Shown piece after piece: positions 1 through 38,324 of a DNA stretch of 38,324 nt. The notes below the pieces were generated by a model. That model was not told where the DNA came from. It made no database searches and saw only the letters and a list, made by a program, of their open reading frames with translations. The translations under genes were made by a program, and so were the position numbers. This DNA comes from an uncultured Enterorhabdus sp. (lineage in GTDB: Bacteria; Actinomycetota; Coriobacteriia; Coriobacteriales; Eggerthellaceae), in assembly GCA_947573925.1 (NCBI GenBank), contig CANPHS010000009.1, positions 1 through 38,324 of the forward strand, read 5' to 3'. How positions within the stretch are numbered: position 1 is the first letter of the stretch; every line of letters begins with the position of its first letter.

Positions 1-46
1 GTCTTTTACCTTTAACAAAGCGCGGCGGGCGTTCGGGCTCGGGGTC

Positions 47-93
47 TTTTTTTTTTTTTTGGGGGGTGTGGGGGGGGGGGCCCCCCCCCCCCC
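47..93. other. Homopolymer tracts at window edge
   Basis: The sequence holds a run of 14 T (47-60), 6 G, then 11 G (70-80) directly followed by 13 C (81-93). No coding signal is visible. A G-run abutting a C-run of this length is typical of a low-quality contig end or a misjoin, so I treat it as a likely assembly artefact. A true homopolymeric locus cannot be excluded from the sequence alone. Confidence 0.6.
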
Positions 94-95
94 GC

Positions 96-140
96 GGCGG
101 GGGCAGAGCCCCCGCCCTATCCGACTTCCTTGGGCGAACC
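96..140 (+). repeat. Intergenic repeat, 3' tail copy (copy E)
   Basis: A perfect 9-bp hairpin (96-104 with 108-116, loop AGA) is followed at 121-140 by the conserved tail of the interspersed repeat family, containing CTTCCTTGGGCGAACC. Only the tail of the full element is recognisable. Bases 141-263 are AT-richer with no gene, and lead into the ABC permease. Confidence 0.65.
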
Positions 141-263
141 AGTGAGGTTGTAGAAAATAATATATAAAGGGAGGGCGGAGTCCTGGCGGGCTTCGCCCTT
201 CGTGGCGCTGGGATGCGGTATTATGGGCGTTCGGGTGCAAGCAACGAGAGGAAGTGAAGGCGC

Positions 264-909
264 GTGGAATTCCCCGTTATGATGGGCATTCTCATGGAGG
301 GGTTCGGGCTGACGGCCCAAATCTTCGTCATTACGCTGGTGGGGTCGCTGCCCCTCGGCGTCGTGGTGGCCCTGGCCCGCATGAGCAAGTTCAAGCCGCT
401 GGCGTGGCTGGCCCAGCTCTACATCTCCATCCTGCGCGGCACGCCGCTCATGCTGCAGCTCATGGCCATCATGTTCGGGCCCTACTACCTGCTCGGCATC
501 AGCACCGGCAGCGACTGGAAGTTCTGGGCCTGCGCCATCGGCTTCATCCTGAACTACGCCGCCTACTTCGCGGAAATCTACCGCTCGGGCATCCAGTCCA
601 TCCCGCGGGGCCAGTACGAGGCGGCCACGGTGCTCGGCTACACCAAGGCCCAGACCTTCATGAAGATCGTGCTGCCCCAGGTCATCAAGCGCATTCTGCC
701 GGCCATGGGCAACGAGATCATCACCCTGGTGAAGGACACGTCGCTGGCCTTCGTGCTCGGCATCATGGAGATGTTCTCGGCGGCCAAGGCGCTCGCCGCC
801 AGCGAGGTGTCCATGGTCCCCTACGCCATCGCGGCCCTCATCTACTGGGTGTTCTGCCTCATCATCGAGTTCATTCTGAATCACGTCGAGAAGAAGCTGG
901 ATTATTACC

Positions 910-917
<8 letters not shown>
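264..917 (+). CDS. Amino-acid ABC transporter permease (His/Glu/Gln/Arg type)
   Basis: 217-residue inner-membrane permease of a polar amino-acid ABC importer. It has several hydrophobic segments and the binding-protein-dependent transport signature around residues 110-150 (YEAATVLGYTKAQTF followed by LPQVIKRILPAMGNE), the EAA loop that docks the ATPase. Length is normal for the HisM/GlnP family. The GTG start at 264 is chosen because a purine-rich GAAGG lies just upstream and the protein begins at the expected N-terminal cytoplasmic stretch. It overlaps the ATPase gene by 8 bases, so the two are translationally coupled. No substrate-binding protein is present in the window, so the substrate cannot be given more precisely. 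Confidence 0.9.
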
Positions 918-1680
<763 letters not shown>

Positions 1681-1682
1681 GG

Positions 1683-1709
1683 GCGCGGCGTCCCGCGCTC
1701 CGGTTTTTT
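1683..1709 (+). terminator. Intrinsic terminator after ABC transporter
   Basis: GCGCGG (1683-1688) pairs with CCGCGC (1693-1698) over a CGTC loop, followed after 5 bases by six T (1704-1709). It sits immediately after the ATPase stop codon. Confidence 0.65.
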
Positions 1710-1850
1710 CTTGCATCGTGCCGTCGGGCGGCGCATAATGGCGACGGAGATTTTTTGCCGCAGGGCCTATTTGCGATGGCACAGCCAACTGGAACCACAT
1801 GCGTCCCTCTGACCGCGTCGTCGGGCATATCATGACGAGGGAGCGCACCT

Positions 1851-2744
1851 ATGACGGTCACGTTTTACTTCACGCGCCATGGCGAAACGCAGTTCAACGT
1901 TGAGAATCGCGTACAGGGCTGGTGCGATTCCCCGCTCACGTCGAAGGGCGTGTACGATGCCTACCGACTGGGCCAGGGCCTGGTTTCCCTCGATTTTATC
2001 GGTGCCTGCACCAGCGATGCCGGCCGTGCCCAGGAAACGTTGTCGCTGGCTTTAGAGGCGCGGGAAAACGAGCGCGTGCGCCGCGGCTTGGTCGTGCCGC
2101 AGCGCCCCGTGAGGGTCGAATACTGGCCGGGCCAGGCCGAGGCCTGGCGCCCGTCGGCGCCCGATTTCAAACGGGACGGTTACCCGGCGCTTCCCCTGGA
2201 TGCTCCGGAGGCCGAACCGTCGGCGGAGCCGTCGGTGCCCGTGCGGTGCGACGAGCGCTTGCGCGAATGGTGCTTCGGCGATTTGGAGGGCGAGTCGGCG
2301 CGTCGGCTGCGCAACCGCATGTTCGACCTGTTCGGCGACGATATTCCCCGGGAAGAGCAGAACGAGCGCCTGAATGAGATTGCCGATCACGTGCATGCCA
2401 CCGACTCGTCGGGCCGGGCCGAGCCCTTCGCTGCCATCGAGGAGCGCATCGAGTCGTTTCTGCGCGATTGCGGCGAATCGGTGGAGCAGCGGGGCGGCGG
2501 CAACGTGCTCGTGGTCACCCATGCCCTGTTCATTCGCACTCTCGTATTCATGTACGCCCGCGAGCGGGTGAGCACGCCGCCTAAGATTCAGAATGCGTCG
2601 CTGACGATTCTGACCTGGGACGATGGCGTCATTTCCGTGGAAACCGTGGGGGATACGGCCCATTTGGAATGCGCACCGTTCGGGGAAGGCCGGCCGCAGG
2701 GGCCGCAGGCCGCGCCCGGGGCGGCCGCAGGAGTCGCAGTTTGA
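1851..2744 (+). CDS. Histidine phosphatase family protein (phosphoglycerate mutase-like)
   Basis: 297-residue soluble protein of the histidine phosphatase superfamily. The N-terminal TRHGETQFN holds the catalytic RHG (H10) that would be phosphorylated. A second catalytic region is seen as ERLREWCFGDLEGE, and the C-terminal histidine is in VLVVTHALFIRTL. At 297 residues it is longer than typical 200-220 residue cofactor-dependent mutases, with an insert around residues 75-130 and a Gly/Ala-rich tail, so a general phosphatase role is more likely than glycolytic mutase. ATG 1851 is supported by GAGGGAG at 1837-1843. It stands alone between the ABC operon and the htrA gene. Confidence 0.85.
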   Translation: MTVTFYFTRHGETQFNVENRVQGWCDSPLTSKGVYDAYRLGQGLVSLDFIGACTSDAGRAQETLSLALEARENERVRRGLVVPQRPVRVEYWPGQAEAWRPSAPDFKRDGYPALPLDAPEAEPSAEPSVPVRCDERLREWCFGDLEGESARRLRNRMFDLFGDDIPREEQNERLNEIADHVHATDSSGRAEPFAAIEERIESFLRDCGESVEQRGGGNVLVVTHALFIRTLVFMYARERVSTPPKIQNASLTILTWDDGVISVETVGDTAHLECAPFGEGRPQGPQAAPGAAAGVAV

Positions 2745-2775
2745 TCGCGCCGCCGCCGAGGCCGTCCATAGGACG

Positions 2776-2856
2776 TACACCATCTGGTGTATCTCCGTGA
2801 CGCAACCGTGACGATGGGTTGCCAGCATGGTGGATTCTCCCAGGGGCGTGCTAAGG
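2776..2856 (+). promoter_or_regulatory. Upstream regulatory block of the first htrA gene
   Basis: A 16-base perfect palindrome TACACCATCTGGTGTA (2776-2791) is followed by CGTGAC at two places and GGGTTGCC (2816-2823). A -10-like TAAGGT preceded by TG lies at 2852-2857, 27-28 bases after the block. The same arrangement, with the same 48-base block length and the same 27-base spacing, occurs upstream of the second htrA gene on the minus strand at 38120-38200. This suggests an operator for a shared regulator; the regulator is not identified. Confidence 0.55.
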
Positions 2857-2901
2857 TTTGCCGCAGCAATGAGGCATAACCCCTCGGTAAAGGAGACTTC
2901 C

Positions 2902-4473
2902 ATGACCGATATGAACGGCACCCCCACCCCCGGTGGGAGCACCCCGAACCCCGGCGGCCAGCCCGGTCAGCCGGCCAACCCCCAACCGCTGCAGCCGACC
3001 CAGCCTGCGGCCGCCGTGCCGCCCCAAGGCGCCTACCAGGCCCATCCGGGCCATGAGGCCCACGGCGCGGCCCAGCACGGCTACGGCGCCCAGCCCCCCT
3101 ACGGCACCCAGCAGACCTACGAAGCCGAGCCGGTTTCCGTGCATCCCCAGCACGGCCAGAAAAGCTCCGGTGGCAAGACCTTCCTCATCGCCTTCGCCGG
3201 CGCCCTGGTGGCCTGCGTGCTGGCCTTCGGCATTTGGGGCGTGACCAACGCCATCGGCTCAGCGGGCAAGGGCGACGTGGTCACCAACCCGACCACAGGC
3301 CAGCAGACCGTGATCGCCCCCAACGACGACCCGACCCTGGCCGAGACCGTGTCGGCGAAGTGCCTGCCTTCCGTGGTGGCCATCGACGTGTACGCGGCCC
3401 CGCAGCAGCAGGGCGGCATGGGCGGCCTGGAAGAGCTGTTCGGCTACAACTACGGCTACGGCCCCGAGCAGGGCACCGACGGCCAGGAGCTGCAAATGTA
3501 CTCCCAAGGCTCCGGTGTGGTGCTGACCGAGGACGGCTACATCATCACCAACAACCACGTGGTGGAAGGCGGCCAGGCCTATAAGGTGACCGTGGCCGGC
3601 AACACCTACGACGCCGAGCTGGTGGGCACCGACCCGTCCTCCGACGTGGCCGTGCTGAAGGCCAAGGACGCCAAGGGCCTCACCGTGATGGAGGTGGGCG
3701 ATTCCGACAATCTCACTATTGGCGAGTGGGTCATGACCCTGGGCTCCCCCTTCGGCCTGGAGCAGTCCGTGGCCACGGGCATCGTGTCCGCCACGAGCCG
3801 CTCCCAGATCATGGACGCCCAGGAATCCATGCAGTCCGGCGGCACCGGCGAGGTGACCATCTACCCGAACATGATCCAGACTGACGCGGCCATCAACCCG
3901 GGCAACTCCGGCGGCGCGCTCGTGGACGCCGAGGGCAAGCTCATCGGCATCAACACGCTGATCACCTCCTACTCCGGCAACTACTCCGGCGTCGGCTTCG
4001 CCATCCCGGTGAACTACGCCATCAACCTGGCCCAGCAGATCATCGCCGGCGAGACCCCGACCCATGCCCAGCTCGGCGTGAGCCTGTCCACGGTGAGCGC
4101 CCAATCGGCCCAGCGTTACGGCCTGGCCGTTGACGCCGGCGCCTACGTGGCCGGCGTGTCCGAGGGCTCCGGCGCCGCGGCGGCCGGCATCGTTCCCGGC
4201 GACATCATCACCGCCTTCGACGGCCAGCCCGTGGAAAGCGCCAGCGACCTCATGCTGGACGTGCGCACCAAGAACCCTGGCGACACCGTGACTCTGACGG
4301 TGAACAGCGCCGGCCAGACCAAGGACGTCCAGGTGACCTTGGGCGACGATGCCGCCAGCCAGCAGGCCAAGACCGAGCAGCAGTCCCTGGACGGCCGCGA
4401 CGGCGCCATGGGCGGCATGAGCTTGGAAGACATGCTGCGCCTATACGACCAGCAGCAGCGCGAAGCCGCCTAA
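2902..4473 (+). CDS. HtrA/DegP-like membrane-anchored serine protease with PDZ domain
   Basis: 523-residue S1C serine protease for envelope protein quality control. The order is: a Pro/Gly/Gln-rich cytoplasmic N-terminus (1-90), one membrane anchor (about 94-116), a trypsin-like domain, a PDZ domain (about 390-480), and a Gln-rich tail. The catalytic triad is H219 in TNNHVV, D248 in DPSSDVAVL and S336 in NPGNSGGAL. ATG 2902 is chosen because AGGAG (2891-2895) precedes it; the in-frame ATG at 2827 lies within the upstream regulatory region and lacks such a site. A paralog of very similar sequence is encoded on the minus strand at 36667-38076. Confidence 0.93.
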   Translation: MTDMNGTPTPGGSTPNPGGQPGQPANPQPLQPTQPAAAVPPQGAYQAHPGHEAHGAAQHGYGAQPPYGTQQTYEAEPVSVHPQHGQKSSGGKTFLIAFAGALVACVLAFGIWGVTNAIGSAGKGDVVTNPTTGQQTVIAPNDDPTLAETVSAKCLPSVVAIDVYAAPQQQGGMGGLEELFGYNYGYGPEQGTDGQELQMYSQGSGVVLTEDGYIITNNHVVEGGQAYKVTVAGNTYDAELVGTDPSSDVAVLKAKDAKGLTVMEVGDSDNLTIGEWVMTLGSPFGLEQSVATGIVSATSRSQIMDAQESMQSGGTGEVTIYPNMIQTDAAINPGNSGGALVDAEGKLIGINTLITSYSGNYSGVGFAIPVNYAINLAQQIIAGETPTHAQLGVSLSTVSAQSAQRYGLAVDAGAYVAGVSEGSGAAAAGIVPGDIITAFDGQPVESASDLMLDVRTKNPGDTVTLTVNSAGQTKDVQVTLGDDAASQQAKTEQQSLDGRDGAMGGMSLEDMLRLYDQQQREAA

Positions 4474-4496
4474 GCCCATCGCCCTGCCCTTGCGCG

Positions 4497-4533
4497 AAGA
4501 CCGCCCGGCTTTGGTCGGGCGGTCTTGTTTTTG
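4497..4533 (+). terminator. Intrinsic terminator after htrA
   Basis: Perfect 11-bp stem AAGACCGCCCG (4497-4507) with CGGGCGGTCTT (4516-4526), 8-base loop, then TGTTTTTG. It separates htrA from the pyrH block. Confidence 0.9.
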
Positions 4534-4624
4534 TCTGATTTGGGGTGCTGACGCAGCGTCGGGGGTTTACTTCGGGTATTATATATCCGTTTAGATAAAA
4601 CCTGCCGACGAAGGGATTGGCTCG

Positions 4625-5341
4625 ATGGCGAACGAATACAAGTACGACCGCGTTCTGCTGAAACTCTCCGGTGAGGCGCTGGCTGGCGACCTCGGTTACG
4701 GAATCGATCCGAAAGTAGTGGACGACCTGGCGGAAGAGATCGCCGAGATCGTGCACGACGGGGTGCAGCTGGCCGTGGTCGTCGGCGGCGGCAACATCTT
4801 CCGCGGCCTGGCCGGCTCGGCCGAGGGCATGGATCGCGCCCAGGCCGACTACATCGGCATGCTGGCCACGGTGATGAACGCCCTGGCCCTGCAGGACGCC
4901 TTCGAGCGCCACGGCATCTTCTCCCGCGTGCAGAGCGCCATCAACATGCAGGAAGTGTCCGAGCCCTACATTCGCCGTCGCGCCGTGCGCCATCTGGAGA
5001 AGGGCCGCGTGGTCATCCTGGCCGCCGGCACGGGCAACCCCTACTTCACCACCGACACCACGGCCGCCCTGCGTGCCTGCGAGCTGGACGTGGACTGTGT
5101 GATGAAGGCCACCAAGGTGGACGGCGTGTACGATGCCGATCCGGCCACGCATCCGGACGCCCAGCGCTTCGACCGCATCAGCTACATGGACGTGCTGAGC
5201 CGCGGCCTGAACGTCATGGACGCCACGGCCACGTCGCTGTGCATGGACAACGACGTGCCCATGATCGTGTTCGACCTCACGAAGCCCGGCAACATCAAGG
5301 CGGCGCTCCAGGGCGAGCCGGTGGGCACCGTCGTCGAGTAG
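4625..5341 (+). CDS. pyrH: UMP kinase
   Basis: 238-residue UMP kinase of the amino-acid kinase fold, converting UMP to UDP with ATP in pyrimidine nucleotide synthesis. It shows the N-terminal phosphate loop [19 protein letters not shown], and the nucleotide-binding C-terminal part [15 protein letters not shown]. Length matches the bacterial family. The ATG at 4625 follows AAGGGA by about 8 bases. It opens the conserved pyrH-frr-uppS-cdsA-dxr order. The usual upstream partners rpsB and tsf are absent here; an htrA gene with a strong terminator precedes it, so it needs its own promoter, probably in the AT-rich TATTATATA stretch near 4577-4586. Confidence 0.96.
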
Positions 5342-5473
5342 CGCAGCGCGGCGGTCGCCCGTGCGGCAGCCAAGAAGCGCGCGAGCGGCTTGCGGGCCGC
5401 ACAGGAAGTAATCGGGGCCTTCGGGCCTGGTCAACGAGGGGCTTGGATGCCCCGCAACGAGGGAGGAAACCCC

Positions 5474-6037
5474 ATGGCAGACATCGACGAGATTCTCATG
5501 AGCGCCGAGGAGCGCATGGAAAAAGCCGTCACCGCGCTGAAGGACAACTTCATGGGCGTGCGCACCGGCCGCGCCAACGCCATGGTGCTCGATCGCATCA
5601 AGGTGGACTACTACGGCGTGCTCACCCCCGTGACCCAGATGGCCGGCGTGAAGACGCCCGAGGCCCATCTGCTGGTCATCGAGCCCTGGGACAAGGGCAT
5701 GCTGCGGGCCATCGAGCACGCCATCCTGGAGAGCGACCTGGGCGTGACTCCCAACAACGACGGCAACGTCATCCGCCTGCCCTTCCCGGCGCTGACCGAG
5801 GAGCGCCGCCGCGATCTGGTGAAGCAGTGCAAGACCTACGCCGAGGAGGCCCGCGTGGCCGTGCGCAACGCCCGCCGCGACGCCAACACCGCCGTGGAGA
5901 AGGCCGTGAAGAACGACAACCTGCCCGAGGACGAGTCCAAGCGGGCCGAGGCCGAGATCCAGAAGATGACCGACCGCTTCGTCGCCGAGGTGGACGAGGC
6001 GCTGAAGAAGAAGGAAGCCGAAGTGATGGAAATCTAG
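5474..6037 (+). CDS. frr: Ribosome recycling factor
   Basis: 187-residue RRF, which with EF-G splits post-termination ribosomes. The protein shows the expected GVRTGRAN region near residue 30, the IRLPFPALTEERRRDLVK segment at the domain hinge and a helical C-terminal arm. ATG 5474 is chosen for GGGAGG at 5461-5466 with 7-base spacing and because it gives the standard family length; a longer in-frame reading from 5390 adds 28 residues without homology. The stop codon is immediately followed by a full copy of the interspersed repeat. Confidence 0.96.
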   Translation: MADIDEILMSAEERMEKAVTALKDNFMGVRTGRANAMVLDRIKVDYYGVLTPVTQMAGVKTPEAHLLVIEPWDKGMLRAIEHAILESDLGVTPNNDGNVIRLPFPALTEERRRDLVKQCKTYAEEARVAVRNARRDANTAVEKAVKNDNLPEDESKRAEAEIQKMTDRFVAEVDEALKKKEAEVMEI

Positions 6038-6274
6038 CCGGTTCCGCCGTTGCTGACGCAACGGCGGGAACGCCGACGCTGCGGTTCCGACAGGCACCTG
6101 GCCTTGCGCTTCAGGGCTTTCCCTCGCGGCACGAAGGCCGCTCAGTTCTGATCAGCAAGCTGCTCAGAACGCGCCCTCTCGGGCGCATAGGCAGTGCCGA
6201 ACAGCCCACTGGGCTGTTCGCTCAGCACAATACCAGGCACCTGTCGCAACCTCGCTGACTTCCTTGGGCGAACC
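6038..6274 (+). repeat. Structured intergenic repeat, full copy A
   Basis: 237-base element between frr and uppS, starting directly after the frr TAG. Hairpin I is GTTCC plus GCCGTTGC (6041-6053) pairing with GCAACGGC plus GGAAC over a TGAC loop (6054-6057). Outer arms CGACAGGCACCTGG (6088-6101) and CCAGGCACCTGTCG (6233-6246) pair except for a central CA/CA. Inside are further hairpins: 6145-6151 with 6164-6170, 6171-6176 with 6181-6186, and 6199-6207 with 6211-6219. The element ends in the conserved tail CTTCCTTGGGCGAACC. It is the longest copy in the window. Confidence 0.85.
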
Positions 6275-6287
6275 TGCGAGAAATGAT

Positions 6288-7067
6288 ATGGTTAAAGATT
6301 TAGATTACATATTTCCAGATCCGCCGGCGGGACTCGACCCGGCAGCGCTTGATCGTGCGCGGGTGCCCGAGTCGGTGGCCATCATTATGGATGGCAACGG
6401 GCGCTGGGCGAAGAAGCGTGCGCTCAACCGGCTGCGCGGCCACAAGGCCGGCATCGAGGCGGTGCGCGAGACCATTCGGTGCGCTTCGGATTTGGGTGTG
6501 AAGTACCTGACCATCTACTCGTTTTCCACCGAGAATTGGAAGCGGCCCGAAGACGAGGTGGTGGGGCTCATGGACTTGTTCGCCAAGACCATGCTGGCCG
6601 AGGTGGACGGGCTCCATGCCGAGCACGTGCGTGTGCGCACCATCGGCGACCTGTCGCCCTTGCCCCAGGAAACGCGCGATGCCTTCGACGCCGCCTGGGA
6701 AAAGACCCGCGACAACGACGGCATGACGCTGGTGGTGGCCGTGAACTACGGTGGCCGCCAGGAGATCCTGCGGGCCTGCGAGGGCTGCATGCGGGAGGCG
6801 GTGCTTATGGCCGAGGAGACCGGCGCGGTGATTGCCCCCACCGAGGAGATGTTCGAGCGCGGGCTGTACACCTACGGCATGCCCGACCCCGACGTGGTTA
6901 TCCGCACCTCCGGCGAGATGCGCATCTCGAACTTCCTGCTGTGGCAGATCGCCTATTCCGAGTTCGTGGTCACCGATGTGCTGTGGCCCGACTTCGACCG
7001 CTACGAGTTTCTCCGGTGCCTGCTGGACTTCCAGGGACGCGACCGTCGTTTCGGGGGCGTGGCCTAA
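6288..7067 (+). CDS. uppS: Isoprenyl transferase / undecaprenyl diphosphate synthase
   Basis: 259-residue cis-prenyltransferase that makes undecaprenyl-PP, the lipid carrier for cell-wall synthesis. Signature AIIMDGNGRWA holds catalytic D35; SFSTENWKRP and the C-terminal DVVIRTSGEMRISNFLLWQ are family hallmarks. ATG 6288 is chosen because it lies just before the conserved core. A TTG at 6264 would place the N-terminus inside the repeat tail and is rejected. No good Shine-Dalgarno is visible: the 14 bases between the repeat tail and the ATG carry only GAGA. Its stop TAA shares one base with the cdsA start. Confidence 0.94.
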   Translation: MVKDLDYIFPDPPAGLDPAALDRARVPESVAIIMDGNGRWAKKRALNRLRGHKAGIEAVRETIRCASDLGVKYLTIYSFSTENWKRPEDEVVGLMDLFAKTMLAEVDGLHAEHVRVRTIGDLSPLPQETRDAFDAAWEKTRDNDGMTLVVAVNYGGRQEILRACEGCMREAVLMAEETGAVIAPTEEMFERGLYTYGMPDPDVVIRTSGEMRISNFLLWQIAYSEFVVTDVLWPDFDRYEFLRCLLDFQGRDRRFGGVA

Positions 7068-8224
7068 TGCGCGGCGGCCTGTCCGACGACGAGAAGAAGA
7101 GCCGGGCCCGACGGGCGCGGGAGCGCTTGCGCCAAGGGTCGTCCGGGCGCAAGGCCTCCGACCGCACCGACGAGGGCAAGGGCGACCGCATCGGGTTCGG
7201 CCTGCTTGCCGAGGAGGACGAGCAGCGGGAGCTGCCCCCGCTGGTATGCGATCCCGAGTCGGCTCCTCCGGGGCCTCCCTGGCACTACGACCTCACCGAT
7301 GAAGAGGCCCAGGCGCGTCAGGAGAAGCGCGAGACGCGCCAGGAGAAACGCGACCAGCTGAAGCAGAAGGCTCTGGACAAAACGCCCGAGAAATTGAAGA
7401 ACCCCTCGAACTTGCAGGTGCGTTTCCGCACGGGCGTGGTGTACACGGCGGTCACCGTGGTGTGCGTGCTGGCCGGGAACATTCCCATGGTGCTCATGCT
7501 CATGGCCGTGGCCGGCATTTGCGCCGGCGAGTTCTTCTACATGTTGCGTTCCGATGCCAAGCTGCCCAACGAGATGCTGGGCATTATCGCGGCGGTGCTG
7601 TACCCGCTCAGCGTGTATTTGGCGGGCTTGGTGGGGGCCATGTTGGTGAGCCTGGCGCTGCTGCTGGCCCTGCTCGTGTGGTACGTGTTCTGGCTGCGGG
7701 CCCGCATTCCCGATGTGGGCGTCAGCTTTTTCGGCGCGGCCTACACGGGGCTTCTGCTGTGCGGCCTCATCGTCATCCGCGTATCGCTGCCGGAGCCGTG
7801 GGGCGGTTTGGTAGTGCTGCTGCTGTTTTTGAGCGTGTGGGCCAACGACGCCTTCGCCTACCTGGTGGGCAGCAAAATAGGCAAGCACAAGCTGGCGCCG
7901 CGCACGAGTCCGAAGAAAAGCTGGGAAGGGTTCTTCGCGGGGCTCGTGGGCTCGGTGCTGTTCTGGTGCGCCATCTCCTTCGTGCCCGGCATCGTGATGA
8001 GCATTCCCCAGGCCCTCGTCTTCGGCGTTATCTCCGGGTGCATGGGCGTGCTGGGCGATTTGGCCGAGAGCCGCATCAAGCGCAATTCCGGCTTCAAGGA
8101 TTCCGGCACCATCATGCCGGGCCACGGCGGCTTGCTCGATCGGAGCGATTCGCTGTTCCTCACCTCCATTACGGCGGCCATCCTCATGGTGGCCGGCGGC
8201 TGCATTCCCTACGTCGTGCTGTAG
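7067..8224 (+). CDS. cdsA: Phosphatidate cytidylyltransferase (CDP-diglyceride synthetase)
   Basis: 385-residue membrane enzyme that makes CDP-diacylglycerol from phosphatidate and CTP for phospholipid synthesis. The C-terminal family signature is clear: SRIKRNSGFKDSG followed by HGGLLDRSD. Several hydrophobic helices lie between residues ~120 and the C-terminus. The first ~110 residues are a highly charged, probably cytoplasmic extension (rich in Arg, Lys, Glu, Gln), so the protein is about 100 residues longer than the usual ~270. The ATG at 7067 overlaps the uppS stop by one base (TAATG), which argues for this start and for translational coupling. Confidence 0.93.
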   Translation: MRGGLSDDEKKSRARRARERLRQGSSGRKASDRTDEGKGDRIGFGLLAEEDEQRELPPLVCDPESAPPGPPWHYDLTDEEAQARQEKRETRQEKRDQLKQKALDKTPEKLKNPSNLQVRFRTGVVYTAVTVVCVLAGNIPMVLMLMAVAGICAGEFFYMLRSDAKLPNEMLGIIAAVLYPLSVYLAGLVGAMLVSLALLLALLVWYVFWLRARIPDVGVSFFGAAYTGLLLCGLIVIRVSLPEPWGGLVVLLLFLSVWANDAFAYLVGSKIGKHKLAPRTSPKKSWEGFFAGLVGSVLFWCAISFVPGIVMSIPQALVFGVISGCMGVLGDLAESRIKRNSGFKDSGTIMPGHGGLLDRSDSLFLTSITAAILMVAGGCIPYVVL

Positions 8225-8264
8225 CGCGGCGGGCAAACGATTCCATCGCGCGAAAGGCAGGGCT

Positions 8265-9512
8265 ATGACCAAGCGTCGCATTGTCGTTCTCGGCTCCACC
8301 GGCTCCATCGGCACCCAAACGTTGGATGTGGTGCGCCAGCATGGCGACCAGCTGGAGATTGTGGGCCTGGCCGTGCATGGCCGCGTGGACGAGCTGCTGT
8401 CCCAGGCGCGGGAATTCGGCGTGTGCCACCTGGCCGTGGGCGACCCGACCCTGGCCGACGACCCGCGTTGCGATGAGGGCCGCACCCTCGTGCGCGAGAT
8501 GGCGACCGCGTCGGGCGCGGACGATGCCTCCTTCGGCGTGGGGCCCGAGGCCGTGGCGGCTCTGGCGACCCTGCCCGAGGCCGACGTGGTGGTGAACGCC
8601 CTGGTGGGCGCTGCCGGCCTGCGGGCGAGTTACGACACGCTGGCCGCCGGCAAAGTGCTGGCCCTGGCCAACAAGGAGTCCCTCGTGGTGGGCGGCGACC
8701 TCATCATGCCCCTGGCGGCCCGGGTAGACGCCGAGCGCCGCGCGGCGGGGCTGGCCCCGGCCACCGGTCCGGCGGGGGCCCTCATGCCCATCGATTCCGA
8801 GCACGGGGCCATCTACCAGTGCCTGCTGGGCGAGAACGTCCGCGAGGTGTCGAAGCTGTGGGTGACGGCTTCGGGCGGCCCCTTCCGTGGACGCACCCGC
8901 GACGAGCTTGTCGGCATCACACCGGCCCAGGCCTTGGCGCACCCCACGTGGAACATGGGGGCGAAGATATCCATCGACTCCTCCACCCTCATGAACAAGG
9001 GCCTCGAGGTGATCGAGGCGCACCACCTGTTCGCCATGGACTACGACAAGATCGAGGTGGTGGTGCAGCCCCAGAGCGCCATCCACTCCATGGTGGAATT
9101 CACCGACGGATCGGTGAAGGCCCACCTCGGCACCACCGACATGCGCATCCCCATCCAGTTCGCCCTGTCCTACCCCGATCGGTGGGAGGCCCCCGTAGCG
9201 CCGCTGGACTTCCGCACCCTGGGCACCCTGGAGTTCGCGGCCCCCGATACGGACACCTTCCGCTGTCTGGCCTTGGCTCGCCATGCCGGCAGCGTGGGGG
9301 GCACGCTGCCGGCGGTGATGAACGCCGCCAACGAGGTGGCTGTGGCCGCCTTCTTGGCCGAGCAGATCGCCTACCTGGACATTGCCGCCTGCGTGGAGGC
9401 CGCGATGGACGCCCACGAGCGGGAAGGCGTGCAGGTCGTGGAATCCCTCGACCAGCTGGAGGCCGTGGACCGGTGGGCCCGCGCTTTCGCCCGCTCGTGG
9501 TGCGCCGCCTAG
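8265..9512 (+). CDS. dxr: 1-deoxy-D-xylulose 5-phosphate reductoisomerase
   Basis: 415-residue NADPH-dependent enzyme of the MEP isoprenoid pathway, converting DXP to MEP. The N-terminal dinucleotide site is GSTGSIG (10-16); NKESLVVGG, PIDSEH (metal-binding Asp/Glu) and the flexible-loop region WVTASGGPF are present. ATG 8265 follows AAAGG at 8253-8257. There are 40 bases between cdsA and dxr, so they are likely cotranscribed. Its TAG stop (9510-9512) shares the palindrome CTAG with the stop of the convergent surface-protein gene, with no terminator visible between them. Confidence 0.96.
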   Translation: MTKRRIVVLGSTGSIGTQTLDVVRQHGDQLEIVGLAVHGRVDELLSQAREFGVCHLAVGDPTLADDPRCDEGRTLVREMATASGADDASFGVGPEAVAALATLPEADVVVNALVGAAGLRASYDTLAAGKVLALANKESLVVGGDLIMPLAARVDAERRAAGLAPATGPAGALMPIDSEHGAIYQCLLGENVREVSKLWVTASGGPFRGRTRDELVGITPAQALAHPTWNMGAKISIDSSTLMNKGLEVIEAHHLFAMDYDKIEVVVQPQSAIHSMVEFTDGSVKAHLGTTDMRIPIQFALSYPDRWEAPVAPLDFRTLGTLEFAAPDTDTFRCLALARHAGSVGGTLPAVMNAANEVAVAAFLAEQIAYLDIAACVEAAMDAHEREGVQVVESLDQLEAVDRWARAFARSWCAA

Positions 9513-12500
9513 CGGGCGCTTCGGCGCTTCCGGGCCAGGGCGAGGACGACACCGCTGACGACGGCCATGGCTGCCAGGCCGGCGGCCGCTAAGCCGAGGA
9601 CGTCGCCCGTTTGGGCCAAGGGCCGTACCACCGACGTTCCGCGATCGGAGCCCGGGCCGCGCTCTAGGCCGGGTTCGGCGTCTTCCTCTGCGGGCCCAGG
9701 CTGTTCCGGCTCCTCGTAGCTGCCCGTGGGCGGCAGGGGAAAGTCCGGGTTCCCGTAGGTGACCGTTTGGCCCTCGTCGTTCAGGTCGGCGTGCAGGGCC
9801 ACCTCCACGTCGTTGTGGTAGAGCGACTCGAACACGACGAGGCTCACTCCTTCCAAATCGAGTCCGGGTACGGTGATCTCCATATCCACCGAGCCGTTGG
9901 CCTCTTCGGGAACGAAGGTCTTTTCCACGGAGACGATCTGGCCGTCTGCGGTCATGGGCTCGCCCGTGGCCTTGTTCATGAGCAGCGCCACCATGCGGTA
10001 CTCGAACCCGGGGGTGAGCCCCTGGTAGGTGACGGTGTCGATGATGGTCACTGTTTCAGCCGGAACACCTTCGTGGGTGCCGCTGACGCTGTCTTTCGCC
10101 AGCGTCTTAATGGCGATGGGATTCACGGTGATGGTCTGGCGCAGGTCGTTCAGGTCGCGGTGGGCTGCCTCTTCTATCCCGTTGCGCCTCAAGGTCTCGA
10201 ACACGACCAGCTCTCGGGTCTCGCGAATCTCCGAGGCGTCGAAGGAGAGGGGCACGTTCACGTAGCCGCTCGTGTCGTCAGGGGTGAACTCCAGGGTGTG
10301 TGCCACGGGCTGTCCGTTGGCGCAGAAGGGCTCGCCGGTGGTTTTGTCCATGAGGACGGCCTCCAGCGTGTAGGTCACACCGGGCTCAAGTCCCTCGTAA
10401 GTGACGCGGTCGACGATAGATGCCTCGCTGTCGGCGCTGATGACGGCATCGGAAAGGTCGTTGCTCAGGCCATCGTAGGCATCGGTGGCAATGGTCGCGC
10501 GGCCCTGGGTGGTGTTGTTCAGGGTGCCGATGTCGATGGTCTGGTCGTCGTCGGTTTCTCCCACGACAACCTCGTCGCGAATCATCTGGAAGATGGCATT
10601 GGCCGGGCAGGGCAGTTCCTCCAGCTCGTAGGTGTCGAAGGGCAGTGCGCCCAAACCGTCGTGCACCGTTACGGGTGCGCCGCCGGCACCGAGCCCGAAC
10701 CAGATGCCGGCAGTGCCGTCCAGGGCCTCCATGTCCACCACGAGAGGCATGCGGAACGAGCCGTCCTCGGCGCGGAACTGGGCGTCGTTGCCGTTGGTGT
10801 TCACGGAATGGGGCCGGGCCAACGTGGACTCCGTCGAGGCGAGGCCGTTCTTGTCGGTGACGAGGATGTGCCACTCGCCGGTGGTCTTCGACGTGAGCTT
10901 GAAAGGGATGCCGGCCAGCTTGGCGCCGCCGTCGACGCGCTTCAGGAAGCGCAAATCGCCACGCATCACCTGGTCGGTCACGGTGTCGCCGTCCTCTTCG
11001 GGGTTGAAGACGTTCACGGCCTCGGTGGCGCCGCCGTCATCGGAGATGTGGCGCACGTGGACGGTGCCATCGAGACGGTAGCCTTCCGGCGCCTTCACCT
11101 CTTGGATGGTGTAGGTGCCCAGCGGCATGGCGGGGGTGCCGTCTTGCAGGTGGTAGAAGGCCGGGCCCTCCACCTTGTAGGGCAGTTCGGTCTGCACGCC
11201 CGCGGCGTCCTCATGCATGAACGTGCCCTCGCCCTGCTTCAGCGAGAAGATGCCCTCGTCGTTGGTGCGCACGACCCAGCTTGCCTTGGGGGTCCGTCCG
11301 GCCACAGCCTCGGCGGTGGCGCCTTCCACGTCGTAGTAATTGATGCGGAAGTGGGCATCGCCCAAGGTGGCGCCGCCCTGGGGGTGCGCCGTGCCGGATT
11401 GGGCATCCTTCTTGTGCAGGAAGATGTCCAGCGGGTTCAGCTTGGCCGCATCGGTGACGGCCGTGCCGTTCACGCGGGCGGTGGCATCGGCGGTAACCTT
11501 CACCGGATACACGCCGGGGTCAATGGCATAGCCTTTCACGGGACCTTCGATCTCCTTTACCCAATAGGAGCCCAAAGGCACGGAATCGAGGCGAGCGTAG
11601 CCGTGTTCGTTTTCGTCGAGGGTTGTCTGCAGGGTATCGTAGAGAATCGTGCAGGCAGCATCTTCGTATACGCCGTAGGTTGCTCCTTCGAGATGGTAAC
11701 ACTGGTTGCCTGCGGTCAGCCCGGGGTTGTTGGACTGCTTCAGCAGGTCGATGGACCCGGTGCAGGGCACATCGGCGAAGGTGACGGTGGAAGGTTCGTC
11801 CGCGTCGGAGGTGGGCTCGACGGTCAGCGGCTTGATGTCGCTCGCGAGCCGGTACCCTTTGGGCGCGAACAGTTCGACCACGAAATAGTCGCCGCCCTCG
11901 ATGTCCTCGACAATAGCACTCTTTCCGTCTTCTTTCGTGGTAAACACGATATCGGCAGCATCGCGGGCCCAATCGCGGGCCTCGCGCCAGGTCTCCCAGG
12001 TGCCGGCCTCGGCCTTGGCCAGGGCCTTCTGGGCATCGCTCTTCTTGGCGAAGGCGGCGAATACGGCGTTCTTGAAGCTGTAGCGGTCGTTGCCCTCGGT
12101 CATGGCAGGATCGGTGGATTCCTTCACCAGCTGGGCGGAGCCGGTGTTGGGCGGGGCCACGAGCAGATAGCCCACCACGTCTTGGAAGGTCTGGCCTGTG
12201 GAGGCCGACTGGGTATCGAACTTGTAGTAGAACTTAAGCCAGCCCTGGTACTTCGACTGGGAGCCGGTATAGGCGCCCTTGTACACGATGTAGTTGTCGC
12301 CGCTGTGGTTCGCCATGATGGCACCGTGGCCATTGGCGACACCGGCAGAACCGCAGGTGCCATGGACCATGGCCTTGTTGGCGGGGGCCTCGCCGGGGCC
12401 ATAGCCCGCATCTTGGAACGAACCGCCGCGGGTGACGTAGCGGGCGCGGTAGCTGTCGCCGCTGCGGGAAATGGCGAAGTCGGTCTCATCGCCCAAGCGG

Positions 12501-13384
12501 GCGGCAATGGTTTCAGTGAAGAACGCTTCCACTGTTTCATCGTAGGAGCTGTGGGTGGTCTTCAACACGGAAGACTTCCATTCTGTGCCCGTGGAAACGC
12601 CGTTCTTGTAGTCCTGGGTGGTGCCAAAGAAGGCGCCGAAACCGTAGGAGCCCAGCATATCTTCGGGAAAGCCGTAGGCGTGCTGCTTATGGCGCTGGTC
12701 CACATCGAAGTTTTCCAGGCGTGTGTAGGCGTTCAGCTGGTAGCGTTTGTTCGCTGTGCCGGGGAAGGCGCCGGCCCGAGATGCCTTCAGGGGCGAAGGC
12801 TCGGCGTGTTCGGCCTGAGCCACCACGTCGTCAATGTCGGATTGGAAGGTGATGTCCCCTCCGGCGAAGTCCACGGTGACATCGCTCGTGTCAAGGTCGG
12901 CGGTGACGTAGCGTTCGTAGGCCTTGTGGGCCGGCGAGAGCTCGAAGACGATGCCGAGGGTGTCGGCTGTGTCCCGGTAGGCGACGGGAACGGTCACGAT
13001 GCCCGTGGCGGCATCGTAGGTGCACTGATCGGTGATGTCCCGCTGCCGGTCGTTGAAGGTGGCGTAGTGCTCGTACACGGCGAAAGACAGACGCTCCCCG
13101 TAGGAAAGGGCGTCGGGGTCGTCGTTCACCTTCACGTACAGCGCATCGCCTCGCTCGGCGAAGGGCGCGTCGTAGGTGGCGAAGTCGACGGTTTCGTAGG
13201 CGGCGTCTTTGAAGTGCAGGACCACGGAGGCAAACCCCTGGTTTTCGGGGGCCGCCTGGGCCTCGGTGGGCTGCATGGTGAGGGGCAAGAGGCCGAAGGT
13301 GAGCAGGAACGCGATGATCATGCTCATTATGGTGCGGCCGCGGGGCGATGCGGATCGCGCGGGGGCTGGACGGATGTCATCCAT
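9509..13384 (-). CDS. Sortase-anchored surface protein with SpaA-like and VaFE repeat domains
   Basis: 1291-residue cell-surface protein. Signal/anchor hydrophobic segment at about 20-44. Residues ~45-410 form an N-terminal region with few family cues (one Cys in HGTCGSAG near 344). It is followed by about four SpaA/Cna-B-like pilin domains (starting near 414, 540, 650 and 810) with E-box-like ends such as YFVVELFAPKGY and YTIQEVKAPEGY. Two VaFE repeats (about 985-1215) follow, with VVFETL and VVFESL. The C-terminus is LAQTGD (from 1256), a hydrophobic span and a basic tail: a LAXTG-type sorting signal, as used by class E sortases. ATG 13384 has AAAGGAG upstream. It likely forms isopeptide/ester-stabilised stalks for adhesion. 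No sortase gene is nearby. Confidence 0.9.
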   Translation of the reverse strand: MDDIRPAPARSASPRGRTIMSMIIAFLLTFGLLPLTMQPTEAQAAPENQGFASVVLHFKDAAYETVDFATYDAPFAERGDALYVKVNDDPDALSYGERLSFAVYEHYATFNDRQRDITDQCTYDAATGIVTVPVAYRDTADTLGIVFELSPAHKAYERYVTADLDTSDVTVDFAGGDITFQSDIDDVVAQAEHAEPSPLKASRAGAFPGTANKRYQLNAYTRLENFDVDQRHKQHAYGFPEDMLGSYGFGAFFGTTQDYKNGVSTGTEWKSSVLKTTHSSYDETVEAFFTETIAARLGDETDFAISRSGDSYRARYVTRGGSFQDAGYGPGEAPANKAMVHGTCGSAGVANGHGAIMANHSGDNYIVYKGAYTGSQSKYQGWLKFYYKFDTQSASTGQTFQDVVGYLLVAPPNTGSAQLVKESTDPAMTEGNDRYSFKNAVFAAFAKKSDAQKALAKAEAGTWETWREARDWARDAADIVFTTKEDGKSAIVEDIEGGDYFVVELFAPKGYRLASDIKPLTVEPTSDADEPSTVTFADVPCTGSIDLLKQSNNPGLTAGNQCYHLEGATYGVYEDAACTILYDTLQTTLDENEHGYARLDSVPLGSYWVKEIEGPVKGYAIDPGVYPVKVTADATARVNGTAVTDAAKLNPLDIFLHKKDAQSGTAHPQGGATLGDAHFRINYYDVEGATAEAVAGRTPKASWVVRTNDEGIFSLKQGEGTFMHEDAAGVQTELPYKVEGPAFYHLQDGTPAMPLGTYTIQEVKAPEGYRLDGTVHVRHISDDGGATEAVNVFNPEEDGDTVTDQVMRGDLRFLKRVDGGAKLAGIPFKLTSKTTGEWHILVTDKNGLASTESTLARPHSVNTNGNDAQFRAEDGSFRMPLVVDMEALDGTAGIWFGLGAGGAPVTVHDGLGALPFDTYELEELPCPANAIFQMIRDEVVVGETDDDQTIDIGTLNNTTQGRATIATDAYDGLSNDLSDAVISADSEASIVDRVTYEGLEPGVTYTLEAVLMDKTTGEPFCANGQPVAHTLEFTPDDTSGYVNVPLSFDASEIRETRELVVFETLRRNGIEEAAHRDLNDLRQTITVNPIAIKTLAKDSVSGTHEGVPAETVTIIDTVTYQGLTPGFEYRMVALLMNKATGEPMTADGQIVSVEKTFVPEEANGSVDMEITVPGLDLEGVSLVVFESLYHNDVEVALHADLNDEGQTVTYGNPDFPLPPTGSYEEPEQPGPAEEDAEPGLERGPGSDRGTSVVRPLAQTGDVLGLAAAGLAAMAVVSGVVLALARKRRSAR

Positions 13385-13578
13385 GGGAACTCCTTTCTGC
13401 GCGAACCGGGGCCGCGCGGGACGGGTGGGGCACGTCAGATGTCCGGCCGCAGAGCATGACGTCCGAGTCTCGCAGGGGGTGTGCCATCAAAAGGGTTGAC
13501 GTATGGCGGCCGAAACATCTGACGCTTAGCAGCCTAGAGCCGCAAAACCGTCAAAAGGGTTCCGCAATGTCCCCCTGG

Positions 13579-13666
13579 GAGCCGTCGCAGAGCCGCCTGA
13601 AAACCGTTCCCCAACCGCCGTGGAGCCGTCCGGGAACCGTCGCGAAACCGTCCCAGCGCCGTCGTG
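13579..13666. repeat. Eight-unit 11-base periodic array
   Basis: The trinucleotide CCG starts at 13582, 13593, 13604, 13615, 13626, 13637, 13648 and 13659, exactly 11 bases apart. The unit is approximately RRCCGTCNNNN (for example GAGCCGTCGCA, AAACCGTTCCC). The phase is lost on both sides. The region is non-coding, upstream of rseP and of the divergent surface protein. Confidence 0.75.
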
Positions 13667-13930
13667 GCGTGCCAAAGCCCTGGTGGCGAGGGGCATGCTG
13701 GCGCCGCGCTCTGCCGGTTGCGAAGGGGAGCCTGCTTCGGCGGGCGCCCCGACCACCGAAGGGCGACGCTGTGTCGGTGAGCGACGATTGCGAAGGGCCG
13801 CGCCGCGACGGCCGGGCGAGGGCCCCTTCGGCACCGACCCCGCGGCCTCAACTGTGGAGCCGTCGTCGGCACCTTGTAGTTATTTCGCGCGTACAAAAGG
13901 GCGAAAAGGGCGCGGACGTCTGTTCCTTCC

Positions 13931-13936
13931 TATAAT
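13931..13936 (+). promoter_or_regulatory. Likely -10 element for rseP
   Basis: Perfect TATAAT about 70 bases upstream of the rseP start. No convincing -35 is seen 16-18 bases before it. It would let rseP-ispG-proS be transcribed independently, which is needed because the minus-strand surface gene separates them from dxr. Confidence 0.5.
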
Positions 13937-14007
13937 GGGCGACGAAACAAACGGGCCCGCGCGACGGTGCCCCCTCTTCATTTCCCGATGCAAAAGGAGC
14001 AATCTGC

Positions 14008-15120
14008 GTGGATATTCTCATTATGGTCGTCTGCGCCGTCATCACCATCGGCTTCCTCGTGTTCATCCACGAGGGCGGCCACTACCTGGCGGCCCGCGCC
14101 TTCGGTGTGCGCGTCACGGAATTCATGCTCGGCTTGCCGGGCCCCTCGGTGGGCTTCACCCACGGCGAGACGCGCTTCGGCGTGACGGCGGTGCCCCTCG
14201 GCGGCTACGCGAAGGTGTGCGGCATGGAGGCCGGCCCGATGGAGCCGCACCTGCAGGAGGTGCTGGCCTCGGTGTACCGCCGCGGCACCGCCAACATGGA
14301 GGACGTGGCCCGGGATTGCGGCATTTCCGACGATGCGGCCTACAACGCCCTGGAGGAGCTCGTGGAATGGGGCAGCGTCATGGGGCCGACCAAGGCCGAC
14401 GAGTACAACACTTACCGCGCCCCGCGCGTGGCCCCCACGAAGGGCCAGCTGAAGCGGGCCGCCAAGGCCGGCAAGCCGGCACCGGCCGCCTACCAGCTGG
14501 GCGAGGCGCGCCCCGTGGACGACCCGCGCGCCCTCTACGAGAGCGAATACCGGCAGCAGTACCGCTCGCTGCCCTTCTGGAAGCGCTCGATCATTCTGCT
14601 GGCGGGCATCGCCATGAACCTGCTGTTCGCCATGCTCGTGTTCATCCTCGTGTTCTCGGTCATCGGTTTCCAAGTGCAGCACCCCGAGACCGGCGAGATC
14701 ACCACCATCCACGCCTCGGTGCTCCAGGCGTTGCAGGCCGGCTTCATGTACATCGGCATGGTGATCCAGGCGGTGGCGGGCCTGTTCAACCCGGCCACGG
14801 CGGCCCAGACGGTGTCCGATTCCACGTCCATCGTGGGCATCGCCGTCATGTCGAAGGACTTCTTCCAGGCGGGCCTCGTGCAGGGGCTGGAGTTCATGGC
14901 CATGATCTCGGTGTCCCTGGGCATTATGAACCTGCTGCCCATCCCGCCGCTCGACGGCGGCCGCTTCGTCGTGGAGATCTTCCAGAAGGGCACCCGCAAG
15001 ACGGTGTCCCAGAAGGCCATGAACTACATGTCCATGGCCGGTATGGCCCTGTTCCTCGGCTTCTTCGTCATCATGCTGAACCAGGACATCCAGCGCTTCG
15101 TCTTCGGGAATTGGGGGTAG
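14008..15120 (+). CDS. rseP: Site-2 protease family membrane metalloprotease (RseP-like)
   Basis: 370-residue intramembrane zinc protease of the M50 family. Zinc ligands are H21 and H25 in HEGGH, with third-ligand motif LLPIPPLDGGRF (D316). Membrane spans are at about 1-20, 194-220, 243-262, 290-312 and 343-358. The expected PDZ domain is not visible. Instead residues ~83-126 (from LQEVLASVYRRGTANMEDV to LVEWGSVM) look like a small winged-helix fold, followed by a basic Ala/Lys linker to ~185. GTG 14008 is chosen for AAGGAG at 13994-13999. Known relatives cut anti-sigma factors or signal-peptide remnants; the target here is unknown. Confidence 0.88.
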   Translation: MDILIMVVCAVITIGFLVFIHEGGHYLAARAFGVRVTEFMLGLPGPSVGFTHGETRFGVTAVPLGGYAKVCGMEAGPMEPHLQEVLASVYRRGTANMEDVARDCGISDDAAYNALEELVEWGSVMGPTKADEYNTYRAPRVAPTKGQLKRAAKAGKPAPAAYQLGEARPVDDPRALYESEYRQQYRSLPFWKRSIILLAGIAMNLLFAMLVFILVFSVIGFQVQHPETGEITTIHASVLQALQAGFMYIGMVIQAVAGLFNPATAAQTVSDSTSIVGIAVMSKDFFQAGLVQGLEFMAMISVSLGIMNLLPIPPLDGGRFVVEIFQKGTRKTVSQKAMNYMSMAGMALFLGFFVIMLNQDIQRFVFGNWG

Positions 15121-15141
15121 GGCCCGGCTCAGGCCTCGGGG

Positions 15142-15194
15142 GTGTGGCTCCGAGAGGCACCCGTCGAACCCTCGCTGACTTCCTTGGGCGAACC
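15142..15194 (+). repeat. Intergenic repeat, internally deleted copy B
   Basis: Between rseP and ispG. GTGGCTCCGAGAGGCACC is joined directly to CGTCGAACCCTCGCTGACTT and the tail CTTCCTTGGGCGAACC, matching the two outer arms of the full element without the loop region or hairpin I. A TTGGGC-16-TATAAT arrangement runs from the tail into the ispG leader (TATAAT at about 15206-15211), a possible promoter. Confidence 0.7.
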
Positions 15195-15246
15195 GGTAAT
15201 TGTCTTATAATTGCTCAAACGGTTTTCCGATTAAGAAGGAACGTCT

Positions 15247-16317
15247 ATGCATGAGAATATGAAGCCCCACGGGCGCACGCGGCGCATCTATGTGGGGGAC
15301 GTGCCCGTGGGCGGGGGCGCCCCGGTGGCGGTGCAAAGTATGACCTGCGCGGCGGCCGACGATGTGGCGGCGAACCTGGCCCAGATCGAGGCCTTGGCCG
15401 AGGCCGGCTGCGAGATCGTGCGCATGGCCATTCCCCGGCGCGACTGCCTGGACGCCTTCGAGGCCGTGTGCGCCGCGTCGCCTCTGCCCGTGGTGGCCGA
15501 CATCCACTTCGACGCCCGCATCGCCATCGAGGCGGCCCGGCGCGGGGCGGCCAAGCTGCGCATCAACCCGGGCAACATCGGCGGCCTGGAGGCCACCCGC
15601 GAGGTCATCGCCGCTGCGCGGGAGGCGCGCATCCCCATCCGCATCGGCGTGAACGCCGGCTCGCTCGATGACGCCATCGCCGCCCGCCAGGACCTCACGC
15701 TGCCCCAGAAGCTCGTGGCCTCGGCCACCGAGTACGTGCGCTTCTTCGAGGGCGAGTGCGATTTCCGGGACATCGCCGTGTCGGCCAAGGCCCACGACGT
15801 GCAGACCACCATCGACACCTACCGCCTCCTGGCCGCCGAGCTGCCCACCGTGCCGCTGCACATCGGCGTCACCGAGGCGGGCACGGCCTTCCAGGGCATC
15901 ATCAAAAGCGCCTGCGGCCTGGGCGTCCTTCTGGAAGAGGGCATCGGCGACACCATGCGCATCTCGCTCACCGACGACCCCTGCGTGGAGGTGCGGGCCT
16001 GCTGGACGCTGCTTTCCGCGCTGAACCTGCGCCGCCGCAGCCCCGAGCTCATCAGCTGCCCCACCTGCGGCCGCTGCCAGGTGAACCTCATCGGGCTGGC
16101 GCAGGAGGTGGAAGAGCGCCTGGCCTCCGTGAACAAGCCGGTGAAGGTGGCGGTCATGGGCTGCGTGGTGAACGGCCCCGGCGAGGCCGCCGATGCCGAT
16201 ATTGGGGTGGCTTGCGGAGCGGGCGCGGGCGTGGTTTTCTCCCATGGTAAAATCGTCCGCAAAGTGCAAGAGTCGGAAATTGTTTCTGCCCTTATGGAAG
16301 AGTTGGAGAACCTATGA
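15247..16317 (+). CDS. ispG: 4-hydroxy-3-methylbut-2-enyl diphosphate synthase
   Basis: 356-residue 4Fe-4S enzyme of the MEP pathway, converting MEcPP to HMBPP. The cluster ligands are visible: C271 and C274 in CPTCGRC, C306 in MGCVVNGPGE, and E313. The TIM-barrel segments (DIHFDARIA, LRINPGNIG, IRIGVNAGSL) are conserved. ATG 15247 has AAGGA at 15236-15240. It ends in ATGA, shared with the proS start, so the two are coupled. With dxr upstream, two MEP enzymes are in the block. Confidence 0.96.
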   Translation: MHENMKPHGRTRRIYVGDVPVGGGAPVAVQSMTCAAADDVAANLAQIEALAEAGCEIVRMAIPRRDCLDAFEAVCAASPLPVVADIHFDARIAIEAARRGAAKLRINPGNIGGLEATREVIAAAREARIPIRIGVNAGSLDDAIAARQDLTLPQKLVASATEYVRFFEGECDFRDIAVSAKAHDVQTTIDTYRLLAAELPTVPLHIGVTEAGTAFQGIIKSACGLGVLLEEGIGDTMRISLTDDPCVEVRACWTLLSALNLRRRSPELISCPTCGRCQVNLIGLAQEVEERLASVNKPVKVAVMGCVVNGPGEAADADIGVACGAGAGVVFSHGKIVRKVQESEIVSALMEELENL

Positions 16318-18074
16318 GCCAAATTCTGCGCATGAGCAACCTGTACGCTCCCACCTTGAAGGAAGATCCGTCGGACGCCGATATCGCCAGCGCCCGCCTG
16401 CTTCTGCGGGCCGGCATGCTGCGCAAGACCGCCTCGGGCGTGTACACCTTCCTGCCGCTCGGCTGGCGCGTGCTGCACAAGATCGAGGACATTGTGCGCG
16501 AGGAGATGGACGCCGCCGGCGCCCAGGAGATTCTCATGCCGGCCCTGCAGCCGGCGAAGCTGTGGCACGAGAGCGGCCGGTGGGACGATTACGGCCCCGA
16601 GCTCATGCGTCTGTGCGACCGCCACGACAACGAGTTCTGCCTCGGGCCCACCCACGAGGAGCTCATCGTGGATTTGGTGCGCAACGAGCTGCGCTCCTAC
16701 AAGGAGCTGCCGGTGAACCTGTACCAAATCCAGACAAAGTACCGCGACGAGATCCGCCCGCGCTTCGGCCTTCTGCGCTCCCGCGAGTTCATCATGAAGG
16801 ACGCTTACAGCTTCAACGCCTCCCAGGAGTCGGTGCAGGAGACCTACGACGCCATGGGCGAGGCCTACAAGGTCATCTGCGACCGCTGCGGCCTGGAATG
16901 GCGCGAGGTGGAGGCCGATGGCGGCCAGATCGGCGGCAGCGTGACCGCCGAGTTCATGGCGCTCGCGGAATCGGGCGAGGCGGAGCTCGTGTACTGCTCC
17001 TGCGGCTACGCGGCCGACGCCGAGGCCGGCGCCACCCTGGCCCGCCCCACCGTCTACGAGGTGGACGCCATGGAGAAGATCGCCACCCCCGGCGTGCACA
17101 CCATCGCCGAGCTGGCGGAGTTCCTGAATATTCCCGAGTCCTCCACGGTGAAGGCCCTGTCGGGCAAGGACGCCGAGGGCAACCTCGTGTGCGTGTTCAT
17201 TCCCGGCGACCACGAGCTGAACGAGCTGAAGGTCGAGGGCGTGGTGCCCGGCTTCACCCTGCTCACCGACGAGGAGATGGTGAACTTCGGCCTGTGCAAG
17301 GGCTCCATGGGCCCGGTGGGCCTGCCCGAATGCGCCCGCGTCATCGCGTCGCTGAGCCTGAAGGCGGTGCCCCAGTGGGTGGTGGGCGCCAACGAGGACG
17401 GCTACCATTATGTGGGCGCCCGCCTGGGCGAGGACTTCACGGTGGACGAGTGGGCCGACCTGGCCACGGTGAAGCCCGGCGACTGCTGCCCCGAGTGCGG
17501 CCTGCCCCTGGAGGGCGCCCGCGGCATCGAGGTGGCCCAGGTCTTCCAGCTGGGCACCAAGTACTCCCAGGCCATGGGCGCCACGTTCATGGACGAGGAG
17601 GGCAACGAGGTGCCGTTCTTCATGGGCTGCTACGGCGTGGGCGTCTCCCGCACCATGGCCGCCATCGTGGAGCAGCACTACGACGAGCACGGCATCATGT
17701 GGCCGCCGTCGGTGGCCCCGGCGCAGATCTGCGTGATCCCGCTCACGGTGGGCGACGAAGAGGTGCAGCCCATGGCCGAGAAGATCGCCCGCGACCTGGA
17801 CGAGATCGGCTTCGAGGTGGTCATCGACGACCGCGACGACCGCGCCGGCGTGAAGTTCAACGACGCCGACCTCATCGGCTGGCCCGTGCAGGTCGTGGTG
17901 GGCAAGCGCGGCCTCGCGGAGAACAAGGTGGAGGTGAAGCTGCGCCGCACCGGCGAGAAGAAGGACGTGTCGCTGGACGTGCTGGCCGAGCTCATGGGCT
18001 TCGCCCGCCGCGCCATGCGCAACAACACCCACTCCGGCGCCGGCTACGGCAGCTTCGACGCTTTGTTCGGGTAG
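16314..18074 (+). CDS. proS: Prolyl-tRNA synthetase
   Basis: 586-residue class II aminoacyl-tRNA synthetase of the bacterial (ProS type 1) form. Class II motif 1 is in the segment LPLGWRVLHKIEDIVREEM, motif 2 in RPRFGLLRSREFIMKDAY, and motif 3 in GVGVSRTMAAIVEQ. Residues ~225-390 form the YbaK-like editing insert, which hydrolyses mischarged Ala-tRNA(Pro). An anticodon-binding domain lies at ~470-570. The ATG overlaps the ispG stop by four bases. The stop is followed at once by a full copy of the intergenic repeat. Confidence 0.97.
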   Translation: MSQILRMSNLYAPTLKEDPSDADIASARLLLRAGMLRKTASGVYTFLPLGWRVLHKIEDIVREEMDAAGAQEILMPALQPAKLWHESGRWDDYGPELMRLCDRHDNEFCLGPTHEELIVDLVRNELRSYKELPVNLYQIQTKYRDEIRPRFGLLRSREFIMKDAYSFNASQESVQETYDAMGEAYKVICDRCGLEWREVEADGGQIGGSVTAEFMALAESGEAELVYCSCGYAADAEAGATLARPTVYEVDAMEKIATPGVHTIAELAEFLNIPESSTVKALSGKDAEGNLVCVFIPGDHELNELKVEGVVPGFTLLTDEEMVNFGLCKGSMGPVGLPECARVIASLSLKAVPQWVVGANEDGYHYVGARLGEDFTVDEWADLATVKPGDCCPECGLPLEGARGIEVAQVFQLGTKYSQAMGATFMDEEGNEVPFFMGCYGVGVSRTMAAIVEQHYDEHGIMWPPSVAPAQICVIPLTVGDEEVQPMAEKIARDLDEIGFEVVIDDRDDRAGVKFNDADLIGWPVQVVVGKRGLAENKVEVKLRRTGEKKDVSLDVLAELMGFARRAMRNNTHSGAGYGSFDALFG

Positions 18075-18241
18075 TCGGTTCCGTCGTTGCTGACGCAACG
18101 ACGGACAAGCCGATGCTGCGGCTCCGACAGGCACCTGGCCTTGCACTTCAGCGCTTTCCCTCACAGCCGAAGGCTGCTCGGTCGCGCTTCAGCACAATTC
18201 CAGGCACCTGCCGGAGTCTCGCTGTCTTCCTTGGGCGAACC
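18075..18241 (+). repeat. Structured intergenic repeat, full copy C
   Basis: 167 bases starting right after the proS TAG. Hairpin I reads GTCGTTGC / GCAACGAC, a compensated change relative to copy A. The outer arm GGCTCCGACAGG pairs with CCTGCCGGAGTC, again with partly compensatory changes. The loop is short with a small AGCC/GGCT hairpin. The tail reads CTGTCTTCCTTGGGCGAACC. A rho-independent terminator follows 28 bases later. Confidence 0.85.
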
Positions 18242-18268
18242 TGTGCATCTATAAAATCGCCTGATCAG

Positions 18269-18302
18269 AACCCCTGTCAAAGACTTTTGGCAGGGGTTTT
18301 CC
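18269..18302 (+). terminator. Intrinsic terminator after proS and repeat C
   Basis: AACCCCTG (18269-18276) pairs with CAGGGGTT (18291-18298), with additional CAAAG/CTTTTG pairing inside, followed by TTTTCCC. It ends the ispG-proS transcript after the repeat. Confidence 0.85.
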
Positions 18303-18382
18303 CTTGGATGCGGGCCGTGTCAAAGGGTTTTGGTGGTAGGGTGGGCAGCGTCATGGCACTCTGATTGCGAAAGGACGGAACG

Positions 18383-18997
18383 GTGGAGCTGAAGGAGAGG
18401 CTGAAGGAGCATCGGACGCAGCTGGGGTTGTCCCAGGAGGAATTGGCCGAGCGCATTTTCGTGTCGCGCCAGACCATCTCGAATTGGGAGACCGACCGCA
18501 CTTACCCCGATGTGCAGAGCCTCTTGCTTCTCAGCGAGCTGTTCGACACGTCCATTGACGAACTCGTGAAAGGAGACGTGGCAACTATGGAAAAGGCCAT
18601 CGAGAACGACTGGAAGACCATGAGCCGGCTGACGGGGGCGGCGTGGGGGCTCGTGGGGGTGGGGCTCGTGTGCGCGGTCGTGGGGTTCGCGGTGCCCACG
18701 GGCCCCTCGTCGCTGATGCCCAAGTGCACCGAAAGCGAAGTGCTGGGCATCGTGGTGTTTTTGGCCCTCTGGATTCTGGGGTGCATCCTGCTCGGCGTGG
18801 TGGAGGCGATGAAGAAAAAGTACGATCTGGTCACCTACCGCGACATTCTCGCCTATTCCCGCGGCGAGGAACCGGTGCGCGACAGCGAGGCCTTCGGGCG
18901 CAAGCACCCCGGGATTTCCGCGGGCCTGAAGATGGGGCTGAGCGCCGTGGCCGGCTTCGTGGTGGCCTATGTGCTCATGAAGTTGACTTTGGGGTAG
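18383..18997 (+). CDS. HTH (XRE-type) regulator with C-terminal membrane segments
   Basis: 204 residues. The N-terminal helix-turn-helix of the Cro/XRE family covers residues ~3-60 (GLSQEELAERIFVSRQTISN), and is followed by three hydrophobic spans: GAAWGLVGVGLVCAVVGFAV, a second near VLGIVVFLALWILGCIL, and a C-terminal one. It is a membrane-tethered transcription regulator of unknown target. GTG 18383 is preferred over a TTG at 18365 because AAAGGA (18370-18375) is spaced 7 bases before it. A weak -10, TAGGGT, lies at 18337-18342. Two other HTH-membrane genes in the window (32205, 34620) have TAGGCT/TAGGGT at a similar distance from their starts. Confidence 0.85.
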   Translation: MELKERLKEHRTQLGLSQEELAERIFVSRQTISNWETDRTYPDVQSLLLLSELFDTSIDELVKGDVATMEKAIENDWKTMSRLTGAAWGLVGVGLVCAVVGFAVPTGPSSLMPKCTESEVLGIVVFLALWILGCILLGVVEAMKKKYDLVTYRDILAYSRGEEPVRDSEAFGRKHPGISAGLKMGLSAVAGFVVAYVLMKLTLG

Positions 18998-19098
18998 GCG
19001 CCGGGGCGTGGCGGTGAGGCTGCCGGGACGGTGCGCCGGGCGGCCGTGCGGGACTGCGCAGGCTCGGAGCTTTCCCTAACTGAATCAATCATCCTTTG

Positions 19099-19156
19099 AC
19101 GGGGCGGTAACGGTGCCGCCCCGTTGGTGTTGGCAGGGGCGGCGCGGCCCTATAGT
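19099..19156 (+). promoter_or_regulatory. Stem-loop and likely promoter before phasin-like gene
   Basis: ACGGGGCGG (19099-19107) pairs with CCGCCCCGT (19116-19124), a stem without a T-run. It is followed by TTGGCA (19130-19135) and TATAGT (19151-19156) with a 15-base spacer, which is short but plausible. The -10 lies 42 bases before the start codon. Confidence 0.45.
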
Positions 19157-19198
19157 GGGAGATGCGAAACGTATCCGCCGAGGTAAGGGAGGTTCCCC

Positions 19199-19714
19199 AT
19201 GACGACGATTGCCGATGGATTGAAGGACGTGTTTCTAGCCGGCGTGGGCGCCATGGCGCTCGGCGCCGAGAAGACCCAGGAGCTGGTGGAACAGCTGATC
19301 GCTAAGGGCGAGATCACCGTGGAGCAGGGGAAGGCCATCAACTCCGAGGTGCTGAAGCAGGCCCAGGCGAAAGGCGAGCAGGTAAGCCAGCAGGCCCATG
19401 AGACCGCCGGCGAGGCCCAGCGCCAGGCCCGGGCTGCGGCCAGCCAGGTGGAAGAACGGGCGAAGACCGCCGCCTCCCTGGCCAAGGAAGATGCCGAGGC
19501 TGCCGTGTCCTGGGGGCGTTCCCAGGCAGAGATGGCCGCCGATGCCGCCAAGAAAGCCGCCGGCACCGCCCAGCAGGACGCCGCCGATTTCGCCACGGCC
19601 TTGAGGCACGACGTGCTGGAGGCCCAGATGGCCGTCATGACCCCCGAGGAGCGCGCCGCCTTCGCCAAGAAGGCCGCCGAAATCGCCGCCCGCGACGACG
19701 CGAAGGCGGAGTAG
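19199..19714 (+). CDS. Phasin-like / apolipoprotein-like coiled-coil protein
   Basis: 171-residue, Ala/Gln/Lys/Glu-rich protein. Residues 1-55 (MTTIADGLKDVFLAGVGAMA, then EKTQELVEQLIAKGEI) resemble the N-terminal domain of phasin-type PHA granule proteins. Residues ~60-165 form one long amphipathic helix or coiled coil with AAS/AKEDAE repeats. In other bacteria such proteins bind storage granules or membranes, but no PHA synthase is present in the window, so granule association is only inferred. ATG 19199 follows GGGAGG closely. It is monocistronic, with a terminator behind it. Confidence 0.7.
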   Translation: MTTIADGLKDVFLAGVGAMALGAEKTQELVEQLIAKGEITVEQGKAINSEVLKQAQAKGEQVSQQAHETAGEAQRQARAAASQVEERAKTAASLAKEDAEAAVSWGRSQAEMAADAAKKAAGTAQQDAADFATALRHDVLEAQMAVMTPEERAAFAKKAAEIAARDDAKAE

Positions 19715-19751
19715 CTTCCGCGACGTTTTCCCCGATACATCCAACGAAAAA

Positions 19752-19774
19752 GGAACCCGCCAAGAGCGGGTTCC
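19752..19774. terminator. Bidirectional terminator
   Basis: Perfect 9-bp stem GGAACCCGC (19752-19760) / GCGGGTTCC (19766-19774), flanked by AAAAA on the left and TT on the right. The stronger T-run is on the minus strand, so it best serves the flavoprotein gene read from the right, while also ending the phasin-like gene. Bases 19797-19885 contain loose repeats of CGAGCGGCTG. Confidence 0.8.
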
Positions 19775-19883
19775 TTCATAGGGGGAGGCGTTTTCAGCGG
19801 CTGCCCGAGCGGCGCGGCCGGGTGTCGCAGTCCGAGCGGCTGGGCCGAACAGTTGGCCCGAGCGGCTGCCCGAGCGGTGCGGC

Positions 19884-21548
19884 CTACCAGGTACCGGCGG
19901 GCAGGTGCTTGCCGAGCAGGTAGCCGAAGGTGGTGCAGGGGCCGCCCAGGTTGATGCCGGGCACGTGGTAGTCGTACACGTCGCCGTACATGTCGCCGAC
20001 CACGGTGCCCACGCCGTAGAGGCCCGGGATGGGGTCGTTGTTCGCGTCGCACACGTGCATCTGGATGTCGGTGTTCAGGCCGCCGGTGATGCACAGGGTG
20101 TAGGGCTCGTTGCGGATGCCGTAGAACGGCGGCTGGGTGACGGGCAGCAGGAAGCGCTTGTCCTTGTGGAACTCGTCGTCGAGCCCGGTTTCGCAGTAGC
20201 CGTTGTAGCGCTCCACCTGGGCGAGGAAGGCCTCGCGGGGCAGCCCCAGGCCGTCGGCCAGCTCTTCCAGCGTGTCGGCCTTCACAGCGGTCTCGGCCAT
20301 GGTGGCGTCGAAGCCGGCATACTCCTCGGTGGTGGTCCAGTCGGTGTTGGGGTCGAACAGCATCTCGATGGCGGCCTTCACTTCCTCGGTGTCGCGAGGC
20401 TCGCCGCCGATGCGGTCGCCCTGCCACGGGGCCGAGGCCTCAACCCAATTCGCGTCCCAGATGAGGAAGGCGCATCCGTCGGGCTGCACGCGCTGGGGGT
20501 AGGGCATGTAGCCGTAGGTGCAGTTCTCGTTGGAGTAGCGCACGCCCTTGTTGTTCACGAGCAGGCCGGGGAAGGTGGTCAGCGCACCTTCGGCCCACCA
20601 GCGGCAGGGCAGCACCTCGTCGCCCATGGTGGCGAGCATGGGGGCGTTAGGGGTGTACTTCTGCCACGCGGCGCCGATCCACAGGGCCAGTTTCAGGCCG
20701 CTGCCGTCGTACACGCCGCCGTTGCCGAAGGGCAGGGCGATGGGGCAGTACTTCGCCACCATGTCCTTGTCCTGGGAGAAGTCGCCCGTGGCCAGCACGA
20801 CGCCCTTGGAGGCGGTGTAGCGGGTGTACTTCCCGTCGGCCTTGGCCACGCACCCGGTGACGCGGCCGGTATGGTCGCCCTCGCGGTCGAGCTGTACGGC
20901 GGTGGTGTTGTAGAAGATGCGGCCGCCGCCCTTCTGGATTTCCTCGGCCAGGGCCTCCACCACGACCTGCTGGGACGCGCCGGCGGCCTGGGCGCCCTCG
21001 GCCACGAAGGAGTGGGACACGTTCAGGGTCTTCAGCGGGCCGCCGTCCCACCAGTTCTTGCCGCCGTCCTGCTGGTTGTTCTCGATGACGGCGGTGATGC
21101 CGTAGGGCTCCACCTTGTCCATGAGCCAGTTCATGGCGTTGCCGGACTCGTCGTAGACGAGCCACCACTTGTCCTGGTCCAAACGGAAGCTGTTGGCGGC
21201 GAAGATGTCCTGGAAGATGGGCTCGATTTCCTCGCGGGTGTAGTCCATGCCCAGCTCGTGGGTGAGCCGGGTGTTGAAGGCCGCGTTGGAGCCGCCGCGG
21301 GACACCGGGCCTGCGCTGGAGGCGATGAGCACCACGTCGGCACCCTCCTCCACGGCGGAGGTGGCGGTCACGAGGCCGCCCACGCCGGCGCCGATGACGA
21401 GGATCTCGCAATCCACGGTTTCGGTGATCTCGCTCTCGTCGATGGGCTCGGGCGGAATCTCGAAGTTCCATTTGGCGTTGGTGAACTTCTCGTCCCATTC
21501 GCCGGACGCCCTGTGGGAAAGCAACATGTGGGTGCTCGTCATCGCCAT
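19884..21548 (-). CDS. FAD-dependent fumarate-reductase-like flavoprotein
   Basis: 554-residue flavoprotein of the FAD_binding_2 / fumarate reductase flavoprotein family. The Rossmann motif VIGAGVGGLV is at ~51-60, the middle has VVLATGDFS, and the C-terminal FAD site is DYHVPGINLGG. Such enzymes are abundant in Eggerthellaceae and reduce diverse alkenes or ketones as respiratory acceptors; the substrate cannot be told. It has no Tat or Sec signal, unlike many relatives. The start is uncertain: the ATGs at 21548 and just downstream lack a good ribosome site, and the first ~10 residues lie over the 5' end of the opposite-strand LuxR frame. This suggests the original 5' end was altered by rearrangement. 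Confidence 0.85.
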   Translation of the reverse strand: MAMTSTHMLLSHRASGEWDEKFTNAKWNFEIPPEPIDESEITETVDCEILVIGAGVGGLVTATSAVEEGADVVLIASSAGPVSRGGSNAAFNTRLTHELGMDYTREEIEPIFQDIFAANSFRLDQDKWWLVYDESGNAMNWLMDKVEPYGITAVIENNQQDGGKNWWDGGPLKTLNVSHSFVAEGAQAAGASQQVVVEALAEEIQKGGGRIFYNTTAVQLDREGDHTGRVTGCVAKADGKYTRYTASKGVVLATGDFSQDKDMVAKYCPIALPFGNGGVYDGSGLKLALWIGAAWQKYTPNAPMLATMGDEVLPCRWWAEGALTTFPGLLVNNKGVRYSNENCTYGYMPYPQRVQPDGCAFLIWDANWVEASAPWQGDRIGGEPRDTEEVKAAIEMLFDPNTDWTTTEEYAGFDATMAETAVKADTLEELADGLGLPREAFLAQVERYNGYCETGLDDEFHKDKRFLLPVTQPPFYGIRNEPYTLCITGGLNTDIQMHVCDANNDPIPGLYGVGTVVGDMYGDVYDYHVPGINLGGPCTTFGYLLGKHLPAGTW

Positions 21549-22281
21549 CTTCGCCTACGACATCCGCGATTCGCTCTACGCGGTGCGCGGGCTGGCCGTG
21601 GGCCTCATGTTCGAGGCCATGTGCGTGGCCCAGCTCATCGCGCGGCTGTCAACGCTGGAGTGGTCGGTGAATTCCGTGGCGGTGGCCGTGGCGCTTCTGG
21701 CCCTGTACCTGCTGGCCGTGGCCAACCAGCTGCTGCGCCGCCGCGGCCGCCAGGACGGCCGAGCCCTGGACCACGGGGAAGGCCGCCGGGAGGCAGGAAC
21801 GTTGCGTACCGTGCGAGAGGCGACGCGGGGGAGCGCCGCTGTTTCTTGTCTGCGGAAAGGGACACCGGCGACGGCGCTTGCGAGAGATGCTGACGAAAGC
21901 GAGGCCCGGGATGAAGGCACTGCCGAGCCGGGGTGCGACGCCGATGCCGCCGAGCCGGGATGCGATGCGGGAGTTGTGCCCCTTGGTGTCGAAGCGGTCG
22001 AGGCGGCGCGAGACGCGGACGCCGCGGAGCCCGACGAAGGCGTGCCGGCGGACATCGCCGCCTACTGCCAGGGGCTGGCGGCGGAGTACGGCCTCACGCC
22101 CCGCGAGGCGGAAATCCTCGCGCTCATGGCCCTGGGCCGCAGCGCCAAGTACATCTCCGAAGAACTGACGGTCTCCTACAACACCACCCGCACCCACGTC
22201 CGCCACATCTACGAGAAGCTCAACATCCACAACAAACAGGAACTCATCGACCTCGTCCTCTTCGGATCCGGGGTTATGTAG
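21526..22281 (+). pseudogene. LuxR-type regulator, probably 5'-truncated
   Basis: From an ATG at 21526 this reads 251 residues: two or three hydrophobic helices (from WVLVIAIFAYDIRD to ALYLLAVANQLL), a variable acidic linker with repeated AEPGCDA motifs, and a C-terminal LuxR/GerE domain (LTPREAEILALMALGRSAKY, then SYNTTRTHVRHIYEKL). In Eggerthellaceae this DNA-binding domain usually follows a ~10-12-helix membrane domain; here only its end is left. Upstream frame sequence is the antisense of the flavoprotein. No ribosome site precedes the ATG. I read it as a remnant that may still be expressed. Confidence 0.6.
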
Positions 22282-22294
22282 TCCTGCAAGAAAA

Positions 22295-22318
22295 AGGGCG
22301 CCGCAAGTGCGACGCCCT
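22295..22318 (-). terminator. Terminator of minus-strand secreted-protein gene
   Basis: On the minus strand AGGGCG pairs with CGCCCT around a CGC/GCG inner stem, followed by TTTTTCTTG. Nearly the same terminator occurs at 24849-24872. Confidence 0.8.
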
Positions 22319-22344
22319 GCTGACTTTTCGTCTCGCGCTGTCCG

Positions 22345-23025
22345 CTATTTCAAGTACTTCGCGCGGTTCTTGGCAGTATTGGCGCGGTATTTCAGGGTGT
22401 CCTTCGACCCCTTCTTCAAGGATTTGATGGTCTTCATGCACTTGTCGTAGCTGACCGACTTGCCGTTCACCTTGCAGCCGTAGTAGTACAAGGGGATATC
22501 GTTGCCGATCCGCTTCACCTTGGCTACCTTCGCTGAGGGTTTTTCCATCATCTGCGTCTTGTAGGCAGCGAGTTTCTTCACTTTCCCGCTCTTGGTGAGG
22601 CGGTAATAGGTGCACTCCTCGTTATCCATGTGAGCGCGGTAGTTGGAGAAGAAATTCTTGTTGCGGCACACGCGCAGGTCGTAGTAGGTACCGACACGCT
22701 TTACCTTGCCCTTCTTGTAGGTGTAGATGCGGTAGAAGCCCTCGTAGTCGTAAGCGTTGGGGTTGTAGACGATGAGGTCCTTCACGCCGTCCTTGTTGAT
22801 GTCCTGGCAGGCGAATTTCAACGAGCTGGATCGCGTGGTGCTACCGACCCATTTGAAGTTCTTCTTTGCCAGCATCTTCGAGTAGGCCTTGCATGCCTTG
22901 GAATTGGCCGAAGCGGCATGAGCCGGTTCCGGCAATGCTACGGCAAAGGCGGCTGCTAGCAGAAGCGCGATACCCGCGGCGATGAGGAGTCGTCCCCATC
23001 GTGCGGTTGATGCGAGTGTCTTCAT
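22345..23025 (-). CDS. Secreted protein of unknown function with Ca-binding-like loop
   Basis: 226 residues. The N-terminus has a Sec signal peptide with an ARWGR n-region, a Leu/Ala core and a cut after PAHA. The mature part is Lys/Tyr-rich and carries DINKDGVKDLIVYN (near 75-88), an FG-GAP/EF-hand-like DxNxDGxxD loop. No enzyme family is recognisable. ATG 23025 is chosen over an in-frame TTG because GGAAAGGA lies in front. The 5' context GAAAGGAAAACTATG is identical to that of the neighbouring gene at 23978. A hairpin without a T-run (23054-23074) lies between the two genes, so they may be cotranscribed. Confidence 0.8.
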   Translation of the reverse strand: MKTLASTARWGRLLIAAGIALLLAAAFAVALPEPAHAASANSKACKAYSKMLAKKNFKWVGSTTRSSSLKFACQDINKDGVKDLIVYNPNAYDYEGFYRIYTYKKGKVKRVGTYYDLRVCRNKNFFSNYRAHMDNEECTYYRLTKSGKVKKLAAYKTQMMEKPSAKVAKVKRIGNDIPLYYYGCKVNGKSVSYDKCMKTIKSLKKGSKDTLKYRANTAKNRAKYLK

Positions 23026-23078
23026 AGTTTTCCTTTCCAAAGAGAATTATCTATCGCCGGAATGCTGCCGGCGAAAGT

Positions 23079-23978
23079 CTATCCAGCTAAGTGCAGCCCC
23101 TTGAAGGGCGGTTCCCCCTGGTGTAGGAGCGAGCTCCTGCTTGAAGTGGGCACCTTGAGCCAGCCAGTTCTGCCCCCGGCTTTCACCTGGAAGCGGACGG
23201 TATTGCCCTTTACGTAGGCCTTCAGGAACTTCACCTTCTGGCCCTTCTTGATGGTGAACTTGACCGACTTGCACTTCGTGTTCTTGTACGCCTTGATCTT
23301 CTTCAGGGCCTTATAGGTGTTTTTGGCCTTCTTGGATCCCACCTGCATCTTGCCCGTGTTGCTCGTTTTCTTGAGGGTGCCGTTCTTGTACTTGTAGGTG
23401 AAGTCGGCACTGATGCCGCCGGCATAGTACGACATCTGGGTGAAGGTGATGGTGATGGAGTTGCCGGACACCTTTTTGATGTCGCCGCTCGGGTGGTAGC
23501 CGATCTTGCTGCCGAATCCCTTGTTGCAGTCGATCACTCTGCGAAGGTAGTCGCCGTCTTTCTTCCAGAGCGAGCATACCTCGGCATCGTCGTTGTCTGA
23601 CCAGGCGCAGAGGTATAGGTAGGGAGTGCCGTTTGCGAGGTTGACGAGACGAGCCCTGATTCCGTAGTAGCGCGTGTCGAACCGCCATCTATCTCCGTTG
23701 ACATTCACATAGAAGCATTCGCCCACATCGTCCCAATGAAAGTAATAATCAGTCTCGATCCCGATGGTGTCGGGCTGTCCGTCGCCAGTAATGTCATACT
23801 TGGTATACGTCGTATCTGGCTTTAGAGTGTGAATCGTCGCGCCCTTGGTGGCCTTGGGCGAGGCGGCGAAGGCGTCTGCGGGCGTGGCCGCCAGCAGCGC
23901 CGTGGCGGCCAGCAGCGCCGCGATAATCGCGACGACGGCCGCGCGTCCCCAACGCGCGAACCTGGTATTTGCTTGCAT
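23079..23978 (-). CDS. Secreted protein of unknown function, SH3-like C-terminus
   Basis: 299 residues. Signal peptide with RFARWGR n-region and cut near DAFAA. Residues ~60-75 hold DITGDGQPDTIGIE, a VCBS/FG-GAP-type loop. Residues ~215-285 are Lys-rich and resemble a bacterial SH3 domain (KKGQKVKFLKAYVKGN, GRTGWLKV). The last ~25 residues (from SSRSSLLHQ) are unlike the rest and may be a frame-shifted end. ATG 23978 has AAAGGA upstream. Its likely promoter is the cassette at 24237-24342, about 280 bases away, which carries a nine-C run. Confidence 0.78.
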   Translation of the reverse strand: MQANTRFARWGRAAVVAIIAALLAATALLAATPADAFAASPKATKGATIHTLKPDTTYTKYDITGDGQPDTIGIETDYYFHWDDVGECFYVNVNGDRWRFDTRYYGIRARLVNLANGTPYLYLCAWSDNDDAEVCSLWKKDGDYLRRVIDCNKGFGSKIGYHPSGDIKKVSGNSITITFTQMSYYAGGISADFTYKYKNGTLKKTSNTGKMQVGSKKAKNTYKALKKIKAYKNTKCKSVKFTIKKGQKVKFLKAYVKGNTVRFQVKAGGRTGWLKVPTSSRSSLLHQGEPPFKGLHLAG

Positions 23979-24236
23979 AGTTTTCCTTTCTCTCGGGGTT
24001 GGCTTGTGAGCGGTCGGTCATTACGACGGCCGACAGGCGCGGTAACGGTTGCTGAGAAAGATTTGCTCAGATCGCAGCCGGGTTGGTGGGGTTACGGCGG
24101 TTAGTTCTCGAGCGGGCGCTAAACGATGGAATACCGGAAGTATTAGGCTACGAGGGGAGGGAAAACGGGGCGAAACGAAGGCAACATTTCCCGAGTGAGC
24201 CCCGAATGCGATGCTCGTTGAGCGCTTATGAGCCCA

Positions 24237-24342
24237 GGGGGGGGGTCTGCCTTTTTGCCATGGGGAACCTCTCCATTTCGTCTTGCGGCTGGCCCCATTA
24301 TAGTCCCGCCCGCCAGCGGAAACAATGACCAGATGGCGTGGT
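24237..24342 (-). promoter_or_regulatory. Promoter cassette with C9 tract, copy 1
   Basis: Read on the minus strand: -35 TTGTTT (24325-24320), 17-base spacer, -10 TATAAT (24302-24297), GGAGAGG, then ATG at 24261 of a leader ORF MAKRQTPPLGS that runs through nine C (24245-24237) and stops. One more C would give a 39-residue leader. The second copy at 28521-28627 is highly similar over its whole length, and identical at the -35, the -10 and the final ~20 bases. It points at the secreted-protein gene starting at 23978. Confidence 0.75.
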
Positions 24343-24382
24343 ATTACTATGTATCTCAACCGGCTGGGACGGGGGGAACAAA

Positions 24383-24598
24383 CTATTCCATTCGTTTCGT
24401 GAGGATTGGCTTGATGTAGTTCTTGGTTAGGTTGCGTTTCCCTCGGAAGAATTCTATTTCCGACGAACTTAGTTCGGATGTCTCATACTTCAGACATAGA
24501 AGCTCAAGGAAGACGAGGGCAATCAGATAGTAAGGCGCGTGGTGCTCGTAGGGGCCGAAGTCGCCCGATTCATCGATGAAGATGCTGAGATCAGCCAT
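24383..24598 (-). pseudogene. DUF3800 gene remnant with internal deletion
   Basis: 71 codons with a good AGGAGG ribosome site. The N-terminus SIFIDESGDFGPYEHHAPYY is the conserved start of DUF3800 proteins (RNase H-like acidic FIDESG motif), normally ~220-260 residues. After YLIALVF it jumps to LELLCLKYETSELSSSEIEF and KNYIKPILTKR, which look like the C-terminal end of the same family. The middle is missing in frame. DUF3800 proteins are often linked to mobile elements or defence loci. Confidence 0.7.
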
Positions 24599-24848
24599 AA
24601 CCCCTCCTGCCCCCTAATGCCCCATGAAAAGAAAATGGCGGGGAGAAAGTCCCCGCCCAAGGGTGGACCAGGGCCTTGCGGCCAGCCCAGAAACTGTAAT
24701 TACTTATACCATGGCGCTTCCTCCTAGGCAAGAATATTTTCCTTATGTGCAAAAATTCTTTACCTGTGGGCAAAGCTTTGTAGTTGCTTCTAATGGCGCA
24801 TGCGACTTAAGCCAATATTGCGACGGCTTAACCTATATCACAAGAAAA
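24599..24848. other. Non-coding stretch with remnant signals
   Basis: A hairpin GGCGGGGA / TCCCCGCC (24637-24657) with T-rich flank on the minus strand, and an isolated minus-strand AGGAGG followed 7 bases later by ATG GTA TAA (near 24713-24731), i.e. a ribosome site with no gene behind it. AT content is higher than in the surroundings. It looks like the scar of deleted genes. Confidence 0.5.
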
Positions 24849-24872
24849 AGGGCATCGCGAGTGCGACGCCCT
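24849..24872 (-). terminator. Terminator of Big_2 secreted-protein gene
   Basis: On the minus strand the stem AGGGC / GCCCT with inner TCGC / GCGA, followed by TTTTTCTTG. Nearly identical to 22295-22318. Confidence 0.8.
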
Positions 24873-24907
24873 GGTAGGTTTTTGACGGGTGCTGGGGTTG
24901 CTGCGCT

Positions 24908-25648
24908 CTAGAAGCGCTTCACGTACCTGCGTAGGTTAGAGGGAACGTCGCTCGACTTGAACTTTCCCATGCTGCTGCTTCCGCTGTAACCGAGGTATCC
25001 TTTGCCGTAGCGGTTCTCCAGTGTCCTGCGGTCGTCGTCATAGTAATAGTACGTGTTCTTGGCTACGCGCGCGCGGTAGCCTGGCCGTTTGTCGGACGAG
25101 CCCGGCGCTGTCTTGGTGCGCGTGAGTGAGATTTTCGCTCTGGTTACGTTGGAAGTGCTGGCAACGAACCTCCCGTTGTTGTCCAGGTGTGCGGGGAAAA
25201 GGTAGGCCTTCCCGTTCTTGACGTACATGAAATGTCCGCCCGAGCTCCCGGTGTGCCACCAGCCGTTCAGACTCTTCATTGCTTTCTGCGCATGGGTGAG
25301 GCCCTTCACCGTCACCTTGCAGGTGAGCTTCTTCTTGCCCACCTTGGCCGTGATGGTGGCCTTGCCCGCCTTCTTGGCCGTCACCTTGCCGGCCTTGGAC
25401 ACCGTGGCGACCTTCTTGTTGGAGGACGCCCACTTCACCTTGGCCTTGCCGGCATTCTTCACTTTCAAGGTGAAGGCCTTGCCCTTTGTCAGCGTCTTGC
25501 TCGCGGCGCTGAGCTTCGGCGCCTTCTTGGCGGCGGCGAAGGCGTCGCCCGGCGTGGCCGCCACGAGCCCTATGGCTGCCAGAGACAACGTGAGGCACGC
25601 GATGATAGTGAGTCGCCCCCATCGTACGAATCTGATACTTTCCTGCAT
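24908..25648 (-). CDS. Secreted protein with bacterial Ig-like (Big_2) domain
   Basis: 246 residues. Signal peptide with RFVRWGR n-region and cut near DAFAA. Residues ~45-115 form a Big_2 Ig-like domain (KLSAASKTLTKGKAFTLKV, KVKWASSNKKVATV, KAGKATITAKVG). The C-terminal half (from THAQKAMKSLNGWWHTGSSG) is a Tyr/Arg-rich domain of unknown function. ATG 25648 has GGAAGGAG upstream; a longer in-frame reading from 25714 is rejected. It probably acts at the cell surface or in the medium. Its own promoter is likely at 25674-25701. Confidence 0.82.
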   Translation of the reverse strand: MQESIRFVRWGRLTIIACLTLSLAAIGLVAATPGDAFAAAKKAPKLSAASKTLTKGKAFTLKVKNAGKAKVKWASSNKKVATVSKAGKVTAKKAGKATITAKVGKKKLTCKVTVKGLTHAQKAMKSLNGWWHTGSSGGHFMYVKNGKAYLFPAHLDNNGRFVASTSNVTRAKISLTRTKTAPGSSDKRPGYRARVAKNTYYYYDDDRRTLENRYGKGYLGYSGSSSMGKFKSSDVPSNLRRYVKRF

Positions 25649-25673
25649 GGCCGCTCCTTCCTCTTGGGTTCCG

Positions 25674-25701
25674 ATTATATGCGAATGAGTGCGGACAGCA
25701 A
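25674..25701 (-). promoter_or_regulatory. Promoter of Big_2 secreted-protein gene
   Basis: On the minus strand TTGCTG (25701-25696), 16-base spacer, TATAAT (25679-25674). The start codon is about 26 bases after the -10. Confidence 0.6.
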
Positions 25702-25723
25702 GATGCGACTGCATCCGAAGTTG

Positions 25724-26788
25724 CTACTTCTTCGTCTTCACTGCTTTGGCGGCCGACCATGCGGAGTAGTAGGTCTTCTTGCCGACCTTCTTGTACGTGC
25801 GCATCTGCACGTAGTACTTCTTGCCGGCCTTCAGCTTGGAGACTTTCAGGCTCGAGCGCTTGGCACCCTTCACGGTGGCCTTCTTCGCGCCCTTCATGGA
25901 CTTCTTGGTGGCATAGCGCACCTGGTAGCCGTCGGTCTGCGAGGCGGCCAGCTTGCCCCACTTCACCGCGAAGCCCTTCTTGGTCAGCGAGAGCTTCTTG
26001 ATCGTCGGCGCCTTGGGCCTCACCTGGAACGTCTTCGTGACCGAGAACCGGTACGCCCCCTTGCCGGTGATGGTGACCGTGGCCGCGCCGAGGCCTCCCG
26101 CACCGGAATAGCTCACCGTGTAGTCGACGCCCTCCCGCAGCGTAATGCCCCCGACTACGATGGTGATGGGCGGCCGCGCCAATCCCCCGGGCGCGAAGTC
26201 CGCATCGCCCACAGCGATGTCGGAGGGGTTGACGGGGATGGGAGTGTTGGGGGCGGTTTCGCTTGGAGTGTTATGCGAGTTGCCTGGCTTGTCTATGCCA
26301 GAATTGGGATTATCGGGCTCTGGGTTATCTGGTTTTGGATCTGTGGGTCTCGAGGGGTCCACGACAGTTGGGCTGATTCCAACGCTATTCTCGATGAGTG
26401 CGGAAAGCTTCCCGTTGTTGGGGGTGACTTTAATGGTTCTTAGCGAGTTGCATTCGGTGAGGACGTCGTTTGTCGCTGTGCTTTCTGTTACATTCCAACC
26501 GGAAAGATCAAGCGATACGAGTCGGGAGCAGCCTTGGAACATGAAGTCCATGTCAGCAATTTCTGATACGTTCCAGCCCGAGAGGTCGAGCGACGTGAGA
26601 GCGGAACAGTTGTAGAACATCGAAAGCATATAGTCTACCTCTGATACATCCCACCCGGAAAGGTTAAGGGTCGTGAGTTCGGTGCAGCCATCGAACATGC
26701 TGTCTGCCCCTCTCACTTTCCAGCCAGAAAGGTCGAGCGATGTGAGCTTCGAGCATCCTGTAAACATTTTGCTGACATTAGCATCAAA
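25724..26788 (-). pseudogene. LRR (DUF285/BspA-like) secreted protein, C-terminal part split by IS
   Basis: Reads about 351 codons after the insertion point. Four or more ~26-residue DUF285 repeats of the form SLDLSGWxVSExxxMxxMFxxCxxL are followed by a Pro/Asn/Asp linker (DPKPDNPEPDNPNSG), an MBG-like domain (ITIVVGGITLREGVDYTVSY) and a C-terminal fibronectin type III-like domain (KAPTIKKLSLTKKGFAVKW to KTKK). There is no sorting signal. The N-terminal part is at 27894-28439; removing the IS and one target copy gives ...GWNVFDANVSKMFTGC... in frame, a protein of about 526 residues. This part now lacks its own start and signal peptide. Confidence 0.85.
26781..26788. repeat. Target site duplication, left (GCATCAAA)
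   Basis: Eight-base direct repeat flanking the IS; the same GCATCAAA is at 27916-27923. Confidence 0.93.
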
Positions 26789-27915
26789 CCCGCTGTTAAA
26801 CCACCATTGACATAGGCCCGCAATCGGTACACGCAGAAAGGGGCCTCCCGCTACGATGCGATTGTCGAGAAAGCACCGGAGAGGAGGCCCCGTGGGCAAG
26901 ATTATAGACCAAGTGAGGGGGATGTCGCTGGCGGAGAAGAGGGAGCTCGCCGAGGCGCTGAGGGAGGCCATCGCCGAGGAGCTGGCCTCCGGCGCGGGCG
27001 AGCCCGACCGCTGCCCGCGGTGCGGCTGCCCCGCCTTCGTGAGGAAGGGGCGGGACGCGGCCGGGCGCCAGAGGTGGCTGTGCCGGGGCTGCGGCCGGAC
27101 CTTCGGCGCCGGCACGCTCGGCCTGCTCGCGCGCTCGAAGCTGCCGGCGGCGGCGTGGATGGAGTTCGCGGCCTGCATGGCCGACGCGCTGCCGCTGCGG
27201 GAGACGGCGGCCCGGGTCGGGGTCTCCCTGTACACGGCGTGGTTCATGAGGATGCGCGTCTGCGAGGTGATGGGGCGCCGCCTGCTCCCGGCGCGCGGGG
27301 ACGCCTTCGAGATGGACGGGACCTACTTCCCCGAGTCGATGCCCGGGAACCACTCCCGCGGCTGGTACGAGCTGGGGCGGCCCGCGCACCGTACCGGGCA
27401 CGACGCGCCCCGCGCCGGGCTCGGCGGGTCGGTCTGCGTGCTGTGCGGCGCCGGCGAGACCGGCGACTGCTTCTGCGAGCTGGCCGACGGCGCGGAGGCA
27501 TCCGCGGACGTGTCGCTCGTGGCGTCGAGGAGGCTGCCGGCCTCCTGCTCGGTGGCCACCGACGGGCGCCGCTCCTACGCCGGGTCCCTCGGCGGCAGGC
27601 CCCACGAGGTGCGCCCGAGCAGGGAGCTGGAGATGGTCAACTCGCTGCACTCCAGGCTCAAGGCGTTCGTCGGGCGCTTCAACGGGGTGTCGAACCGGCG
27701 GCTGCAGCGCTACCTCGACTGGTTCTGCTGGCGGGAGCAGTTCCGCCGCAGCGCCCGCGACCGGCGCGAGCTGCTGTTCGCCCACGAGGCCTCGGGCACC
27801 TACGTGTGCACCCGCGAGCTGACGCACCTGGAGTCGCACCCCTTCCTGAGCCTGGCGAACCGCGTCGGCATCGGGGAGCGGTACGGCTACATGTCACTGG
27901 TGGTTTAACAGCGGG
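26789..27915 (+). mobile_element. Complete IS1595-family-like insertion sequence
   Basis: 1127 bp. Terminal inverted repeats of 25 bp with one mismatch: both ends read CCCGCTGTTAAACCACCA, then T or G, then TGACAT (26789-26813 and the complement of 27891-27915). It is flanked by 8-bp duplications, typical of the IS1595 family, and carries a single transposase gene whose stop lies inside the right repeat. It interrupts the LRR gene in the opposite orientation. The near-perfect ends and identical target copies indicate a recent insertion. Confidence 0.92.
26892..27908 (+). CDS. IS1595-like transposase
   Basis: 338 residues. N-terminal zinc ribbon C41xxC44 ... C64xxC67 (CPRCGC, CRGCGR), a helix-turn-helix-like stretch (LPLRETAARVGVSLYTAWF), then a DDE-type catalytic region with candidate acids D142 (EMDGTYF) and D224 (VATDGRRSY) and third-residue region NSLHSRLKAFVGRFNGVS. 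The YLDWFCWR segment resembles the ISXO2/IS1595 C-terminus. The GTG at 26892 is chosen for AGGAGG just upstream; an ATG at 26856 is possible. GC content is higher than in the interrupted gene, in line with a different origin. Confidence 0.88.
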   Translation: MGKIIDQVRGMSLAEKRELAEALREAIAEELASGAGEPDRCPRCGCPAFVRKGRDAAGRQRWLCRGCGRTFGAGTLGLLARSKLPAAAWMEFAACMADALPLRETAARVGVSLYTAWFMRMRVCEVMGRRLLPARGDAFEMDGTYFPESMPGNHSRGWYELGRPAHRTGHDAPRAGLGGSVCVLCGAGETGDCFCELADGAEASADVSLVASRRLPASCSVATDGRRSYAGSLGGRPHEVRPSRELEMVNSLHSRLKAFVGRFNGVSNRRLQRYLDWFCWREQFRRSARDRRELLFAHEASGTYVCTRELTHLESHPFLSLANRVGIGERYGYMSLVV

Positions 27916-28439
27916 GCATCAAATACATTCCAGCCTGCAAGGTTGAGCAAAGCGAGCTCGTAGCAGCCTTGGAACATGCAGAACATATCTCTTACCTTTG
28001 ATACATCAAGATTATGCAGGTCGGCGGTCCTCGTGTTTGAAAACATGCCTAAATTAATCTTCTCGTAGGGCCAGACGATCTTTTCGGGTGTTTTGATGCT
28101 GGCAACCGATTCGATTGCGGCAGACTCTTCTACCCCAAGACCGTCAAGGTTACCAGGCACACTTGTCACATAGCCGCCGTGCTCATTCATGTATTTATCG
28201 TTAGCGTTCGGGGTGTTTTGTATGATAGCAACGTTATCATCCCTATCAGTTGAACCATAAATAACAATGTATACTTCGCTATTTGATGCCCAAGCCTCTT
28301 TTGCGAATAGAAGCGATTGAGCCGGGATACAGGCGATGCAGAGGAGCGCCGCGAGAAGCATTCTTATTGTTTTGTTTGGTAAGACTGATTTGGTGCGAGA
28401 TATATCGTAAAGGGATTGTTCGGCCCCGTTCTCGTTCAT
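27894..28439 (-). pseudogene. LRR (DUF285/BspA-like) secreted protein, N-terminal part split by IS
   Basis: 181 codons as it stands: a signal peptide (hydrophobic core ~28-50, cut near AWA), an uncharacterised domain, and the first DUF285-like repeats (NLDVSKVRDMFCMFQGC, LLNLAGWNV). The last six residues (PLLNHQ) and the stop come from the IS end. ATG 28439 is chosen for GGAAGGGAGGG upstream. Native sequence continues at 26780 on the far side of the IS. Its promoter is the C9 cassette at 28521-28627. The truncated product might still be secreted. Confidence 0.85.
27916..27923. repeat. Target site duplication, right (GCATCAAA)
   Basis: Second copy of the 8-base target duplication of the IS at 26789-27915. 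Confidence 0.93.
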
Positions 28440-28506
28440 CGCTGTCCCTCCCTTCCGCAAACGGGGCGGGATTGCGTGGGCCGAGATAGCTCGAAGAGCG
28501 CAAGTG

Positions 28507-28545
28507 CTACGCGATTATCTGGGGGGGGGTCCGCCTTTGTGCCAT
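28507..28545 (-). CDS. Short leader ORF through the C9 tract (possible regulatory peptide)
   Basis: From ATG 28545, preceded by GGAGAG: MAQRRTPPQIIA, 12 residues, then TAG. It reads through nine C (28529-28521). With ten C the frame would run on to 36 residues and end in a TGA that overlaps the LRR gene start as ATGA (28439). The peptide itself has no known homologue; its role, if any, would be translational control. Confidence 0.45.
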   Translation of the reverse strand: MAQRRTPPQIIA

Positions 28546-28627
28546 GGGACGTCTCTCCATTTCGTCTTGTGGAACAGCCCCATTATAGGCTTTGCGGCCA
28601 GCGGAAACAATGACCAGATGGCGTGGT
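28521..28627 (-). promoter_or_regulatory. Promoter cassette with C9 tract, copy 2
   Basis: On the minus strand: -35 TTGTTT (28610-28605), 17-base spacer, -10 TATAAT (28587-28582), then GGAGAG and the leader ATG (28545-28543), ending in nine C. It is highly similar to 24237-24342, with identical promoter hexamers. It drives the LRR gene interrupted by the IS, and is divergent from the AbiE operon. Confidence 0.75.
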
Positions 28628-28683
28628 GTTATCGAGCGCAGGGTCGGCGCTTGGTGGATCAACGGCGCGTTAAATTATTCTCT

Positions 28684-28728
28684 ATTTCCTCCAGTAAATT
28701 GTGTATAATGCAACTTACTGGAGGAAAT
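28684..28728 (+). promoter_or_regulatory. AbiE operon promoter and inverted-repeat operator
   Basis: Perfect 14-bp inverted repeat: ATTTCCTCCAGTAA (28684-28697) and TTACTGGAGGAAAT (28715-28728). TATAAT (28704-28709) lies in the spacer and the right arm contains the GGAGG ribosome site, ending right at the ATG. AbiEi antitoxins are known to bind inverted repeats in their own promoter and repress it; this placement would block both transcription and, as a hairpin, translation. Confidence 0.8.
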
Positions 28729-29322
28729 ATGGTAAAAACGACGAAGATGCTGCAAGAGGAACTTGCGAGCTATGGCGACCCGGCGAATAAAATCGCTCGC
28801 TTGGCGCGGGCGGGCGAACTCGTGCCGGTTGTTCGCGGCTTGTACGAGACTGACCCTGCCACTTCACCGTGGGTGCTCGCCGGTTGCATTTACGGCCCTT
28901 CTTACGTTTCATTCGATGCCGCTCTCGCTTACCATGGCCTCATCCCCGAAGGGGTCCGATCTATAACAAGTGCCACGTTCGAGAAGCGCAAGAGCAAGGC
29001 CTACGACACGCCATTCGGTGCGTTCCTCTATCGTGACGTGCCTTCTCGGGCTTTTCCCCATGGTCTTGTGGTGGCCGAAGAGGGCGGCCGTCCCTTTCGC
29101 ATTGCCTGTGCCGAGAAGGCGTTGTGCGACAAGCTATACGACTTGCATCCGGTGTCTTCGCGACGGGAGCTTGCTCGTCTGCTCGCGGAAGATCTGCGCA
29201 TTGAGGCCGCGACGCTCGCGCAACTCGACGACGAATACGTCGACTTTCTCGCCGACCAGTACCAGAGCCGCAATGTACGTTTATTCGCGGCATTGCTGGA
29301 AAGGGGGCTGCCCTATGAATAG
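28729..29322 (+). CDS. AbiEi-type antitoxin (type IV toxin-antitoxin, transcriptional repressor)
   Basis: 197 residues. N-terminal winged-helix region (MLQEELASYGDPANKIARLA, ELVPVVRGLYETDP) as in AbiEi, followed by a C-terminal antitoxin domain (GPSYVSFDAALAYHGLIPEG, ACAEKALCDKLYDL). In AbiE systems the antitoxin counters the nucleotidyltransferase toxin without direct contact and represses the operon. ATG 28729 sits on the strong GGAGG embedded in the operator; longer readings from 28504 are rejected. It overlaps the toxin gene by 8 bases. Base composition is lower in GC than in the house-keeping genes, suggesting acquisition. Confidence 0.9.
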   Translation: MVKTTKMLQEELASYGDPANKIARLARAGELVPVVRGLYETDPATSPWVLAGCIYGPSYVSFDAALAYHGLIPEGVRSITSATFEKRKSKAYDTPFGAFLYRDVPSRAFPHGLVVAEEGGRPFRIACAEKALCDKLYDLHPVSSRRELARLLAEDLRIEAATLAQLDDEYVDFLADQYQSRNVRLFAALLERGLPYE

Positions 29323-30181
29323 CGCCATCGAGCGTATGCTTGCGCCCTATGAGGCTGTCACGCTTGCCGACCGGAAAAATGCCACAAAGGAGGTTATCCA
29401 GGAGATCGTCCTATGCGGTCTCTCGCGAGCGGGATTTTTCGATAGGGCGGCATTTTATGGCGGAACGGCTCTGCGCATATTCTATGGTCTTGACCGTTTT
29501 TCCGAGGACCTCGATTTCTCGCTCATGACCCCCGACGCTTTTTTCGAACTGAGCCGGTATTTTACTGGGCTTGAAAAGGAGGCACGTTCGTTCGGGCTGA
29601 ATGTGGAAGTTTCCAAGAAGGACAAGGCAAACGAATCAGACATACATTCCGCGTTTCTGAAAGGCAACACGCGGGAGCATCTGCTGATGTTCTACCCTGC
29701 AGATGATGCGGAAAGCGGAGTGGCCCCTGACGAGAAAATAAAGGTAAAGTTCGAGGTTGATGTGAATCCGCCGGCCCATGCGCATTTTCGGCGCACCTAT
29801 CGTTTGTTGCCCGTTCCCTACGAGGTGAATTTGTATGACGAGCCATCTCTTTTTGCCAGGAAGATTCATGCGGTACTTTGTCGCGGCTGGAAGAATCGCG
29901 TTAAGGGACGCGATCTCTACGACTATTTGTTCTATCTCTCGCGTAAGACTCCCGTCAATCTGCCCCATCTCGGCGCACGGCTTGCGCAGACGGGTCATCT
30001 TGCGGAAGGGGAGCAGCTTGATCTGGCGTCGTTGCGCAAGATGCTGACTGAGCGATTTGCGGCTATCGACTTCGCCGATGCTAAGCGAGATGTGGAGCCC
30101 TTTATCGGCGATACTCGCACGCTGGACCTATGGGGTGCCGACCTTTTCGGCGAAGTGACCCGATCGCTCTGCGCTGAATGA
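29315..30181 (+). CDS. AbiEii-type nucleotidyltransferase toxin
   Basis: 288 residues. The nucleotidyltransferase motif is visible: FYGGTALRIFYGLDRFSEDLDF, with G49-G50-T51 and D65xD67. The downstream conserved block LFARKIHAVLCR and KGRDLYDYLFY is typical of AbiEii/DUF1814. Characterised relatives add nucleotides to tRNA or related targets and halt growth, giving phage abortive infection. ATG 29315 overlaps the antitoxin stop, so translation is coupled and in the antitoxin-first order. Confidence 0.92.
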   Translation: MNSAIERMLAPYEAVTLADRKNATKEVIQEIVLCGLSRAGFFDRAAFYGGTALRIFYGLDRFSEDLDFSLMTPDAFFELSRYFTGLEKEARSFGLNVEVSKKDKANESDIHSAFLKGNTREHLLMFYPADDAESGVAPDEKIKVKFEVDVNPPAHAHFRRTYRLLPVPYEVNLYDEPSLFARKIHAVLCRGWKNRVKGRDLYDYLFYLSRKTPVNLPHLGARLAQTGHLAEGEQLDLASLRKMLTERFAAIDFADAKRDVEPFIGDTRTLDLWGADLFGEVTRSLCAE

Positions 30182-30525
30182 GGGGCGGGAGGCCGTATTC
30201 GCAGGCGCGGTTTTAGCGGAAGCGAAACTACATTCGCTTCCGCTATTCAGAATGAACGGAAGTGAGTTGTGGCGATGGGGGCTGTTGTGACCCTGCTGTG
30301 AGTTGCGCGAGTCTCTGCCAGCCTTTCTTGCCGCCCCCCTTCCGTGACGCTTTGGCGTGGTTGGGGGTGTGGGCGGCGGCCTGTTCGCGTGGGCGTGGTA
30401 CACTTTTGCGGTTGAAAACCAAAGGCCCCTCGGCGGTTCGGGTGCAGGAGGCAGTGGCGGATGCGTGTTTCGCGTCTGGCCGTTGCTGCGCCTCGGCCGT
30501 CGCCCCAACCAACGAAAGCGATTCC
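30182..30525. other. Intergenic region between AbiE and rlmB
   Basis: Contains a strong 12-bp hairpin, AGCGGAAGCGAA (30215-30226) with TTCGCTTCCGCT (30233-30244) over a 6-base loop, without a T-run; it may end the AbiE transcript. The rest is GC-rich and non-coding. A -10-like TACACT lies about 30396-30401. No further gene is seen. Confidence 0.55.
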
Positions 30526-31275
30526 ATGGCTGATTTCATTGAAGGCAAGCGCCCGGTTATCGAGGCGCTGCGCACCCACGTGCCGCTGAAGTACATCCTC
30601 ATGGCCGACAACCTGAGTCAGGGCGATTCCATCGTGCGCGACATCCAGCGCAAGGCGAAGAATTTGGACGTGCCCATCAAGAAGGTGTCGAAGAAGAAGC
30701 TCGACGAGATTTCCGAGCGCGGCAGCCACCAGGGCGTCATGGCCGAGGCAGCCCCCTTCGGCTACGTGAACGTGACCGCCATTCTGGACGCGGCGAGGCA
30801 ATCGGCCGAGGAGCACGACGGCCGCGCCCTCATCGTGGTGCTCGACCACATCACCGATGCGGGGAACCTGGGCGCCATCGCCCGGTCGGCGGAATCGGTG
30901 GGGGCCGCGGGCCTCATCATCCCGAACAAGCGGGCGGCCCGGGTGACGGCGGCCACCTACAAGAGCTCGGCCGGCGCTATCTCGCACATTCCCGTGAGCC
31001 AGGTGGCCAACCTGGTCAGCTGCCTGGAGCGCCTGAAGGACGAGGGCTTCTGGGTGTGCGCCGCCACCGAGCACGCAAGCGACCTCATTTGGGACGCGAA
31101 CCTGAAGGGGAAGATCGCGCTCGTCATGGGCAACGAGGGCGACGGCGTGTCGCGCCTCGTGCTGGAGAACTGCGACTTCGGCGTGAAACTGCCCCAGGTG
31201 GGCGAGATTTCCTCGCTGAACGTGGCTCAGGCCAGCACCGCGTGCATGTACGAGTGGTTGCGCCAGAACTGGTAA
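30526..31275 (+). CDS. rlmB: 23S rRNA 2'-O-ribose methyltransferase, SPOUT/TrmH family
   Basis: 249-residue SpoU-type methyltransferase. N-terminal L30e-like substrate-binding domain (FIEGKRPVIEALRTHVPLKY), then the trefoil-knot domain with motif 1 LDHITDAGNLGAIARSAES, motif 2 ALVMGNEGDGVS and motif 3 SLNVAQASTACMYEW. RlmB methylates G2251 in E. coli 23S rRNA; the specificity here is inferred from family and neighbourhood, since rlmB-yacP is a common actinobacterial pair. ATG 30526 gives the normal length; its ribosome site is weak. A full intergenic repeat begins directly after the TAA. Confidence 0.9.
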   Translation: MADFIEGKRPVIEALRTHVPLKYILMADNLSQGDSIVRDIQRKAKNLDVPIKKVSKKKLDEISERGSHQGVMAEAAPFGYVNVTAILDAARQSAEEHDGRALIVVLDHITDAGNLGAIARSAESVGAAGLIIPNKRAARVTAATYKSSAGAISHIPVSQVANLVSCLERLKDEGFWVCAATEHASDLIWDANLKGKIALVMGNEGDGVSRLVLENCDFGVKLPQVGEISSLNVAQASTACMYEWLRQNW

Positions 31276-31440
31276 GTTCCGCCGTTGCTGACGCAACGAC
31301 GGGAACGCCGATGCTGCGGTTCCGACAGGCACCTGGACTTGCACTTCACCGCTTGCCTTCGCGTAACGAAGTACGCTCAGCCGCGGTTCAACACAATTCC
31401 AGGCACCTGTCGAAACCTCGCTGACTTCCTTGGGCAAACC
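31276..31440 (+). repeat. Structured intergenic repeat, full copy D
   Basis: 165 bases directly after the rlmB stop. Hairpin I GCCGTTGC / GCAACGAC has one C-A mismatch. Outer arms CGACAGGCACCTGG and CCAGGCACCTGTCG are as in copy A; the internal hairpin is GCGTA / TACGC. The tail reads CTTCCTTGGGCAAACC, with one change. The next gene starts 21 bases later. Confidence 0.85.
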
Positions 31441-31461
31441 AGTGATTTTGGATAAATAATT

Positions 31462-32004
31462 ATGGGAAAGACAAGAAAGAAACTCCTGATCGTCGATGGG
31501 TACAACGTGCTGCGTTCGGGCAGTCGGTACCGGTGGCAGCCGCGGGCCGACGAGGACTACACCGACGACTTCTTCAACACCGCCCGGGAGCGGCTCATCA
31601 ACGACGTGGTGAACTACGCCGGCCGCGACATGGGCGCCATCATCGTGTTCGATGCGGCCGACAACGAGCTGTCCCAGGGCAGCCGCACGAAGATCGGCGG
31701 CATTCAGGTGATCTTCTCGCCGGCGGGACAGTCGGCCGACAAGGTGATCGAGAAGCTGGCCTACGATGCGGGCAAACGCGGCGTGGAGACCATGGTGGTC
31801 ACGAGCGACGCCGCCATTCAGGACACGGTGTTCGGCGGCGGCGTGGACCGCATGAGCGCCGACGGGTTCTCCCACGAGATGAGCGAGTACGACGAGGACG
31901 CCCGCTTGGACGACACCCCCAAGGTGGCCCCCAAGCGCACCGTGGCCGACCGCATCTCCCCCGACGCCCTGGCCAAGTTGAAGGCGCTGCGCGACGGGAA
32001 GTAG
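31462..32004 (+). CDS. YacP-like NYN-domain putative RNase
   Basis: 180 residues. NYN (PIN-like) domain: LLIVDGYNVLRSG at the N-terminus, AIIVFDAADNELSQG, and VTSDAAIQDTVFGGG, with conserved acidic residues for metal. B. subtilis YacP/Rae1 is a ribosome-associated endoribonuclease that cuts mRNA in the A site; function here is by family. The ATG at 31462 is the only sensible start but has no Shine-Dalgarno, only the AT-rich TTTTGGATAAATAATT between the repeat tail and the gene. Normally cotranscribed with rlmB; here repeat D separates them. Confidence 0.87.
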   Translation: MGKTRKKLLIVDGYNVLRSGSRYRWQPRADEDYTDDFFNTARERLINDVVNYAGRDMGAIIVFDAADNELSQGSRTKIGGIQVIFSPAGQSADKVIEKLAYDAGKRGVETMVVTSDAAIQDTVFGGGVDRMSADGFSHEMSEYDEDARLDDTPKVAPKRTVADRISPDALAKLKALRDGK

Positions 32005-32204
32005 GGGGTGCGGGGCCGTCCGGCATGGCGCGGGCGGCGGGGAACTGGAGCGGCTTTTGCGGAAATTCGGGGAGTTTCACCAGTTCACGCGCGTCGCAAC
32101 CAATAATTGCGGGAAATGACAACTTGAATCGGTCGCGCGGGCGGCGGGGTTTCGGTAGGCTCGGAGCGTATCCGATGGCAACCGCAGGAGAAAGGCAGCA
32201 CACC

Positions 32205-33047
32205 ATGAACGTAGAGATCGCCGAGCGTCTGGCCGCCCGTCGCAAGCAGGCGGGGCTTTCCCAAGAGGCCCTGGCCGAGAAGTTGGGGGTGTCACGCCAG
32301 GCGGTTTCCAAATGGGAGCGGTCGGAGTCGTCGCCCGACACGGACAACCTCATCGCCCTGGCGAAGCTGTACGGCGTGTCCCTGGACGAGCTGCTGTACG
32401 TGGACGACGCCATCGCCGACGACGTGGCCTTCGAGGCGGCCGACCGAGCGGCAACGGCCGATGCAACGGCCGAGCCACCGGTGGAGGACGGCTCCGTGCA
32501 TATCGGCTTCGACGGCATCCATGTGGAAGACGGCAAGGACCACGTGCACATCAGCTGGTCCGAGGGCGTGCACGTGGTGGACCGCCACGGCCAGGAAGTG
32601 CACGTGGGCTGGGACGGCGTGCGCGTGAACGCCACGGAGCCCGGCGCCGTCGACCACATCTTCGACCGCGGCTCATCCTTCGATGCTATCGATTCCGAGT
32701 TCGCCAAGCAGTGGCTGAAATTCCCCTTCTGGGCCGTGGTGCTGGTGGCCTATCTGCTACTGGGCATCTTCAGCGGCGCCTGGTGGCAAGGGCTGTTCCT
32801 GCTGTTCCTCATTCCCGTGTACTACATTGTGGGGGCGGCCATCGTGTCGCGCCGCGTGGCTCCACTGCTCTGCGGTCTGTACCCCATTGCCGCCACGGCC
32901 TGGTTCTTTTGGATGGCCTTTATCGTGGGCTCATGGCACCCGGCTTGGGCCATCTTCCTCACCATCCCGCTCGTGGAAGTGCTCATTGTGAAAGTGTCCG
33001 AGCGCTGGCACCGCCGCCACGACACCATCGAAGTGACAGTGGAATAA
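32205..33047 (+). CDS. HTH regulator with His-rich repeats and membrane domain
   Basis: 280 residues. XRE helix-turn-helix at 3-62 (GLSQEALAEKLGVSRQAVSK). Residues 98-141 hold three ~17-residue repeats of the form VHIxWxxGVHVxDxxxxx, with seven His. Three or four hydrophobic spans follow (about 173-215, 220-245, 250-270), ending in WHPAWAIFLTIP. ATG 32205 follows AGGAG/AAAGG. It is paralogous to the gene at 34620 (MNVEIA start, same HTH, WHxAWxIFLTIP span). The target and ligand are unknown; the His-rich strands may bind metal or form a beta structure. Confidence 0.83.
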   Translation: MNVEIAERLAARRKQAGLSQEALAEKLGVSRQAVSKWERSESSPDTDNLIALAKLYGVSLDELLYVDDAIADDVAFEAADRAATADATAEPPVEDGSVHIGFDGIHVEDGKDHVHISWSEGVHVVDRHGQEVHVGWDGVRVNATEPGAVDHIFDRGSSFDAIDSEFAKQWLKFPFWAVVLVAYLLLGIFSGAWWQGLFLLFLIPVYYIVGAAIVSRRVAPLLCGLYPIAATAWFFWMAFIVGSWHPAWAIFLTIPLVEVLIVKVSERWHRRHDTIEVTVE

Positions 33048-33090
33048 AGCCCGCGATTCTACCGATAGGCTCGTTGTCTTCAAATGAAAC

Positions 33091-33142
33091 TATCTCCCGA
33101 GAGATACTATGATATACTGCCATTCGTATCTCTCGGGAGATA
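33091..33142 (+). promoter_or_regulatory. Double-palindrome operator and promoter of DUF3990 pair
   Basis: Perfect 17-bp inverted repeat: 33091-33107 (TATCTCCCGAGAGATAC) and 33126-33142, separated by 18 bases that contain TATACT (33113-33118), a likely -10. Each arm is itself nearly palindromic (TATCTC-4-GAGATA), so there are two binding sites on either side of the -10. The right arm ends 9 bases before the ATG. Confidence 0.8.
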
Positions 33143-33151
33143 GGATTGTTT

Positions 33152-33826
33152 ATGGAAGTGCTCACCCTGTATCACGGTTCGTCGGCAGTTATCGCGCAGC
33201 CGCAGTTTGGGCTGGGGCGGCCCTACAACGATTACGGCCGGGGTTTTTACTGCACGGAACACAAGGAGTTGGCGCGGGAATGGGCCTGCGCCCAAGAAGG
33301 CGCTGACGGATTCGCCAACGCCTACGAGTTTGATCCCGAAGGCTTTTCTGTGCTGCGTTTGAGCGATCCGGCCTATTCGGTGCTGCACTGGCTCGCGCTT
33401 CTGCTGGAGCATCGCATCGTGGATGCGCGCACGCCCGTGGCCATCGAGGGCAAGAAGTACCTGCGCGAACATTTCCCTATTCCCGTTGAAAGCTACGACA
33501 TGGTCATCGGTTGGCGAGCCGATGACAGTTACTTCACCTTCGCTCGGGCCTTTCTGCGCAACGATATTTCCCTGGAACAGTTGACGCGTGCCATGCGTCT
33601 GGGAGATTTGGGGGAACAGGTGGTGCTGAAAAGCGAGCGGGCCTTCCGGCGCATTCGGTTCCTCGGTGCGGAAGCGGTACCGGCGCATGTGTATTACCCG
33701 CGTCGTCTGGCCCGGGATGAGCGGGCGCGCGCCTTGTATCGCGAAGAAGCGCAGCGTCAGGGCATCGAAGGCGTGTACATGCGCGACATCCTTCAAGGGA
33801 GGGCTGAGGATTATGCGGGCCTATGA
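33152..33826 (+). CDS. DUF3990 protein, putative ADP-ribosyltransferase-like toxin
   Basis: 224 residues. LTLYHGSSAVIAQPQFG at 4-20 and NDYGRGFYCTEHKELAREWA at 26-45 match the DUF3990 core (HGS and DFGxGFY), which has the ADP-ribosyltransferase-like fold. The EQVV at 155-158 is the likely ART-motif region. ATG 33152 follows TAGGA; a TTG two codons upstream is rejected. It overlaps the next gene by 14 bases. DUF3990 proteins usually sit next to small partners, and with the autoregulatory-type operator a toxin-antitoxin role is inferred, not shown. Confidence 0.8.
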   Translation: MEVLTLYHGSSAVIAQPQFGLGRPYNDYGRGFYCTEHKELAREWACAQEGADGFANAYEFDPEGFSVLRLSDPAYSVLHWLALLLEHRIVDARTPVAIEGKKYLREHFPIPVESYDMVIGWRADDSYFTFARAFLRNDISLEQLTRAMRLGDLGEQVVLKSERAFRRIRFLGAEAVPAHVYYPRRLARDERARALYREEAQRQGIEGVYMRDILQGRAEDYAGL

Positions 33827-34466
33827 TCGGGAATACCTGTTCGACGCTATGGAGACGCTGGGCGAGGCGTTTGACTGTGCGGCGAATCGGATGGATATGC
33901 CGCTGCAGGAATTCTTCGAGATGTTCGTGTCCACGGGCGTCGCTGATGCCTTCGGTGCGGGCGCTCCGCGTTATGTGGCGGGCACGTCGGGGGCCGAATT
34001 GGTGCTGGACGTGTGCTACCGCGCCGGTGTGGATGCGGGCGTGCCCCTGGTGGATTTGCTTAGCTATGGGGAGGGACCGGCCTATTGGTGCGGATGGTCG
34101 CTGGCGTTTTGGCAGTGGCGCACGGGGCGTCCCTTCCGCAATATAGCCCAGCTGGTAACCATGGATGAGCTGGCGGCGTGGTACCATCCGCTTCATGAGG
34201 CGCCCGAAGAGAAGTTCGTCGAAGTGGCCGAGAGCCACGTGCGTCCGTTGCCCGCGCCGCTGAAGCGCGTGCGCGAGGAGCGCGGGCTGTCCCAAGCGGC
34301 ATTGGCGGAGCGGTCGGGAGTGTCGCTGCGGGCCATTCAACAGTACGAGCAGCGGAAGAAGAACATCAACCATGGGCAGGGCCAGGCGCTGTACCGCTTG
34401 TCATTGGCGCTCGGATGCCGCATAGAAGATATACTGGAGTACCCCCTTGATGACGATTGGCGGTAA
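33813..34466 (+). CDS. HTH protein, putative antitoxin/repressor of DUF3990 pair
   Basis: 217 residues. Residues 1-145 are an uncharacterised helical domain (YLFDAMETLGEAFDCAANRM, then WSLAFWQWRTGRPF and PEEKFVEVAE). Residues ~149-206 are an XRE helix-turn-helix (KRVREERGLSQAALAERSGV, LRAIQQYEQRKKN). It starts 14 bases before the toxin stop, so it is translationally coupled, in toxin-first order. It most likely binds the 33091-33142 palindromes and neutralises the DUF3990 partner through its N-terminal domain. That N-terminal domain does not look like DUF3791, the usual partner. Confidence 0.78.
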   Translation: MRAYDREYLFDAMETLGEAFDCAANRMDMPLQEFFEMFVSTGVADAFGAGAPRYVAGTSGAELVLDVCYRAGVDAGVPLVDLLSYGEGPAYWCGWSLAFWQWRTGRPFRNIAQLVTMDELAAWYHPLHEAPEEKFVEVAESHVRPLPAPLKRVREERGLSQAALAERSGVSLRAIQQYEQRKKNINHGQGQALYRLSLALGCRIEDILEYPLDDDWR

Positions 34467-34619
34467 AATACCAGTTCAGCGGTGGGGCAACTGACGGTTG
34501 TCAGGGCGGGGCGCGGGAAATTTTGAAATTGACCACAAAGGGTGCTGGTGCAACCGGCGGCGATTCCATAGGGTGAAAGGCGAGATGTGACGACAAGCAG
34601 GACACGAAAGGGAACCATG

Positions 34620-35603
34620 ATGAACGTGGAGATTGCCCAGCGTCTCGCCGAGCTGCGCCGGGAGCGCGGCTTTTCCCAGGAGGGTTTGGCCGAGCAGCTG
34701 GGGCTGTCGCGCCAGGCCGTTTCCAAGTGGGAACGGGCCGAATCGGCGCCCGATATGGGGAACCTCATCGCACTGGCCGACTTGTACGACGTGACGTTGG
34801 ACGAGCTGCTGCGTGTGAGCCCCGAGGTGGAAGAGGATGTGCGCTACGAGGCCCGGGAGCGCAGCCGCACGGCCGAGGCCCAGGCGGCGGAAGCGGCGGA
34901 AGTGGCTCGCGAGGCTGCCGAGCGGGCCGAGGCCGCGGCCGTGGCCGCCGTGACGGCCGAGGGCGACGGGCCCCAGAAGGTGGTCGTGGAGGTGAACGCC
35001 GCCCCGGCCGCAGCGTCGTCGATGGGACCGGCTGGCTGCGGTGCCGGCGTTGCGCCCGGGGCGGCGAGGCCGGGTGCTCCCGGGCCGCCCCATGCGCCTG
35101 CGGGGCAGTACTACGCGTCGCACCCGTCGATGCCGCAAGCGCCGGTGCCCCCGATGCCGTCCATGCCGCAGCCGCCGATGGCGCCCATGCCCCCGCAGGT
35201 TCCCCAACCGCCGCAGCCGCCTCAGTCGAAAAATCCCCTGCGGTCGTTTCCCTACCCGCTGCTGTGCGCGGTCATCTTCCTGCTCGTGGGCTTCTGCTTC
35301 GGGTGGTGGCATTCGGCGTGGGTGATCTTCCTCACCATTCCGTTCTGGTACTGGATTGTGGGCACGCTGGAGAGCGACCCGGCCTACCGCGCATGGCTGG
35401 CCGAGCGCGAGCGGGCGGCGGTGAGTCCCGTTGAGGTAGCGGCCGGTGCGCCGGTCTCGGCTGATGCGCCGGCGCCGGCTGAACGTCCAGCTTCGGTGGA
35501 TGCGCCGGCACCGGCTCCCGTCGGCGCTTCAGCTCCGGCGCCGGCTTCGTCCGAGGTCGGAGCTCCGGCCGATTCCCCTTCCGATGAAGGGGGTGCGCGA
35601 TGA
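34620..35603 (+). CDS. HTH regulator with Pro/Met-rich linker and membrane segments
   Basis: 327 residues. XRE helix-turn-helix at 3-62 (GFSQEGLAEQLGLSRQAVSK), an Ala/Glu coiled-coil stretch (~80-110), a Pro/Met/Gln-rich linker (~150-205), two close hydrophobic spans (YPLLCAVIFLLVGFCFGWWH and AWVIFLTIPFWYWIV), and an Ala/Pro/Ser-rich tail. ATG 34620 is preferred over 34617 for spacing to AAAGGGA and for alignment with the paralog at 32205. It shares ATGA with the next gene. A membrane-bound regulator probably acting with the DUF4097 protein. Confidence 0.83.
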   Translation: MNVEIAQRLAELRRERGFSQEGLAEQLGLSRQAVSKWERAESAPDMGNLIALADLYDVTLDELLRVSPEVEEDVRYEARERSRTAEAQAAEAAEVAREAAERAEAAAVAAVTAEGDGPQKVVVEVNAAPAAASSMGPAGCGAGVAPGAARPGAPGPPHAPAGQYYASHPSMPQAPVPPMPSMPQPPMAPMPPQVPQPPQPPQSKNPLRSFPYPLLCAVIFLLVGFCFGWWHSAWVIFLTIPFWYWIVGTLESDPAYRAWLAERERAAVSPVEVAAGAPVSADAPAPAERPASVDAPAPAPVGASAPAPASSEVGAPADSPSDEGGAR

Positions 35604-36532
35604 AACTGGCGACGAGCACCTACGTGAAGATCGCGCTCATCGTCGTGCTGTGCCTGGGCGTGTGCGGATTTTTCGGCGGCTGTGGCCGAGGACTGTGGTG
35701 GCCGGGACTGGTGGCGCCGGGTGGTTTGCTCGGCTGCGGTGCATGGCTCGTTCCCGCAGTGAGCGAGATCGACGGCGTCGTGCAGTCCGACACGCCCGAA
35801 ACCACCACCGAGGGCAGCCATTTCGAAGTCGATTCAAACGAAATCAAGCGCATCGAGTTGAATTGGCTGGCCGGTAACGTTGACGTACGGGTCGTGCCCG
35901 GTGCGGAAACGCACGGCAAGATTGTCGTCGATGAAAAAGTGCAGAGCGGCTCATCGCCGGTTATGGTGTGCGACGCGGTCGGCGAGGAGCTGGCCATCAA
36001 CTATATGGAAGGATCGGAAGGCCTGTCGGGCTGTTCGATGGGATGGCGCGGCGAGAAAAGTTTGACGGTTCTGATCCCCGACGATTTGAACGACCAGCTT
36101 GAGACGCTCGATGTCGAGGCGGCATCTGGGCGGTACGAGATTGCCGGGGTGTCGTGCCGAAGGTTGAACCTGGGCGTGGCTTCGGGCGAGCTGAACGCGA
36201 CGGACGTGACGGCTGGGACGGTGGATGTGGCCCAAGCGAGCGGTCGCGTCAATGTGGAGGGCTTCATCGACGGTGCGCTGAGCATCGATCAAGCTTCCGG
36301 TGATTGCTCGGTGGTATCGCGAGATGCCACGCCGGGAAAGATTACGGGAACGCTGATGTCGGGCACGCTTCGGGTTGGGCTTCCCGCCGATGCAATTGTG
36401 GATTGTGCAGTCGATAAGATGAGCGGCTCCTTTACGACGACGTTGCCCAATTCTGTCGAAGCGGGAATGGCCGCTACCTGCACCTTGGATTTCGACATGT
36501 CGAGTGGCAACTTCACCCTGGATGCCGCCTAA
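35600..36532 (+). CDS. DUF4097-domain membrane-anchored beta-helix protein
   Basis: 310 residues. An N-terminal hydrophobic anchor (~8-28) and Cys/Gly-rich stretch, then from ~75 a DUF4097-type repeat structure with successive short strands: LDVEAASGRYEIAGV, LNLGVASGELNATDV, VDVAQASGRVNVEGF, LSIDQASGDCSVVS and DFDMSSGNFTL. These ASGxxxV steps indicate a right-handed beta-helix as in the LiaG group. It is translationally coupled to the HTH-membrane gene. In other bacteria such pairs respond to envelope stress; the role here is inferred from this context. Confidence 0.85.
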   Translation: MKLATSTYVKIALIVVLCLGVCGFFGGCGRGLWWPGLVAPGGLLGCGAWLVPAVSEIDGVVQSDTPETTTEGSHFEVDSNEIKRIELNWLAGNVDVRVVPGAETHGKIVVDEKVQSGSSPVMVCDAVGEELAINYMEGSEGLSGCSMGWRGEKSLTVLIPDDLNDQLETLDVEAASGRYEIAGVSCRRLNLGVASGELNATDVTAGTVDVAQASGRVNVEGFIDGALSIDQASGDCSVVSRDATPGKITGTLMSGTLRVGLPADAIVDCAVDKMSGSFTTTLPNSVEAGMAATCTLDFDMSSGNFTLDAA

Positions 36533-36533
36533 G

Positions 36534-36595
36534 TGGGACAGCTTGCCCGGCAAAGTGTCCCGAATGGGACAACTTACCCGGTAAAGTGTCCCAAA
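36534..36595. repeat. Two-unit 31-base palindromic tandem repeat
   Basis: Units begin at 36534 and 36565. Each is GGGACA...TGTCCC enclosing CTTGCCCGGCAAAG or CTTACCCGGTAAAG. The change G-C to A-T in the inner stem is compensated, so base pairing is kept. It starts right after the DUF4097 stop. Confidence 0.75.
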
Positions 36596-36597
36596 AG

Positions 36598-36623
36598 GAA
36601 ACGCCCTCCGAGGAGGGCGTTTC
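36598..36623. terminator. Bidirectional terminator between convergent genes
   Basis: Perfect 11-bp stem GAAACGCCCTC (36598-36608) / GAGGGCGTTTC (36613-36623) with a CGAG loop; T-rich on both strands at the stem ends. Separates DUF4097 (plus) from htrA (minus). Confidence 0.85.
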
Positions 36624-36666
36624 TGCTGTCGGGGTATGTTGCGGAAGTGCGAAACGGCGGGGCGGC

Positions 36667-38076
36667 TTAGCGCTGGCCGAAGAGGTCGTCCAGGTTCAGG
36701 CCGCGGCCGTCCTGCCCGTAGGGGTCACCATAGCCGTAGCCGTTGCCGCCGTCCTGGCCGTAGCCGTAGGCGTCGCCCTGCTCGGGCATCGACTGCTCCA
36801 GCTGCTTCTTGGCCTCGGCGGCGGCCTTCTGGCTGGCGGCGTCGTCGCCCAGAGTCACCTGGATCTCCTGCTCCTGGCCGCCCCGGTTCACGGTGAGCGT
36901 CACGGTCTCGCCGGGCTGCTCGCCGCGCACGGCCAGCATGAGGTCGCTCGCGCCTTCCACCTTCTCGCCGTTCAGGGCCGTGATGATGTCGCCTTCCTGC
37001 AGGCCCGCGGCCTCGGCACCGGAGCCGGCCGCCACGCTGGCCACGTAGGCGCCGCTCTCGGAGGCCAAGCCGTTGGCGCCGGCCATCTGGTCGTTCACCG
37101 TGGACAGGCTCACGCCGAGCTGGGCATGGGTCGGGGTTTCGCCGGCGATGATCTGCTGGGCCAGGTTCACGGCGTAGTTCGCCGGGATGGCGAAGCCCAC
37201 GCCGGAGTAGTTGCCCGAATAGGAGGTGATCAGCGTGTTGATGCCGATGAGCTTGCCGTCGGAGTCAACCATGGCGCCGCCGGAGTTGCCGGGGTTGATG
37301 GCCGCGTCGGTCTGGATCATGTTCGGGTAGATGGTGGTCTCCCCGGAGCCGCCGGCCTGGGCCGAAGCGCTCGCGTCCATGATCTGCGAACGGCTCGTGG
37401 CGGACACGATGCCCGTGGCCACGGACTGCTCCAGGCCGAAGGGGGCGCCGAGGGTCATGACCCACTCGCCGACGTTCAGGTCGTCGGAGTTGCCCAGCTC
37501 CATAGGGGTAAGGCCGCTGGCGTCCTTGGCCTTCAGCACGGCCACGTCGGAGGAGGGGTCGGCGCCCACCAGCTCGGCGTCGTAGGTCTCGCCGGCGATG
37601 GTCACTTGGAAGGTGTCGCCGCCGTCCACCACGTGGTTGTTGGTGATGAGGTAGCCGTCCTCGGTCATCACGACGCCGGAGCCGGTGCCCGTGGCCTGCA
37701 TCTGGCCGCCCGCGTTGGCGTACACCTCCACGAACACGACGGAGGGCAGGCACTTGGCCGCCACGGTCTCGGCCAGGGTCTCGCCGTTCTGGGGCGTGAG
37801 GGCGGCCTGGGTGATGGGGGCCGGGTTGTTGGCGGCCTCGGCGGTGTTGGGGTTGATGACGGCGCCGTTGATGCCGAGGGCCAGCATGCAGGCCATGGCC
37901 GCGCCGGCGAACCCGGTCAGGAAGGTGCGGCTGCGGGACTTGTTGGCCTCGGGCACCGTCTCGGCCACGGAGGCGGCCACCGAGCGGTCGATGTCGAAGG
38001 CGTCGGTGCCGTCGGCGATGATCTCGGCCGGACGGGCATGGTTGCCGCGGAGGGAAGCGTTGGTGAAGTTGGTCAT
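36667..38076 (-). CDS. HtrA/DegP-like membrane-anchored serine protease with PDZ domain (second copy)
   Basis: 469 residues, paralog of the protease at 2902. Cytoplasmic N-terminus (1-50), membrane anchor (~52-74), trypsin-like domain with H148 (TNNHVVDGG), D177 (DPSSDVAVL), S265 (NPGNSGGAM), a PDZ domain (~325-415) and a Gly/Tyr/Gln-rich tail (YGYGQDGGNGYGYGDP). Long blocks are identical to the first copy, such as YPNMIQTDAAINPGNSGG and GETPTHAQLGVSLSTV, while the N-termini and tails differ. ATG 38076 has AAAAGGAG upstream. Likely acts in envelope quality control under the same regulator as the first copy. Confidence 0.93.
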   Translation of the reverse strand: MTNFTNASLRGNHARPAEIIADGTDAFDIDRSVAASVAETVPEANKSRSRTFLTGFAGAAMACMLALGINGAVINPNTAEAANNPAPITQAALTPQNGETLAETVAAKCLPSVVFVEVYANAGGQMQATGTGSGVVMTEDGYLITNNHVVDGGDTFQVTIAGETYDAELVGADPSSDVAVLKAKDASGLTPMELGNSDDLNVGEWVMTLGAPFGLEQSVATGIVSATSRSQIMDASASAQAGGSGETTIYPNMIQTDAAINPGNSGGAMVDSDGKLIGINTLITSYSGNYSGVGFAIPANYAVNLAQQIIAGETPTHAQLGVSLSTVNDQMAGANGLASESGAYVASVAAGSGAEAAGLQEGDIITALNGEKVEGASDLMLAVRGEQPGETVTLTVNRGGQEQEIQVTLGDDAASQKAAAEAKKQLEQSMPEQGDAYGYGQDGGNGYGYGDPYGQDGRGLNLDDLFGQR

Positions 38077-38119
38077 GAAGGGCTCCTTTTTGAAGGGGGT
38101 CTGCTTTTTGCTGAGGTGC

Positions 38120-38200
38120 ACAATACACGGCTCCGCACAGCTTTTTCCCCACGGCAACCCCCTGTCACGCCCCCGACACGCAGATACACCACCTGGAGTA
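38120..38200 (-). promoter_or_regulatory. Upstream regulatory block of the second htrA gene
   Basis: On the minus strand from 38200: an imperfect palindrome TACTCCAGGTGGTGTA, then TCTGCGTG, CGTGAC and GGGTTGCC (ending 38153). 27 bases later is TATTGT (38125-38120), a -10-like hexamer preceded by TG. It matches the block at 2776-2823 at 36 of 48 positions with no gaps. Confidence 0.55.
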
Positions 38201-38324
38201 GTCCCAGCGGATGACCCCCCCTCCGGCTGCCCCGTTCGACCCGCCCGCCACCCGACCCGTGGGGAAGTGATCAGATAAGGGGTGGACGGACCTAGAGATC
38301 AAAAGCCATAACACAGAAAAACAG

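Follow-up and report, generated by a model that had tools for sequence, protein, structure and literature searches.

Eight 11-bp units in the non-coding gap between a surface-protein gene and an M50 peptidase gene are probably the upstream activating element of a promoter that belongs to a competence regulon, and a putative activator would assemble on them cooperatively. They lie in a 38,324-nucleotide stretch of DNA from an uncultured Enterorhabdus sp., the whole of which is called the window here. DNA-uptake and recombination genes (comEA/EC, comF, dprA, ssb, recA, and pilus genes) carry this one common cis element, as the members of a regulon do, and the array, in its sequence context, would seem to be the master switch for natural competence in this bacterial group. 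Arrays of fixed geometry, built from a genus-specific unit, are conserved in front of this gene set; the regulator protein, its cooperativity, and the competence phenotype are what we infer.

The first-pass annotation had described the trinucleotide CCG recurring eight times at exactly 11-base spacing, and this was confirmed, with starts at 13582, 13593, 13604, 13615, 13626, 13637, 13648, and 13659. Eight at period 11 was the longest run of any single trinucleotide at any period from 7 to 30 in the whole window. In 200 dinucleotide-preserving shuffles of the whole window, the maximum run was 4 in 131 shuffles, 5 in 65, and 6 in 4, and it never exceeded 6. The unit RRCCGTC given in the same annotation is the commonest form, but only some copies match it in full (others read AGCCGCC, AACCGTT, AACCGCC, or CGCCGTC); the invariant part of the unit is CCG.

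Read on the minus strand, the eight units (NNNN-GRCGGYN) are followed, after a fixed gap, by TTTGACGGTT-9 bp-TAnnnT, a predicted promoter directed toward the gene for a surface protein with SpaA and T-Q ester domains (Table 1). The promoter-proximal unit is part of the same element as the array and is one base out of register with it, since 34 bp separate this unit from the nearest array unit. The array had initially been linked to rseP, and the M50 protease gene does start about 340 bp downstream of it, at 14008. However, the attached promoter points the other way, to the divergent surface-protein gene, which starts at 13384; we therefore rejected rseP as the target.

Table 1. Features of the array-bearing intergenic region and its neighboring genes (window positions).
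Feature	Position	Strand	Basis
Eight 11-bp units NNNNGRCGGYN, putative upstream activating element	13580..13667	-	Pattern and shuffles
Degenerate unit adjoining the array, CCCAGGGGGAC	13569..13579	-	GGG in 15-17 of 17 Adlercreutzia promoters
Promoter-proximal unit TTTTGACGGTT (AACCGTC, 13546-13552), overlapping the -35 region	13546..13556	-	ACGGTT in 16-17 of 17 promoters per base
Predicted -10 hexamer TAGGCT, 9 bp past GACGGTT	13531..13536	-	TAnnnT in 17 promoters
5' leader, one long hairpin (predicted)	13424..13525	-	Folding and similar leader at the A. caecimuris orthologue
Shine-Dalgarno-like AAAGGAG of the surface-protein gene	13390..13396	-	Sequence
Surface protein, 1291 aa, SpaA (three stretches) and T-Q ester (two stretches), faced by the promoter	9509..13384	-	Pfam
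M50 peptidase (rseP-like), facing away, neighbor only	14008..15120	+	Family search

Transcription of the surface-protein gene is predicted to start near 13524, giving a leader of about 140 nt whose hairpin has a minimum free energy of -54.4 kcal/mol (z -2.0). In the leader of the Adlercreutzia caecimuris orthologue (L051 5671-5766, minus strand), the outer stem is changed yet still complementary, and the inner part is conserved (CAACCCTTTTGAT...CCCTGCGAGA). This leader could be a riboswitch or another sensor; an Rfam search returned no family match for it and no known RNA near the array. Given the place of its gene in the competence regulon, the surface protein might act in DNA binding or in cell contact, which is a guess. 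A BLAST search of the intergenic region against plasmids gave no match. Elsewhere in the window, positions 24642-24689 (minus strand) matched DUF3800-XI RNA over the Rfam gathering score (58.3 bits), and positions 36534-36592 hold a 31-bp tandem pair (TGGGACAACTTACCCGGCAAAGTGTCCCGAA, 1.9 copies).

The same arrangement recurs in the rest of the genome. Amid scattered single matches, the pattern RCCG-N7-RCCG-N7-RCCG revealed four more 8-unit loci, on contigs C8, C110, C115, and C143, and a 6-unit variant on C137. At all five 8-unit loci, when read in the minus-type orientation (GACGGYT), a GGGAC/GGGAA block adjoins the array, TTTGACGGTT stands 34 bp (CGG to CGG) past the last unit, and a TAnnnT-like hexamer follows 9 bp on. 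A search of the 2.42-Mb genome with the promoter core alone, allowing up to three mismatches, found seven sites, compared with none for the reversed pattern used as a control; at the two sites beyond the five 8-unit loci, the array is short, with about two to three units. The genes downstream of these promoters are comF (C143), yraN and further down dprA (C110), rpsF-ssb (C115), cpaB and Tad pilus genes (C8), recA (C126), the surface-protein gene of the window, and, on C10, a gene whose start resembles PD-(D/E)XK proteins; these names were read from translations, and the surface protein alone was tested against Pfam. Since comEC lies at the very start of its contig (C89:1-1638), its promoter is absent from this assembly. 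The array on C137 (L014 4738-4803) is a good one without the usual promoter core, and a palindrome (GGGACACC...GGTGTCCCA) lies near the C8 array.

The first-pass annotation had proposed a search for the array in other genomes, and this search found array and promoter together in A. caecimuris (G002) and 11-bp arrays with other units elsewhere in the Eggerthellaceae. In A. caecimuris, the combined pattern occurred at 10 sites, compared with none for the control. These sites belong to comF, yraN-comM-dprA, recA, comEA-comEC, hicAB, cpaB/Tad, rpsF-ssb, two PD-(D/E)XK (PDDEXK_2) proteins, one of whose two matches fell under the Pfam cut-off, and the orthologous surface protein; comM, rpsF, ssb, and the Tad genes after cpaB were named from translations, with no Pfam match behind the names. 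A toxin-antitoxin (TA) module at L049 of this genome lies downstream of a competence-type array promoter. The window and A. caecimuris share the gene order dxr–surface protein–rseP–ispG (87, 73, 89, and 90% identity, respectively), with the array in the same gap. The promoter pattern had no match in several other Adlercreutzia genomes (G001, G004, G006, G007, and G008).

An alignment of 17 promoters revealed GACGGTT-nTGCGG-TAnnnT at fixed spacing, with GGGAC at a fixed distance; within TAnnnT, the first T was present in 15 promoters and the A and the last T in all 17. We also compared five orthologous arrays (surface protein, cpaB, yraN, rpsF, and comF) as 40 unit pairs, kept in 11-bp register from the promoter without gaps. 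The CGG positions were identical in 0.88, 0.97, and 0.88 of the pairs, and spacer positions 2-4 in 0.28-0.40. The possibility raised at the outset, that the units decay at random in related strains with no conservation of the period, was thus not borne out in A. caecimuris, where the core and the 11-bp register are kept and the spacers have diverged. As far as these aligned pairs tell, the pattern is one of selection on core and spacing and not of random decay. Several observations concern the individual units: the third unit from the promoter opens with GGGGA (GGGGARCGGTY) in every 8-unit array of the window genome (13602-13612 in the window), and CGGTTCGGGG recurs at set places in the A. caecimuris arrays, so the array units are not equivalent.

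Among other Eggerthellaceae, several genera have 11-bp arrays built from a different unit that is common to the cpaB, comEA, and comF promoters within one genome (TTCCGCTTGAT in G011, CGCGTTGGATC in G030, CGCTGGATCCG in G014, and TTTTTGCAAGG in G023). We examined upstream regions of cpaB (30), comEC/EA (31), and comF (the first 19 of the 26 comF loci listed) using a lag test with 13 lags and split ties; a lag of 22 was excluded, as were multiples of 3, because these are inflated by coding sequence. Lag 11 was the best in 15.2 of 30 cpaB regions (-450 to -30), 14.2 of 31 comEA regions, and 10.0 of 19 comF regions, against expected values of 2.3, 2.4, and 1.5; that is, it topped about half of the promoters, compared with 1 in 13 expected. 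In control stretches nearby, lag 11 scored 0.2 of 31 and 5.5 of 30, the latter (cpaB -945 to -525) being a mild excess over 2.3. A stricter rule left 14 of 32 Eggerthellaceae genomes with one or more array-like promoters and 18 with none. In order-level relatives, 3 of the 20 upstream regions compared (12 comEC and 8 cpaB) looked array-like, namely comEA of G037 and G051 and cpaB of G039. This distribution, with units that differ, suggests that the geometry is old and patchy and that its letters are not fixed.

The genome G011 (3.38 Mb in one contig) is especially rich in arrays: its unit pattern had 109 matches, compared with none for the control, at no fewer than 20 sites. Nine of these sites precede comEA-comEC, comF, cpaB, recA, yraN with a ComM-like gene, rpsF-ssb, and three others, which encode a DUF559 nuclease-like protein, a SpaA surface protein, and a putative NAD(P)HX dehydratase (named by look, with no Pfam test). 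Seven further sites (L208, L209, L214, L215, L216, L218, and L222) precede TA modules: three of the Gp49 type (one just under the cut-off), AbiEii, BrnT with a CopG-like partner (under the cut-off), RelB with a weak ParE-like partner, and a ribbon-helix-helix antitoxin with an unrecognized partner. At L221, the array stands before an uncharacterized gene pair, and at 3 of the 20 listed sites (L210, L211, and L217) it has no clear promoter or gene. L211 and L217 are good arrays lacking the usual promoter core; the L211 array may work in reverse, since a gene may start on its other side. Judged by eye, several of the TA operons and recA seem to retain their own ordinary promoter, located downstream of the array promoter and ahead of the gene.

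Among 19 scored arrays of G011, 10 had nine consecutive units, four had ten, one had eight, and four had four to seven. Since lengths of 9-10 prevail in G011 and the five long arrays of the window genome all have exactly 8 units, array length looks selected. In the alignment of the G011 promoters, we read the rows with a proper anchor, which nine of the 20 sequences (L208, L210, L211, L217, L220, L222, L223, comE, and comF) lacked; the promoter-proximal unit was GCTGGAT.

In the mechanism that we propose, a sequence-specific activator would occupy all the 11-bp units, oriented alike on each. With a unit length close to one helical turn, the protomers would be adjacent to one another on a single face of the DNA and assemble cooperatively, and the presence of eight or nine phased upstream sites likewise argues for cooperative assembly along one face. 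The assembly would run along the eight units and the degenerate ones as far as the promoter-proximal unit, which stands in for the -35 box; there it would recruit RNA polymerase in its housekeeping form to the TAnnnT -10. Activators that substitute for the -35 contact have this layout, with a unit at the -35 position before a housekeeping-type -10. Cooperative binding to one helix face had already been proposed in the first-pass annotation and is still the best reading, although the binding would now serve a promoter other than that of rseP. All array-bearing genes would come on together, including those for DNA uptake, the Tad pilus, recombination, nucleases, some TA modules, and the surface protein. 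A long array would make the response steep, so that expression would require active regulator above a threshold level. The position of the array and the gene set suggest activation rather than repression, and the best reading of the activator is that its specificity evolves fast on a fixed geometry. The surface protein and the TA modules are not classical competence genes and count against a competence role. A bolder proposal is that a new polymerizing regulator acts on about nine phased sites, its letters being rewritten in each genus, and that the same switch turns on several TA modules, which would tie DNA uptake to an arrest of growth or to the recipient's addiction; we offer it tentatively, with more doubt than belief.

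A response regulator of the OmpR/PhoB family is a rather unlikely alternative, in which the arrays would be PHO-box-like 11-bp direct repeats occupied by tandem dimers, possibly tying DNA uptake to phosphate limitation. Such repeats are the PHO-box geometry in Streptomyces, according to the available part of the source (PMC9019756), and the arrays are indeed 11-bp direct repeats with a core of about 7 bp, as in operators of this type. We compared part of the OmpR-type regulators (30 loci among the 80 matches listed in eight genomes, then 20 more, with partial coverage of G000 and G002), and among those compared, only groups B and C were common to six array genomes (G000, G002, G011, G018, G023, and G028). 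Neither group had a close match in G010, which is without comEC, cpaB, and comF; group A is present in this com-less genome, which speaks against it. The recognition-helix region of group C differs between Adlercreutzia and the others, which would fit a changing unit, but that of group B is identical across genomes with completely different units. Group C is probably the phosphate regulator, since its gene adjoins a histidine kinase gene and that of an ABC-transporter ATPase or an Na/Pi cotransporter; it is also found in G015, which had no array in its cpaB and comEA regions, and we saw no phosphate-uptake gene among the regulon members. The 22-bp alternation expected of dimers was not significant, the observed values being reached by 334 and 427 of 2000 unit shuffles.

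As the regulator, a small MerR-type protein that resembles BldC and coats direct repeats head to tail is improbable, although it offers the nearest known mechanism: in the portion of the BldC study available to us, asymmetric head-to-tail multimers form on varying numbers of repeats with one helical turn between protected tracts (PMC5859096). The NCBIfam model HTH_BldC (NF033787) had no match over the cut-off in 60 genomes and none at E 0.001 in the array-bearing G000, G002, and G011, and the BldC consensus AATTnnnn(C) is unlike the array units; a true BldC is unlikely here.

We give equally little weight to an alternative sigma factor (ComX/SigH-like) that would read GACGGTT as its -35, with the array being secondary. 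The fixed spacing of GACGGTT, nTGCGG, and TAnnnT in 17 promoters is what a sigma-factor regulon would have, but the -10 is of the housekeeping kind, eight phased upstream units would be superfluous, and the promoter-proximal unit of G011 has changed together with its array units. LytTR (ComE-like) sites are two helical turns apart; the arrays have a period of 11, not 21-22, and the LytTR profile did not discriminate, because such proteins occur in all 10 of 10 genomes, including the com-less G010.

DNA-uptake sequences are scattered in hundreds or more copies per genome. They, together with mobile or selfish (REP/MITE-like) repeats and simple slippage repeats, would account for similar repeats at many places in one genome, but we rejected these origins as very improbable because the copies share unit core and promoter and not flanks, because arrays lie at orthologous genes in two species with conserved cores and diverged spacers, and because just 7 to about 20 sites per genome (five 8-unit arrays, one of 6 units, and two short ones in the window genome) precede a coherent gene set.

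Activation of a competence regulon by a cooperatively assembling protein thus remains our preferred reading. A regulon-wide cis code would provide a gene list, a DNA bait for the regulator, and a prediction of transformable gut Coriobacteriia. The arrays also make a clean system for promoter logic, in which a near-fixed number of phased sites varies in sequence between genera, and, after Haemophilus influenzae, they add a second phylum in which TA modules have a promoter of the competence type; for H. influenzae, a competence-regulated TA operon is known from the accessible part of one report (PMC6957337).

Our literature searches found no paper on competence promoters of Coriobacteriia, and competence regulation in Actinomycetota is poorly understood according to the available sections of papers from 2021 and 2026 (PMC8467076 and PMC12849477). 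In the same sections, transformation of Micrococcus luteus, a member of this phylum, needs ComEA/EC and the Tad pilus, and its regulatory cascade is given as unknown; competence there is Tad/Flp-dependent, and no array is described for M. luteus in them (PMC8467076 and PMC12849477). At Streptomyces whiI and smeA-sffA, BldC binds cooperatively and head to tail to variable direct repeats one helical turn apart, as we infer here, but in the part of the study available those two promoters have 2-4 repeats, compared with 8-10 here, and BldC sites are AT-rich (PMC5859096). The PHO boxes of Streptomyces PhoP and other OmpR/PhoB sites resemble the arrays in being 11-bp direct repeats with a conserved core of about 7 bp, several in tandem upstream of a promoter; the arrays differ in their core, in having 8-10 uniform units as a rule, in their competence gene set, and in a unit that depends on the genus. 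As in the competence regulons of Bacillus and Streptococcus (ComK and ComX) and of Haemophilus (CRP-S/Sxy), DNA-uptake and recombination genes are under one cis element, but here the cis code is a phased array, the pilus is of the Tad kind instead of the type IV competence pilus, and up to seven TA modules are included in one genome. Direct-repeat activator sites and competence regulons are thus both known; as far as our literature searches go, their combination, the length and phasing of the arrays, and the changing letters of the unit are new.

Follow-up and report, generated by a model that had tools for sequence, protein, structure and literature searches.

We identified a short leader ORF containing a run of nine cytosines 5′ of a surface-protein gene in a 38,324-nt stretch of DNA (hereafter the window) from an Adlercreutzia MAG (2.42 Mb, 213 contigs). 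In our judgement this leader is likely to be frame-switched by tract length and to act on the following LRR gene through translational coupling or polarity; for a tract-length switch acting specifically through coupling, we see the balance as tipping slightly in favour. A preliminary description of the same DNA had proposed the latter, with on/off or high/low control of translation. The support that we see for a switch in the window is comparative and hardly comes from the window alone. It draws on a corresponding module in a congener, Adlercreutzia caecimuris B7.

Anatomy and reading frames of the leader ORF

The leader and its signals lie on the minus strand. Its promoter consists of a –35 element TTGTTT (28605..28610) and a –10 element TATAAT (28582..28587), the latter a perfect consensus. 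Both elements are identical, and the spacer between them is 17 nt, in this module (copy 2), in a second window module (copy 1) and in A. caecimuris B7. A generic promoter scan missed the pair because the –35 element matches the consensus at 3/6 positions only. A Shine-Dalgarno (SD) sequence, GGAGAG (28553..28558), lies 5′ of an ATG with its first base at 28545. As assembled, with nine cytosines (C9), the ORF encodes MAQRRTPPQIIA* in 12 codons (28507..28545), and the tract (28521..28529) runs from codon 6 on.

Computing the frames for C8, C9, C10 and C11 shows that a one-base change in the tract alters the frame of the leader. The C9 frame is stopped by a TAG at 28507..28509. At C8 and C11 the leader enters the frame of the LRR gene and ends after 9 and 10 codons, respectively, at a TAA (28515..28517). 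With one base more than assembled, the C10 frame continues for 36 codons (28436..28545), and its TGA (28438-28436) overlaps the LRR start codon at 28439 as ATGA (28436..28439). The stops of the two closed frames thus lie at +6 and +14 from the tract and that of the open frame at +85, so that a change in tract length moves the stop from an early position to the proposed regulatory site. Our recomputation reproduced the leader lengths in the preliminary description (12 codons at C9, 36 at C10) and agreed to the base with the overlap that it had reported.

We then asked how often such a layout is expected by chance. When the ATGA was held fixed, 42% of dinucleotide shuffles of the 81-nt window spacer left one of the three frames open to it, and read-through occurred in 42–59% of shuffles over the window and B7 spacers. 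Given the 42% figure, the overlap taken by itself within the window is weak evidence. One open frame combined with closure of the other two within 14 nt of the tract was found in 0.25% of window-spacer shuffles; a looser test for one open and two closed frames gave 1.2% (window) and 0.6%.

The LRR gene and copy 1 of the module

The LRR gene (minus strand) has an SD, GGAAGGGAGGG (28446..28456), spaced 6 nt from its start and lying in a predicted weak hairpin. Its reading frame from 28439 is interrupted after about 174 codons by an IS1595-like element (26789..27915, plus strand) with 25-bp terminal inverted repeats and an 8-bp target duplication, GCATCAAA, at 26781-26788 and 27916-27923. The N-terminal part (27916..28439, BspA-like/DUF285) contains a signal peptide, a hydrophobic segment judged by eye, and the first repeat, and has a weak domain match (0.0036). 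The C-terminal part (25724..26788) matches DUF285 (1e-19) and LRR_5 (2.8e-8) and contains fn3. The domain match together with the signal peptide places the product among BspA-like/DUF285 secreted proteins. Since the gene is broken by the element, coupling in this MAG would drive a truncated secreted fragment only.

Copy 1 (24237..24325, minus strand) has the promoter, a leader start MAKRQT and a C9 tract, and is located 5′ of a secreted-protein gene starting at 23978. The two copies have the promoter and leader start in common (84% identity) and differ 3′ of the tract. From its ATG at 24261, with the tract at 24245-24237, the copy 1 leader has 11 codons at C9. At C10 it opens to 39 codons without a start overlap, as had been claimed in the preliminary description, which overlooked that C8 and C11 open 79 and 80 codons, ending 42 nt before the ATG at 23978. 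There is no ATGA, and copy 1 gives no support for coupling.

A matching module in A. caecimuris B7

The B7 module was found by reading each poly-C tract and by codon pattern. It has the TTGTTT-17-TATAAT promoter followed by ATG GAA CAG AGA AGG ACA C9 (peptide MEQRRTPPP). Here the leader has 10 codons at C9, 13 at C10 and 35–36 at C8/C11. The open frame (C8/C11) ends in GCATGATCGAG, again with ATGA, on the start of a GmrSD-type gene, whose 550-aa product matches Pfam GmrSD_N (7.6e-36) and GmrSD_C (1.7e-27) and PADLOC Orf5 and HEC-06. C9 is a closed state in both assemblies.

The closed-frame stops of window and B7 are at equal offsets with different codons, TAA/TGA at +6 and TAG/TAA at +14. The open-frame stop is at +85 in the window and at +82 in B7, and the spacers (81 and 78 nt) differ by 3 nt. 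Because codon 6 is ACC in the window and ACA in B7, the open state corresponds in both species to 10 bases between GGA and AGRTRAT. Four of the five leader codon differences are synonymous (window/B7, codons 3–6: CAA/CAG, AGG/AGA, CGG/AGG, ACC/ACA), while codon 2 changes the amino acid from A in the window to E in B7; 3′ of the tract the leader peptide is not conserved between the two. The synonymous pattern indicates that the leader ATG is in use. Taken together, the pattern fits selection for a translated leader in which two frames are stopped early and the third reaches the next start. Part of the likeness is probably shared descent, as the copies appear orthologous. The stop-start co-location is present in two species with different first genes, but these instances number only two, one from a MAG and one from an isolate, and their orthology makes them statistically non-independent.

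A DNA-similarity search of 138 family genomes for the module returned the two window copies only. One B7 similarity match was rejected as promoter-like sequence 5′ of an unrelated gene (L053, as distinct from the module at L083), and most other codon-pattern matches in the family look like chance. An exact-pattern scan of genome contigs found the B7 match and five matches in unrelated phyla, and the same scan of viral contigs found none. We also considered a GTG 8 nt 5′ of the B7 leader ATG, in a frame open at C9; it is disfavoured, lacking SD spacing and being absent from the window module.

Gene order at the chromosomal site

The two modules occupy one and the same variable region, flanked on one side by a conserved small gene (window 19199-19714) and on the other by rlmB (window 30526). 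In congeners with both flanking genes mapped, the distance between the flanks is about 0.2 to 2.3 kb and no module was found there; in one further genome (G006) the contig ends before the second flank. In the window the leader is followed by the LRR gene and then by a secreted-protein gene (24908-25714). In B7 the order is GmrSD, an LRR gene with its own SD and a secreted-protein gene. The LRR proteins of B7 and window are 34% identical where compared and the secreted-protein relatives 85% identical (part of the B7 stretch is masked). The difference in gene order implies that GmrSD was gained or lost between the leader and the LRR gene, and ATGA exists with either first gene. With some reservation, at a little under even chances, we propose that the module is a portable frame-switch cassette, in which a promoter and a conserved poly-C mini-ORF would subject whichever gene follows to stochastic translational coupling. 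At a single fixed chromosomal site, that gene is one for a surface LRR protein in the window species and one for GmrSD-type phage defence in B7.

An AbiEi/AbiEii toxin-antitoxin pair (window 28729-30181) is divergent from the leader, and an inverted repeat, TCCTCCAGTAA...TTACTGGAGGA, around the AbiEi TATAAT looks like an AbiEi operator. A reading of the tract on the plus strand as an extension of AbiEi is not favoured, as the AbiEi ATG at 28729 has its own TATAAT and the inverted repeat just 5′ of it.

Poly-C tracts across the genus

Genomes of the genus contain 1 to 58 C9-or-longer runs each, the MAG counts including contig-end runs that resemble sequencing artefacts. We do not claim a genome-wide excess of C9 runs: rough composition estimates predict at least as many, and for this reason the argument rests on tract placement. 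Among 132 tracts at least eight C long, 39 were flagged because they sit early in an ORF that is long in one length class and stops early in the other two; some of the 39 are likely spurious. The flagged tracts include a secreted-protein family, a family-2 glycosyltransferase and an LRR paralogue in the window genome. With many intragenic poly-C tracts of this switch geometry in the genus, slippage switching appears credible for the genus and slippage at the window tract plausible, though this is no proof for the leader.

Several of these tracts deserve description in their own right. Paralogous secreted proteins of Adlercreutzia carry C8–C11 directly after the signal peptide (..AEPEGQITET-polyC; L041, L054, L098, L101, L102, L110, L202-L204, L212, L217-L219, L228). 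In each genome only a few copies are in frame and most are not, a picture suggestive of a large repertoire of phase-variable surface proteins. The second LRR gene of the window genome (L172 / G000:C81) has MQT-C8 in its own start and is out of frame as assembled. A family-2 glycosyltransferase that starts within poly-C has C9 in the window genome and C10 in G003, both in frame (L044, L108). Long poly-G/poly-C runs at window 70-93 and at several contig ends of the window genome are probably two-colour sequencing artefacts, and a run of 39 C inside an ORF (L046, G000:C48:7556-7594), flanked by duplicated ACGGCCGT, is probably an assembly oddity.

A second, unrelated leader family (L168 in G006, L169 in G002) lies 5′ of an unknown gene and an LRR gene. 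It has a long conserved 5′ UTR; its open frame stops either 19 nt before the next start or 89 nt beyond it, and the two other frames close within about 21 nt, a layout of one open and two closed frames seen in 0.8% and 0.9% of shuffles. It has no ATGA end, and the start codon has no clear SD. The long untranslated stretches in its closed states suggest polarity as an alternative mechanism. The tract of the G002 leader is the sole C9-or-longer run in that genome.

Proposed mechanism and alternative explanations

From the anatomy, the frames and their conservation in a second species we infer slippage at the locus, coupling and the size of its effect, as follows. The promoter would produce an mRNA that opens with a brief translated leader, M-x-Q-R-R-T-P-P, in which the prolines are encoded by the slippage-prone C tract. 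In two tract-length classes out of three the ribosome would halt at most 14 nt past the tract, and the third (C10, or C10 plus or minus 3n, in the window) would carry it about 24 codons further, to the next start. At the ATGA it would open the structured SD and re-initiate. Slipped-strand mispairing would in this way set translation of the next gene to high (C10) or low (C8, C9, C11) in the window. What counts would be that the leader is translated, not which peptide results, since the peptide past the tract is not conserved.

Structure predictions place the SD of the next gene inside a hairpin in both species, strongly so in B7, whose downstream start is in the top 3.4% of 87 background starts by opening energy. 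The window LRR start is ordinary (37% of background starts are harder to open), and its SD hairpin has a z of about –1.8, with 11/200 shuffles as stable. Nothing terminator-like was found at 28300-28760 around the window leader, and no U-run follows the B7 hairpin in the sequence. We prefer coupling over attenuation at the window locus because the leader stop overlaps the next start as ATGA in two species (in the C10 frame in the window, in the C8/C11 frame in B7), an intrinsic terminator is absent, and the next SD is predicted to be in a hairpin in both. The proposal of a coupling switch thus gained from the three-frame logic and ATGA of B7 and from the synonymous leader codons, and lost from copy 1, which has no such arrangement. 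As to the two modes of control that had been put forward, high/low may fit better than on/off, because the LRR gene carries its own good SD and has a start that is not unusually occluded.

A frame-switched leader could instead act on transcription, through Rho-dependent or other early termination in the closed states, with ribosomes protecting the RNA in the open state. The pil1 leader is a precedent, albeit terminator-based (PMC3894217), and the second leader family points the same way: its open frames stop 19 nt before or 89 nt beyond the next start, and its closed states leave about 220–260 nt untranslated, which suits Rho better than re-initiation. At the window leader, an intrinsic terminator is missing, the 65–75 nt or so left untranslated in the closed states make a short target for Rho, and the presence of the exact ATGA in both species speaks for coupling; we regard termination as unlikely here.

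The leader could also be an ordinary one, with a stable C9 and downstream translation independent of it. That both assemblies have C9, that the LRR gene has a good SD and that genome-wide C9 runs are not obviously above the composition expectation would agree with this. The three-frame logic kept in two species and the similar logic of the second leader family argue against it, and we think it improbable.

We give slightly less weight still to a vestige, in which leader and tract would be left from an intragenic phase-variable N-terminus after gene replacement, the frame and ATGA being coincidental. Intragenic MQT-C(n) starts do exist in the LRR paralogue and in another secreted protein, a single stop codon separates the leader from an in-frame LRR fusion in the C8/C11 frame, and read-through to ATGA is common by chance. 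However, B7 retains a stop in the fusion frame, though with a different codon, which rules out fusion in either species; the codon changes in the leader are synonymous, and the spacer difference is a multiple of 3. The same retained stop led us to reject the idea that the leader extends the next gene in frame at its N-terminus.

It is very improbable that the tract works as RNA or DNA rather than through frame (by pairing with the G-rich SD, by promoter spacing or through an sRNA, as for H. pylori tlpB): poly-C and a GGGAGGG SD do occur on one RNA, and a length-variable leader repeat read by an sRNA has precedent (PMC8295292), but the tract is downstream of the –10 element and inside a conserved ORF. 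Base pairing between tract and SD as the switch was rejected, its predicted strength being about zero from C8 to C11 in both species.

Relation to known systems

In homopolymer contingency genes of Neisseria and Campylobacter, the tract usually lies within the gene that is switched or within that gene's promoter. The proposed switch resembles them in using poly-C of 8–11 as a frame switch, with surface proteins and a glycosyltransferase as apparent targets in the genus, and differs in having the tract in a separate leader ORF. Translational coupling by a stop-start overlap such as ATGA is normally fixed; the arrangement seen in two species, with the leader stop overlapping the gene start, is of this kind, whereas here coupling would exist for one tract-length class only.

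In Streptococcus gallolyticus, GCAGA repeats in a leader peptide control pil1 and pil3: when the frame shifts, the leader becomes longer and a transcription terminator is opened (Danne et al. 2014, PMC3894217). As there, the window has a short-repeat tract in a translated leader ORF 5′ of surface-protein genes; an early leader stop marks the low state, and a longer leader raises expression of the next gene, an effect demonstrated there and proposed here. The repeat is a homopolymer here and a pentamer there, and the target there is a stem-loop terminator with a U-run, while here there is none and the stop of the long frame overlaps the next start as ATGA. As such a terminator is missing, we do not class the window module as pil1-type. 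In the H. pylori tlpB-hp0102 operon, a leader G-repeat is read by the sRNA RepG with a graded effect (PMC8295292). The common element is a homopolymer in an mRNA leader that sets operon expression, its length variation and its effect being demonstrated in H. pylori and proposed here; the means would be reading frame in our case and is sRNA pairing in theirs. A literature search, with most subscription papers outside its coverage, found no description of poly-C phase variation in Adlercreutzia.

If the proposal is true, a separate, gene-independent leader ORF can render any following gene phase-variable through coupling, and both gene finding and surveys of phase variation that seek repeats inside genes or promoters would miss such switches. 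The portable cassette would be a translation-level counterpart of the terminator-based pil1 leader, and a gut commensal genus would randomise surface proteins and a phage-defence gene from one site.
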